Source of the DNA: Gammaproteobacteria bacterium
GTDB taxonomy: Bacteria; Pseudomonadota; Gammaproteobacteria; SZUA-140
NCBI GenBank assembly: GCA_020845975.1
Contig: JADLET010000145.1
Coordinates: forward strand, 1-35,998
DNA length: 35,998 nt
Direction of reading: 5' to 3'
Shown: positions 1 through 35,998 of the stretch, one piece after another
Layout of the letters: the number at the start of each line of letters is the position of its first letter
Numbering within the stretch: the first letter of the stretch is position 1
Made by a program: the position numbers and the translations under genes
Notes under the pieces: generated by a model
What the model saw: the letters and a program-made list of their open reading frames with translations, nothing else
Told to the model about the DNA's origin: nothing
Databases searched by the model: none

Positions 1-27
1 AGAAGCTCTGAATACTTCTTGCCTGTC

Positions 28-47
28 ATCCCCGCGCAGGCGGGGAT
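28..47. repeat. Family D hairpin repeat, copy 1
   Basis: Perfect 8-bp inverted repeat (ATCCCCGC, loop GCAG, GCGGGGAT) just upstream of the first gene. A close variant, differing by compensatory A/T for C/G changes at the stem end, sits at 7403-7422, so it is a dispersed element. This short palindrome type is common in intergenic DNA of proteobacteria. Confidence 0.75.
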
Positions 48-79
48 CCAGTGTCTGAGCCCAATCAGGTCCCTTACCC

Positions 80-1642
80 ATGACCGATTCTGAGATGGTT
101 TGCCATATGAATATGGAACGTGCCGGACTTTACCTTACCGTTTTCATGACGGGCGCCGCGGTGATGGTGATCGAGCTGCTCGGGACGCGGCTGATCGCTC
201 CGTTCTACGGCGCGAGTCTGTATGTATGGTCCTCGCTGATCGCGGTCACGATGATCGCGCTCGCCATCGGCTATTTCGCGGGCGGCTGGTGGGCGGATCG
301 CGCGAAGCGCACCGGACTTTCCCTGGTCATTGCGCTCGCCGCACTGCTGACACTCGCGATCCCGTGGATGGTGCGTCCGGTGTTGCTGGCGACCGATCCG
401 CTCGGCCTGCGCGCCGGCGCCTTTGTCAGCGCGCTGGTCCTGTTCACGCCGAGCCTGACGTTGCTCGGTGTAGTGGGGCCGTTTGCCATCAAGCTCGCGA
501 CCTCCCGTCTGGATCGAGTCGGCAGCAGCGCGGGCTCGATCTATGCCGTCAGCACGCTGGGGAGCGTGGTGGGCACGTTGCTGCTCGGATTCTTTCTGTT
601 CCCGCTGGTGGGCTCGCGCGAAGTGCTGATCGGACTCGGCCTCGTGCTGTTTCTGCTGGCGGTGACCCTGTCTGTCTACGAACAGAAGCGGATGAAGCGG
701 AGCCGCGCGATACTGCCATGTGTGCTGTTGGCCGTGGTCGGCATGGCCATGCTGCCGAAGGTCATCGGCGCTGCTCATGTGTACACCGGTGGCGACAGAT
801 TCCAGGTCCGCTTCGAGCGCGAGAGTCTGTATGGCTGGGTGCGGGTTGTCGACGAGCCGGCGCGCGACCTGCGCCTGCTGATGTCCGACGCCTCGGCGAT
901 CGGCGCGGCCCGGATTTCCGATGGTGTGAATCAGCTCACCTACCAGGAGATCGCGAAGTTGATTCCGGCACTGGCGCCCGGGATCCGTCGCGCACTGCTC
1001 GTCGGCCAGGGCGCAGGCCATATGGCGATGACGCTGCGCGACCGCTACGGGATCTCGACCGACACACTGGAGATCGATCCGGCGGTGGCGGAGGCCGCCG
1101 TTGAGTACTTCGGCTTTACTCCCACGGGCGATGCCCGGGTCGGGGACGCGCGCTACGAGATCCGTCAGTTAAAAGGTCCCTACGACCTGGTCATCCTCGA
1201 TTGCTTTACCGGCGGTTCGGAGCCTGCGCACCTGCTGACGGTCGAGGCGCTGTCGCAGTTGCGTGCGCTGATGTCGGAACGCGCCATCCTCGCCCTCAAC
1301 TTCGTGGCGCTGACGGACCATGGACATGATGTAGCGCTCGCCTCCGTCGCGCGCACGCTGGCCCAGGTGTTCGAGCATCAGCAGGTGTTTGTTTCCGAGC
1401 CCGGGCGCGATCTGAACGATTTCGTATTCCTCGCCTCGATCCGCCTCATCGACCTCGAGTCCCCTTCGATCGATCGTGGGCAGGTCGCGTGGCTGAAGAA
1501 CCGGCGCATCGAGGTCGATGCGTCGGAGGGCGTGCCCCTGACGGATAATCTCAATCCGCTGGAGCATCTTCAGGTGCGCAAGGCGGAGCATTATCGCGGC
1601 CTGCAGGTCCAGTGGTTCGGGACCGATCTGCTGTCACCCTGA
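80..1642 (+). CDS. Fused membrane / spermidine synthase-like protein
   Basis: A 520-residue protein. Roughly the first 225 residues are a multi-pass membrane domain with about seven hydrophobic segments, beginning with the family-typical GAAVMVIELLGTRLIAPFYG. The C-terminal half is a Rossmann-type spermidine-synthase-like fold: the nucleotide loop reads LLVGQGAGHMAM, the acidic residues follow in TLEIDPAV, and an LVILDCFTGG strand lies near residue 375. Members are usually annotated as fused MFS/spermidine synthase; real aminopropyltransferase activity is unproven for most, and here GQGAG replaces the usual GGGxG. The start at 80 has only a weak ribosome-binding site; in-frame ATGs at 107 and 113 would leave a tail closer to family norm. 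A short hairpin with a T-run follows the stop, and the next gene is convergent. Confidence 0.85.
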   Translation: MTDSEMVCHMNMERAGLYLTVFMTGAAVMVIELLGTRLIAPFYGASLYVWSSLIAVTMIALAIGYFAGGWWADRAKRTGLSLVIALAALLTLAIPWMVRPVLLATDPLGLRAGAFVSALVLFTPSLTLLGVVGPFAIKLATSRLDRVGSSAGSIYAVSTLGSVVGTLLLGFFLFPLVGSREVLIGLGLVLFLLAVTLSVYEQKRMKRSRAILPCVLLAVVGMAMLPKVIGAAHVYTGGDRFQVRFERESLYGWVRVVDEPARDLRLLMSDASAIGAARISDGVNQLTYQEIAKLIPALAPGIRRALLVGQGAGHMAMTLRDRYGISTDTLEIDPAVAEAAVEYFGFTPTGDARVGDARYEIRQLKGPYDLVILDCFTGGSEPAHLLTVEALSQLRALMSERAILALNFVALTDHGHDVALASVARTLAQVFEHQQVFVSEPGRDLNDFVFLASIRLIDLESPSIDRGQVAWLKNRRIEVDASEGVPLTDNLNPLEHLQVRKAEHYRGLQVQWFGTDLLSP

Positions 1643-1663
1643 GCGGGACGCCCGCCCGCTTTT
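1642..1663 (+). terminator. Probable rho-independent terminator
   Basis: AGCGGG pairs with CCCGCT around a 7-base loop and is followed by four T. It overlaps the stop codon of the upstream gene and lies in the 22-base gap before the convergent methyltransferase. The stem is short, so it may be weak. Confidence 0.45.
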
Positions 1664-1664
1664 G

Positions 1665-2348
1665 TCACTGTCGCTGTAGCAGGATCACCGAATCGGACAG
1701 GATCCTCGGCATCAACCGATGCCGGTCCGCCAGCCATTCGAAGGTCTGCCGCGCGTAGAAGCAGACATGCGTCGGGTCGTTCTTGTAGTGCCAGTCCGCG
1801 AACGACGGCACGCTGTCGTGAAGGCTCGTCATGATGCCGATCCAGCCGCCCGGCCGGACCAGTGAAACAATGCGCTGCCATTCACGATCCGGGCGGGCGA
1901 AATGCTCCGCCGCCTCGGTGCTGGTCAGGAAATCGTATTCCCGCCGCAGGACACCAGGGTCCGGCGCGTAGTACGGATCGTACAGGCGCATCGGAAACCC
2001 CGCCTGCTCGAGCATCATCGCCAGCGCCGGACCGGGTCCGCAGCCGTAATCGATCCCGGTTGCGCCGGGGGCCAGCCGCAGGGCCAGCGGCTCGAGCAGT
2101 TGCGCGAGGAAGCGCCGGTAACCGGCATCGGCGGGGTCGTTGTTGTGAAGATCGTAGCGTTGCTTTTCCCGGTCGGCTGTCAGATGATGGCGCGCAGGCA
2201 CATGGATCAGCCCGCACGCGGCGCAGCGCAGGTACGCGCGCACGCCGTCGCGGTGATGCGGTGCAGCCTCCGGCGCGCCGCACAGCGGGCAGGCGTCGCT
2301 GTCCTCATGGGCGCGCATATCCGCCGGGGTTCCGGTGCCGGTTGTCAT
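1665..2348 (-). CDS. Class I SAM-dependent methyltransferase with N-terminal zinc knuckle
   Basis: A 227-residue methyltransferase of the Methyltransf_23 type. The N-terminus carries two CxxC pairs (C20/C23 and C42/C45) forming a small zinc knuckle, followed by a SAM-binding motif I (GIDYGCGPGP, about residue 97) and a downstream VRPGGWIGIMTS strand. Similar CxxC plus methyltransferase proteins often act on sugars or other small molecules; the substrate here is unknown. ATG at 2348 is preferred over an in-frame TTG at 2357; neither has a clear Shine-Dalgarno. It diverges from yajQ with only 29 bases between start codons, so its promoter must lie largely inside yajQ coding sequence or the two share a compact control region. 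Confidence 0.8.
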   Translation of the reverse strand: MTTGTGTPADMRAHEDSDACPLCGAPEAAPHHRDGVRAYLRCAACGLIHVPARHHLTADREKQRYDLHNNDPADAGYRRFLAQLLEPLALRLAPGATGIDYGCGPGPALAMMLEQAGFPMRLYDPYYAPDPGVLRREYDFLTSTEAAEHFARPDREWQRIVSLVRPGGWIGIMTSLHDSVPSFADWHYKNDPTHVCFYARQTFEWLADRHRLMPRILSDSVILLQRQ

Positions 2349-2377
2349 GTCAGTCAATGATCACGGGGGGTATCACT

Positions 2378-2860
2378 ATGCCGTCGTTTGACATCGTTTC
2401 CGAGGTGGACAAGCACGAGCTCGCCAACGCGCTCGACCAGGCGAATCGCGAGGTCGGAAACCGTTTCGATTTTAAGGGCAGCGGCTCCAAATATGAACAG
2501 GAGGAGAAGGTGGTCACGCTGCATTCGCAGTCCGATTTTCAGCTCAAGCAGATGATCGACATCCTGCAGGACAAGCTGACCCGCCGCGGCATCGATATCG
2601 CCTGCCTCAAGATCGACGAACCGGAGATCTTCGGGCGCGAGGCGCGCCAGCGCGTCACCGTGCGCGAGGGGCTGGAGACGACGCTGGCCAAGGAGATCGT
2701 CAAGCAGATCAAGGAAAGCAAGCTCAAGGTGCAGGCCGCGATCCAGGGCGACAGCGTGCGCGTCACCGGCAAGAAGCGGGACGACCTGCAGGAGGCCATC
2801 GCGCTGCTGCGCAAGTCCAAGCTGGAGATGCCGCTGCAGTTCAAGAACTTCAGGGACTGA
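2378..2860 (+). CDS. YajQ family cyclic-di-GMP/nucleotide-binding protein
   Basis: A 160-residue protein matching the full length of the YajQ family. It opens with the hallmark MPSFDIVSEVDKHELANALD, then NRFDFKG, and ends with LEMPLQFKNFRD. YajQ proteins have two ferredoxin-like folds, bind RNA or nucleotides, and some (Xanthomonas XC_3703) bind cyclic di-GMP to act on transcription. ATG at 2378 is supported by a GGGGGG ribosome-binding stretch 7 bases upstream and by the conserved N-terminus; an in-frame ATG at 2357 would add seven non-conserved residues. A signalling role is inferred; an EAL-domain gene lies at the far end of the window but not in the same unit. Confidence 0.93.
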   Translation: MPSFDIVSEVDKHELANALDQANREVGNRFDFKGSGSKYEQEEKVVTLHSQSDFQLKQMIDILQDKLTRRGIDIACLKIDEPEIFGREARQRVTVREGLETTLAKEIVKQIKESKLKVQAAIQGDSVRVTGKKRDDLQEAIALLRKSKLEMPLQFKNFRD

Positions 2861-2891
2861 TGCCGAACGGGCGGGTTGTAATCAACGCCGG

Positions 2892-3734
2892 CTAACTCAG
2901 GGATTTTTCCAGCATCTTCCGGTAGTCCCGCAGGTAGTTCGTCCCTTTTCTCTCGTCGAGATGTTTGAGCAGATAGATGGAAAGATCGACTTGATCGTAG
3001 ATATCGTGTGCGAGGATCGCGTACTTGATCAGCTTGTCGTTGGACAGGGGCGAGAGATCAAGCCAGTTCTTCAGGTACAGTGCATCGCACCACAGGATGT
3101 TGGTGCCCAGGTTGGGGTTGTCATTTAACACCGTAGGCTTGATGCAGCGGGTTCCGAAGCCGACGAATTTTCCGAACATGAAATTCCTGCCGCGCAGATA
3201 GGTGTCCACGTCGGCGAACAGGGGCTGGTCCTCGTACAACATCTGGAATTCGGCCTCGGTGTGGATCAGCAGGACCTTGTCCAGCAGCTTCTCACCACCC
3301 TTGAACACCATCAACTCCGCGCCCTGGACGTCGATCTTGATGTAATCCACGTCGTCGATTTCGGGGATGTCGTCCAGCCGCTTCGTTTCGATGTTGTGCT
3401 GCGCGACCGGTGTGACGAGCTCATAGAGATTGTTGAATTTTTCCAGCACGGGCTTGTTCGGCTTGAACAGGGAGCCGGTTGCGAACCAGGTCGTCTCCCA
3501 GAACACCGCGGGGTTTCCATCGGCGATGAAGTAGGGGAAGAATTCGTGCGGTTTGCCGTAGTGGTTCCGCAGCTTTTCGCACTCTGTCTTATCGGGCTCG
3601 AAGCCGATCAGGCGGACCATGCCAGAGGCGATCAGGTGTGCGTAGGGCGGCATTTCCGTCAGGCTCGCGCCGACATCGAGGATCGTGATTCGGGTTTCCG
3701 GCTGGATCAGCTCGGACAGGGAGAATTTCTGCAT
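2892..3734 (-). CDS. FkbM family methyltransferase
   Basis: A 280-residue FkbM-type SAM-dependent methyltransferase. Motif I is ILDVGAS (residues 18-24), followed by LIGFEPD carrying the acidic SAM-ribose ligand. The family signature is VDYIKIDVQGAELMVFKGG in the middle. FkbM enzymes methylate hydroxyl groups of sugars, polyketides or surface glycans. The C-terminal third (LGTNILWCDALYLKN onward) is typical of glycan-cluster versions, but no glycosyltransferase genes are nearby. ATG at 3734 follows an AGGA ribosome-binding site. It sits alone, separated by about 200 bases from the upstream minus-strand exporter gene. Substrate unknown. Confidence 0.87.
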   Translation of the reverse strand: MQKFSLSELIQPETRITILDVGASLTEMPPYAHLIASGMVRLIGFEPDKTECEKLRNHYGKPHEFFPYFIADGNPAVFWETTWFATGSLFKPNKPVLEKFNNLYELVTPVAQHNIETKRLDDIPEIDDVDYIKIDVQGAELMVFKGGEKLLDKVLLIHTEAEFQMLYEDQPLFADVDTYLRGRNFMFGKFVGFGTRCIKPTVLNDNPNLGTNILWCDALYLKNWLDLSPLSNDKLIKYAILAHDIYDQVDLSIYLLKHLDERKGTNYLRDYRKMLEKSLS

Positions 3735-3931
3735 GATCGTCCTGCTCGTGGGCTAGTGGCCGGCGGCGCTGGGTCGGTTTTAGTCTTAGTATGCCGCCTT
3801 GGCTATTTGACCACGGAACCGGAACGGTGCTCAAGGCGGGAATGCGGGTTGTCCAGGCACATGCGCGGGGGGCGTATGGCAAGTCCCTTCTCCGGCTGAA
3901 GATTTTTTCGTGGCGGCCGGACCGCCGGTAT

Positions 3932-4726
3932 TCACGTCAGTAAAAGTCGCACGGCCACCAGAATCAACAGCAATGCGAACAGGCGGCGCAGCCGCGTGAC
4001 CGGCAGGCTGTGCGTGAGGCGCGCGCCGAGCGGCGCGGTGAAGATGCTGGCCGCGGCGATCGCGATCGCCGCGGGCCAGTGGATGTAACCGCTGCTGCCG
4101 GGCGGCAGGCCGGTCGCGTCCAGTCCCGCGATCAGGTAGGCGAGCGTGCCGGTCAGCGCGATGGGCAGGCCGCAGGCGGCCGAGGTGGCGATCGCGCGAC
4201 GCAGCCCGACACGGCACCAGACGAGGAACGGCGTGGTAAGTGTGCCGCCGCCGATGCCGATCAGCGCGGACACGGCGCCGATCGTGATGCCCGCCGCGCC
4301 CATGCCCGTCCGGCCGGGCAGTGCGCGGTGCCCCTCCGGCATGGCGCCGAGCGCCATCTGCAGCGAGATCGCCAGCATTAAGGCGGCGAAGATCAGGCGC
4401 AGGGTTTCACCGTCGACCTGGTCAGCGAGCATCGCGCCGGCGGCGGTGCCGAGCACAATGCCGGGCGCAAGCCTGCGCGCCAGCGGCCAGGCGATCGCGC
4501 CGTGGCGGTGGTGGGCGCGGATCGAGGACAGCGCGGTCGGGATGATGGTGGCGAGCGAGGTGCCGATGGCGCTGTGCATCAGCGCGTCGCCGGTCTGCGC
4601 CTCGAACAGGAACGCGAGCGCGGGCACGATGATCAGACCGCCGCCGATGCCGAACAGTCCGGCGAAGAAACCGGTCGCGGCGCCGAGCAGGAGATAGAAC
4701 GGCAGGAAATGCGGGAAGTTCTCCAC
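3932..4726 (-). CDS. TauE/SafE family sulfite/anion exporter
   Basis: A roughly 264-residue integral membrane protein of the TauE/SafE (DUF81) family. It shows the two internal repeats of the family, each opening with a glycine-rich turn: FGIGGGLIIVPAL in the first half and IGIGGGTLTTPFL in the second, with about eight hydrophobic segments. Members export sulfite, sulfoacetate or related anions, or act as uncharacterised permeases. The open frame extends upstream to 4942, but that part overlaps the aldehyde dehydrogenase and is not family-like. GTG at 4726 (VENFPHFLPFYLLLG) gives the usual length. It starts 24 bases after the aldehyde dehydrogenase stop on the same strand, so the two are probably co-transcribed. 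Substrate not determined. Confidence 0.85.
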   Translation of the reverse strand: MENFPHFLPFYLLLGAATGFFAGLFGIGGGLIIVPALAFLFEAQTGDALMHSAIGTSLATIIPTALSSIRAHHRHGAIAWPLARRLAPGIVLGTAAGAMLADQVDGETLRLIFAALMLAISLQMALGAMPEGHRALPGRTGMGAAGITIGAVSALIGIGGGTLTTPFLVWCRVGLRRAIATSAACGLPIALTGTLAYLIAGLDATGLPPGSSGYIHWPAAIAIAAASIFTAPLGARLTHSLPVTRLRRLFALLLILVAVRLLLT

Positions 4727-4749
4727 CGGTACGCGCCGTGTCGCGTTGC

Positions 4750-6114
4750 TCAGCGGATCCAGACGGTCTTGGCGTTGACGAACTCGAGCATGCCGAGGCG
4801 CGACAGCTCGCGCCCGTAGCCGGAATCCTTCACGCCGCCGAAGGGCAGGCGCGGATCGCTCTTGACCATGCCGTTGACGAAGGCGCAGCCGCACTGGAGC
4901 CGCCGCGCGATGTGCTCGCCGCGCGCGGCATCGCGCGTCCACACGCTGCCACCGAGACCGAAGCGCGAGGCATTGGCCAGTTCCACGGCCCCCGCCTCGT
5001 CGCGCACGCGCAGCACCGCGGCCACCGGGCCGAACAGTTCCTCGTCGGCGGCCGGCATGCCGGGCGTGACATGATCGAGGATCGAAGCGTGATAATACGC
5101 GCCCGGTCCCGGGATCGGTTCGCAGCCCGTCACCGCGACGGCGCCGCGCGCAATGCTCGCCTCGACCTGGCGGTGCAGCTCGTCACGCAGGTCCGGCCGC
5201 GCGAGCGGCGCGAGCGTGGTGTTCGGATCGAGCGGATCACCCGCGCGCAGCGCCTCCACGCCGATGCGGAAGCGCTCGACGAACTCGTCGGCGATGGCCT
5301 CATCGACGACGAAACGCTTGGCGGCGATGCAGCTCTGGCCCGCGTTGACAAAGCGCGAGGCGACGGCATTCGCCACGGCGAGTTCAAGGTCCGCGTCGGC
5401 CAGCACGATGAAGGCGTCGGACCCGCCCAGCTCGAGCACGCACTTTTTGAGCGCGCGCCCGGCGGCGGCGCCGACCTTGCGGCCCGCGGCCTCGCTGCCG
5501 GTGAGGGTCACCGCGCGCACGCGCGGGTCCGCGATCACCGCCTCGACCTGGGCGGCCTCGATCATCAGCGTCGTGAACGCGCCAGGCAGGAAGCCGGCGT
5601 CCCGGAACAGTTCTTCAATCGCCAGCGCGCACTGAGGCACATTGGAGGCGTGCTTGAGCAGGGCGGTGTTGCCGGCGGCGAGCGCCGGCGCGGCAAAACG
5701 GAATACCTGCCAGAAGGGGAAATTCCACGGCATGATCGCGAGCACGGGGCCGATCGGCTGGAAGGCGACGAGGCTGCGGCCGGCATCGCTCACGACGTGC
5801 TCGTCGGCGAGAAAGGCGGCGGCGTGGTCGGCGTAGTACTCGCAGCCGAGCGCGCATTTCTCGACCTCGGCGCGCGCCTCGCCGATCAGCTTGCCCATTT
5901 CGCGGGTGATCAGGCGGGCGAGCGGGTCGAGCCGTTCGCGCAGGAGCCAGGCAAGTTCGCCCAGCAGTTCGCAGCGCCGGGCGATCGGTGTGTCCGACCA
6001 CAGTTCCGCCGCCGCGGCCGCGCCGCCGAGCGCGGCGTCGATCTGTGGCGTTTTCCAGGGCGCGATCACCTTCAGGGTCGTCCCGTCTTCCGGATTGATC
6101 GATCTGAACGTCAT
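4750..6114 (-). CDS. NAD(P)-dependent aldehyde dehydrogenase (succinate-semialdehyde dehydrogenase-like)
   Basis: A 454-residue aldehyde dehydrogenase superfamily enzyme that oxidises an aldehyde to the acid. The catalytic cysteine is C262 in NAGQSCIAAKR and the general base is E228 in LELGGSD. The oxyanion asparagine lies in MPWNFPFWQ and the cofactor loop in LTGSEAAG. Length and motifs fit the Sad/GabD-like subgroup, usually annotated as NAD-dependent succinate-semialdehyde dehydrogenase. The true substrate cannot be read from sequence and no GABA or succinate-semialdehyde genes are adjacent. ATG at 6114 has a GAGG ribosome-binding site. The next gene, a TauE/SafE exporter, follows after 24 bases, so the acid product or a related anion might be exported (inference). 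Confidence 0.88.
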   Translation of the reverse strand: MTFRSINPEDGTTLKVIAPWKTPQIDAALGGAAAAAELWSDTPIARRCELLGELAWLLRERLDPLARLITREMGKLIGEARAEVEKCALGCEYYADHAAAFLADEHVVSDAGRSLVAFQPIGPVLAIMPWNFPFWQVFRFAAPALAAGNTALLKHASNVPQCALAIEELFRDAGFLPGAFTTLMIEAAQVEAVIADPRVRAVTLTGSEAAGRKVGAAAGRALKKCVLELGGSDAFIVLADADLELAVANAVASRFVNAGQSCIAAKRFVVDEAIADEFVERFRIGVEALRAGDPLDPNTTLAPLARPDLRDELHRQVEASIARGAVAVTGCEPIPGPGAYYHASILDHVTPGMPAADEELFGPVAAVLRVRDEAGAVELANASRFGLGGSVWTRDAARGEHIARRLQCGCAFVNGMVKSDPRLPFGGVKDSGYGRELSRLGMLEFVNAKTVWIR

Positions 6115-6192
6115 GGCTCGCCTCGCGCGTCCACTCTATATATATGTGCGATCCAGATTAACACAGCTCACAGCCGTATGGAGGCGGCAGGC

Positions 6193-6256
6193 GCCGGAAT
6201 CCGGGGAAAGAAACCAGCATTCCCCGGACTCCGCTGCGCTCCATCCGGGCTGCAGG
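6193..6256. repeat. Family C repeat, copy 1
   Basis: Contains the family C core (CCCCGGACTCCGCTGCGCTCC then ATCCGGGCTGC). It is preceded by an inverted partner (GGAATCCGGGGAA against TTCCCCGGACTCC), giving a larger hairpin. It lies in the 275-base divergent region between the aldehyde dehydrogenase and the NDUFA9-like gene; otherwise I see nothing definite there. Confidence 0.7.
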
Positions 6257-6389
6257 GATATTGGGTGATTATATGAACCTCGCTGGCGCGGCCCGTGCAG
6301 CGAACGTCTGACTCGCGTAAAATCGGCAGGCGCGCGGGCGCCGTAAACGGCCGCATCGCGTGCATCGAATCAAACACCGGAGAGTCGGG

Positions 6390-7367
6390 ATGCCCTTGAG
6401 AGTTGAACCGGCGGTCAAGCCGCTCGTATGTCTGCTGGGAGGCACCGGCTTTGTCGGCGGCCACCTTGCCGCCCTGCTGTCCGCCCACGGTTACCGCGTG
6501 CGCATCCCGACGCGTCGCGCGCAGCGTCACCGGGAGCTGCGCGTGCTGCCCGGCATCGAGCTGGTCGATGCGGATGTCCATGACACCGCCGCACTGCGCG
6601 CGCTTCTGCACGGCTGCGCGGTGGCGGTCAACCTGGTTGCCGTCCTGAACGAAGGCCATGCCGGCGGGTTCGAGGACGTCCACGTCAAATTGCCGCGCAA
6701 TCTCGTCAAGCTGTGCGGCGAGGGCGGAGTGGGCCGGCTGCTGCATATGAGCGCGCTCAACGCCGATGCCGCGCGCGGACCGAGCCGTTATCTGAAAACC
6801 AAAGGCGAAGGTGAGGACCTGGTGCATCGGGCGGAAGACCTGCAGGTCACGAGTTTCCGCCCGTCAGTGATCTTCGGGCCCGACGACCACTTCTTCAATC
6901 GCTTCGCCTGTCTGCTCAGGATGCCGGCGCCGGTGTTCCCGCTCGCCTGTCCGAGCGCGCGTTTCGCGCCGGTGTTCGTCGGCGATGTCGCGCAGGCCAT
7001 GCTCGCCGCGCTGGAGGATCCGCGCACCATCGGCCAGCGCTACGATCTGTGTGGGCCGCATGCCTATACACTCAAGGAACTGGTGGAATACACCGCGCGC
7101 GTGCTCAGGCTGCGGCGCCGCGTGATGGGACTGTCCCCGGCGCTGTCACGCCTGCAGGCGGCCGTGATGGGACATCTGCCGGGCAAGGCCTTCACGCACG
7201 ACAATTACCTCTCGCTGCAGGTCGATTCGGTGTGCGATGGCGGTTTCCCCGCGATCTTCGGGATCACACCGGCCGCGCTGGAGACCGTGGTGCCGGTGTA
7301 TCTGAGCCACCGCGATCAGCGCGGCCGGTATGACGAATATCGCCAGCGCGCGCGGCACCATTACTGA
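6390..7367 (+). CDS. NAD(P)-binding epimerase-like protein, complex I NDUFA9-like
   Basis: A 325-residue atypical short-chain dehydrogenase with an N-terminal Rossmann loop, LLGGTGFVGG (residues 15-24), and later motifs RLLHMSALNAD, FRPSVIFGPDD and DLCGPHAYTLKEL. This matches proteins annotated as complex I NDUFA9-subunit family or NmrA-like. A nucleotide-binding or redox-sensing role is likely; the substrate is unknown. There is no canonical YxxxK pair in the usual place; the family typically lacks dehydrogenase chemistry. ATG at 6390 follows GGAGAGTCGGG; an in-frame GTG at 6360 is less likely. The cca gene follows after about 150 bases in the same direction. Confidence 0.85.
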   Translation: MPLRVEPAVKPLVCLLGGTGFVGGHLAALLSAHGYRVRIPTRRAQRHRELRVLPGIELVDADVHDTAALRALLHGCAVAVNLVAVLNEGHAGGFEDVHVKLPRNLVKLCGEGGVGRLLHMSALNADAARGPSRYLKTKGEGEDLVHRAEDLQVTSFRPSVIFGPDDHFFNRFACLLRMPAPVFPLACPSARFAPVFVGDVAQAMLAALEDPRTIGQRYDLCGPHAYTLKELVEYTARVLRLRRRVMGLSPALSRLQAAVMGHLPGKAFTHDNYLSLQVDSVCDGGFPAIFGITPAALETVVPVYLSHRDQRGRYDEYRQRARHHY

Positions 7368-7402
7368 GTCTATATATATAGCCGGGTAAATCATTCGCTG
7401 AC

Positions 7403-7422
7403 ATTCCCGCGCAGGCGGGAAT
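7403..7422. repeat. Family D hairpin repeat, copy 2
   Basis: ATTCCCGC, loop GCAG, GCGGGAAT: a perfect 8-bp stem matching the copy at 28-47. Both copies are followed by ATCCAGT or ATCCAGTA-like sequence. A 12-base AT palindrome (CTATATATATAG) sits 20 bases before it, just after the NDUFA9-like stop codon. Confidence 0.75.
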
Positions 7423-7519
7423 CCAGTAATCTGTGACATCAACGACATTGCATGCCGGGCGCGTGTTTCTCCAGGCCCGTCATGCCGTTCTCTGGTTGTT
7501 CTGGATCAAGGGAGGCCCG

Positions 7520-8752
7520 ATGAAGACCTATATCGTCGGCGGCGCGGTGCGCGACAGGCTGCTCGGTCTCCCGGTGCGCGATCGCGACTGGGTGGTGGTC
7601 GGCGCGACGGCGGAGGACATCGAGTCGATGCGCACGCGCGGCTACAGGCCTGTCGGTCAGGATTTCCCCGTCTTTCTGCATCCCGAGACCCATGAGGAAT
7701 ACGCCCTTGCGCGCACCGAGCGCAAGGTGGCGGCGGGCTACAAGGGCTTCACGGTGCAGGCGACGCCGGAGGTTACGCTGGAGGAAGACCTGCGCCGGCG
7801 CGACCTCACCATCAATGCGATGGCGGAAGACGAGGGCGGCACGCTGATTGATCTCTTTGGCGGGCGGCGGGACCTGCATGATCGCGTGCTGCGCCATGTG
7901 TCTGAGGCCTTCTCCGAGGATCCTGTGCGCATCCTGCGCGTCGCGCGCTTCGCCGCGCGTTTCGCGCCGCTCGGCTTCGCGATCGCGCCGGAGACCAACG
8001 CATTGATGCAGCGCATGGTCGAGGCCGGCGAGGTCGACGCGCTGGTGCCGGAACGCGTGTGGCAGGAACTTGTGCGCGCACTGGGCGAGACCCGGCCGTC
8101 GGCGTTCTTCGAAGTGCTGCGCGCCTGCGGGGCGCTCGCGCGGCTCTTGCCTGCCCTCGATCGCCTCTGGGGCGTGCCGCAGCCGCCGCAGTATCATCCC
8201 GAAATCGACACCGGTGTGCATACCATGATGGTGCTGGAGAGCGCCGCGCGCCTGACGTCCGATACCCGCGTGCGATTCGCCGCGCTGGTGCATGATCTCG
8301 GCAAGGGCACAACGCCGCCCGAGCAATGGCCGCGTCACATCGCCCACGAGGAACGCAGCGTCACGCTGGTCGAGGAACTGTGCCAGCGTTACCGCGTACC
8401 GAACGACTACCGCGAACTCGCTGTGGTCGTGGCCCGTTATCACGGCCAGGTGCACCGCGCCGAGGAGCTGCGGCCGGAGACCGTGCTGCGCCTGCTGGAA
8501 TCCGCCGACGCCTTCCGTCGTCCGGAACGCTTCGAGCTGTTTCTGCTGACCTGCGAGGCCGACTCGCGCGGCCGCACCGGCTATGAGGACAGCGTGTTCA
8601 CACAGGGGATCTATCTGCGCCGCGCCTTCGAGATCGCGCGCGCGGTGGACGCGACGGCCCTCAACAGGGAAGGTTTTACCGGCAAGTTGCTGGGCGAGGA
8701 ACTGGCAAGGCGCCGTGTCGAGGCGCTGACGGCCATCCGGCCCCACAGGTAG
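7520..8752 (+). CDS. cca: CCA-adding tRNA nucleotidyltransferase (HD-domain type)
   Basis: A 410-residue enzyme that builds or repairs the 3' CCA end of tRNA without a template. The N-terminus has the nucleotidyltransferase signature [10 protein letters not shown] with the metal-binding pair in VRDRDW, followed by [10 protein letters not shown] and the neck motif [16 protein letters not shown]. The C-terminus carries an HD phosphohydrolase domain (GVHTMMVLE and [12 protein letters not shown]), as in E. coli Cca (412 aa), where it gives phosphodiesterase and phosphatase activity. ATG at 7520 has an AAGGGAGG ribosome-binding site. The stop codon is the first part of a family B palindrome. Start and full length are secure. 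Confidence 0.96.
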
Positions 8753-8776
8753 GGGACAGATTTCAAATCTGTCCCC
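8752..8776. repeat. Family B palindrome, copy 1 (short form)
   Basis: GGGGACAGATTT, one-base loop C, AAATCTGTCCCC: a perfect 12-bp stem. Its first G is the last base of the cca stop codon. It has no T-run, so it is not a standard terminator, though it could block 3' exonucleases. Confidence 0.85.
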
Positions 8777-8805
8777 GGATTCCGCTACGCTCCATCCGGG
8801 CTACA
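8774..8805. repeat. Family C repeat, copy 2
   Basis: CCCGGATTCCGCTACGCTCC followed by ATCCGGGCTACA; CCCGGAT pairs with ATCCGGG around a 13-base region. It directly abuts the family B palindrome. Confidence 0.75.
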
Positions 8806-8875
8806 TCTGAAAAGCGTGGTATATAAGATTGGCGCCAAGCGCAGCACCCGATGATTTAATTCCGGGCTATCCAAT

Positions 8876-8933
8876 AATCACCCATCACCCATTACCCATC
8901 ACGCCTTTGATCTATCACTAGGTCCTTAGTCCT
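8876..8933. repeat. Family A repeat, copy 1
   Basis: Read on the minus strand, downstream of ubiX: AGGACTAAGGACC, a spacer, ATCAAAGGCGTGATGGGT, then AATGGGTGATGGGTGATTAT. The same module order occurs after the genes ending at 16434, 25167 and 26642. The ubiX stop codon (8926-8928) lies inside the GGACTAAG unit. Confidence 0.85.
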
Positions 8934-9543
8934 GTTTATCTTCCCCCCACCGCGGCACGAGCCGGTGCTCGACTCCAAGGTGGTCGAGGATGCGGGCGAC
9001 GACGAAATCGACCAGATCTTCGATCTTCTGCGGGCGGTGATAGAAGCCCGGGTTCGCCGGCATGATGACGACGCCAAGGCGGGCGAGTTTCAGCATGTGC
9101 TCAAGGTGGATGGCGGACACCGGCATCTCGCGGTGTACCAGTATCAGCTTGCGCTGTTCCTTGATGACGACGTCGGCGGCGCGTTCGATCAGGTTGTCGC
9201 TGCTGCCCATGGCGATCGCGGCCAGCGTGCCGCTGGTGCACGGGCACACGACCATCGCGTCCGGCGCGCCGGAGCCGCTGGCGAGCGGGGCGGTCCACTG
9301 GTCCTTGCCATAGACCTGCAGCTGGCCGGGCTCAGCGCCGTAATGATCACTCAGATAACGCTCGGCTTCACGCGGCGCGCCTGGCACCTTGAGGTCGGTC
9401 TCCATCGCGATGACCATCTGTCCCGGCGGCGACAGCATCAGCGGTACGTGCACGCCGGCCTCGAGCAGACATTCCAGCAGGCGCAGGCCATAGGCCGCGC
9501 CGGAGGCGCCGGTCAGCGCGAGCGCGATGGTTTTAGCGGCCAT
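8926..9543 (-). CDS. ubiX: Flavin prenyltransferase UbiX
   Basis: A 205-residue UbiX. It joins dimethylallyl phosphate to FMN to make prenylated FMN, the cofactor of UbiD-type decarboxylases, including the one used in ubiquinone synthesis. Family motifs are clear: [12 protein letters not shown] (FMN phosphate loop), [37 protein letters not shown] and [18 protein letters not shown] at 9543 lies inside the end of mpl (11-base overlap), so translation is probably coupled. The final residues and stop codon (CAG GAC TAA) coincide with a family A repeat unit, so the natural C-terminus may have been reset by the repeat. No ubiD lies in the window. Confidence 0.95.
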
Positions 9544-10906
9544 GCTGCAGTGCCTCGAGCAGTCGTGTGTGGATGTTTTCGAATCCGCCGTTGCTCATGA
9601 TCAGGATATGGTCGCCGCTGCGGCCGTGGGCCGTGAGATGGTCGATGATGGATTGTACCCGATCGAAAACGCGCGCGCGTGGACCGATCGCATCGGCGAT
9701 TTCACCCAGCGACCAGCCGAGATCGGCGGGTTGATAGAAGAGCACCTCGTCGGCCTGCGCGAGCGACGGGGCGATCTGTTCCTTGTGCACGCCCATCTTC
9801 ATCGTGTTCGAACGCAGCTCCAGCACGGCGACAACGCGCGCCGGGCCGACGCGGCGGCGGAAACCGTCCAGCGTGGTCGCGATCGCGGTCGGGTGGTGGG
9901 CGAAATCATCGTATACCGCGATGCCGCCGACCGTACCGCGCAGCTCCAGCCGGCGCCGGACGTTGCGGAACTCGCCCAGTGCCGCGATCGCCTCCGTCGG
10001 CGGTACGCCGGCGTGGCGCGCCGCGACGATGGCGGCAAGCGCGTTGCTCATATTGTGGCGTCCGCTCAGCTCCCAGTTCACCGTGCCGATCTCGCGGGCG
10101 CCGTGCATCACGGTGAATTCGCCACCGTCGGCCTTGAGCGGGCACGCCCGCCATTGCGCGGCGTCGGGCGTGTCGTCGGTGCGGAAGTACTCGACATTCG
10201 TCCAGCAGCCCATGCCGAGCACCGTGGCGAGTTCGGCGTCGCCGGCGGGCGAGACGATCAGTCCCGAGCCGGGTACGGTTCGGACCAGGTGATGGAACTG
10301 ACGCCGGATTGCCGCGAGGTCGGGAAAGATGTCGGCGTGGTCGAATTCAAGGTTGTTCATCACCAGGGTGCGCGGCCGGTAATGCACGAACTTCGAGCGT
10401 TTATCGAAGAAGGCCGAATCGTATTCATCGGCCTCGACTACGAAGAACGGCGCGTCGCCGAGGCGGGCGGAGCCGCTGAAGTTGAGCGGGGCGCCGCCGA
10501 TCAGGAAGCCCGGATTCAGTTTCGCGTACTCGAGGATCCACGCCAGCATGCTGGAGGTCGTGGTCTTGCCGTGCGTGCCGGCCACAGCGAGCACCCAGCG
10601 ATCCTTCAGTACATGGCGCGCGAGGAACTCCGGTCCCGACACATAGTCGAGTCCGCGGTTGAGCACGTGTTCCACCGCGGGATTGCCGCGCGACAGCGCG
10701 TTGCCGATCACCACCAGGTCCGGCGCCGGCTCGAGGTGTTCCGGTTTGTAGCCCTCGTAGAGTCGAATGCCGCTGTTCGCGAGCTGGGTACTCATGGGCG
10801 GATAGACATTGAGGTCCGAACCCTCGACCTCAAGGCCGAGTTCGCGCGCGATCAGGGCGATGCCGCCCATGAACGTGCCACAAATCCCCAGGATATGAAT
10901 GCGCAT
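9533..10906 (-). CDS. mpl: UDP-N-acetylmuramate:L-alanyl-gamma-D-glutamyl-meso-diaminopimelate ligase
   Basis: A 457-residue Mur ligase family member that attaches recycled murein tripeptide to UDP-MurNAc in the cytoplasm. The N-terminus [20 protein letters not shown] is diagnostic for Mpl versus MurC. The ATP loop reads [12 protein letters not shown], followed by [21 protein letters not shown] and the central-domain motif [12 protein letters not shown]. The length is normal. ATG at 10906 begins one base after the stop of the upstream membrane protein gene (TGAGATG), and the 3' end overlaps ubiX, so all are likely one operon. No anhydro-muropeptide permease or amidase gene is nearby. Confidence 0.96.
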
Positions 10907-10907
10907 C

Positions 10908-11435
10908 TCAGGTGGTCTCCGGAAAGAACAGGATTCGGGTCACGCTGTAGGAAGTGAACATGTAGGCCAGCGCCAGCAGCACGCCGATCGGCAGGCGCGT
11001 CGCCAGCGTGTGGCGCAGGATATTGCCGATGACCATCAGGTTCCACATCAGCCAGATCCACAACAGCAGGGAGGCGATCATCAGGGAGGTGCTGATGGTC
11101 TCTTCGGCCAGCCCGGCCTGCTGCCAGGAAATGATCGGCAGGGCCACCAGCTGGAGGATCGCGCCGGTCCCCAGCAGCGCGGTCAGTGTCTGACCATAGC
11201 GCGCCAGCAGGGCGCGGCTCCACAGCAGCGCGAACAGCAGACCCGCAAGCAGCGCGATGTCCAGTCCCATCAGCAGGATTGCCCGCGCGACGTCGAGATT
11301 CTGCGCCGACATGATCATGCCGGCGGCGAAATAGCCCAGGCCGCTCAGCCACAACAGAAGGCCGGAGGACGGCAGGTCCTGCGGTCCGGCGCGCAGCAGA
11401 CAGATATCAAAATAGCGCTGCAGCAATCTACCCAT
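10908..11435 (-). CDS. Hypothetical multi-pass membrane protein
   Basis: A 175-residue very hydrophobic protein with about five predicted membrane helices (segments near residues 24-42, 51-70, 82-104, 115-137 and 145-165) and short loops. No enzymatic motif is recognised. Such a protein is commonly seen beside mpl in related bacteria, and here its stop is one base from the mpl start, suggesting co-expression and possibly a role linked to cell envelope or peptide recycling (inference). ATG at 11435 has an AGGAG ribosome-binding site 5 bases upstream. Confidence 0.75.
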   Translation of the reverse strand: MGRLLQRYFDICLLRAGPQDLPSSGLLLWLSGLGYFAAGMIMSAQNLDVARAILLMGLDIALLAGLLFALLWSRALLARYGQTLTALLGTGAILQLVALPIISWQQAGLAEETISTSLMIASLLLWIWLMWNLMVIGNILRHTLATRLPIGVLLALAYMFTSYSVTRILFFPETT

Positions 11436-11490
11436 TCATTCTCCTGGAGTATGGTGTGCGCCCGCACGGGAGGTCCGGCCCGTGCGCCGG

Positions 11491-12369
11491 TTACATGGTG
11501 AAGTATTTGGCCTGTGGATGGTGTGCGACGATCGCGCTGGTGCTTTCCTCCGGCCACAATTGATCCTCGTCGCCGAGGGTCACACCGATGCGGGAGGCAT
11601 CGAGCAGCGCGAGGATCTTGTCCTGGTCCGCGAGGTTGGGGCAGGCGGGATAGCCGAAGGAATAGCGCGAACCGCGGTAGCCCTGCTTGAGCACCTCGTG
11701 CATGGAGCGCGCCTCATCGCGGCTGAAGCCGAGTTCGGCGCGAATGCGCTTGTGCACGTATTCCGCCAGTCCCTCGGTCGATTCGACGTTCATGCCGTGC
11801 CAGTACAGGTATTCCTGGTACTGGTCCGCCTTGAACAGCTCGCGCGCGAAGTCCGAGGCGTGTTGCCCGACGGTGACGAGTTGAAAACCGACCACATCGG
11901 CTTCACCGGATTCGCGCGGGCGGAAGAAATCGGCCAGGCAGAGGTGGCGTCCCTTCGGCTGGCGCGGGAAGGTGAAGCGGCAGCGTTCGCGCTGGCTGGC
12001 GGGATCCTCGTACACGATCAGATCATTGCCATCGGCGTTGCAGGGGAAGTAACCGTAGACCGCCTGCGGACGCAGAACGTCCTCACGTTCGCTGCGTTCG
12101 AGCAGGCGGTTCAGGATCGGGTCGAGCTCAGCGCGGGCAAAGGCCTGGTATTCATCGTCCGAGCGCCCGGCGGCCTTGTAGCCCCATTGAAACTTGTACA
12201 GGGTCTTGCGGTTGATGTAGGGCACTACCGCACGCAGCGGTATGCGTTCGATGCAGCGGCTGCCCCAGAACGGCGGCGCAGGAATCGCGTTATCGTGTCT
12301 GATCCCGGCCGGTTCGCCTTCATGGGGTTGCTGGTCTGTCGTATCGATGTCCTTCACGTCGAACATCAT
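11491..12369 (-). CDS. Stand-alone methionine synthase (MetH) reactivation domain protein
   Basis: A 292-residue protein homologous end to end to the C-terminal activation domain of cobalamin-dependent methionine synthase, which uses SAM and flavodoxin electrons to re-methylate inactive cob(II)alamin. Visible signatures are LRPQAVYGYFPCN, RHLCLADFFRPRESGEADVV and YRGSRYSFGYPACP, the last being the SAM-binding RxxxGYPACP element. It has its own ATG (12369 or 12366) and no homocysteine, pterin or cobalamin domain upstream: the preceding 84 bases are intergenic and the next gene is unrelated. So it is either a naturally split MetH or a detached fragment. Intact motifs and reading frame argue that it is functional. 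It is 55 bases upstream of the membrane protein/mpl/ubiX genes. Confidence 0.9.
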   Translation of the reverse strand: MMFDVKDIDTTDQQPHEGEPAGIRHDNAIPAPPFWGSRCIERIPLRAVVPYINRKTLYKFQWGYKAAGRSDDEYQAFARAELDPILNRLLERSEREDVLRPQAVYGYFPCNADGNDLIVYEDPASQRERCRFTFPRQPKGRHLCLADFFRPRESGEADVVGFQLVTVGQHASDFARELFKADQYQEYLYWHGMNVESTEGLAEYVHKRIRAELGFSRDEARSMHEVLKQGYRGSRYSFGYPACPNLADQDKILALLDASRIGVTLGDEDQLWPEESTSAIVAHHPQAKYFTM

Positions 12370-12452
12370 ACCGTGACCGGCAGCAAGACTTAAACGTATT
12401 GATACAAGGGTTTTTGCGCGTTAGCCAGGGGATCCCCGGCCGTGCGGCAGGT

Positions 12453-12878
12453 TCAGCGCCAGCAGCTGCGGTAGGCCAGGCGGATGGTGTCGAAGCGTTC
12501 CTGTTCGTCGTCCAGTTCGATGTCCATATTGAGCTGGAAGCCGGTGAAGTCGACCTTGAACAGGGGGCTGCTGTGATAGGCGCTGCCGCAAGCGACCCGT
12601 TTGCCGCCCAGCAGCAGCCGCGGGTTGGCCGCGACCACGCCGGCCACTGGCCACAGGTCCGACCAGCCGCGATTCACGATCGAGGTCGGGTAGGCGCCGT
12701 CGCCGTACGCACGGCAGGGGACCGCCCTGTGCCAGGTATCGAGGCACATTGACGGGGTGGCGGGTTCGATACCCAGGGCAAGATGCTGGCCAGGCGGCTT
12801 CGCCTGTACCGCCGGCGCCAGCGACAGGCAAACGGGAAGAAGAAGTATTGAAAGACGGGCGCGGGTGGATGTTGCCAT
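12453..12878 (-). CDS. Hypothetical secreted protein
   Basis: A 141-residue protein with a convincing signal peptide (residues 1-26, LLLPVCLSLAPAVQA then K), so it is predicted to be periplasmic or exported. The mature part has five cysteines (MCLDTWHRAVPC, VACGS, YRSCWR), which could form disulfides. It has a conserved-looking FTGFQLNMDIELDDEQERFD segment. I recognise no family. It was chosen over an overlapping frame ending at 12421 because of the signal peptide. The gene lies just upstream of the MetH-domain gene on the same strand. The 268 bases upstream hold no feature I can name. Confidence 0.65.
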   Translation of the reverse strand: MATSTRARLSILLLPVCLSLAPAVQAKPPGQHLALGIEPATPSMCLDTWHRAVPCRAYGDGAYPTSIVNRGWSDLWPVAGVVAANPRLLLGGKRVACGSAYHSSPLFKVDFTGFQLNMDIELDDEQERFDTIRLAYRSCWR

Positions 12879-13146
12879 GCTACGGGTGTCCGGGGTCGAT
12901 ATAGCGCAATATCCTACTGCCCTGCTTCACCGGGTGTCGTGACCAGGATCTCATAACTCACGGATTTTACAAGACAAGGGTGGGCGTCGGGGGCTGGTTA
13001 CGCCTGCCGGATCCGTCGCGATGGCGGGAGGCGGGCGGAACACTGAAATTTTTATCCCGGGTTGCCGCTAACTTAGATCAGAACTCGGGGCGGTGATGTC
13101 CCGCGAGTCATGTACTGTGAATTTTTTACCCAAGGAGATCAATCCG

Positions 13147-13506
13147 ATGAACAAAGAAGAAATCGATAATGCTATCGGAGCTCATGGCAGCTGGAAGGTG
13201 CGTCTCAAGGATGCGATCGAGACGGGCCGGAGCGACATCCCGGTGGAGACGATCCGCAAGGATAATAACTGCCAGTTCGGCAAGTGGCTCTATGGCGGGA
13301 CGCTGAGCACGGCGGACAAGACCTCGGCACATTACAAGAAGGTGCGGGAATTGCATGCCGAATTCCATAAATCTGCCGCTCGTGTAACGGAACTGGCTCT
13401 GGCGGGTCAAAAGACAGAGGCGGACCAGATGATGACGCGTGGCGGCGAATTCGCCGCGGTGTCCTCCAGGTTGACCTCCGCCATGATGGAGTGGAAGAGG
13501 GTTTAA
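13147..13506 (+). CDS. Stand-alone CZB (chemoreceptor zinc-binding) domain protein, copy 1
   Basis: A 119-residue protein consisting essentially of one CZB domain. The zinc ligands of the family are in place: H13 (GAHGSWK), C42 in NCQFGKWLYGG, and H70 and H74 in RELHAEFHK. CZB domains sense zinc or cysteine oxidation (for example hypochlorous acid) and are usually fused to chemoreceptors or GGDEF diguanylate cyclases; here there is no partner domain. ATG at 13147 follows AAGGAG; an upstream in-frame start at 13093 lacks one. A close paralog follows at 13617. It could act as a soluble zinc or redox sensor for a partner elsewhere (inference). Confidence 0.9.
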   Translation: MNKEEIDNAIGAHGSWKVRLKDAIETGRSDIPVETIRKDNNCQFGKWLYGGTLSTADKTSAHYKKVRELHAEFHKSAARVTELALAGQKTEADQMMTRGGEFAAVSSRLTSAMMEWKRV

Positions 13507-13514
13507 GGGTGTGC

Positions 13515-13551
13515 GGCTGCCGGGGTATTCTCTTTGAGAATCCCGGCGGCC
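13515..13551. other. Strong hairpin between the two CZB genes
   Basis: GGCTGCCGGGGTATTCTC pairs with GAGAATCCCGGCGGCC around a TTT loop, with one T-G pair and small bulges. No T-run follows on the plus strand, so it is more likely an RNA-stability or attenuation element than a terminator. Confidence 0.5.
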
Positions 13552-13616
13552 GGAATGATCAGGACTGCTGACAGGAGGTCGCAGTTGTACGCTGTCAATG
13601 CGGGAGGATCACCAGG

Positions 13617-13979
13617 ATGATAAACAAAGACGAGATCGACAAGGCCATTGGCGCCCACGGCATGTGGAAGTCGCGCCTCAAGCAGACGATCGAAACTGGC
13701 AAGAGCGATACCTCAGTGGACACAATCCGGCAGGATACCCAGTGCAATTTCGGCAAATGGCTCAACGGCGGATCGTTGAGCGCGGCGGACAAGTCGTCGG
13801 CGAGTTACCGGACGGTGCGTGACCTGCATGCTGAATTTCACAAGTCCGCGGCCCATGTGGCGGAGCTGGCGATCACCGGCCACAAGGAGGAGGCAAGCAA
13901 GTTGCTGGCGTTCGGTGGCGAGTTCGCCTCGGTGTCCTCCAGGCTGACGTCCGCCATGATGGATTGGAAAAAGGTTTAG
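13617..13979 (+). CDS. Stand-alone CZB domain protein, copy 2
   Basis: A 120-residue CZB domain protein, clearly a tandem duplicate of the gene at 13147. The zinc ligands are conserved at H14, C43 (QCNFGKWLNGG), H71 and H75 (RDLHAEFHK), and both proteins end in a near-identical SSRLTSAMM(E/D)WK(R/K)V tail. Differences cluster in surface positions, for example TGKSDTSVDTIRQD against TGRSDIPVETIRKD. ATG at 13617 has a GGGAGGATCACCAGG ribosome-binding region. The 110-base gap from copy 1 contains a strong hairpin, so the two may be expressed at different levels. Transaldolase follows 63 bases later. Confidence 0.9.
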   Translation: MINKDEIDKAIGAHGMWKSRLKQTIETGKSDTSVDTIRQDTQCNFGKWLNGGSLSAADKSSASYRTVRDLHAEFHKSAAHVAELAITGHKEEASKLLAFGGEFASVSSRLTSAMMDWKKV

Positions 13980-14042
13980 TTGTAATCCCAGGGCCGCCAG
14001 ATGAATTCCATCGCGGCCATCAGACTTCGGAGACGGAAACGC

Positions 14043-15203
14043 ATGAATCCATTACTGCGACTTAAGACCTACGGACAGAGCATCTGGCTCGACAATATCC
14101 ACCGCAACCTGCTGGAATCCGGCGAGCTGGAGCGCATGATCCGCGAGGACGGCATCTGCGGTATCACCTCCAATCCGACCATTTTTGAGCAGGCCATCAA
14201 CGGCAGCCCGGATTATGATCATGCCCTGCAGGCGCTGGTCATGCAGAATCCCGGACAATCGCCCCAGGAGCTTTTCTACACGCTGGCGGTGGAAGACATC
14301 CAGGCGGCGGCGGATATACTCCTGCCGGTTTATGAATCGAGCGGTCATCGCGACGGCATGGTCAGTCTGGAGGTTTCGCCGGAGCTGGCGCACGACACCG
14401 CGGGCACCATCGCGGAGGCGCGCGCCTTGCACAAGCGCGTGAACCGTCCAAATCTGATGATCAAGGTGCCGGCGACGCGCGAAGGGCTGCCGGCGATCCA
14501 GCAGCTGATCTCCGAAGGGATCAACGTCAATGTCACACTGCTGTTCGCGGTCGATCGTTATCGCGCCGTCGCCGAGGCCTATCTGGCCGGACTGGAGGCG
14601 CGCCGCGACAATGGCTACAGGCATAATGACGTCGCCTCCGTCGCCAGCTTCTTCATCAGCCGTGTCGACAATCAGGTCGACAAGCTGCTGGAGCAGAAGG
14701 CGGCCGCCGCGCCGGAGGGTGAGCGCGCCGCGATTCTCGCGCTGCGTGGCAAGGCGGCCATCGCCAATGCCAAGCTGGCCTACCAGGTTTATCGCGAAAT
14801 GTTCGGTTCCGGACGTTTCAGGGCGCTCGCCCATGCGGGGGCGCATGTCCAGCGTTTGCTGTGGGGCAGCACCGGCACCAAGAATCCGGATTACAGCGAT
14901 GTGCTCTATATTGAGGAGCTCATTGGTCCCGAAACGGTGAATACCGTGCCGCCCGGGACATATCTGGCCTACCGCGATCACGGCGATCCGCATGTGACGC
15001 TGAGCCTGGGTGTAAGTGAGGCACGTGATGTGTTGCAGCGCATCGCCGAGCTCGGTATCGACCTTGCCGAGATTACACGCGAGCTCGAAGTGGACGGCGT
15101 GAAGAAGTTCGCGCAGTCCTTCCATACCCTGCTGGATGTCATCGCGAACAAGGCGGCCGTCATGTCACCCACGCGCGCCAGCGGCGGGACTCGCCGCGGC
15201 TGA
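14043..15203 (+). CDS. tal: Transaldolase
   Basis: A 386-residue transaldolase of the long (mycobacterial/Tal-Pgi-like) class. It transfers a dihydroxyacetone unit between sedoheptulose-7-phosphate and glyceraldehyde-3-phosphate in the non-oxidative pentose phosphate pathway. Motifs: GICGITSNPTIFEQAI near the N-terminus, the Schiff-base lysine in NLMIKVPATREG, then INVNVTLLFAVDRY and SVASFFISRVDNQVD. ATG at 14043 is preferred (GGAGACGG upstream) to one at 14001. A strong terminator follows the stop codon. The fructosamine-kinase-family gene comes next on the same strand, which is suggestive because pentose-phosphate intermediates are strong glycating agents. Confidence 0.95.
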   Translation: MNPLLRLKTYGQSIWLDNIHRNLLESGELERMIREDGICGITSNPTIFEQAINGSPDYDHALQALVMQNPGQSPQELFYTLAVEDIQAAADILLPVYESSGHRDGMVSLEVSPELAHDTAGTIAEARALHKRVNRPNLMIKVPATREGLPAIQQLISEGINVNVTLLFAVDRYRAVAEAYLAGLEARRDNGYRHNDVASVASFFISRVDNQVDKLLEQKAAAAPEGERAAILALRGKAAIANAKLAYQVYREMFGSGRFRALAHAGAHVQRLLWGSTGTKNPDYSDVLYIEELIGPETVNTVPPGTYLAYRDHGDPHVTLSLGVSEARDVLQRIAELGIDLAEITRELEVDGVKKFAQSFHTLLDVIANKAAVMSPTRASGGTRRG

Positions 15204-15214
15204 TCCCGTCTGAC

Positions 15215-15256
15215 AAAGGTCCGCGGTGGATACCACCGCGGACCTTTTTCTTTTTC
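15215..15256 (+). terminator. Rho-independent terminator after transaldolase
   Basis: A perfect 15-bp stem (AAAGGTCCGCGGTGG with CCACCGCGGACCTTT) around a 3-base ATA loop, followed by a T-rich tract (TTTTTCTTTTT). This is the clearest terminator in the window. Confidence 0.93.
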
Positions 15257-15264
15257 CTCCTATT

Positions 15265-15334
15265 GGGGACAGATTTATTTTTCGGGTTACCTCTCGCCAT
15301 TTGCCGGGGCATCCTGAAAAATAAATCTGTCCCC
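15265..15334. repeat. Family B inverted repeat, copy 2 (long form)
   Basis: Arms GGGGACAGATTTATTTTTC and its exact complement flank a 32-base centre, giving a 19-bp perfect stem. It lies between the transaldolase terminator and the kinase start codon, ending 10 bases before the GTG at 15345. A non-autonomous MITE-like element is the likely nature. Confidence 0.85.
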
Positions 15335-15344
15335 ATATCTGGTT

Positions 15345-16247
15345 GTGACAGGAGAGATGGAGCGGGAACTGGCGAATGCCGTCGCGGAGGCTATCAGCGC
15401 GGCCACCGGCGCGACCTTTACCGCGCGGGCGCGGGAAGGCGTCGGAGGCGGATGCATCAATGACGCGTGGCGACTCGATGGTGATGGGCGGAGTTTCTTC
15501 GTCAAGCTGAATGAGCCCGCACGGGAGGCGATGTTCGCCGCCGAGTTCGCCGGGCTGGAGGAGCTGCGCGCGGCAAACGCCGTGCGCGTTCCAATGCCTG
15601 TGTGTCTGGGAGCGACCGGGCGCGCGGCCTTCCTGGTGCTGGAGTGGCTGGAGCTGGGCCGGGGCGAGGGCGCAGGCTACGAACTTCTGGGGCGCCGGCT
15701 CGCGGACCTGCATCGCGTCACGCGCCCCTCCTTCGGCGGGTCGCGCGACAACACGATCGGTTCGACACCGCAGCCCAACCGCGCCGATACAGACTGGGTG
15801 CGGTTCTGGGGTGAGCGGCGGCTGGGCTATCAACTCGAGCTCGCCGCGGCCAATGGGCATCGCGGCCGCCTGCTGCAGCGCGGCGAACACCTGCTGGCGG
15901 TGCTACCCATAATCCTGGCGGGACATGTCCCCGCCCCGGCATTGCTGCACGGCGATCTCTGGTCAGGCAATGTCGCCTTCACCCGCGGCGGCGAGCCGGT
16001 GATCTTCGATCCGGCGGTCTACTACGGCGACCGCGAGACCGATCTCGCGATGACCGAGCTGTTCGGCGGTTTTCCCGCCACCTTCCATGACGCCTACCGC
16101 GAGGCCTGGCCGCTCGATCCCGGCTACGAACTGCGGCGGACGCTCTACAATCTCTACCATGTGCTCAATCACCTTAATCTGTTCGGCGCCGGCTACCGTG
16201 CGCAGGCGGAATCCATGATCGACATGCTGTTGGGGGAGGTGAGCTGA
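15345..16247 (+). CDS. Fructosamine kinase family protein
   Basis: A roughly 300-residue kinase of the fructosamine-3-kinase/YniA family (aminoglycoside-phosphotransferase-like fold). It would phosphorylate ketosamine adducts on glycated amino groups so that they decompose. Motifs: GGGCINDAWRL (N-terminal nucleotide strand), SFFVKLNE with the ATP lysine, LLHGDLWSGNVAF (catalytic Asp and Asn) and VIFDPAVYYGDRETDLAM (metal-binding Asp). In bacteria these enzymes prefer ribulosamines and erythrulosamines, which fits its place after transaldolase (inference). Start is uncertain: GTG at 15345 or ATG at 15357, the latter with GGAG unusually close. A family B repeat sits immediately upstream and may have altered the leader. 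Confidence 0.88.
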   Translation: MTGEMERELANAVAEAISAATGATFTARAREGVGGGCINDAWRLDGDGRSFFVKLNEPAREAMFAAEFAGLEELRAANAVRVPMPVCLGATGRAAFLVLEWLELGRGEGAGYELLGRRLADLHRVTRPSFGGSRDNTIGSTPQPNRADTDWVRFWGERRLGYQLELAAANGHRGRLLQRGEHLLAVLPIILAGHVPAPALLHGDLWSGNVAFTRGGEPVIFDPAVYYGDRETDLAMTELFGGFPATFHDAYREAWPLDPGYELRRTLYNLYHVLNHLNLFGAGYRAQAESMIDMLLGEVS

Positions 16248-16253
16248 AAAGAC

Positions 16254-16428
16254 AGGACTAAGGACTAAGTAAAATACTTTGGATTTTCCGGTGACATGCA
16301 TGGATGGTGATGGGGAATGGGTAATGGGTGATTAAAACATACTGGCAGCATAGCCCTGGGTATACTCACCCATTACCCATCACGCCTTTGATCTTTCACT
16401 CAGTCCTTAGTCCTGAGTCCTTAGTACT
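16254..16428. repeat. Family A repeat, copy 2 (full inverted element)
   Basis: About 175 bases filling the space between two convergent genes. The left side reads AGGACTAAGGACTAAGT then GTGATGGGGAATGGG and TAATGGGTGATTA. The right side is the reverse: CACCCATTACCCATCACG, CCTTTGATCTTTCACTC, then AGTCCTTAGTCCT and GAGTCCTTAGTACT. The whole forms a long imperfect hairpin. Confidence 0.85.
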
Positions 16429-16433
16429 AGGGT

Positions 16434-17216
16434 TTACTTGAAGTCGAGCTGCAGCATCTTGCCGCCGGTCTTGTCCGCCAGCGTCTGGTATTCCCACAGG
16501 GTGGTGGGGTTGGAGCGGCCGATCGGCAGGGTGAACACGGGACTTGGGATGTTCAGGTAGAAAATGCGGTCATCCGAGGGTTCGTCACCGAGCAGCAGGT
16601 AGGCGCCCGGTGTCCTGGCGTTCATGGCGGCCTTGCGGAAGGCGTCGCCGATGGTCTCGTTGGCGCCGATGAAGGGCGCTCCGCGCATGAGCTGGTCGAA
16701 CATCTCACCCATCGAGCCGGTATAGGTATCGGCCTTCTCGTCGGAAAACCAGGTGATCGCGTCGAGGTGCTTGCCGGAACGGATCACGATCACGCGCAGG
16801 ATGGGAATCAGGAAGGACGACAGCCCATGCATGGAGCCTGTGGCGTCGACCACCAGGTGAAGATCCTTGCCGGGCAGGTTGCGCAGGCCGGAAATGAAGA
16901 TGTCGAAATCCTTGCGTCCCTGGCCGCTGTCGAGCTGGGCCGCCTCAAGCGCGCGCTCCATCTGGGCATCGGTACTCATGACGGCCATATCATCGAGTTC
17001 GCGTATCAGCCGTTTACGGTCGGCGTCACTCTGCTGGAGTTCCCGGGCCATCTCCCCGACCTTTTGCTTGAGTTTCGGGGTCTCGTATTCTTCCGCCAGT
17101 CGCGAGGTGATCAGGATCATCACGAACAGGAAAATGAACGTCGCCAGCATGAGCAGCGCCATGTCCGAGAAGCTCTCGTGGATGTTCGTGAAGGTGAATT
17201 TGCGTCTTTCCTTCAT
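16434..17216 (-). CDS. MotB/ExbD-like membrane protein with C-terminal von Willebrand A domain
   Basis: A 260-residue protein with one N-terminal membrane helix (about residues 18-38, SDMALLMLATFIFLFVMILI). An aspartate (D18) stands at the helix start, exactly as in the ion-carrying helix of MotB and ExbD. A coiled coil follows (about 41-78). The rest is a vWA fold rather than the usual peptidoglycan-binding OmpA domain: metal site D124-x-T126-x-S128 in VVDATGSM, a likely T188 (GANET) and acidic residues at 211-216 (DEPSDD). Small, cytoplasm-exposed N-terminus and periplasmic vWA are inferred. It starts 15 bases after the MotA/TolQ-like gene, so the two should form one ion-driven complex. The partner bound by the vWA domain is unknown. 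Confidence 0.82.
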   Translation of the reverse strand: MKERRKFTFTNIHESFSDMALLMLATFIFLFVMILITSRLAEEYETPKLKQKVGEMARELQQSDADRKRLIRELDDMAVMSTDAQMERALEAAQLDSGQGRKDFDIFISGLRNLPGKDLHLVVDATGSMHGLSSFLIPILRVIVIRSGKHLDAITWFSDEKADTYTGSMGEMFDQLMRGAPFIGANETIGDAFRKAAMNARTPGAYLLLGDEPSDDRIFYLNIPSPVFTLPIGRSNPTTLWEYQTLADKTGGKMLQLDFK

Positions 17217-17231
17217 GGTGCGGTCCGCTGC

Positions 17232-18227
17232 TCAGGATTTCGGGCCCATGATGACGTCGCGCAGGCGCTCCCACCAGGATTTGTTGATACGCCGCATCGC
17301 ATTGACCTCGCCTCGCATCATCTCGATGCTGTGTTTGTGCAGGCGGATATGTTCGAGCAGGATCTTGTTTTCATCCTGCGACAGGTCGCGCAGCAGGACG
17401 GCTTCCTCGCGGAACCGGGACATGGTTTCGCGCGACTCGTTGAACGCATGCTGCAGCACTTTGATGCGCAGCCCGAGCGCTTCAATCTGGGTGTCGAGCT
17501 GACGCAGGTCGCGCTGCATCGAGGGTTGCAGGTCGGCGGCGCAATGCACCAGACAGGTCCGCATCACGGCGTCGTACACACTGTTGATGCCGTGCTCGGT
17601 GATCTGGGCGAACACGCGCAGCAGTACGCCGCCGAGCACCGCCCCGAGCAGGGTCGTGTAGAAGGCGGTGCCCATGCCGGCCATGGCCTTGCGCAGGCCG
17701 CTCAGCATCATCTCCGAGTCATGGCCGAGCGCCTCCAGCGATCCGGTCAGGCCGGTGAGCACCAGGGTGAGTCCGACCACGGTGCCGATCAGGCCGAGCG
17801 TGATGAGCAGATTGCCGATGACATCGATCGAATGACTGATGCGCTGGTAGATCGAGAGTTCGCTGGTAAGCAGGGCCTCGGTATCTATGCTGCCATTGCC
17901 GGTTTCCGTCGTCGTCTTGAGCTCGATGAAGAACCTGCCCACGGCGCGCTGCCGGGGGAGGCGATCGATGACTTTAAGGCCCTGGCCTGCGACGCTTTCA
18001 TCCACGCGGTTCGCTACCAGCGCCTCCAGCGTGACCATAATAGTGAGGATAAAGCTGCCGATGAGTCCGAACACGAACAGGCCGATAATCAGCCAGGTGA
18101 TGCGGCTCTGGTCGGAGCGGACGAATTCCCAGACCTCTCCGCCGCGATAGAGGGAGAAATAGGTGATGACGGCGGTAGCGCCCCAGATAATCCACAGCAG
18201 CAGTGTTCGAAAAGGTTTCTGGTTCAT
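17232..18227 (-). CDS. MotA/TolQ/ExbB proton channel family protein
   Basis: A 331-residue protein with four membrane helices (about residues 8-24, 43-66, 136-160, 184-208). The third and fourth helices carry family motifs LLITLGLIGTVVGL and GMGTAFYTTLLGAVLGG, which line the ion path in MotA, TolQ and ExbB. The C-terminal 100 residues are predicted coiled coil (235-315), longer than in TolQ. ATG at 18227 follows AAGG. The downstream gene encodes a MotB/ExbD-like helix plus a vWA domain, so the pair probably forms a 5:2-type stator. Neither TonB/TolA nor flagellar genes are nearby, and Zorya partners ZorC, ZorD or ZorE are absent. Confidence 0.88.
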   Translation of the reverse strand: MNQKPFRTLLLWIIWGATAVITYFSLYRGGEVWEFVRSDQSRITWLIIGLFVFGLIGSFILTIMVTLEALVANRVDESVAGQGLKVIDRLPRQRAVGRFFIELKTTTETGNGSIDTEALLTSELSIYQRISHSIDVIGNLLITLGLIGTVVGLTLVLTGLTGSLEALGHDSEMMLSGLRKAMAGMGTAFYTTLLGAVLGGVLLRVFAQITEHGINSVYDAVMRTCLVHCAADLQPSMQRDLRQLDTQIEALGLRIKVLQHAFNESRETMSRFREEAVLLRDLSQDENKILLEHIRLHKHSIEMMRGEVNAMRRINKSWWERLRDVIMGPKS

Positions 18228-18497
18228 TGTTACCTTACGTCATCGCCATAATGCGTACCTCGGGGGGCCTGCTGCGCGGTGCCTTGAGCGCGCGCAGGCC
18301 AGTCGCCGGACTGAATGGGTCGCGATTCGGGTGAAATGCATGATGAATTGTAATAGAGTTTAACTCCGGACGGGAAACACAGGAATAGCCGCTGTTGGCC
18401 TGTTTCCCCTCCCCCCGTGATCGCCGCATCATCCCGGCGGTCGTCTTGTCTTCACCCCCCTGATTGCCCGGGGCGCCAGACGCGGAGGTGCGTGAGA

Positions 18498-19367
18498 ATG
18501 TCTGCCAGGATCATTCCCGGAGTTGTGCTCGCCGGATGCTGCCTGTTTGCCGCCAGCGGTATCGCCACTGCCGAGGAGGATGTCGCCGCCAGGATCATGC
18601 AGCGTGTCTACGAGGTCTATGGCGGAGACGACAGCTTTTCCCGACTACGGTTCAGCTTTGAGTACGACGGAGGCAAGACCGGGACCCTTGGGCTGGTGAT
18701 GGCCTACAAGCGCTATCCAGCAACGGCCGGGGCGGAATCGAAGGTCGTCATGTTCAATGACTACCCTCCCGAGAAGAAGGATATCGGCTATCTTGGCTGG
18801 TTCTACCGCGTCGAGCAGGAACGGGACGCCGACCAGTGGCTGTATCTGCCTGAGCTCAGGCAGACGCGCAAGCTGACACGCAAGCCGCGTGATTATTCAC
18901 GCACGGAGAAACGCACAGAGGGCGACGAGTTTTCGGTTTCCGAGCTGGACCTGGAGGAGCTGGCACCGCGCGCGCCGGTGCTGGATCGCCATACCCTGCT
19001 CGGCAGCGAGACCCTGGAGGGGCGGGCGGTGTACACCGTGGAGTCCGTGCCGACGGACCCGGACAGCAGCCCCTACGGAAAGCGAATTGCCTGGATCAGC
19101 AAGGACGGGTATCTGCCTTTGCGTGTCGATTGCTATGACCGCGAGGCGCATCTGGTAAAGACCTTGAATTTCACCTGGGCCCAGGTCGACAAGGACTGGG
19201 TATGGGAGCGGGTTATTGCGGTGAACCGGGTCAATGGCAACAAGACACTGCTGGAGCAGAGCGACGTTCTGGTCAACCTCGGCCTGCCGGACGATTTGTT
19301 CGCCAAGCGCGTGCTGGATCAGGGGGCCGACACCTTCGCGCGCAGAATGTCACGCTATGTCCGCTGA
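18498..19367 (+). CDS. Outer membrane lipoprotein-sorting protein (LolA-like)
   Basis: A 289-residue exported protein with a signal peptide (cleavage likely after ATA near residue 25) and a LolA/LolB-like beta-fold. Typical stretches are ADQWLYLPELRQTRKLTRKP, SELDLEELAP and RIAWISKDGYLPLRVDCYDR. Family members are usually encoded beside RND-type lipid exporters and carry hydrophobic cargo in the periplasm; no such exporter is adjacent here. A lipobox-like LAGC occurs at residues 11-14 but the preceding stretch is short, so lipidation is doubtful. ATG at 18498 has a GGAGGTG ribosome-binding site. The 270-base region upstream is a divergent control region shared with the MotA/vWA pair; I see no clear promoter there beyond a weak TACAAT. 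Confidence 0.85.
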   Translation: MSARIIPGVVLAGCCLFAASGIATAEEDVAARIMQRVYEVYGGDDSFSRLRFSFEYDGGKTGTLGLVMAYKRYPATAGAESKVVMFNDYPPEKKDIGYLGWFYRVEQERDADQWLYLPELRQTRKLTRKPRDYSRTEKRTEGDEFSVSELDLEELAPRAPVLDRHTLLGSETLEGRAVYTVESVPTDPDSSPYGKRIAWISKDGYLPLRVDCYDREAHLVKTLNFTWAQVDKDWVWERVIAVNRVNGNKTLLEQSDVLVNLGLPDDLFAKRVLDQGADTFARRMSRYVR

Positions 19368-19438
19368 GCGGGACTTTCTCCGCGGAGATCGAGAAGGGTG
19401 TAGACTGCACGGAAGGCCGCGATCGCGGGTTGGGATTC

Positions 19439-19786
19439 ATGAAGACCAAGCATTTATATAAAGTGGTATTTCACAACGAGGGCAAGATCTACGAGATCTA
19501 TGCGCGCCAGGTGAATCAGGGCGGACTCTACGGGTTCGTCGAGGTCACGGATATCGTCTTCGGTGAGAAATCGGCGGTGGTGGTCGATCCGTCGGAGGAA
19601 CGACTCAAGGCGGAGTTCAGCGACGTGCGCCGCAGCTATATCCCCCTGCACGCCGTGATCCGGATCGACGAGGTCGACAAGCAGGGGACCGCAAAGATCA
19701 GCGACGGCGAGAAGGGCGGCAACATCGCCCGCTTTCCGACGTCGCTCTACGCGCCGGGCCGGAACCCCGATACGTCCAGGGAATAG
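19439..19786 (+). CDS. DUF1820 family protein
   Basis: A 115-residue soluble protein of the gammaproteobacterial DUF1820 family. It opens with KHLYKVVFHNEGKIYEIYAR and has the conserved GLYGFVEVTDIVFGE and SYIPLHAVIRIDEVDKQG. Function is unknown; the compact beta-rich make-up and lack of catalytic residues suggest a binding or regulatory role. ATG at 19439 gives the normal length. It is about 70 bases downstream of the LolA-like gene on the same strand, so co-transcription is possible. Family C and family B repeats separate it from the convergent FGE gene. Confidence 0.9.
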   Translation: MKTKHLYKVVFHNEGKIYEIYARQVNQGGLYGFVEVTDIVFGEKSAVVVDPSEERLKAEFSDVRRSYIPLHAVIRIDEVDKQGTAKISDGEKGGNIARFPTSLYAPGRNPDTSRE

Positions 19787-19795
19787 CGACCGCTT

Positions 19796-19826
19796 CCCGG
19801 ATTCCACTTTTCTGCATCCGGGCTAC
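19796..19826. repeat. Family C repeat, copy 3
   Basis: CCCGGATTCCACTTTTCTGC followed by ATCCGGGCTAC; CCCGGAT pairs with ATCCGGG. It lies between convergent genes and could act as a weak bidirectional terminator. Confidence 0.7.
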
Positions 19827-19846
19827 GTCCGTCAGAACGATTACAT

Positions 19847-19870
19847 GGGGACAGATGTATAAATCTGCCC
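19847..19870. repeat. Family B palindrome, copy 3 (degenerate)
   Basis: GGGGACAGATGTATAAATCT followed by GCCC: a diverged member of the GGGGACAGATTT palindrome family, with mismatches in both arms. Confidence 0.65.
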
Positions 19871-19911
19871 AGCCCTCCGAAATTCGTCTCCCTGCCCTGG
19901 GCTGCCGGCAT

Positions 19912-20823
19912 TCACTTCTTGTCACTGGCGCAGCGGAAGCCGAGGTCCTCGAAGCGCGATTCCGGTACCAGATAAAAGCGGTAAGCGGAACGGTAGAAGT
20001 GGCTCATGACGTAGTGGCCGACGCCGCCCCAGCCGCCGCCGCGTGTGACCTTGAAGCGCTCACCGTAATCCTTGGATGGCTGGTCGTTGCCGGGGTAGGG
20101 CTGGTACCAGTCGGAGACCCACTCCATGACATTGCCGGCCATGTCGTCGACGCCGTAGGGCGAGCGGCCCGCCGGCAGTGATCCGACCGGCATCACGCCG
20201 GACTCCTCGCCGCGGCCCGCGTTGACGCGTTCGAGCGACCAGTCGTCGCCCCAGGGGAATTCGCGGCCTTCGGCGCCGCGCGCGGCCTTTTCCCATTCAC
20301 GTTCGGTTGGCAGACGCTTGCCCGCCCAGGCGCAATAGCGGCGCGCGTCTTCCCAGCTCACCCCGCTGACGGGCAGATCTTCCAGTTGGCTGCGTTTGGC
20401 CTCGATCGCATCCAGCAGTGTGTCCTTGTCCAGCATGTGCGTATCGCGGTTCAGGCGGAATGTTTCCGCCGCCAGCTGACGCAGGGTGGCGACCTCGGCG
20501 ACTTCAATAACCGGACGTGTCAGCAGGAAGCCGTTGCCCTGCCATGGATCCGGCAGCCAGTAATTCTCGGCGATCACGAAGGCGCGGTAGTCGGCGTTGG
20601 TGACCTCGAAGCGGTCGATCAGGAAGGCGTCGAGGTGGATCTTTCGCCGCGGGTGCTCATCCAGGTAGAGAGGTTTATTGAGGCCGAGGTCCTGGCTGTC
20701 CGTGCCGGTGTCGTGCGCGTCACTGCCGAACAGAAAGTCGCCGGCCGGTATTTCGATCATCTGGTCCGCCCCGGCGGCCGGGCCGGCAAGCGCAAACAGC
20801 AGCATGAAGAGCGTGCGTTTCAT
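19912..20823 (-). CDS. FGE-sulfatase (SUMF1/EgtB/PvdO) family protein, periplasmic, without the cysteine pair
   Basis: A 303-residue exported protein (signal peptide residues 1-19, LFALAGPAAGA). The rest is a formylglycine-generating-enzyme fold: IEIPAGDFLFGS, DAFLIDRFEVTNADYRAF, RLPTEREWEKAARG, GNVMEWVSDWY and a C-terminal FEDLGFRCAS. At the place where true FGE has a Cys-x4-Cys copper site, this protein reads RGGGWGGVGHYVMSHFYR, with no cysteine, so classical FGE chemistry is unlikely. Its start overlaps the stop of the upstream paralog by 4 bases (ATGA), so the pair is translationally coupled. The open frame extends further upstream to 21228, but that part overlaps the paralog and is a shadow. 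Confidence 0.88.
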   Translation of the reverse strand: MKRTLFMLLFALAGPAAGADQMIEIPAGDFLFGSDAHDTGTDSQDLGLNKPLYLDEHPRRKIHLDAFLIDRFEVTNADYRAFVIAENYWLPDPWQGNGFLLTRPVIEVAEVATLRQLAAETFRLNRDTHMLDKDTLLDAIEAKRSQLEDLPVSGVSWEDARRYCAWAGKRLPTEREWEKAARGAEGREFPWGDDWSLERVNAGRGEESGVMPVGSLPAGRSPYGVDDMAGNVMEWVSDWYQPYPGNDQPSKDYGERFKVTRGGGWGGVGHYVMSHFYRSAYRFYLVPESRFEDLGFRCASDKK

Positions 20824-21857
20824 CGGCTGCCCTCCGCGTCCTTCGCGCAGCGGAAGCCGAAGGAGGAGTTTTTCACGCGCGCATTGAAAAAGCTGCGGTT
20901 GAAGGTGGGAGCGGAGATGCCGCATTTGTAGAACGAGCAGTCCCACCATGAGCCGCCCTTGAGAATCTTGTAGATCTCGCCGAAATTTTCCGATTTCGTG
21001 CTGTTGCCAGGGTGAGGAAGGTACCAGGAAGCGGTCCATTCCCATACGTTGCCCGACATGTCGGCGAGCCCGTAGGGGCTTGCGCCGGCCTTGAAGGCGC
21101 CGACCGGCGTGGTGTCGCCCTCGCGCCCGAGGCTGGCCCAGCGCACCGGGGTGTTGGCGGCGCGGATATTGAATTCGTCGCCCCAGGGAAAGATGCGGGC
21201 ATCCGTCCCGCGCGCCGCCTTTTCCCATTCCTGCTCGGTCGGCAGGCGTTTGCCGGCCCAGGCGCAGTAGTCGCGCGCATCGAACCAGTTGACGAAGGTG
21301 ACCGGATGGTCGGCCTTGCCGCGCGGCGCGACGCGCCTCTCGAAATCATCCGGCGCGCGCCGTCCCGTTGCCTCGATGAATTGCTGATACTGCAGATTGG
21401 TGACTTCGTATCTGTCGATCAGGTAATCGCCGAGGCGCACGGTGTGCCGCGGCCCCTCATCGGCGAGGCGGTCATTGCTGCCCATCTGGAATTCACCGGC
21501 GGGAATGCGCACCATCGGCCCGGGCGCGGCGCCGAATCGCGTACCCTCGTAGTACATCTCGCCGCCCAGGCCGAGGGTGTCGCCATCCGCGCTTGCCGAT
21601 TCAGCGGACTTCGCTCCGGCCAGTGATTTGAGCGGGCCACCACGTTCACCGTTTTCATGACAGGTGGAGCAGCCGCGTTTCAGGTCCAGGCCGGAAAAAC
21701 CGGTCTGCGTGTGGCAGGTGGCGCATTGCTCGATTTCCCGGCTGTGGTGCAGGCTCCTGAGATCGGCCGCGGCCTGTACGGCCGAACCCGCAAACACGCC
21801 GGCGGCGAGCAGCAGACCCGCGGGGATGGCTCGGGTGATGATGGCGCGGAGGTACAT
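20820..21857 (-). CDS. c-type heme segment fused to an FGE-sulfatase domain
   Basis: A 345-residue exported protein. Signal peptide about residues 1-30. Then two c-heme attachment sites, C45-A-T-C-H49 and C63-S-T-C-H67, within a short cytochrome-like segment containing HHSREIEQ. Residues 113-340 form a full FGE/SUMF1-type domain (VRIPAGEFQMGSNDR, YLIDRYEVTNLQYQQF, KRLPTEQEWEKAARG, GNVWEWTASWY, FGFRCAKD). In GGSWWDCSFYKC it keeps C307 and C312 with the C-x4-C spacing of the copper-binding active site of genuine FGE. A heme-FGE fusion suggests an electron-linked periplasmic oxidase or modifying enzyme (inference). No sulfatase gene is in the window. The start at 21857 was chosen for the signal peptide; it lacks a clear ribosome-binding site, and 21905 is an alternative. 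Confidence 0.83.
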   Translation of the reverse strand: MYLRAIITRAIPAGLLLAAGVFAGSAVQAAADLRSLHHSREIEQCATCHTQTGFSGLDLKRGCSTCHENGERGGPLKSLAGAKSAESASADGDTLGLGGEMYYEGTRFGAAPGPMVRIPAGEFQMGSNDRLADEGPRHTVRLGDYLIDRYEVTNLQYQQFIEATGRRAPDDFERRVAPRGKADHPVTFVNWFDARDYCAWAGKRLPTEQEWEKAARGTDARIFPWGDEFNIRAANTPVRWASLGREGDTTPVGAFKAGASPYGLADMSGNVWEWTASWYLPHPGNSTKSENFGEIYKILKGGSWWDCSFYKCGISAPTFNRSFFNARVKNSSFGFRCAKDAEGSR

Positions 21858-21908
21858 GGGTGGAGAAATAATAACACTTAAAACGCAGGGCTGAGTCAGG
21901 ATCATAAA

Positions 21909-22030
21909 CGTGATGGGCGATGGGTAATGGGTGATTAAACACATTGATAGTCAAGTTCAAGGTACGCTTCACTCTTTACCCATCACCCATCACACATCAC
22001 CCATCACGTCCTTATTTCTCACCGAGTCCT
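21909..22030. repeat. Family A repeat, copy 3
   Basis: Left half CGTGATGGGCGATGGGTAAT, GGGTGATTAA; right half TTTACCCATCACCCATCAC, ACATCACCCATCACG, then TCCTTATTTCTCACC and GAGTCCTCGG. Unlike most copies it sits in the 5' region between two divergent genes, just upstream of a TACAAT promoter element for the ABC exporter operon. Confidence 0.8.
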
Positions 22031-22047
22031 CGGCCCTGATTTCGGGG

Positions 22048-22056
22048 TGCTACAAT
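22048..22056 (+). promoter_or_regulatory. Extended -10 promoter element for the ABC exporter operon
   Basis: TGCTACAAT matches an extended sigma-70 -10 (TGnTAnAAT) about 32 bases before the ATG at 22088. No good -35 is visible at the usual distance, which is acceptable for extended -10 promoters. The identical 9-mer precedes uvrD. Confidence 0.5.
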
Positions 22057-22087
22057 TCTTCTGGAATTTGAGAGGGTATTCCGAGAC

Positions 22088-22798
<711 letters not shown>

Positions 22799-22800
22799 CC

Positions 22801-25167
22801 ATGCGCGCGCTGGATCGCAAGCTGTGGCGCGACCTCTGGCTCATGAAGGGCCAGGCGGTGGCAATCGGCCTCGTGATCCTGTGCGGCGTGGCGACATACA
22901 TCATGTTCATCGCCATCCTCGACAGCCTGCGCGCCACGCGCGCCGACTATTATTCCCACAACCGTTTCGCGGACGTGTTCGTGAGTCTGAAGCGCGCGCC
23001 GGAAGGCCTGCGCCGCCAGATCGAGGCGATCCCGGGCGTGACCCGGGTCGAGACCCGGGTGGTGGCCGGGGTGAATATCGACGTCGAGGGTTTCGCCGAA
23101 CCGGTGACCGGGCTCATCGTCGCGGTGCCGGATGAAGGCTACCAGCCGCTCAACACGCTCTATATGCGCAGCGGCCGCTATGTGGAGCCGTATCGCGCCG
23201 ATGAGGTCATTGTCAGCGAGGCCTTCGCCGAGGCCCATGGTTTCACGCCGGGAGACCGGCTCGCCGCGGTCATCAACGGGCGGCGCCAGTCTCTGACCAT
23301 CGTCGGCACGGCGCTGTCCCCCGAATATATCCATCAACTGCGTCCGGGCGGCATATTCCCCGATTACAAGCGCTATGGCGTCATGTGGATGGGGCGCAAG
23401 GCGCTTGGCAATGCGCTCGACATGGACGGCGCCTTCAATGACATCGTGCTGGAGCTGGCCGTCGGCGCCAGCGAGCACGACGTCATTGACCGCCTCGACC
23501 GTCTGCTCGACCGCTACGGCGGACTCGGCGCCTACGGGCGCGAGGACCAGCGTTCGCACCGGTTCCTCGACGAGGAGTTCGGTCAGCTCGACATGATGTC
23601 GAAGATGTTCCCGGTCATCTTCCTCGGCGTCGCCGCCTTCCTGCTCAACGTGGTGATCACGCGCCTGGTCGGTCTGCAACGCGAACAGATCGCGATCATG
23701 AAGGCCTTTGGGTATGGCAATGCCACCGTGACCTGGCATTACCTCAAGCTGGTGCTGGTGGTGGTGCTGTTCGGCGTGGCTGGCGGTATCGCGTCCGGCG
23801 CCTGGCTTGCGCACCTGATGGGCACTATATATATGGAGTTCTTCCGCTTTCCCTATCTCACCTTCACCCTCAATGCACATGTGCTGAGTGAGGCGACACT
23901 GGCCAGCATGGGTGCGGGTGCGCTTGGCACCCTGCTGGCGGTACGCCGCGCGGCGGCGCTCAAGCCAGCCGAGGCGATGCAGCCGGCGCCTCCCGCGCGC
24001 TACCGCGAGTCGTGGCCGGAGCGGCTGGGTTTGCGGCGCTGGCTGTCGCCGTCGAACCGGATGATCCTGCGCCACATTGGCCGGCGTCCGTTCAAGTCCG
24101 CGGTGACGGTATGCGGCATTGCCGTCGCCTGCGGGATCACCATGACCGGACATTTCCAGAAGGATACGGTCGGTTACATGCTGGACGTGCAATATGGCAT
24201 GTCGCAGCGCGAGGATATTTCGCTGGTCTTTACCGAGCCGACCTCCTACCGCGCCCGGTACGAATTGGCGGCCCTGCCGGGGGTGCGCCGGGTCGAGGTG
24301 CAGCGCAGCGTTCCGGTCGAGCTGCGCAATGGACACCTCAGCTATCGCACCGCCATCCGGGGCATGCAGCCGGGCGGCGATCTGCAACGCCTGCTCGATG
24401 CGGAACTCCGGCCGATTGAGCTGCCATCCTCGGGGGTGATCCTGACCGACTATCTGGCCGAGATGCTCGGCGTTCGCCCGGGCGACCGTCTTACCGTGGA
24501 AGTGCTCGAAGGGGGGCGCCCGGTGCGTGAGGCGATCGTGGCCGGCGTCGTCAAGGAATACCTCGGCGTGTCCGCCTATATGGAGCTCGGCGCGCTCAAT
24601 CGTTTCATGCGCGAGGGACCGGCGATCTCGGGCGCCTGGCTCGCTGTGAGTGACGGCGACGAGCTGGCGCGGCTGTACCGCGCACTGAAGGACATGCCGC
24701 GCGTGGCCGGGGTGGCGCTGCGCCGGCAGGAGATCCGGAACTTCAACAAGACGATGAACGAGTCGCTGCTGTTCTACACCTTCGTAGCAATGATCTTCTC
24801 GGTCATCATTGCCTTCGGGGTGGTGTACAACAGCGCGCGTATCGCGCTGACCGAGCGCAGCCGCGAGCTGGCCAGCCTGCGTGTGCTCGGCTTCACGCGC
24901 GGCGAGATCTCGTACATCCTGCTCGGCGAGCTCGGACTGCTCACCGTGATCGCGCTGCCGCTCGGCCTGTACACCGGACGTCTGCTGTGCTGGATGATCG
25001 CCCATAATCTGCAGAACGACCTGTATCGCATTCCGCTGATCCTGCAGCCCAATACCTACGCCTTCGCGGTCACCGTAGTGATCGCCGCGGCGGTGGTGTC
25101 CGGCCTGGTGGTGCGCCGCCGGCTCGATCAGCTGGACCTGATCGGGGTGCTGAAGACAAAAGAATAG
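22801..25167 (+). CDS. ABC transporter permease with two FtsX domains
   Basis: A 788-residue permease. It has an N-terminal helix (about residues 17-41), a periplasmic MacB-like domain, a first FtsX block with helices around 270-390 (VAAFLLNVVITRLVGLQREQ), a second helix near residue 430-450, a second periplasmic domain, and a final FtsX block of three helices (about 660-780, IAFGVVYNSARIALTERSRE). Ten-or-so-helix duplicated FtsX permeases of this type work with an ATPase and an HlyD-like adaptor in export. It overlaps nothing but starts 2 bases after the ATPase gene. Its stop codon TAG is the beginning of a family A repeat. The very long open frame on the opposite strand is a codon-bias shadow. 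Confidence 0.92.
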   Translation: MRALDRKLWRDLWLMKGQAVAIGLVILCGVATYIMFIAILDSLRATRADYYSHNRFADVFVSLKRAPEGLRRQIEAIPGVTRVETRVVAGVNIDVEGFAEPVTGLIVAVPDEGYQPLNTLYMRSGRYVEPYRADEVIVSEAFAEAHGFTPGDRLAAVINGRRQSLTIVGTALSPEYIHQLRPGGIFPDYKRYGVMWMGRKALGNALDMDGAFNDIVLELAVGASEHDVIDRLDRLLDRYGGLGAYGREDQRSHRFLDEEFGQLDMMSKMFPVIFLGVAAFLLNVVITRLVGLQREQIAIMKAFGYGNATVTWHYLKLVLVVVLFGVAGGIASGAWLAHLMGTIYMEFFRFPYLTFTLNAHVLSEATLASMGAGALGTLLAVRRAAALKPAEAMQPAPPARYRESWPERLGLRRWLSPSNRMILRHIGRRPFKSAVTVCGIAVACGITMTGHFQKDTVGYMLDVQYGMSQREDISLVFTEPTSYRARYELAALPGVRRVEVQRSVPVELRNGHLSYRTAIRGMQPGGDLQRLLDAELRPIELPSSGVILTDYLAEMLGVRPGDRLTVEVLEGGRPVREAIVAGVVKEYLGVSAYMELGALNRFMREGPAISGAWLAVSDGDELARLYRALKDMPRVAGVALRRQEIRNFNKTMNESLLFYTFVAMIFSVIIAFGVVYNSARIALTERSRELASLRVLGFTRGEISYILLGELGLLTVIALPLGLYTGRLLCWMIAHNLQNDLYRIPLILQPNTYAFAVTVVIAAAVVSGLVVRRRLDQLDLIGVLKTKE

Positions 25168-25214
25168 GACGGAGTAAATATCAAAGGCGTGATGGGTTAT
25201 GGGTGATGGGTGAT
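25165..25214. repeat. Family A repeat, copy 4, left half
   Basis: TAGGACGGAGTAAATATCAA then AGGCGTGATGGGTTATGGG and TGATGGGTGATTATT. The first three bases are the permease stop codon. Module order is the same as downstream of ubiX and of the adaptor gene. Confidence 0.85.
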
Positions 25215-25229
25215 TATTAAAGAGCATCT

Positions 25230-25269
25230 GGTCCGGATGCCGGCGCTGCGCGCCTTTATCCGGGCTACG
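25230..25269. repeat. Family C repeat, copy 4
   Basis: GGTCCGGATGCCGGCGCTGC, GCGCCTTT, ATCCGGGCTACG: a family C member inserted between the two halves of a family A element. It shows the two families can nest. Confidence 0.65.
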
Positions 25270-25330
25270 TGCCCAAGGTCATGGGCGTGATGCGTGATGA
25301 GGAAGGAACGCAGGCGGGGCCGAAGGTTTT

Positions 25331-25374
25331 TAATCACCCATCACCCATCACCCATCACCCATCACCCGCAACCC
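25331..25374. repeat. Family A repeat, copy 4, right half: six C-tracts
   Basis: A regular array of six CCC tracts separated by 4-base spacers (ATCA four times, then GCAA), at 25337-39, 25344-46, 25351-53, 25358-60, 25365-67 and 25372-74. On the minus strand this is GGG-N4 repeated six times, meeting the usual G-quadruplex pattern. It lies about 60 bases before the adaptor start codon. Confidence 0.85.
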
Positions 25375-25436
25375 AAACACTTGACACTGTTTGTGCCACA
25401 GGGTTTGATCGGACAGAAGAACCTGGGAGTCGAACA

Positions 25437-26642
25437 TTGAAACACTGGCGTACCCGCATTGCATACCTCGGCATCGCGCTTCTGGTGCTGGTGCTTTTGG
25501 CCTACGGTTTCCGGCCGCAGCCGGTCGCGGTCGATACCGCGCGGGCGGAACGCGGGGCCTTGCGCGTGATGGTGGAGGAGGAAGGACGCACGCGAGTCAT
25601 CGACCGTTTCACGGTCTCGGCGCCGGTGGCCGCCTACGCCCGCCGCGTGGATCTAAAAGTGGGTGACGAGGTGAAGCGGGGTATGCCGCTGCTGGTTCTT
25701 GAGCCGCTGTCCTCCGACGTACTCGATCCACGCAGCCGGGCGGCGGCGGAGGCGCGCGTGGCCGCGGCCGGCGCCACCCATCTCGCGGCAAAGGAGAACG
25801 CGGCGGCCGCCGCATCGAGCGCGGAGCTCGCGCGCGTGGATCACATGCGTGCGCTGGAACTGCGCAAGGGCAATCTGGCGAGCGCAGAGCAGGAGGATCG
25901 CGCGCGCGCCGAGGCAGAGCGTACCCAAGCCGTGCTGCGCGCGGCACAGCTTCAGGTCGAGGTGGCGCGCCACGATCTCGATGCCGCACGGACCACGCTC
26001 GCCTATTCGGCGGCACAGGAACGCGGTGAGGCGCTGGAACGCGTCACCTTGCGTTCGCCCGTCGGCGGGCGCGTGCTGACGGTCCATCGCGAAAGCGAGG
26101 GTGTGGTCGCGAACGGGGAAGCACTGATCGACGTCGGTGATCCGCATGCGCTGGAGGTCGAGGTCGACGTGCTGTCGGACGACGCCGTGCGTATCCGCCC
26201 GGGCATGCGCGTGGAGTTTGAGCGCTGGGGTGGTGACGAGGCGTTGAACGGTGTGGTGCGCACCGTGGAGCCGGCCGGGTTCACCAAGATCTCGGCCCTC
26301 GGTGTCGAGGAGCAGCGCGTGCTGGTCATCGCCGACATTACCTCGCCGCCGGAGCAGTGGGAGCGTCTCGGCGACGGATATCGCGTTGAGGCCGGCTTCA
26401 TCCTGTGGGAGGCGTCGGATGTGTTGCAGATTCCGTCCAGCGCGCTGTTCCGCGCCAGCGGCGATTGGTACGCCTTCGTGGTCGAAGACGGACGCGCCCG
26501 CCGCCACAAGCTCGAGATCGGTCACCGCAACGGCCTGCAGGCGCAGGTGCTCGGCGGGCTCAAGGGCGGCGAGACCGTGATCGTGCATCCGGACGATACG
26601 CTGGAGGATGGGGGAAGGATTAAAGACAGGGCCGAGGAATAA
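25437..26642 (+). CDS. HlyD/RND-type periplasmic adaptor subunit
   Basis: A 401-residue membrane-fusion protein. It has an N-terminal membrane anchor (about residues 8-24, YLGIALLVLVLLAYGF), then a barrel-sandwich strand (DLKVGDEVKRGMPLLVLEPL), a long alpha-helical coiled-coil hairpin rich in Ala/Glu/Arg (about 95-190), and the returning strand VTLRSPVGGRVLTVHRESEG. It would bridge the ABC permease to an outer-membrane channel; no TolC-like gene is in the window. TTG at 25437 is the chosen start: it has GGGAG 8 bases upstream and is followed directly by the membrane anchor. The longer frame from 25269 would run through repeat DNA. The stop codon TAA forms part of a family A unit (TAAGGACT). 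Confidence 0.9.
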   Translation: MKHWRTRIAYLGIALLVLVLLAYGFRPQPVAVDTARAERGALRVMVEEEGRTRVIDRFTVSAPVAAYARRVDLKVGDEVKRGMPLLVLEPLSSDVLDPRSRAAAEARVAAAGATHLAAKENAAAAASSAELARVDHMRALELRKGNLASAEQEDRARAEAERTQAVLRAAQLQVEVARHDLDAARTTLAYSAAQERGEALERVTLRSPVGGRVLTVHRESEGVVANGEALIDVGDPHALEVEVDVLSDDAVRIRPGMRVEFERWGGDEALNGVVRTVEPAGFTKISALGVEEQRVLVIADITSPPEQWERLGDGYRVEAGFILWEASDVLQIPSSALFRASGDWYAFVVEDGRARRHKLEIGHRNGLQAQVLGGLKGGETVIVHPDDTLEDGGRIKDRAEE

Positions 26643-26692
26643 GGACTCAGGGCCGGGTCGAAATCAAAGACGTGATGGGTAATGGGTGATCA
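26640..26692. repeat. Family A repeat, copy 5
   Basis: TAAGGACTCAGGGCCGGG, TCGAAATCAAAGACGTGATG, GGTAATGGGTGATCA. It includes the adaptor stop codon. The module order matches copies 1 and 4. Confidence 0.8.
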
Positions 26693-26696
26693 AGAA

Positions 26697-26762
26697 CACG
26701 GGATCCGGGGACAACGGTTAATGGGTTTCCCGGATCCCGCTTCGCTTCATCCGGGCTACATG
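26697..26762. repeat. Family C repeat, copy 5, with flanking inverted repeat
   Basis: CCCGGATCCCGCTTCGCTTC then ATCCGGGCTACA at 26729-26760. Upstream, GGGATCCGGGG is the complement of the family C start, making a larger stem. It lies between the convergent adaptor and ankyrin genes. Confidence 0.7.
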
Positions 26763-26804
26763 CCAATTATCATCACGCCCCGGCCGTTCATCTGACACCA
26801 GCCG

Positions 26805-27347
26805 CTATTCGCGCGCGCCGTTGCGCTGCAGCAGCAGGGTGATGTTGTTGCGGCCCTTGTTCATGGCCGCCATCATCGGGGTCATGCCCTGTTCGTCGCG
26901 CGCTGTAATGTCGGCGCCCGCGGTAATCAGGGTTTGCACGATGTCGATGTGATCGCGGTTCGCGGCCCAGTGCAGGGCGGTCGCCTGAGTTTTATCCCCC
27001 AGGTTGACGTCGGCGCCGCGCGCGATGAGCAGCTTCACGACCTCGGTATGACCCCTGGTGCTGGCCCGGATCAGCGCCGTCGAGCCCGATTCATCCTGCG
27101 CGTTGATGTCCGCGCCGCGATCGAGAAGCAGCGTGATGAGCTCGATGTTCCCGACACGCGCGGCATGCGCCAGCGCCGTCCAGCCGTAGCTGTTACGCGC
27201 GTTGACCTCGCCCTCGGAGGCGAGCTTCTGCACCTCGGCGACGTCTTCGTGCATCACGGCCTGCATCAGCGGTGTGTTGTTATCGCAGCCGCCGAGAAGG
27301 AGCAGGCCGAGCAGAAGGGCGGAGAATGGGAGATGTTTTGGGTTCAT
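26805..27347 (-). CDS. Ankyrin repeat lipoprotein
   Basis: A 180-residue protein with an N-terminal lipoprotein signal (ALLLGLLLLGGC, lipid on the cysteine) followed by about five ankyrin repeats with canonical cores (GWTALAHAARVGNIELITLLL, GADINAQDESGSTALIRAS, GADVNLGDKTQATALHWAA). After cleavage residue 2 is Asp (C-D-N-N), which in E. coli keeps lipoproteins in the inner membrane. So it should be an inner-membrane, periplasm-facing protein-binding scaffold. ATG at 27347 is preferred over the longer frame to 27410, because it places the signal at the N-terminus. Neighbours are unrelated and the binding partner is unknown. Confidence 0.88.
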   Translation of the reverse strand: MNPKHLPFSALLLGLLLLGGCDNNTPLMQAVMHEDVAEVQKLASEGEVNARNSYGWTALAHAARVGNIELITLLLDRGADINAQDESGSTALIRASTRGHTEVVKLLIARGADVNLGDKTQATALHWAANRDHIDIVQTLITAGADITARDEQGMTPMMAAMNKGRNNITLLLQRNGARE

Positions 27348-27441
27348 GGCGGGTATTTTACCATTATTCGTGGCTACAGCTGGTCTGGGCGGGGGAGCGC
27401 CGGTTATCATTGGCGCAGGGTATTCTTTGACCGGTCAAGCC

Positions 27442-27741
27442 ATGAAACAGTACACCTGCCCGAGCTGCAAACAGAACGCCATCCCGCTGACCGACAAGTA
27501 CCGCGCCGGGATCTGGCTCATCATCCTGTGTCCGAACTGCGGCGCCCGTCTGTGCGCGCAGCCCTGGCTGATGATGGTCGCCTACATGATCTATGTGTGG
27601 GTCGCGGCCTGGTTCGGGTTCTGGGCCTGGCTCGAGCATGCCTTTATGCCACTGTTGTATCTGATTCCGATCTGGCTGTTGCTCGATTTCCTCAATATCA
27701 CCTACATGCCGCTCTCGGTGCTGCGCCCCAAGGGGCCGTGA
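27442..27741 (+). CDS. Small zinc-ribbon membrane protein
   Basis: A 99-residue protein. The first 40 residues contain a split zinc ribbon, YTCPSCKQNAIPL and LCPNCGARLC, with a hydrophobic stretch between the CPxC pairs. Two predicted membrane helices follow (about residues 43-66 and 68-88). Proteins of this layout are widespread small membrane proteins of unknown role. ATG at 27442 matches the CPxC-proximal start expected for the family; no strong ribosome-binding site is seen. The stop is 25 bases before the ketohexokinase ATG, suggesting co-transcription. Confidence 0.75.
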   Translation: MKQYTCPSCKQNAIPLTDKYRAGIWLIILCPNCGARLCAQPWLMMVAYMIYVWVAAWFGFWAWLEHAFMPLLYLIPIWLLLDFLNITYMPLSVLRPKGP

Positions 27742-27766
27742 CGCATCCGGGTCAGTCCGCTTCGCC

Positions 27767-28645
27767 ATGGCGCATATCCTCGGCATCGGCATCGCCACCC
27801 TCGACATCATCAACAGCGTCGATGGTTATCCCGCGGAGGATGCCAAGGTGCGGGCCGCCGCCCAGTCGATCCGGCGCGGCGGGAATACGGCCAACACGCT
27901 GACGGTACTGGCGCGGCTTGGGCATCGCTGCGCGCTGGCGGGAGCCCTCGCCGACGACCCCGACAGCCGCTATATACGTGATGACCTCGCCGCGCATGCC
28001 GTCGGCATTGCCCCCTGCCGGGTGTTTGCCGGCGCGCACACGCCGATCTCCTACATCGTGCATAATCTCCGCAATGGTTCACGCACCATCGTGCATTACC
28101 GCGATCTGCCGGAATATCCGTTCGAGGCATTTCAGCGCATCGATCTGTCGCACTACGATTGGTGCCATTTCGAGGGCCGTAATGTCGAGGAAACCGCGAA
28201 GATGCTGCGGCATGCCAAGGCGCATGGCGAGCTGCCGTGCTCGCTGGAAGTGGAGAAACCGCGCGATGGCATTGAGCGCCTGTTCGAGCATGCCGACCTG
28301 ATCCTGTTCGGACGGGAGTATGCCCTGACCCGGGCCGATACGCCGCAGGCGTTTCTGCGTGGGATGAGGAGTGAACTGCCCGGTATCGATCTGGTGTGCG
28401 CATGGGGCGAGCAGGGAGCCTGGGGGATGGATCGTGACGGCCTCGACCTGCATGCCCCGGCCTGGCCTCCCCCGATGGTGGTGGATACGCTGGGCGCCGG
28501 CGACACCTTCAACGCCGGCGTGATCGACGCCCGCCTGCGCGGCGAACCGCTGGCCGCGGTGCTGGCGCATGCCTGCCGGCTCGCGGGTGAGAAGTGCGGT
28601 GTTGAAGGCCTGAGGCTGCCGTCGCTGGCCGACAACCGAACCTGA
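27767..28645 (+). CDS. Ketohexokinase-like PfkB family sugar kinase
   Basis: A 292-residue PfkB/ribokinase-fold kinase. The N-terminal signature is RRGGNTANTLTVLARLG and the C-terminal signature is VVDTLGAGDTFNAGVI with catalytic base D246. From memory it aligns along its whole length with animal ketohexokinase: IEGRN-type HFEGRNVEETAKML, SLEVEKPRDGIERLF, LVCAWGEQGAWGMDRDG and GEKCGVEGL all have direct counterparts. So phosphorylation of fructose to fructose-1-phosphate, or of another ketose, is the best prediction. The start ATG at 27767 is next to the first beta-strand. The gene lies 0.6 kb from a fructokinase (Mak). The stop is followed by a family B repeat. Confidence 0.88.
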   Translation: MAHILGIGIATLDIINSVDGYPAEDAKVRAAAQSIRRGGNTANTLTVLARLGHRCALAGALADDPDSRYIRDDLAAHAVGIAPCRVFAGAHTPISYIVHNLRNGSRTIVHYRDLPEYPFEAFQRIDLSHYDWCHFEGRNVEETAKMLRHAKAHGELPCSLEVEKPRDGIERLFEHADLILFGREYALTRADTPQAFLRGMRSELPGIDLVCAWGEQGAWGMDRDGLDLHAPAWPPPMVVDTLGAGDTFNAGVIDARLRGEPLAAVLAHACRLAGEKCGVEGLRLPSLADNRT

Positions 28646-28649
28646 AATC

Positions 28650-28714
28650 GGGGACAGATTTATTTTTTATAATAGTTTGATTCAATAAGGAATTTGGAAA
28701 ATAAATCTGTCCCC
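28650..28714. repeat. Family B inverted repeat, copy 4 (long form)
   Basis: GGGGACAGATTTATTTT and its exact complement AAAATAAATCTGTCCCC flank a 31-base AT-rich centre. It fills the space between ketohexokinase and the pentapeptide gene and ends 9 bases before the likely ATG of the latter. Confidence 0.88.
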
Positions 28715-28723
28715 AATAAATTC

Positions 28724-29104
28724 ATGATCGAGGTTTACGACAAGAAGGGCTTCATCCGGCTGCTGCAGCTCGAGGCGGATACGCTGGTGGGCGCGGAGCT
28801 CGCGACGGCGGAACTGCCGGAGGCCAACCTGGTGCAGTACGATCTGCGCGGGATCCGGCTTACGCGCGCCAACCTCGCGCATGCCGACCTGCGCCTCGCC
28901 CGGCTCGCCGGCGCCGATCTCGCGCAGGCCAATCTCACCGGCGCCGATCTCTCCGGCGCCGACCTCACCTCGGCCGATCTGTCACAGGCGGACCTCGCCG
29001 GCGCCAGGCTCGACGGCGCCGTGCTCACGGACGCCCGGCTGCCGGCGGCGCATACCTCCGCGGGGACGTTTGCGGGGGTGGAGATCAAGGTCGAGAAAAC
29101 ATAG
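28724..29104 (+). CDS. Pentapeptide repeat protein
   Basis: A 126-residue protein. After a short N-terminal segment (MIEVYDKKGFIRLLQLEAD), about 13 tandem A(D/N)LxxA five-residue repeats follow, which fold as a right-handed square beta-helix. Such small proteins can mimic DNA (for example Qnr-like gyrase protection) or act as scaffolds; nothing here assigns a role. ATG at 28724 has no ribosome-binding site because a family B repeat lies directly upstream. An in-frame TTG at 28694, inside the repeat and preceded by AAGGA, is an alternative start. The stop TAG is part of a family A unit. Confidence 0.85.
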   Translation: MIEVYDKKGFIRLLQLEADTLVGAELATAELPEANLVQYDLRGIRLTRANLAHADLRLARLAGADLAQANLTGADLSGADLTSADLSQADLAGARLDGAVLTDARLPAAHTSAGTFAGVEIKVEKT

Positions 29105-29235
29105 GACTAAGTGCTGAGGACTAAGGACTAAGTAAAAAACAAAAATGCGAAATTGGGCTCAATGCAATAAAGCCTGATAGCAGGCTTGCGGGTTTTATCT
29201 TTTCACTTAGTCCTTAGTCCTCAGCACTTAGTCCT
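29103..29235. repeat. Family A repeat, copy 6: perfect 31-bp inverted repeat
   Basis: The left arm 29103-29133 (AGGACTAAGTGCTGAGGACT followed by AAGGACTAAGT) is the exact complement of the right arm 29205-29235. Each arm holds three GGACTAAG units. The 71-base centre lacks the GATGGGT module and contains an AAGCCTG/CAGGCTT hairpin. It fills the gap between the convergent pentapeptide and mak genes. Confidence 0.92.
29170..29204 (+). terminator. Possible terminator inside repeat copy 6
   Basis: AAGCCTG, loop ATAG, CAGGCTT, then GCGGGTTTTATCTTTT. The stem is 7 bp and the T-run starts several bases later than ideal, so it would be a moderate terminator for the pentapeptide gene. Confidence 0.45.
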
Positions 29236-29239
29236 GTCT

Positions 29240-30115
29240 TTATTCATCCCACAACCATGCCGCCCCTCTTACCCCCGACGAATCGCCCCAGCGGTTTTTG
29301 ACGATGCGGCCGCGCCAGTCTGGGTGGAAGACATGGCGGCGGACCCGCTCCGGTCCCTCTGTGTACAGTTCGTTGACGTTGGACATACCGCCGCCCAGTA
29401 CGATGACGTCGGGGTCGAGGATATTGATCACCACGGCGAGCGCGCGTCCGAAGCGGTCGAGGTAGCGTGCGAGGCAGGCCTGCGCCAATGCGTCTCCCGC
29501 ACGCGCCGCGGCCACGATCGCCGCGGGCGTGATCGCGGCTCCGCCCGCGCGTCGATAATCGGCGGCGAAGCCGGGGCCGGAGAGAAAGGTCTCCACGCAG
29601 CCGCGCCGGCCACAGTAGCACTCCGGACCTTCGGCCTCGAGCGGGTTGTGTCCCCATTCGCCGGCGATGCCGTGCGGTCCGGACAGCACCTGTCCGCGCA
29701 CGACGATCCCGCCGCCGACGCCGGTGCCGAGGATCACGCCGAACACCGCCTCGGCCCCTGCCGCCGCGCCGTCGATGGCCTCCGACAGGGCGAGGCAGTT
29801 GGCGTCATTGACCATGCGCACCGGCCTGCCGAGCGCCGCCTCGATGTCGGCGCGCAGCGGGCGGCCGTTCAGACATACCGTGTTGCTGTTGTAGAGGAGG
29901 CCGAGCGCATTGCTCGCGCCCGGGGCGCCGATGCCGATTGAGGCGTCCGGCGCGGTGCGCCACAGGGAGGCGACCAGTTCCGCCACCGCGCGGACGATGT
30001 CGTCGTAGCCATTCGGCGTGGCGACGCGCTCGCGCCGCAGGATCTCGCGCCCGTGTGACATCACCACGCCTTCTATCTTGGTCCCGCCGAGGTCTATGCC
30101 GATGCGTTCTGTCAT
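29240..30115 (-). CDS. mak: ROK family fructokinase
   Basis: A 291-residue ROK kinase that phosphorylates fructose at C6. The ATP loop is IGIDLGGTKIEG, the catalytic aspartate is D104 in MVNDANCLALSEAIDGAAAG, and sugar contacts lie in AGEWGHNP. The structural zinc site is C166-x-C168 and C173 (CYCGRRGCVETF). The match to E. coli Mak is close throughout, including VVINILDPDVIVLGGGMSNV and the C-terminal GDSSGVRGAAWLW, so Mak is favoured over NagK or glucokinase. ATG at 30115. A TATACT -10-like hexamer at 30146-30151 (minus strand) could be its promoter. A family A repeat begins 5 bases after the stop. Confidence 0.9.
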   Translation of the reverse strand: MTERIGIDLGGTKIEGVVMSHGREILRRERVATPNGYDDIVRAVAELVASLWRTAPDASIGIGAPGASNALGLLYNSNTVCLNGRPLRADIEAALGRPVRMVNDANCLALSEAIDGAAAGAEAVFGVILGTGVGGGIVVRGQVLSGPHGIAGEWGHNPLEAEGPECYCGRRGCVETFLSGPGFAADYRRAGGAAITPAAIVAAARAGDALAQACLARYLDRFGRALAVVINILDPDVIVLGGGMSNVNELYTEGPERVRRHVFHPDWRGRIVKNRWGDSSGVRGAAWLWDE

Positions 30116-30196
30116 AGAGCAAGCTCCCGCTGCCAGCTACGGCCTAGTATAGACTCCGCGCTGCAGGTTGACCCTGCGGTGTCTATTATAAGGAAT

Positions 30197-30219
30197 GGGC
30201 AGATTTGAAATCTGTCCCC
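30197..30219. repeat. Family B palindrome, copy 5 (short form)
   Basis: GGGCAGATTTGAAATCTGTC followed by CCC: the same palindrome as after cca, with one base missing in the left arm. It lies in the mak-uvrD divergent region. Confidence 0.75.
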
Positions 30220-30245
30220 TTTCCGTAAAATTGCAGGGGGCAGTC

Positions 30246-30254
30246 TGCTACAAT
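30246..30254 (+). promoter_or_regulatory. Extended -10 promoter element for uvrD
   Basis: CTGCTACAAT contains TGCTACAAT, an extended sigma-70 -10, identical to the element upstream of the ABC operon. It would start transcription about 100 bases before the uvrD ATG. I found no convincing LexA box (CTG-N10-CAG) around it. Confidence 0.5.
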
Positions 30255-30278
30255 GCCACCACATCGGTATATGTGGCC

Positions 30279-30303
30279 GGGGATGGAATTCAAATCCGTC
30301 CCC
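30279..30303. repeat. Family B palindrome, copy 6 (degenerate)
   Basis: GGGGATGGAATTCAAATCCG followed by TCCCC, an imperfect member of the GGGGACAGATTT family, between the putative uvrD promoter and its start codon, so it would be transcribed into the uvrD leader RNA. Confidence 0.65.
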
Positions 30304-30363
30304 ATAACCCGTTTCCGGCGTCTGCCGCCTTGATTTGTAAATTGAAAACGTAAGCGATCGCCC

Positions 30364-32541
30364 ATGGACGTAACCCGCATCCTCGATTCCCTCAATGACG
30401 CCCAGCGCGAGGCGGTGGCGATGCCGCCGGGGCCTGCGCTGATCCTGGCCGGCGCAGGCAGCGGCAAGACGCGCGTGCTGGTGCACCGCATCGCCTGGCT
30501 GATCCGCGCCGAGAACGTGTCGCCATTCGGTATCCTGGCGGTGACCTTCACCAACAAGGCGGCGGCGGAGATGCGCGGGCGCATCGAGGGCATGCTCGGC
30601 ATGCCGGCGGGCGGCATGTGGGTGGGCACCTTCCACGGGCTGGCGCACCGGCTGCTGCGGGCGCACTATCGCGACGTCAATCTGCCGCAGACCTTCCAGA
30701 TCCTGGACTCCGAGGATCAGTACCGCCTGATCCGGCGCGTGCTCAAGAGCATGAATCTGGACGAGGCGCAGTGGGCGCCGAAGCAGGTGCAGTGGTTCAT
30801 CAATGGACAGAAGGACGAGGGCCGGCGCGCGAAGCACATCGACGACCGCGGCGATCCCTACGTGGGCCAGATGCTGCGCATCTACCAGACCTACGAGGAG
30901 GCGTGCCAGCGCGCCGGCGTGGTCGACTTCGCCGAGCTGCTGCTGCGCGCGCATGATCTGTGGCGCGACCGCCCCGAGGTCCTTGCCCATTATCAGGGCC
31001 GCTTCGGCCAGGTCCTGGTGGACGAGTTCCAGGACACCAACGCCATCCAGTACGCCTGGCTGCGTCTGCTGACGCAGGGCGGCAATCACCTGTTCGTGGT
31101 CGGCGATGACGACCAGTCGATCTACGGCTGGCGCGGCGCGCGCATCGAGAACATCCAGCGCTTCGGCAAGGACTATCCTGGTGCGCAGATGATCCGGCTG
31201 GAGCAGAACTATCGCTCGACCGGTACCATCCTGGGCGCCGCCAACGCCCTCATCGATAACAACACCGGCCGCCTCGGCAAGAAGCTGTGGACCGAGGGCG
31301 GCAAGGGCGAGCCGATCTATATCTACGGTGCCTTCAATGATCTCGACGAGGCGCGCTTCATCGCCGAACGGATCAAGCGCTGGGTCGAGGAGGGCAACCG
31401 CCGCAGCGAGGCCGCTGTGCTGTACCGCTCCAACGCGCAGTCACGCGTGATCGAAGAGGCGCTCATCCGCTTTGGTATTCCTTATAAGGTGTACGGTGGC
31501 TTCCGCTTCTTCGAGCGCGCGGAGATCAAGGACGCGCTGGCCTATCTGCGCCTGGTCGCGAACCGTAACGACGATCCTTCATTCGAGCGCGTGGTCAACA
31601 CGCCCACGCGCGGCATCGGCGAGCGTACGCTCGAACAGGTGCGCCTGCAGGCGCGTCAGGACGGGACCTCGCTGTGGGACGCGGCGCGCGTCGTGTGCGG
31701 CGGAAGCGACCTCGGCGCGCGCAGCGGCGGCGCGCTGCGCGTCTTCCTCGACCTGATCGACAGACTTGCCGTGGATGTTACCGACCTGCCGCTGTTCGAG
31801 CAGACCGATCACGCCATCCAGAAGAGTGGCCTCATCGCGCACTATCAGAAGGAGAAGGGCGAGAAGGGTCAGGCGCGCATCGAAAACCTGGAGGAACTCG
31901 TCAGCGCCGCGCGCCAGTTCGAGTATTCGCCCGAAGAAATGGACATGCCGCCCTTGTCCGCCTTCCTGGCGCACGCCGCGCTTGAGGCGGGCGAGAGCCA
32001 GAGCGAGGAGACGGCCGACTGTGTTCAGCTGATGACGCTGCACTCGGCCAAGGGGCTGGAGTACCCGCTGGTGTTCCTTGCCGGCATGGAGGAGGGCATG
32101 TTCCCGCACAACCGCTCGGTGGAAGATCCGGGCCGGTTGGAGGAAGAGCGTCGCCTGTGTTATGTGGGCATCACGCGCGCGAAAAAACAGCTCTATATAA
32201 CCCATGCCGAGACGCGTCGCCTGCACGGCTCCGATATGTATCAGTCGCCGTCGCGTTTCATCAACGAGATACCGAAGGAGCTGACCGAGGAAGTGCGCAT
32301 GCGCGCCAGTGTGTCGCGCCCGGTGGTCGCGCCGCCGATGGCGGCGTACAAGAAACCCGCGGCCGAGGAGTCAGGTCCAGGCGGGCTCCGGCTTGGGCAG
32401 CGTGTCAGTCACGCCAAGTTTGGCGAAGGCGTGGTGCTGAGCTACGAGGGCCGCGGCAGCCACGCGCGCGTCCAGGTCAACTTCAAGGGCGCCGGCAGCA
32501 AGTGGCTGGTGGTGCAGTACGCGAACCTGGAGGCGATCTAG
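30364..32541 (+). CDS. uvrD: DNA helicase II UvrD
   Basis: A 725-residue superfamily 1A 3'-5' helicase acting in nucleotide excision and mismatch repair. Motifs: Q-motif LNDAQREAV, Walker A AGAGSGKTR (residues 29-37), AVTFTNKAAAEM (Ia), VLVDEFQDTN (Walker B), VVGDDDQSIYGWRGA (III), LEQNYRSTGTIL (IV), LMTLHSAKGLEYPLVFLAGMEEGMFPH (V region) and RRLCYVGITRAKKQLYI (VI). The C-terminus has a Tudor-like domain (LRLGQRVSHAKFGEGVVLSYEG) that contacts RNA polymerase in UvrD/PcrA proteins. The C-terminus and length favour UvrD over Rep. ATG at 30364 gives the family N-terminus. Two degenerate repeats lie in its leader. Confidence 0.95.
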   Translation: MDVTRILDSLNDAQREAVAMPPGPALILAGAGSGKTRVLVHRIAWLIRAENVSPFGILAVTFTNKAAAEMRGRIEGMLGMPAGGMWVGTFHGLAHRLLRAHYRDVNLPQTFQILDSEDQYRLIRRVLKSMNLDEAQWAPKQVQWFINGQKDEGRRAKHIDDRGDPYVGQMLRIYQTYEEACQRAGVVDFAELLLRAHDLWRDRPEVLAHYQGRFGQVLVDEFQDTNAIQYAWLRLLTQGGNHLFVVGDDDQSIYGWRGARIENIQRFGKDYPGAQMIRLEQNYRSTGTILGAANALIDNNTGRLGKKLWTEGGKGEPIYIYGAFNDLDEARFIAERIKRWVEEGNRRSEAAVLYRSNAQSRVIEEALIRFGIPYKVYGGFRFFERAEIKDALAYLRLVANRNDDPSFERVVNTPTRGIGERTLEQVRLQARQDGTSLWDAARVVCGGSDLGARSGGALRVFLDLIDRLAVDVTDLPLFEQTDHAIQKSGLIAHYQKEKGEKGQARIENLEELVSAARQFEYSPEEMDMPPLSAFLAHAALEAGESQSEETADCVQLMTLHSAKGLEYPLVFLAGMEEGMFPHNRSVEDPGRLEEERRLCYVGITRAKKQLYITHAETRRLHGSDMYQSPSRFINEIPKELTEEVRMRASVSRPVVAPPMAAYKKPAAEESGPGGLRLGQRVSHAKFGEGVVLSYEGRGSHARVQVNFKGAGSKWLVVQYANLEAI

Positions 32542-32565
32542 GGAAGTGCTGATTAATTTCCATAT

Positions 32566-32606
32566 CGTCAACCCGGGTCCACGCTTCGCTTTGCGCGGAA
32601 TGACGA
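32566..32606. repeat. Imperfect intergenic hairpin after uvrD
   Basis: CGTCAACCCGGGTCCACGCT, TCGCTTTGCGCGGAATGACG. The ends CGTCA/TGACG are inverted, and the text resembles the widespread CGTCATTCC...GCGGAA intergenic repeats. Only one copy is in this window, so its repeat status is inferred. Confidence 0.4.
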
Positions 32607-32655
32607 ATTAGTCAGAGGTTCTCCAGGTTTTCCTCCTGAGAGGAAGTCGAGTTGC

Positions 32656-32886
32656 GTGATGGTCGTCCCGTATCCCGCGAAAGATAGCGATGTCGCTTCG
32701 CCCTGTGTCCGCAACTGCTGTCTCGATACTGACGATATCTGTCTGGGCTGTTTCCGCACAGTGACTGAGATCATGCAATGGGGCGGTGCGAGCGCGGACG
32801 AGAGACGGGAGATCCTCGCTCGCTGCCGCCTTCGCGCGACCGCGCGACACGGTGGCGCGGGCATCGCTTCAATATCGGAGGACTAG
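32656..32886 (+). CDS. DUF1289 family protein
   Basis: A 76-residue protein with the DUF1289 core: SPCVRNCCLDTDDICLGCFRTVTEIMQWGGASADERREIL. Four or five cysteines are arranged C-x3-C-x7-C-x2-C and probably bind zinc or an iron-sulfur cluster; function unknown. The family is often next to redox or Fe-S genes. Either GTG at 32656 or the adjacent ATG at 32659 can start it; AGGA lies 11 bases before the GTG. The stop codon is 3 bases before the cupin gene start, whose ribosome-binding site lies inside this gene, so they are coupled. Confidence 0.85.
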   Translation: MMVVPYPAKDSDVASPCVRNCCLDTDDICLGCFRTVTEIMQWGGASADERREILARCRLRATARHGGAGIASISED

Positions 32887-32889
32887 CTT

Positions 32890-33270
32890 GTGGGCAAATC
32901 GACCGCCACGTACTGGAATCCGCTCGCGTCCGATCACAGCGACCGCTGGCATCCGGTGCCCGGCCTCGAGGGAATGGCGGAGGAGCTGACCCTGAGCCTT
33001 GATCCGGAGACCGGTGAATACACACGCCTGACGCGCTTTCACCCCGGCGCCGATACGGCGGCGTCCGGCGGAAAATCCCATGACTATCCCGAGGAGATCT
33101 TCATCATCAGCGGCCGCCTGTACGACGCGGCCTTCGGGCTGTGGCTGGAGACGGGTCATTATGCGAGCAGGCCACCCGGCGAGCGGCATGGCCCGTTCAG
33201 CACTGATACGGGCTGCGTGGTGCTGGAGATGTCCTTTCCCGATCGGGTTCTTCCGGACCGGAAGCCGTAG
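32890..33270 (+). CDS. Cupin domain protein
   Basis: A 126-residue single-domain cupin of the ChrR-like type. The first motif is TRFHPGADTAASGGKSHDYPEEIFIISGRLYD, with a His and Glu pair where metal ligands are expected, and the second motif is YASRPPGERHGPFSTDTGCVVLEM with two more positions including H. It may be a small metal-dependent dioxygenase, isomerase or anti-sigma sensor domain; no sigma factor is nearby. GTG at 32890 has GGAGGA 7 bases upstream. It is co-transcribed with DUF1289. Confidence 0.85.
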   Translation: MGKSTATYWNPLASDHSDRWHPVPGLEGMAEELTLSLDPETGEYTRLTRFHPGADTAASGGKSHDYPEEIFIISGRLYDAAFGLWLETGHYASRPPGERHGPFSTDTGCVVLEMSFPDRVLPDRKP

Positions 33271-33336
33271 CGGCCGGGCCCGGCTGTTGTTCGTAAATGG
33301 CCCTGCTTCAAGCCGGCTGGCCATGGATCTCAGGCG

Positions 33337-33723
33337 CTAATTCAGATCGGCGGCGTACTTGCGCAGCAGTTCCAGCGGCGCAATTTCCAGTGCGCGCCGG
33401 TGCGTGCGCTTGAGGTATACCTTCGGCGCCATGCCCTGCTGGTAAGCCTCGAGCCAGCGGGCCGCGCACAGGCACCACAGGTCGCCGGGCTGCAGGCCAG
33501 GAAAGCCGTGTTGCGGCATGGGTGTACTGAGATCGTTGCCGCGGAAGCGCGAGTATTCGAGAAATTCCCGGGTCACTGCGATGCACACGGTATGCGAGCC
33601 GGCATCCTGAACGCTGGTGTTGCAACAGCCGTCGCGGAAAAACCCGGTCATCGGATTTTCGCTGCAGCTCTCCAGAGGTTCGCCGAAGACGTTGACGGAT
33701 TCTTCTCTGGCAGGAATTCCCAT
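33337..33723 (-). CDS. DUF2237 family protein
   Basis: A 128-residue protein with the conserved DUF2237 sequence: NVFGEPLESCSENPMTGFFRDGCCN, SHTVCIAVTREFLEYSRFRGNDLSTP and GFPGLQPGDLWCLCAARWLEA. It has several invariant cysteines. Function unknown; the family is widespread in aerobic bacteria and green plants' plastids. ATG at 33723. It is convergent with the cupin gene and divergent from the small gene at 33898. A perfect TATAAT hexamer lies about 63 bases upstream. Confidence 0.9.
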   Translation of the reverse strand: MGIPAREESVNVFGEPLESCSENPMTGFFRDGCCNTSVQDAGSHTVCIAVTREFLEYSRFRGNDLSTPMPQHGFPGLQPGDLWCLCAARWLEAYQQGMAPKVYLKRTHRRALEIAPLELLRKYAADLN

Positions 33724-33785
33724 GGCCGCGGATCTCCCGTGTCGCTTCGTTCGGGTCGCGGGTCATCCGCCCGCGCGAAGGATCC

Positions 33786-33791
33786 ATTATA
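33786..33791 (-). promoter_or_regulatory. Consensus -10 hexamer upstream of DUF2237
   Basis: On the minus strand the sequence reads GCGTATAATGG, a perfect sigma-70 -10. No good -35 is seen at 16-18 bases, so it needs an activator or is modest. The resulting leader would be about 55 bases. Confidence 0.4.
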
Positions 33792-33897
33792 CGCGATGCA
33801 CGTGAGGTATACCGACAGTTTGCATTCTATGGAAAACCCGACTCTGATCACATAGACTCTTTTGGCGGACTGTCGTGAATCGAGGGGGGTAAGAGCC

Positions 33898-34131
33898 ATG
33901 TTCCTGAAAGAGCGCGCGACGGGCGATCTGGTGGAAATTCTTGGTTTCAAAGACCTGGTCGATCCGAGTAACGAGAGAGTAATCGGTCGCTATCATCATG
34001 GCGAGGAGACGCAGGACCCGGAAAAGTTCGCCAAACGAGACCTGGTCTTTCCTTCGGGAGAGGCGTTGCCAGCCTGCTGGACCAATCCCGGATATCGCCG
34101 CGCGGAAATTCAGCGCAGGCCACGCGGCTGA
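33898..34131 (+). CDS. Small conserved hypothetical protein
   Basis: A 77-residue soluble protein (MFLKERATGDLVEILGFKDL, then GRYHHGEETQDPEKFAKRDL and VFPSGEALPACW). I recall similar short unknown proteins in purple and sulfur-oxidising gammaproteobacteria, with the same FPSGE-LP-CW ending, but no function. ATG at 33898 has a strong AGGGGGGT ribosome-binding site 6 bases upstream, which supports it as a real gene. No domain or metal motif is certain. The 217 bases that follow, before the GIY-YIG gene, hold nothing I can identify. Confidence 0.7.
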   Translation: MFLKERATGDLVEILGFKDLVDPSNERVIGRYHHGEETQDPEKFAKRDLVFPSGEALPACWTNPGYRRAEIQRRPRG

Positions 34132-34348
34132 CAGGGTGCGGTTACCCCGTATTTTGACGGCGCGACTTTCGTGCGGGAGTGGTCGTTCATGGTCTGTTTG
34201 TCATTGACGAGTTCGAGGCCAGAGCGCTTTTGCTTCCATTCGACCGTTCCGGCCGGCAGGTAACATTCGCCGTTGCGTCCGCGTGTTATTGGCTGATCTT
34301 CCCGCGGAGTTTCGATTGCCGCGTACGAGAACGACGGAACCCTCCTTT

Positions 34349-34618
34349 ATGTGGCAGTTGTACATCATCCGGTGCCGGGACAATTCACTCTACACCGGTG
34401 TGACCAAGGATGTGACGCGAAGATTTCAGGAACATTCGACGGAGGGCGCGGCATGCGCCAAATATCTGCGCGGAAAAGGTCCTTTCACTCTTGTATATAC
34501 CTGTGCCGTGGGCAGTCGCCCGGAGGCGCTCCGCGCCGAGCACCGCGTCAAATCGTTGAGCAAGGAGGCAAAGGAGCGGCTGGTATGCGGCATTGCGGCT
34601 CTGGCCGATTTGACGTAA
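34349..34618 (+). CDS. GIY-YIG nuclease superfamily protein (YhbQ/UPF0213-like)
   Basis: An 89-residue single-domain GIY-YIG protein. The two half motifs are LYIIRCRDNSLYTGVT (YII and YTG standing for GIY and YIG), with the conserved Arg in DVTRRFQEHS. LVYTCAVGSRPEALRAEHRVKSLSKEAKERLV carries the metal-binding glutamate in EAL/AEH. This is the UPF0213/YhbQ group; YhbQ-type proteins have been reported to cut DNA, but the cellular role is unclear. ATG at 34349 fits the usual length; upstream in-frame sequence is not family-like, and the ribosome-binding site is weak. Confidence 0.88.
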   Translation: MWQLYIIRCRDNSLYTGVTKDVTRRFQEHSTEGAACAKYLRGKGPFTLVYTCAVGSRPEALRAEHRVKSLSKEAKERLVCGIAALADLT

Positions 34619-34703
34619 TTTCCCGCGTTCTCCCATGCCACCCGTCGGCCGCCGGGGTTGCGGTGTGCCGTCAAGGGAATCGGCGTATATTCTGGTGAAT
34701 CCC

Positions 34704-35450
34704 ATGCGCGTCCCCGCCGGCCAGAGCATGTTACGTCCGATCCGCATCAAGGCGCTGCTCAAGCGCGCCGTACACACCCGCGACTGGTCCGCGTCCGTGC
34801 AGATCGGTCTGTCACGAGCGCTCCAGGTCGCCATCTTTATGGTATTCATCGGCGCCTTGTGGGAAAGGCACTGGCTGGTGGCGTTCACGGCATTGGTCGT
34901 GCTTGCCCTGACCTTTCTGCCGGCGCTGATAGAACATCAATTTTCAGTGCATCTCCCGGTCGAGTTCACTTTGGTGACTTCAGTCTTCCTGTATGCCAGC
35001 TTCGGTCTGGGTGAGGTGCGCGGTTATTATCAGCGCTACTGGTGGTGGGACATCATGCTGCACAGCCTCTCCGCTCTGGTTATGGGATTGATCGGTTTCC
35101 TGATGGTGTATGTCTTCTACAGTACTCACCGCATCCGGATGGCGCCGTTATATGTCGCGATAACATCCTTCGGTTTCGCGGTGACAGTGGGGACGCTGTG
35201 GGAGATATTCGAGTTTGTGATGGACTGGTTCTTCGGGTTCAATATGCAGAAATCGGGTCTGGTTGATACCATGACCGACCTGATGGTGGATGCTGTAGGG
35301 GCCTTGCTCGCCGCGATTCTCGGTTACGGCTATACCCGTCATGGAGATGCCGCGTTCGCGGCTCCGCTGGTGCGTCGCTTCACGGCGCAGAATCCGGCGA
35401 TCCTGCCAGATGATATGCGCAAGAAGCGGCCGAGGGAGGATGTGCGTTGA
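34704..35450 (+). CDS. Multi-pass membrane protein (DUF2238-like)
   Basis: A 248-residue protein with about six predicted helices (near residues 35-52, 57-75, 84-100, 115-142, 150-168 and 195-215). It shows conserved WWWDIMLHSLSALVMGLIGF and VGTLWEIFEFVMDW, then DTMTDLMVDAVGALLAA. These acidic and histidine-bearing helices resemble DUF2238/YjdF-type membrane proteins of unknown role. The C-terminal tail is basic and cytoplasmic. ATG at 34704 has GGTGA upstream; 34728 and 34635 are alternatives. It is 85 bases after the GIY-YIG gene in the same direction. Confidence 0.75.
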   Translation: MRVPAGQSMLRPIRIKALLKRAVHTRDWSASVQIGLSRALQVAIFMVFIGALWERHWLVAFTALVVLALTFLPALIEHQFSVHLPVEFTLVTSVFLYASFGLGEVRGYYQRYWWWDIMLHSLSALVMGLIGFLMVYVFYSTHRIRMAPLYVAITSFGFAVTVGTLWEIFEFVMDWFFGFNMQKSGLVDTMTDLMVDAVGALLAAILGYGYTRHGDAAFAAPLVRRFTAQNPAILPDDMRKKRPREDVR

Positions 35451-35487
35451 GGAGGTGCCGGCACGGTCTGACGGAGCGGCGAGGCGC

Positions 35488-35998
35488 TCAGCCGGCCAGG
35501 CTTTGCCTTTGTGAATTGACAGCGGACACCAGCAGCTCGAATTTATCAGCCGGGATGGCGGGGCTGGTGAGGAAACCCTGATATCGGTCGCAGTGGTGCG
35601 CTTTGAGGAAGGCGAATTGCTCGGGAGTCTCGACACCCTCGGCGATGACCTTGAGTCCGAGGGTGTGGGCCATGGCGATGATGGCGGCGGCGATCTCCTT
35701 GTCGTCCTGGTGGTGGGGGATATCATCGATGAAGCGCTTGTCGATTTTGAGGACGTCGAGCGGGAAGCGCTTCAGATAGGCGAGGGATGAATAGCCGGTG
35801 CCGAAATCGTCGATGGCGAGGCGGATGCCCAGCGCGCGGAGGCGATGGAGAATGGCTTCGGCCTCACCCTCGCGCATCATGAGGGCGCTTTCGGTGAGCT
35901 CGAGTTCGAGGCGGTCCGGCGGAAATCCGGAATCCTTGAGAACCCTGCCGATGATGGCGCCGATGTCGCTGTGGCGGAGCTGATGCGGCGCAAGGTTG
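35488..35998 (-). CDS. EAL domain protein, C-terminal part (partial at window end)
   Basis: The C-terminal 169 residues of a cyclic-di-GMP phosphodiesterase-type EAL domain. The frame runs off the right edge. Reading from the edge: NLAPHQLRHSDIG, LELELTESALM (metal-binding Glu in ELTE), RLAIDDFGTGYSSLAYL (both metal-binding Asp and loop 6), LDVLKIDKRFI (catalytic Lys) and LKVIAEGVETPEQFAFLKAHHCDRYQGFLTSPAIPADKFE. All catalytic residues present in this portion are intact, so it is probably active. The EAL motif itself, and any GGDEF, PAS or membrane part, lie beyond the window. Confidence 0.93.
   Translation of the reverse strand, partial: NLAPHQLRHSDIGAIIGRVLKDSGFPPDRLELELTESALMMREGEAEAILHRLRALGIRLAIDDFGTGYSSLAYLKRFPLDVLKIDKRFIDDIPHHQDDKEIAAAIIAMAHTLGLKVIAEGVETPEQFAFLKAHHCDRYQGFLTSPAIPADKFELLVSAVNSQRQSLAG

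Follow-up and report, generated by a model that had tools for sequence, protein, structure and literature searches.

A stand-alone activation-domain protein as the probable fifth domain of a split methionine synthase in a gammaproteobacterium

Cobalamin-dependent methionine synthase (MetH) is the textbook protein in which several modules have to be moved over a single cofactor. In the gammaproteobacterium studied here this enzyme is very probably split, and a gene found in the window (the whole stretch of DNA that was analysed, 35,998 nucleotides long) very probably encodes a separate fifth domain for a core MetH whose gene lies elsewhere in the genome. Comparison with known families confirmed that the window gene is real and that it is a stand-alone MetH activation domain.

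The activation-domain protein and its SAM site

The gene and two motifs of its product are located on the minus strand of the window:

11491..12369, minus strand, stand-alone MetH activation (SAM-dependent reactivation) domain protein, 292 aa, ATG start
11923..11943, minus strand, LCLADFF motif, residues 143-149, intact, placed by alignment of 36 long-type domains
11638..11667, minus strand, RYSFGYPACP motif, residues 235-244, placed by column mapping to 1MSK

Residues 45-291 of the protein match Pfam PF02965 (6.1e-44) with a score of 150.9 bits against a curated cut-off of 25, and the NCBIfam metH model TIGR02082 (2.5e-73) is matched over positions 905-1181 of 1182, which is its C-terminus alone. 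The preliminary description of this DNA, made from the letters only, had read the protein as the C-terminal reactivation domain of MetH and nothing else, with its own start and with intact GYPACP and LCLADFF motifs. All of this was borne out, as only PF02965 and the end of TIGR02082 are matched, the ORF opens with ATG, and both motifs are present whole (GYPACP at residues 239-244). The same description had also likened the sequence to the MetH of cyanobacteria and others, which proved to be loosely right: the domain does belong to the long MetH type, but its closest sampled one-piece relatives are from Planctomycetota and Geminicoccaceae, and its nearest solved chains are those of Thermus-type MetH (3.6e-70), followed by the E. 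coli chains (6e-27) and then the human one. Alignment with Planctomycetota and other long-type domains revealed no obvious loop or difference in length that would set the stand-alone form apart, and a longer loop in the activation domain, compared with the window protein, belongs to Thermus.

Seven SAM contacts are given for the E. coli domain in PMC1282579, namely D946, E1101, Y1130, R1134, Y1139, Y1189, and Y/F1190. Six of them are retained in the window protein as E203, Y231, R235, Y240, Y289, and F290, the RYSFGYPACP stretch containing the equivalents of R1134 and Y1139, and these six residues are invariant in all 24 stand-alone rows of the alignment. The seventh contact, Asp946 of E. coli, corresponds to N53. 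An Asn residue occupies this column in 36 of 36 long-type rows, one-piece enzymes included, and in the Thermus chains too, so that the Asn marks the type and is not a sign of decay. An AlphaFold2 model built from the 36 aligned sequences (pLDDT 85.7, pTM 0.83; residues 1-19 and 225-232 at low confidence) predicts that the protein adopts the characteristic MetH activation-domain fold, with a TM of 0.86 to the Thermus Cob-Act fragment 8sse and of 0.81 to the E. coli activation domain 1msk. The predicted fold resembles that of the stand-alone Thermotoga protein TM0269 (1j6r) more weakly (E 8.6e-08, TM-score 0.46 by the length of the window protein).

The core MetH and the distribution of the split

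The genome of the window (G000 hereafter) comprises 2.92 Mb in 207 contigs and is 94.94% complete with 4.57% contamination. It contains a single PF02965 match, which is the window gene. PF02574 is matched once, by a 528-aa frame that has Hcy and Fol domains and is cut off by the end of contig C119. PF02607 is likewise matched once; here the frame, 240 aa long and comprising Cap and Cob, is already open where contig C134 ends and closes 41 residues past the cobalamin-domain match. Compared with the gene of locus L023, a stretch of approximately 86 residues is lacking between these parts, and it was not recovered from the assembly in a search run without a positive control. In six relatives the core metH is whole, a single frame of 856-869 aa (about 860 aa) without the activation domain. 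The first of the two explanations offered in the preliminary description, a MetH that is split in this organism, thereby gains support, as a partner that stops after the Cob domain is indeed present, in two halves on C119 and C134, and neither a full-length MetH nor a MetE (PF01717) was found in this 94.94% complete genome.

The genes of C119 and C134 both flank a single metH in the related genome G003, while in G002 they directly adjoin each other and show mostly 74-95% identity to that stretch; both contigs thus flank one gene. The tetranucleotide correlation with the window amounts to 0.98 for the C119 as well as the C134 stretch, compared with 0.58-0.89 for G001, G003, G006, and G014 and again 0.98 for G002, a congener of G000. 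Contamination as the source of the core metH was rejected on the basis of this correlation and of the identity to G002.

The distribution of the separate gene was followed in three samples. In the order sample of 20 genomes, all of one family, a short-type PF02965 gene occurs in seven (G000, G003, G004, and G006-G009) without any Hcy-Fol or Cob match in the flanking DNA examined. The same seven genomes contain the core MetH separately, and those of the other six are 74-79% identical to that of G000 over Cap-Cob. An E. coli-type activation domain is found in nine further genomes (G001, G002, G005, G010-G012, and G014-G016), that of G005 being cut by contig ends. No PF02965 match was obtained in the remaining four, two of which (G013 and G018) carry E. 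coli-like Cob matches at contig ends and two (G017 and G019) weak Cob matches only. Across a sample spread over the class, PF02965 is present in 73 of 114 genomes, with the separate type (284-309 aa) in five of these 73 (G000, G049, G074, G117, and G122).

The third sample consisted of the best 80 of 154 named loci. Among these, all 22 loci with at least 65% identity have domain frames that lack Hcy-Fol and Cob, and nearly all are labelled as Gamma- or Betaproteobacteria. The stand-alone frame measures 279-363 aa in 21 of them and 638 aa in L040, where the extra upstream part matches neither Hcy-Fol nor Cob. Of the other 58 loci, whose identity does not exceed 57%, all have a one-piece gene or one left open by a contig end, save L041 and L083, in which the frame breaks inside metH. 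As the gene is separate in 22 of 22 close loci and in 7 of 20 order genomes, mostly in the same neighbourhood, it is not an artefact of assembly. As a side observation, the break in L041 (JAJDET010000143.1), a long-type MetH of Planctomycetota, falls between Hcy-Fol and Cob and represents either a frameshift or another split.

A tree calculated from 90 activation domains places the 24 stand-alone rows in a single clade (100/98) that adjoins the one-piece MetHs of Planctomycetota and Geminicoccaceae (the lineage of Arboricoccus), and the 13 split cores likewise group together (SH-aLRT 99) in a quick tree calculated from 68 Hcy-Fol halves. Read as trees that are unrooted for the question of origin and whose rows were chosen for their similarity to the window gene, both are consistent with a long-type MetH having been split once, in its Cob-Act linker, and with later spread of the split form by descent or transfer.

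Gene neighbourhood, joint loss, and decay

Three genes follow the activation-domain gene on the same strand:

10908..11435, minus strand, 175-aa ORF, the next gene after the window gene, no Pfam or NCBIfam match, conserved neighbour
9533..10906, minus strand, mpl (Mur ligase family), Pfam Mur_ligase domains, conserved neighbour
8926..9543, minus strand, ubiX (flavoprotein family), PF02441, synteny

The window gene had been placed upstream of mpl-ubiX, which is right, with the 175-aa ORF in between. This order is kept in six other split genomes (G003, G004, G006, G007, G009, and G008, the last being locus L022). The 175-aa ORF is also a conserved neighbour in family members that do not have the activation-domain gene. 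Across the 22 named stand-alone loci, mpl is located less than 1 kb downstream in 13 and 4.7-5.2 kb downstream in three, and it is unseen in six. In seven of these 22 loci the core metH is found no more than a few kb from the stand-alone gene. L024 and L026, two nearly identical loci, have it directly downstream on the same strand, after 32 bp; in L027 and L037 the two genes are arranged head to head, separated by 139 and 177 bp; and in L023, L028, and L030 the distance is 1.1-2.3 kb. No core metH was seen in the flanking DNA examined of the other 15, and in G000 the two genes sit on different contigs. No Rfam match at the gathering score was obtained for the window, for the C119 and C134 ends, or for the loci of six relatives, and with no cobalamin, SAM, or SAH riboswitch at these loci, co-regulation through a riboswitch is without support.

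The neighbourhood invites a speculation to which we assign little probability, that the freed reactivation protein might be a separately dosed repair factor, made sparingly together with the mpl-ubiX group and serving many MetH molecules, so that repair would be tuned to cell-wall recycling or to the quinone (redox) state and not to methionine need. The long-kept closeness of the window gene and mpl would be a sign of such dosing. Elsewhere in the window, two small proteins of 137 and 120 aa are encoded in tandem on the plus strand (13093-13506 and 13617-13979), and they consist of hardly anything but a CZB (chemoreceptor zinc-binding) domain, without a receptor part.

Two congeners of split genomes bear on the connection between the window gene and the core MetH. 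G002 belongs to the same genus as G000 (their Mpl proteins are 90% identical) but its MetH is of the one-piece E. coli type. In the corresponding place, flanked by the same neighbours, lies a relic of the window gene (L143, positions 5265-5666, on contig C23 of G002) that has suffered an internal loss of about 430 bp plus a smaller loss of 42 bp; in this relic GYPACP has become GHSARP, and the preceding Arg is gone. Over the last 82 codons, the relic differs from the window gene at 21/18/21 sites by codon position, an even distribution as in unconstrained DNA, while the ubiX genes of the same two genomes differ at 14/2/54. The core metH is missing in G002 between conserved flanks. G005 is a congener of the split G004 and likewise has an E. 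coli-type MetH; no trace of the activation-domain gene was detected there between tal and the 175-aa ORF. Possession of the one-piece enzyme thus goes together with the loss of both halves, a pattern that links the window gene to the core MetH. G002, the one case with a clear decayed relic, can be regarded as a natural knock-out, in which, beside the one-piece enzyme, the catalytic half has been lost and the repair half is decaying. Each of these two genera includes one species with the split long-type MetH and another with the one-piece E. coli type, indicating that the enzyme type was exchanged more than once in the family.

Proposed action in trans, its alternatives, and known systems

In the mechanism that we propose, the catalytic protein, which consists of Hcy-Fol-Cap-Cob, is encoded elsewhere in the genome and ends after Cob, and the window gene would provide the missing fifth domain as a free protein. 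Whenever the cofactor has lapsed into the inactive Co(II) state, this free protein would bind SAM and attach to the Cob domain of its catalytic partner, remethylate the cobalt using an electron supplied by a reductase, and then depart. The role of the activation domain in the one-piece MetH is given in PMC10567725. We infer the action in trans, with the binding of the two proteins, the SAM-dependent methylation, and the electron donor, from the co-occurrence of the two genes and from their joint loss and decay.

The other explanation offered in the preliminary description, that the domain reactivates another corrinoid enzyme and not methionine synthase, gained no support and is now very unlikely. 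It could draw on the fact that the protein is free and unlinked to metH in this genome, and on one further PF02310 match, weak and below the cut-off, on contig C33. Nevertheless, the core MetH is the sole PF02607 (MetH-type cap) protein of the genome and the only one with PF02310 over the cut-off; it co-occurs with the stand-alone gene in seven of seven genomes, and the gene is decayed or absent in congeners with a one-piece MetH.

Even less credence can be given to the gene being a functionless leftover of a truncated metH, despite the relic of just this gene in G002. In contrast to the even 21/18/21 pattern of that relic, the window gene differs from the intact G003 copy at 8/8/38 sites by codon position over the last 81 codons, and a separate gene has been maintained across many Gamma- and Betaproteobacteria. 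The preliminary description had allowed for decayed motifs or an assembly error; what we found instead are intact motifs, mostly third-position substitutions relative to G003, and a split that recurs in many genomes.

Some bacteria reactivate MetH without an activation domain by means of a RamA-like protein (PMC5764234), and the core MetH might likewise be served by another system of this kind while the separate domain drifted to a different SAM-dependent role. This is scarcely credible, given the six SAM-site residues conserved without exception among the stand-alone rows and a retention and loss of the gene that track the core MetH; a RamA/RACo-type activase was also rejected as an alternative, since no such protein was found in the genome with PF14574. 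An artefact of assembly or binning, with a metH that is truly one piece or with core contigs from another organism, could appeal to the contig gap that breaks metH and to the 4.57% contamination, but in view of the six relatives whose core stops after Cob in one frame, the arrangement of the C119 and C134 genes in G003 and G002, and the tetranucleotide correlation of both contigs with the window, it is most improbable for G000 and is already refuted for the family as a whole.

A separate activation domain beside a core MetH has counterparts in other bacteria. The MetH of Bacteroides thetaiotaomicron is split into BT0180 and BT0249 (GapMind paper, PMC7311316), which by the published description is the same kind of split in a different phylum from that of the window organism, and for other bacteria it has been stated that the activation domain "can be a separate protein" (PMC5764234). 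By the title of the study, the reactivation of TM0268 in Thermotoga maritima requires TM0269 (Huang et al., 2007), which would make TM0269, like the window protein, a stand-alone activation protein for a MetH without that domain. It differs in being a 197-residue chain, compared with the 292 aa of the window protein, and was rejected as a sequence relative, as a profile of the stand-alone clade, run against the PDB sequences, did not detect 1j6r up to E 10, and the match is one of fold only.

The one-piece long-type MetH of Thermus thermophilus (8ssc, 8sse, and 8g3h) is the nearest known system in sequence and fold and has the same SAM-site columns, but its activation domain is fused behind Cob. 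The three-part methionine synthase of Phaeobacter inhibens also distributes MetH over separate proteins, including a separate reactivation protein, although, as described in PMC5764234, the cut sites are others, there is no PF02965 protein, and the reactivation protein is a non-homologous DUF4445 (RamA-like) protein. The open-licence literature searched yielded the Bacteroides and Phaeobacter splits and no description of this proteobacterial one. With the Bacteroides split published, and by title that of Thermotoga, the arrangement reported here is already of a known sort; it is the unusually clear record of loss and decay that sets this case apart.

With the repair module free, reactivation can be studied as an encounter of two proteins that is not affected by a linker. 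For genome annotation, the split genomes look as if their metH were truncated, and they could be called unable to make methionine. Besides, the labels of two of the named loci look wrong, as the domains of L031 (titled Klebsiella pneumoniae) and L073 (Leptolyngbya) group with Betaproteobacteria and Phycisphaerales.

Follow-up and report, generated by a model that had tools for sequence, protein, structure and literature searches.

A two-gene proton-channel and vWA-domain unit that co-occurs with a divergent cbb3-type oxidase

What could a proton motor of the MotA/TolQ type drive if the subunit inserted into its pore ended in a vWA domain? This question is raised by two minus-strand genes, A and B (Table 1), located in the window, that is, in the whole stretch of 35,998 nucleotides that was analysed. 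An earlier note based on the sequence had described them as a two-gene unit, and both genes proved to be real and conserved as proteins over large distances; a chance pair of open reading frames was ruled out by the conservation of A and B in two bacterial classes. The intergenic gap has a median of 10 bases across 68 loci. The genes flanking the pair in the window are ordinary, and the absence of flagellar, Tol, Ton and Zorya genes alongside it, also pointed out in that note, was confirmed. Together with an ABC transporter ATPase and an FtsX-type permease (window 22088-25167, plus strand) the LolA-like gene makes up a lipoprotein-sorting-like set. The upstream member of the FGE-like tandem has two CxxCH haem motifs ahead of its FGE domain.

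Table 1. Positions of the gene pair, its parts and neighbours in the window, and of two vWA-motor cassettes from other loci.
Feature	Position	Strand	Details
Gene A, MotA/TolQ/ExbB-type proton-channel subunit	17232..18227	(-)	331 aa
A, TM1	residues ~9-27		
A, TM2	residues ~44-66		followed by a short cytoplasmic part
A, TM3	residues ~133-162		
A, TM4	residues ~184-212		
A, C-terminal helical tail	residues 237-327		
A stop to B start	17217..17231	(-)	15-base gap; transcription-unit-like pair
Gene B, trans-pore helix + linker + vWA domain	16434..17216	(-)	260 aa
B, MotB/ExbD-like transmembrane helix with D18	17103..17174	(-)	residues 15-38; D18 codon 17165-17163
B, helical, probably coiled-coil linker	16941..17102	(-)	residues 39-92; model helices H12-79, H82-92
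B, vWA domain	16437..16919	(-)	residues 100-260; MIDAS D124-A-T126-G-S128, T188, D211
Fructosamine kinase	15345-16247	+	flanks pair, downstream side, opposite strand
LolA-like protein	18417-19367	+	flanks pair, upstream side, opposite strand
Two FGE/sulfatase-modifying-factor-like proteins	19912-21228 and 20820-21944	(-)	tandem
Typical heterologous-pair vWA motor	L188:1613-4472		TolQ-like gene, then two different TPH-vWA genes
Another vWA-motor branch	L187:753-5783		TolQ-like, gene seemingly with FHA domain, two distinct vWA genes whose products have membrane helices

Conservation was estimated from 69 B and 65 A sequences of the two classes. Gene A matches the Pfam family MotA_ExbB (PF01618) above its curated cut-off (3.3e-6), and in its AlphaFold model (pLDDT 79.5) four long helices of membrane-spanning length are complemented by a C-terminal one of ~80 residues. 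Among solved structures Foldseek placed ExbB, TolQ, ZorA and PomA on top, with weak scores (best E 1.7e-3, probability 1.0). Threonines T143, T149 and T192 are invariant in 65/65 relatives. The assignment of A to the MotA/TolQ-type channel proteins, made earlier from four helices, the motifs GLIGTVVGL and GMGTAFYTTLLG and a long C-terminal coiled coil, is sustained, and both motifs are present. Profile searches of the PDB with A and B as queries returned only coiled-coil or very weak ZorB matches. In one MAG gene A is split by a frameshift (L002:6961-7982), which may be a sequencing error or the mark of a pseudogene, while B is intact.

For B the match to MotB_plug (Pfam) remained below the cut-off (0.0096), and the aspartate expected in a MotB/ExbD-like helix, D18, is kept in 68/68 relatives. 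None of the Pfam vWA models detects this domain in the B sequence of the window, and VWA_CoxE matches one relative at 0.034. In the AlphaFold model (pLDDT 78) a long helix extending to residue 79 is followed by two short helices and an alternating beta/alpha domain, for which the best Foldseek matches are VWF A2, NorD of the NorQD complex, TFIIH, anthrax-toxin receptors and Ro60 (best E 5.2e-5, probability 1.0; NorD ranks third). The vWA fold with D-x-T-x-S, predicted in the note, is thus supported by the model, as is its placement where MotB or ZorB has a peptidoglycan-binding domain. Beyond this motif, the remaining two MIDAS positions, T188 and D211, are also present. Residues D124, S128, E187 and D211 are kept in 69/69 relatives; every one of the 69 has T or S at position 126, and 65/69 have T or S at position 188. 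Given this conservation, the MIDAS is complete and under selection, and the same holds for the proton path. The basic N-terminus of B (MKERRK) suggests, from its charge, that this end is cytoplasmic and that the vWA domain resides in the periplasm. Past the membrane the modelled linker has ~41 residues and the two short helices; the reach of ~60-80 angstroms, as estimated from helix length, would suit a partner in the inner membrane better than one in the outer membrane.

The opinion that no known motor has this layout had to be abandoned, since TolQ-like genes with trans-pore-helix (TPH) vWA partners, an Idiomarina-type family of mostly heterologous pairs, were described in 2025 without a function (PMC12204202). 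Oxidases are not mentioned there, and no further paper that brings these terms together in this sense turned up in a full-text search of the open-access literature. The sample contains one cassette with the layout of that paper (L188, genome G044). In hhalign comparisons its TolQ-like gene scores 98.9% against A (E 1.9e-17) and its vWA genes score 93.6-94.7% against B, so the former is clearly homologous to A and the latter are probably homologous to B. The pair thus appears to be a single-vWA branch of the recently described kind, a distant branch of TPH-vWA motors that has one vWA gene where two are usual. The L187 cassette is more remote, and its channel gene has no clear relationship to A.

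B is conserved at 45-78% identity in ~70 loci, and A directly precedes it in each case where the contig extends far enough. All loci have a single B after A, and no obligate third gene was found across them. In the window's class the pair is present in 33/369 genomes (34 before removal of a spurious partial hit in G228), and none of the better-assembled genomes in the window's family lacks it; its named carriers are Gammaproteobacteria MAGs, including Chromatiaceae and Candidatus Tenderia. Weak B-profile matches in G228, G455 and G472 belong to different MotB-like proteins with OmpA-type ends. The phylum sample gave 43 genomes with the pair, from three families (f207, f227, f240) of another class, which we infer to be Zetaproteobacteria, in consistence with the two cbb3 oxidase forms, ‘proximal’ and ‘distal’, reported for them (PMC7029218). 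Genomes of this second class have up to four copies (two to four B copies each in G441, G406, G416 and G477), which suggests specialised paralogues with more than one task. Plasmid and phage searches gave no match to the pair, and its interpretation as a mobile element was rejected on this ground.

In the window's class the pair occupies two recurrent neighbourhoods: one consists of ordinary genes, among them those for fructosamine kinase, DUF1820 and transaldolase, and the other is the operon of a divergent cbb3-type oxidase. A small lipoprotein of family c10 (L122:9338-9784) is encoded beside B in 12 loci, on the same strand and directly after B in L080 and L116, and is a possible accessory partner of B; as an obligate third component it was rejected, because the window's own genome offers at best a weak match (1.6e-8), located elsewhere (C191). 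In the second class two globin-like genes are often found near the pair (L101, L103, L105, L106, L109, L112), and most of these loci also have a gene for a ferredoxin-type reductase.

The divergent oxidase was scored in the same 369 genomes by a match to its CcoO-like subunit at 1e-40 or better and found in 33 of them. The pair and the oxidase were both registered in 28 genomes, the pair only in 5, the oxidase only in 5 and neither in 331 (Fisher test, 6e-32, uncorrected by species tree), that is, the oxidase accompanies the pair in 28/33 cases and occurs in 5/336 genomes lacking it. By families, the number of which was set at about 180 for this test, the counts were 10, 4, 3 and 163, respectively (~4e-11, likewise uncorrected by tree). 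A link to cbb3 oxidases in general was rejected, since the pair was present in only 2/193 genomes whose CcoO is solely of the ordinary type. The second class gave 39 genomes with both, 4 with the pair only, 2 with the oxidase only and 352 with neither, these numbers being confounded by their origin from one clade. Exceptions are found on both sides: G028, G054, G131, G247 and G344 have the oxidase without the pair, and the operon looks complete in the three pair-less genomes where it was read (L138, L144, L145), while G094, G177 and G322 have the pair without any CcoO match.

In 11 of the 28 genomes with both, representing six families of the window's class, the pair and the oxidase are no more than 14 kb apart, in two arrangements. 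The pair is placed either at the head of the operon, divergently from its cytochrome c4 gene (L086-L088, L090, L091, L096), or next to ccoG at the operon's tail (L084, L095, L097, L127, L130, L131, L133). In three loci of the second class ccoG lies directly upstream of A, and the tree groups these ccoG genes with those of oxidase operons; in G409 the operon itself is devoid of ccoG, which stands beside A (L106 versus L150), while in G416 and G477 the gene upstream of A is an extra copy (L110, L111). Since head, tail and ccoG-A arrangements all occur, the linkage has been kept through several rearrangements. The search for conserved neighbours suggested in the note revealed no obligate third gene and an oxidase operon or ccoG recurring in part of the loci, and the supposition that the pair is self-contained holds for its own operon but misses the strong link at the genome level. 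This specific co-occurrence and the recurrent linkage are new observations.

The oxidase operon is common to the two classes and comprises ~20 strictly ordered genes (L137-L156, e.g. L149:1079-15644). Besides a CcoN-like protein and a CcoO-like one whose N-terminal part is long, they encode c-type cytochromes, several small membrane subunits, an FGE-like protein as a fixed member, a thioredoxin-like lipoprotein, a FixH-like protein and a divergent CcoG; further products are a membrane protein resembling spermidine synthase and several small subunits. CcoG is a cupric reductase that takes part in cbb3 assembly (PMC8475189). Aligned with CcoN of the solved cbb3 structure (3mk7) at 2e-60, the CcoN-like protein can be seen to retain the tyrosine of helix VII and the histidines of CuB, and therefore looks like an oxygen reductase rather than an NO reductase. 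The oxidase probably belongs to the ‘distal’ cbb3 clade. In the window's own genome the oxidase is on contig C93 (G000) and the pair on a different one. A FixG_C search of this genome gave no match, although the operon has a divergent CcoG, the model being too narrow. The FGE-like gene 20820-21944 of the window was rejected as a part of the operon, as the operon's own FGE gene is still in place in the same genome (L137) and the gene in the window is its paralogue.

Since the pair is found almost only where the divergent oxidase is, it may help to build or to service this enzyme. In motors of the MotA/ExbB type the B dimer rotates in the pentamer of A as protons pass the aspartate of B. By analogy, A may form a pentamer of the MotA/TolQ type with two B helices in its pore, and protons passing D18 and the threonine ring would turn or twist the B dimer. 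The paired MIDAS vWA domains would then move on their linker just above the inner membrane, at its predicted periplasmic side, and could grip a protein partner via the MIDAS metal. The most likely partner, presumably in direct contact, would be the divergent cbb3-type oxidase or its assembly intermediate, which the motor might pull or twist during assembly or during the loading of metal or haem, as NorQ-NorD does for NO reductase. NorQ-NorD is powered by ATP, and NorD acts in the cytoplasm. In this system nitric oxide reductase, which is a haem-copper enzyme, receives its iron through the twisting of a vWA protein (PMC13036017). We tentatively suggest, as the most economical reading and the likeliest of those considered, though at somewhat less than even odds, that the pair may be a proton-powered and periplasm-facing counterpart of NorQ-NorD that remodels or matures the divergent oxidase. 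Against this speak the genomes with only one of the two, their location on different contigs in the window's own genome, the other recurrent neighbours of the pair and the copy numbers of up to four. A rotary motor of the MotA type, driven by proton motive force and turning a MIDAS vWA dimer in order to remodel or metallate this probably ‘distal’ cbb3 from the periplasm, is conceivable but more doubtful.

Other readings of the same data can be considered. The pair may be a trans-envelope force transducer, where the rotating B dimer makes the vWA domains pull a partner in the peptidoglycan or outer membrane, and its link to the oxidase then reflects a shared lifestyle of low-oxygen lithotrophs, some of them iron oxidizers. 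Such a function was proposed for TPH-vWA proteins in general (PMC12204202), to whose type the pair appears homologous, and would suit two genes that form a unit of their own and need no third one. Yet the modelled linker seems too short for the outer membrane, the distance from D18 to the MIDAS being held at 102-130 residues, and a shared lifestyle would not predict that the pair lies near oxidase genes and ccoG time and again; this reading is rather unlikely. It can also be imagined that the pair senses or uses proton motive force for some other periplasmic task, such as cell-wall or cytochrome handling, and that its proximity to the oxidase is a trace of ancestral gene order; several families have indeed kept the pair in a fixed order with fructosamine kinase and further ordinary genes, which suggests one ancestral locus. 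This appears improbable in view of linkage that survives at least three different arrangements and of the specific match in presence and absence. A role of an ExbBD-like energizer importing copper or another metal as the oxidase cofactor, in analogy with TonB-dependent receptors and with the vWA domain in place of TonB, would agree with the closeness of ccoG, a member of the cupric-reductase family, and with ExbB and TolQ as the best structural matches of A, but no receptor, TonB-like or transporter gene recurs beside the pair, and ordinary cbb3 oxidases also need copper, yet the pair does not track them, so we consider it very unlikely. A Zorya-like anti-phage motor or its remnant is hardly credible and was rejected as a defence system, since A, with weak PADLOC matches mostly to ZorA (best 3.1e-6; the helix of B weakly matches ZorB at 0.0028), is far under the NCBIfam ZorA cut-offs (18.3 bits versus 100 and 500), no genes of ZorC, ZorD or ZorE type are among the annotated neighbours in the window and ~70 related loci, and the pair is family-wide, placed in housekeeping neighbourhoods and absent from plasmids and phages.

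If the pair does serve the oxidase, vWA-bearing proton motors, named in 2025 without a function, acquire for this branch a first testable client, and this client is a particular oxygen-reducing enzyme of bacteria that are microaerophilic and lithotrophic. Assembly of respiratory complexes would then be added to motility, envelope pulling, import and defence as tasks of rotary proton motors, and the vWA-remodelling principle of AAA+ systems would have a second source of power.

With MotAB, TolQR and ExbBD the pair shares the channel motifs, the threonine ring and the aspartate of the B helix, differing from them in the C-terminal domain of B and in having no partner operon. ZorA-ZorB of Zorya is similar in the MotA-like subunit with a C-terminal helical tail, in the MotB-like helix and in weak profile matches, whereas the pair has a vWA domain instead of a peptidoglycan-binding one, a short tail of A, no effector genes and a vertical, core-like distribution. 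NorQ-NorD and other MoxR AAA+-vWA systems have in common with it a MIDAS vWA domain, moved by an energy source there and presumably in the pair too, and an association with the haem-copper oxidase superfamily, and NorD resembles B. However, they are powered by an AAA+ ATPase, while the pair would be powered by a proton channel, and no NorQ or AAA+ MoxR gene was seen beside it across the loci, its partner being the proton-channel gene; the predicted periplasmic, membrane-anchored position of the vWA domain of B, as opposed to cytoplasmic NorD, counts against this parallel. The closest likeness is to TPH-vWA motors, which also combine a TolQ-like gene without tolR or exbD and a vWA protein with a trans-pore helix and a conserved aspartate. 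They have mostly, not universally, heterologous vWA pairs, while the single B presumably forms a homodimer; compared with the L188 type, the tail of A is longer (331 versus 264 aa) and B is shorter (260 versus 335-349 aa). What distinguishes the pair from the motors of that paper is its link to the divergent cbb3-type oxidase.
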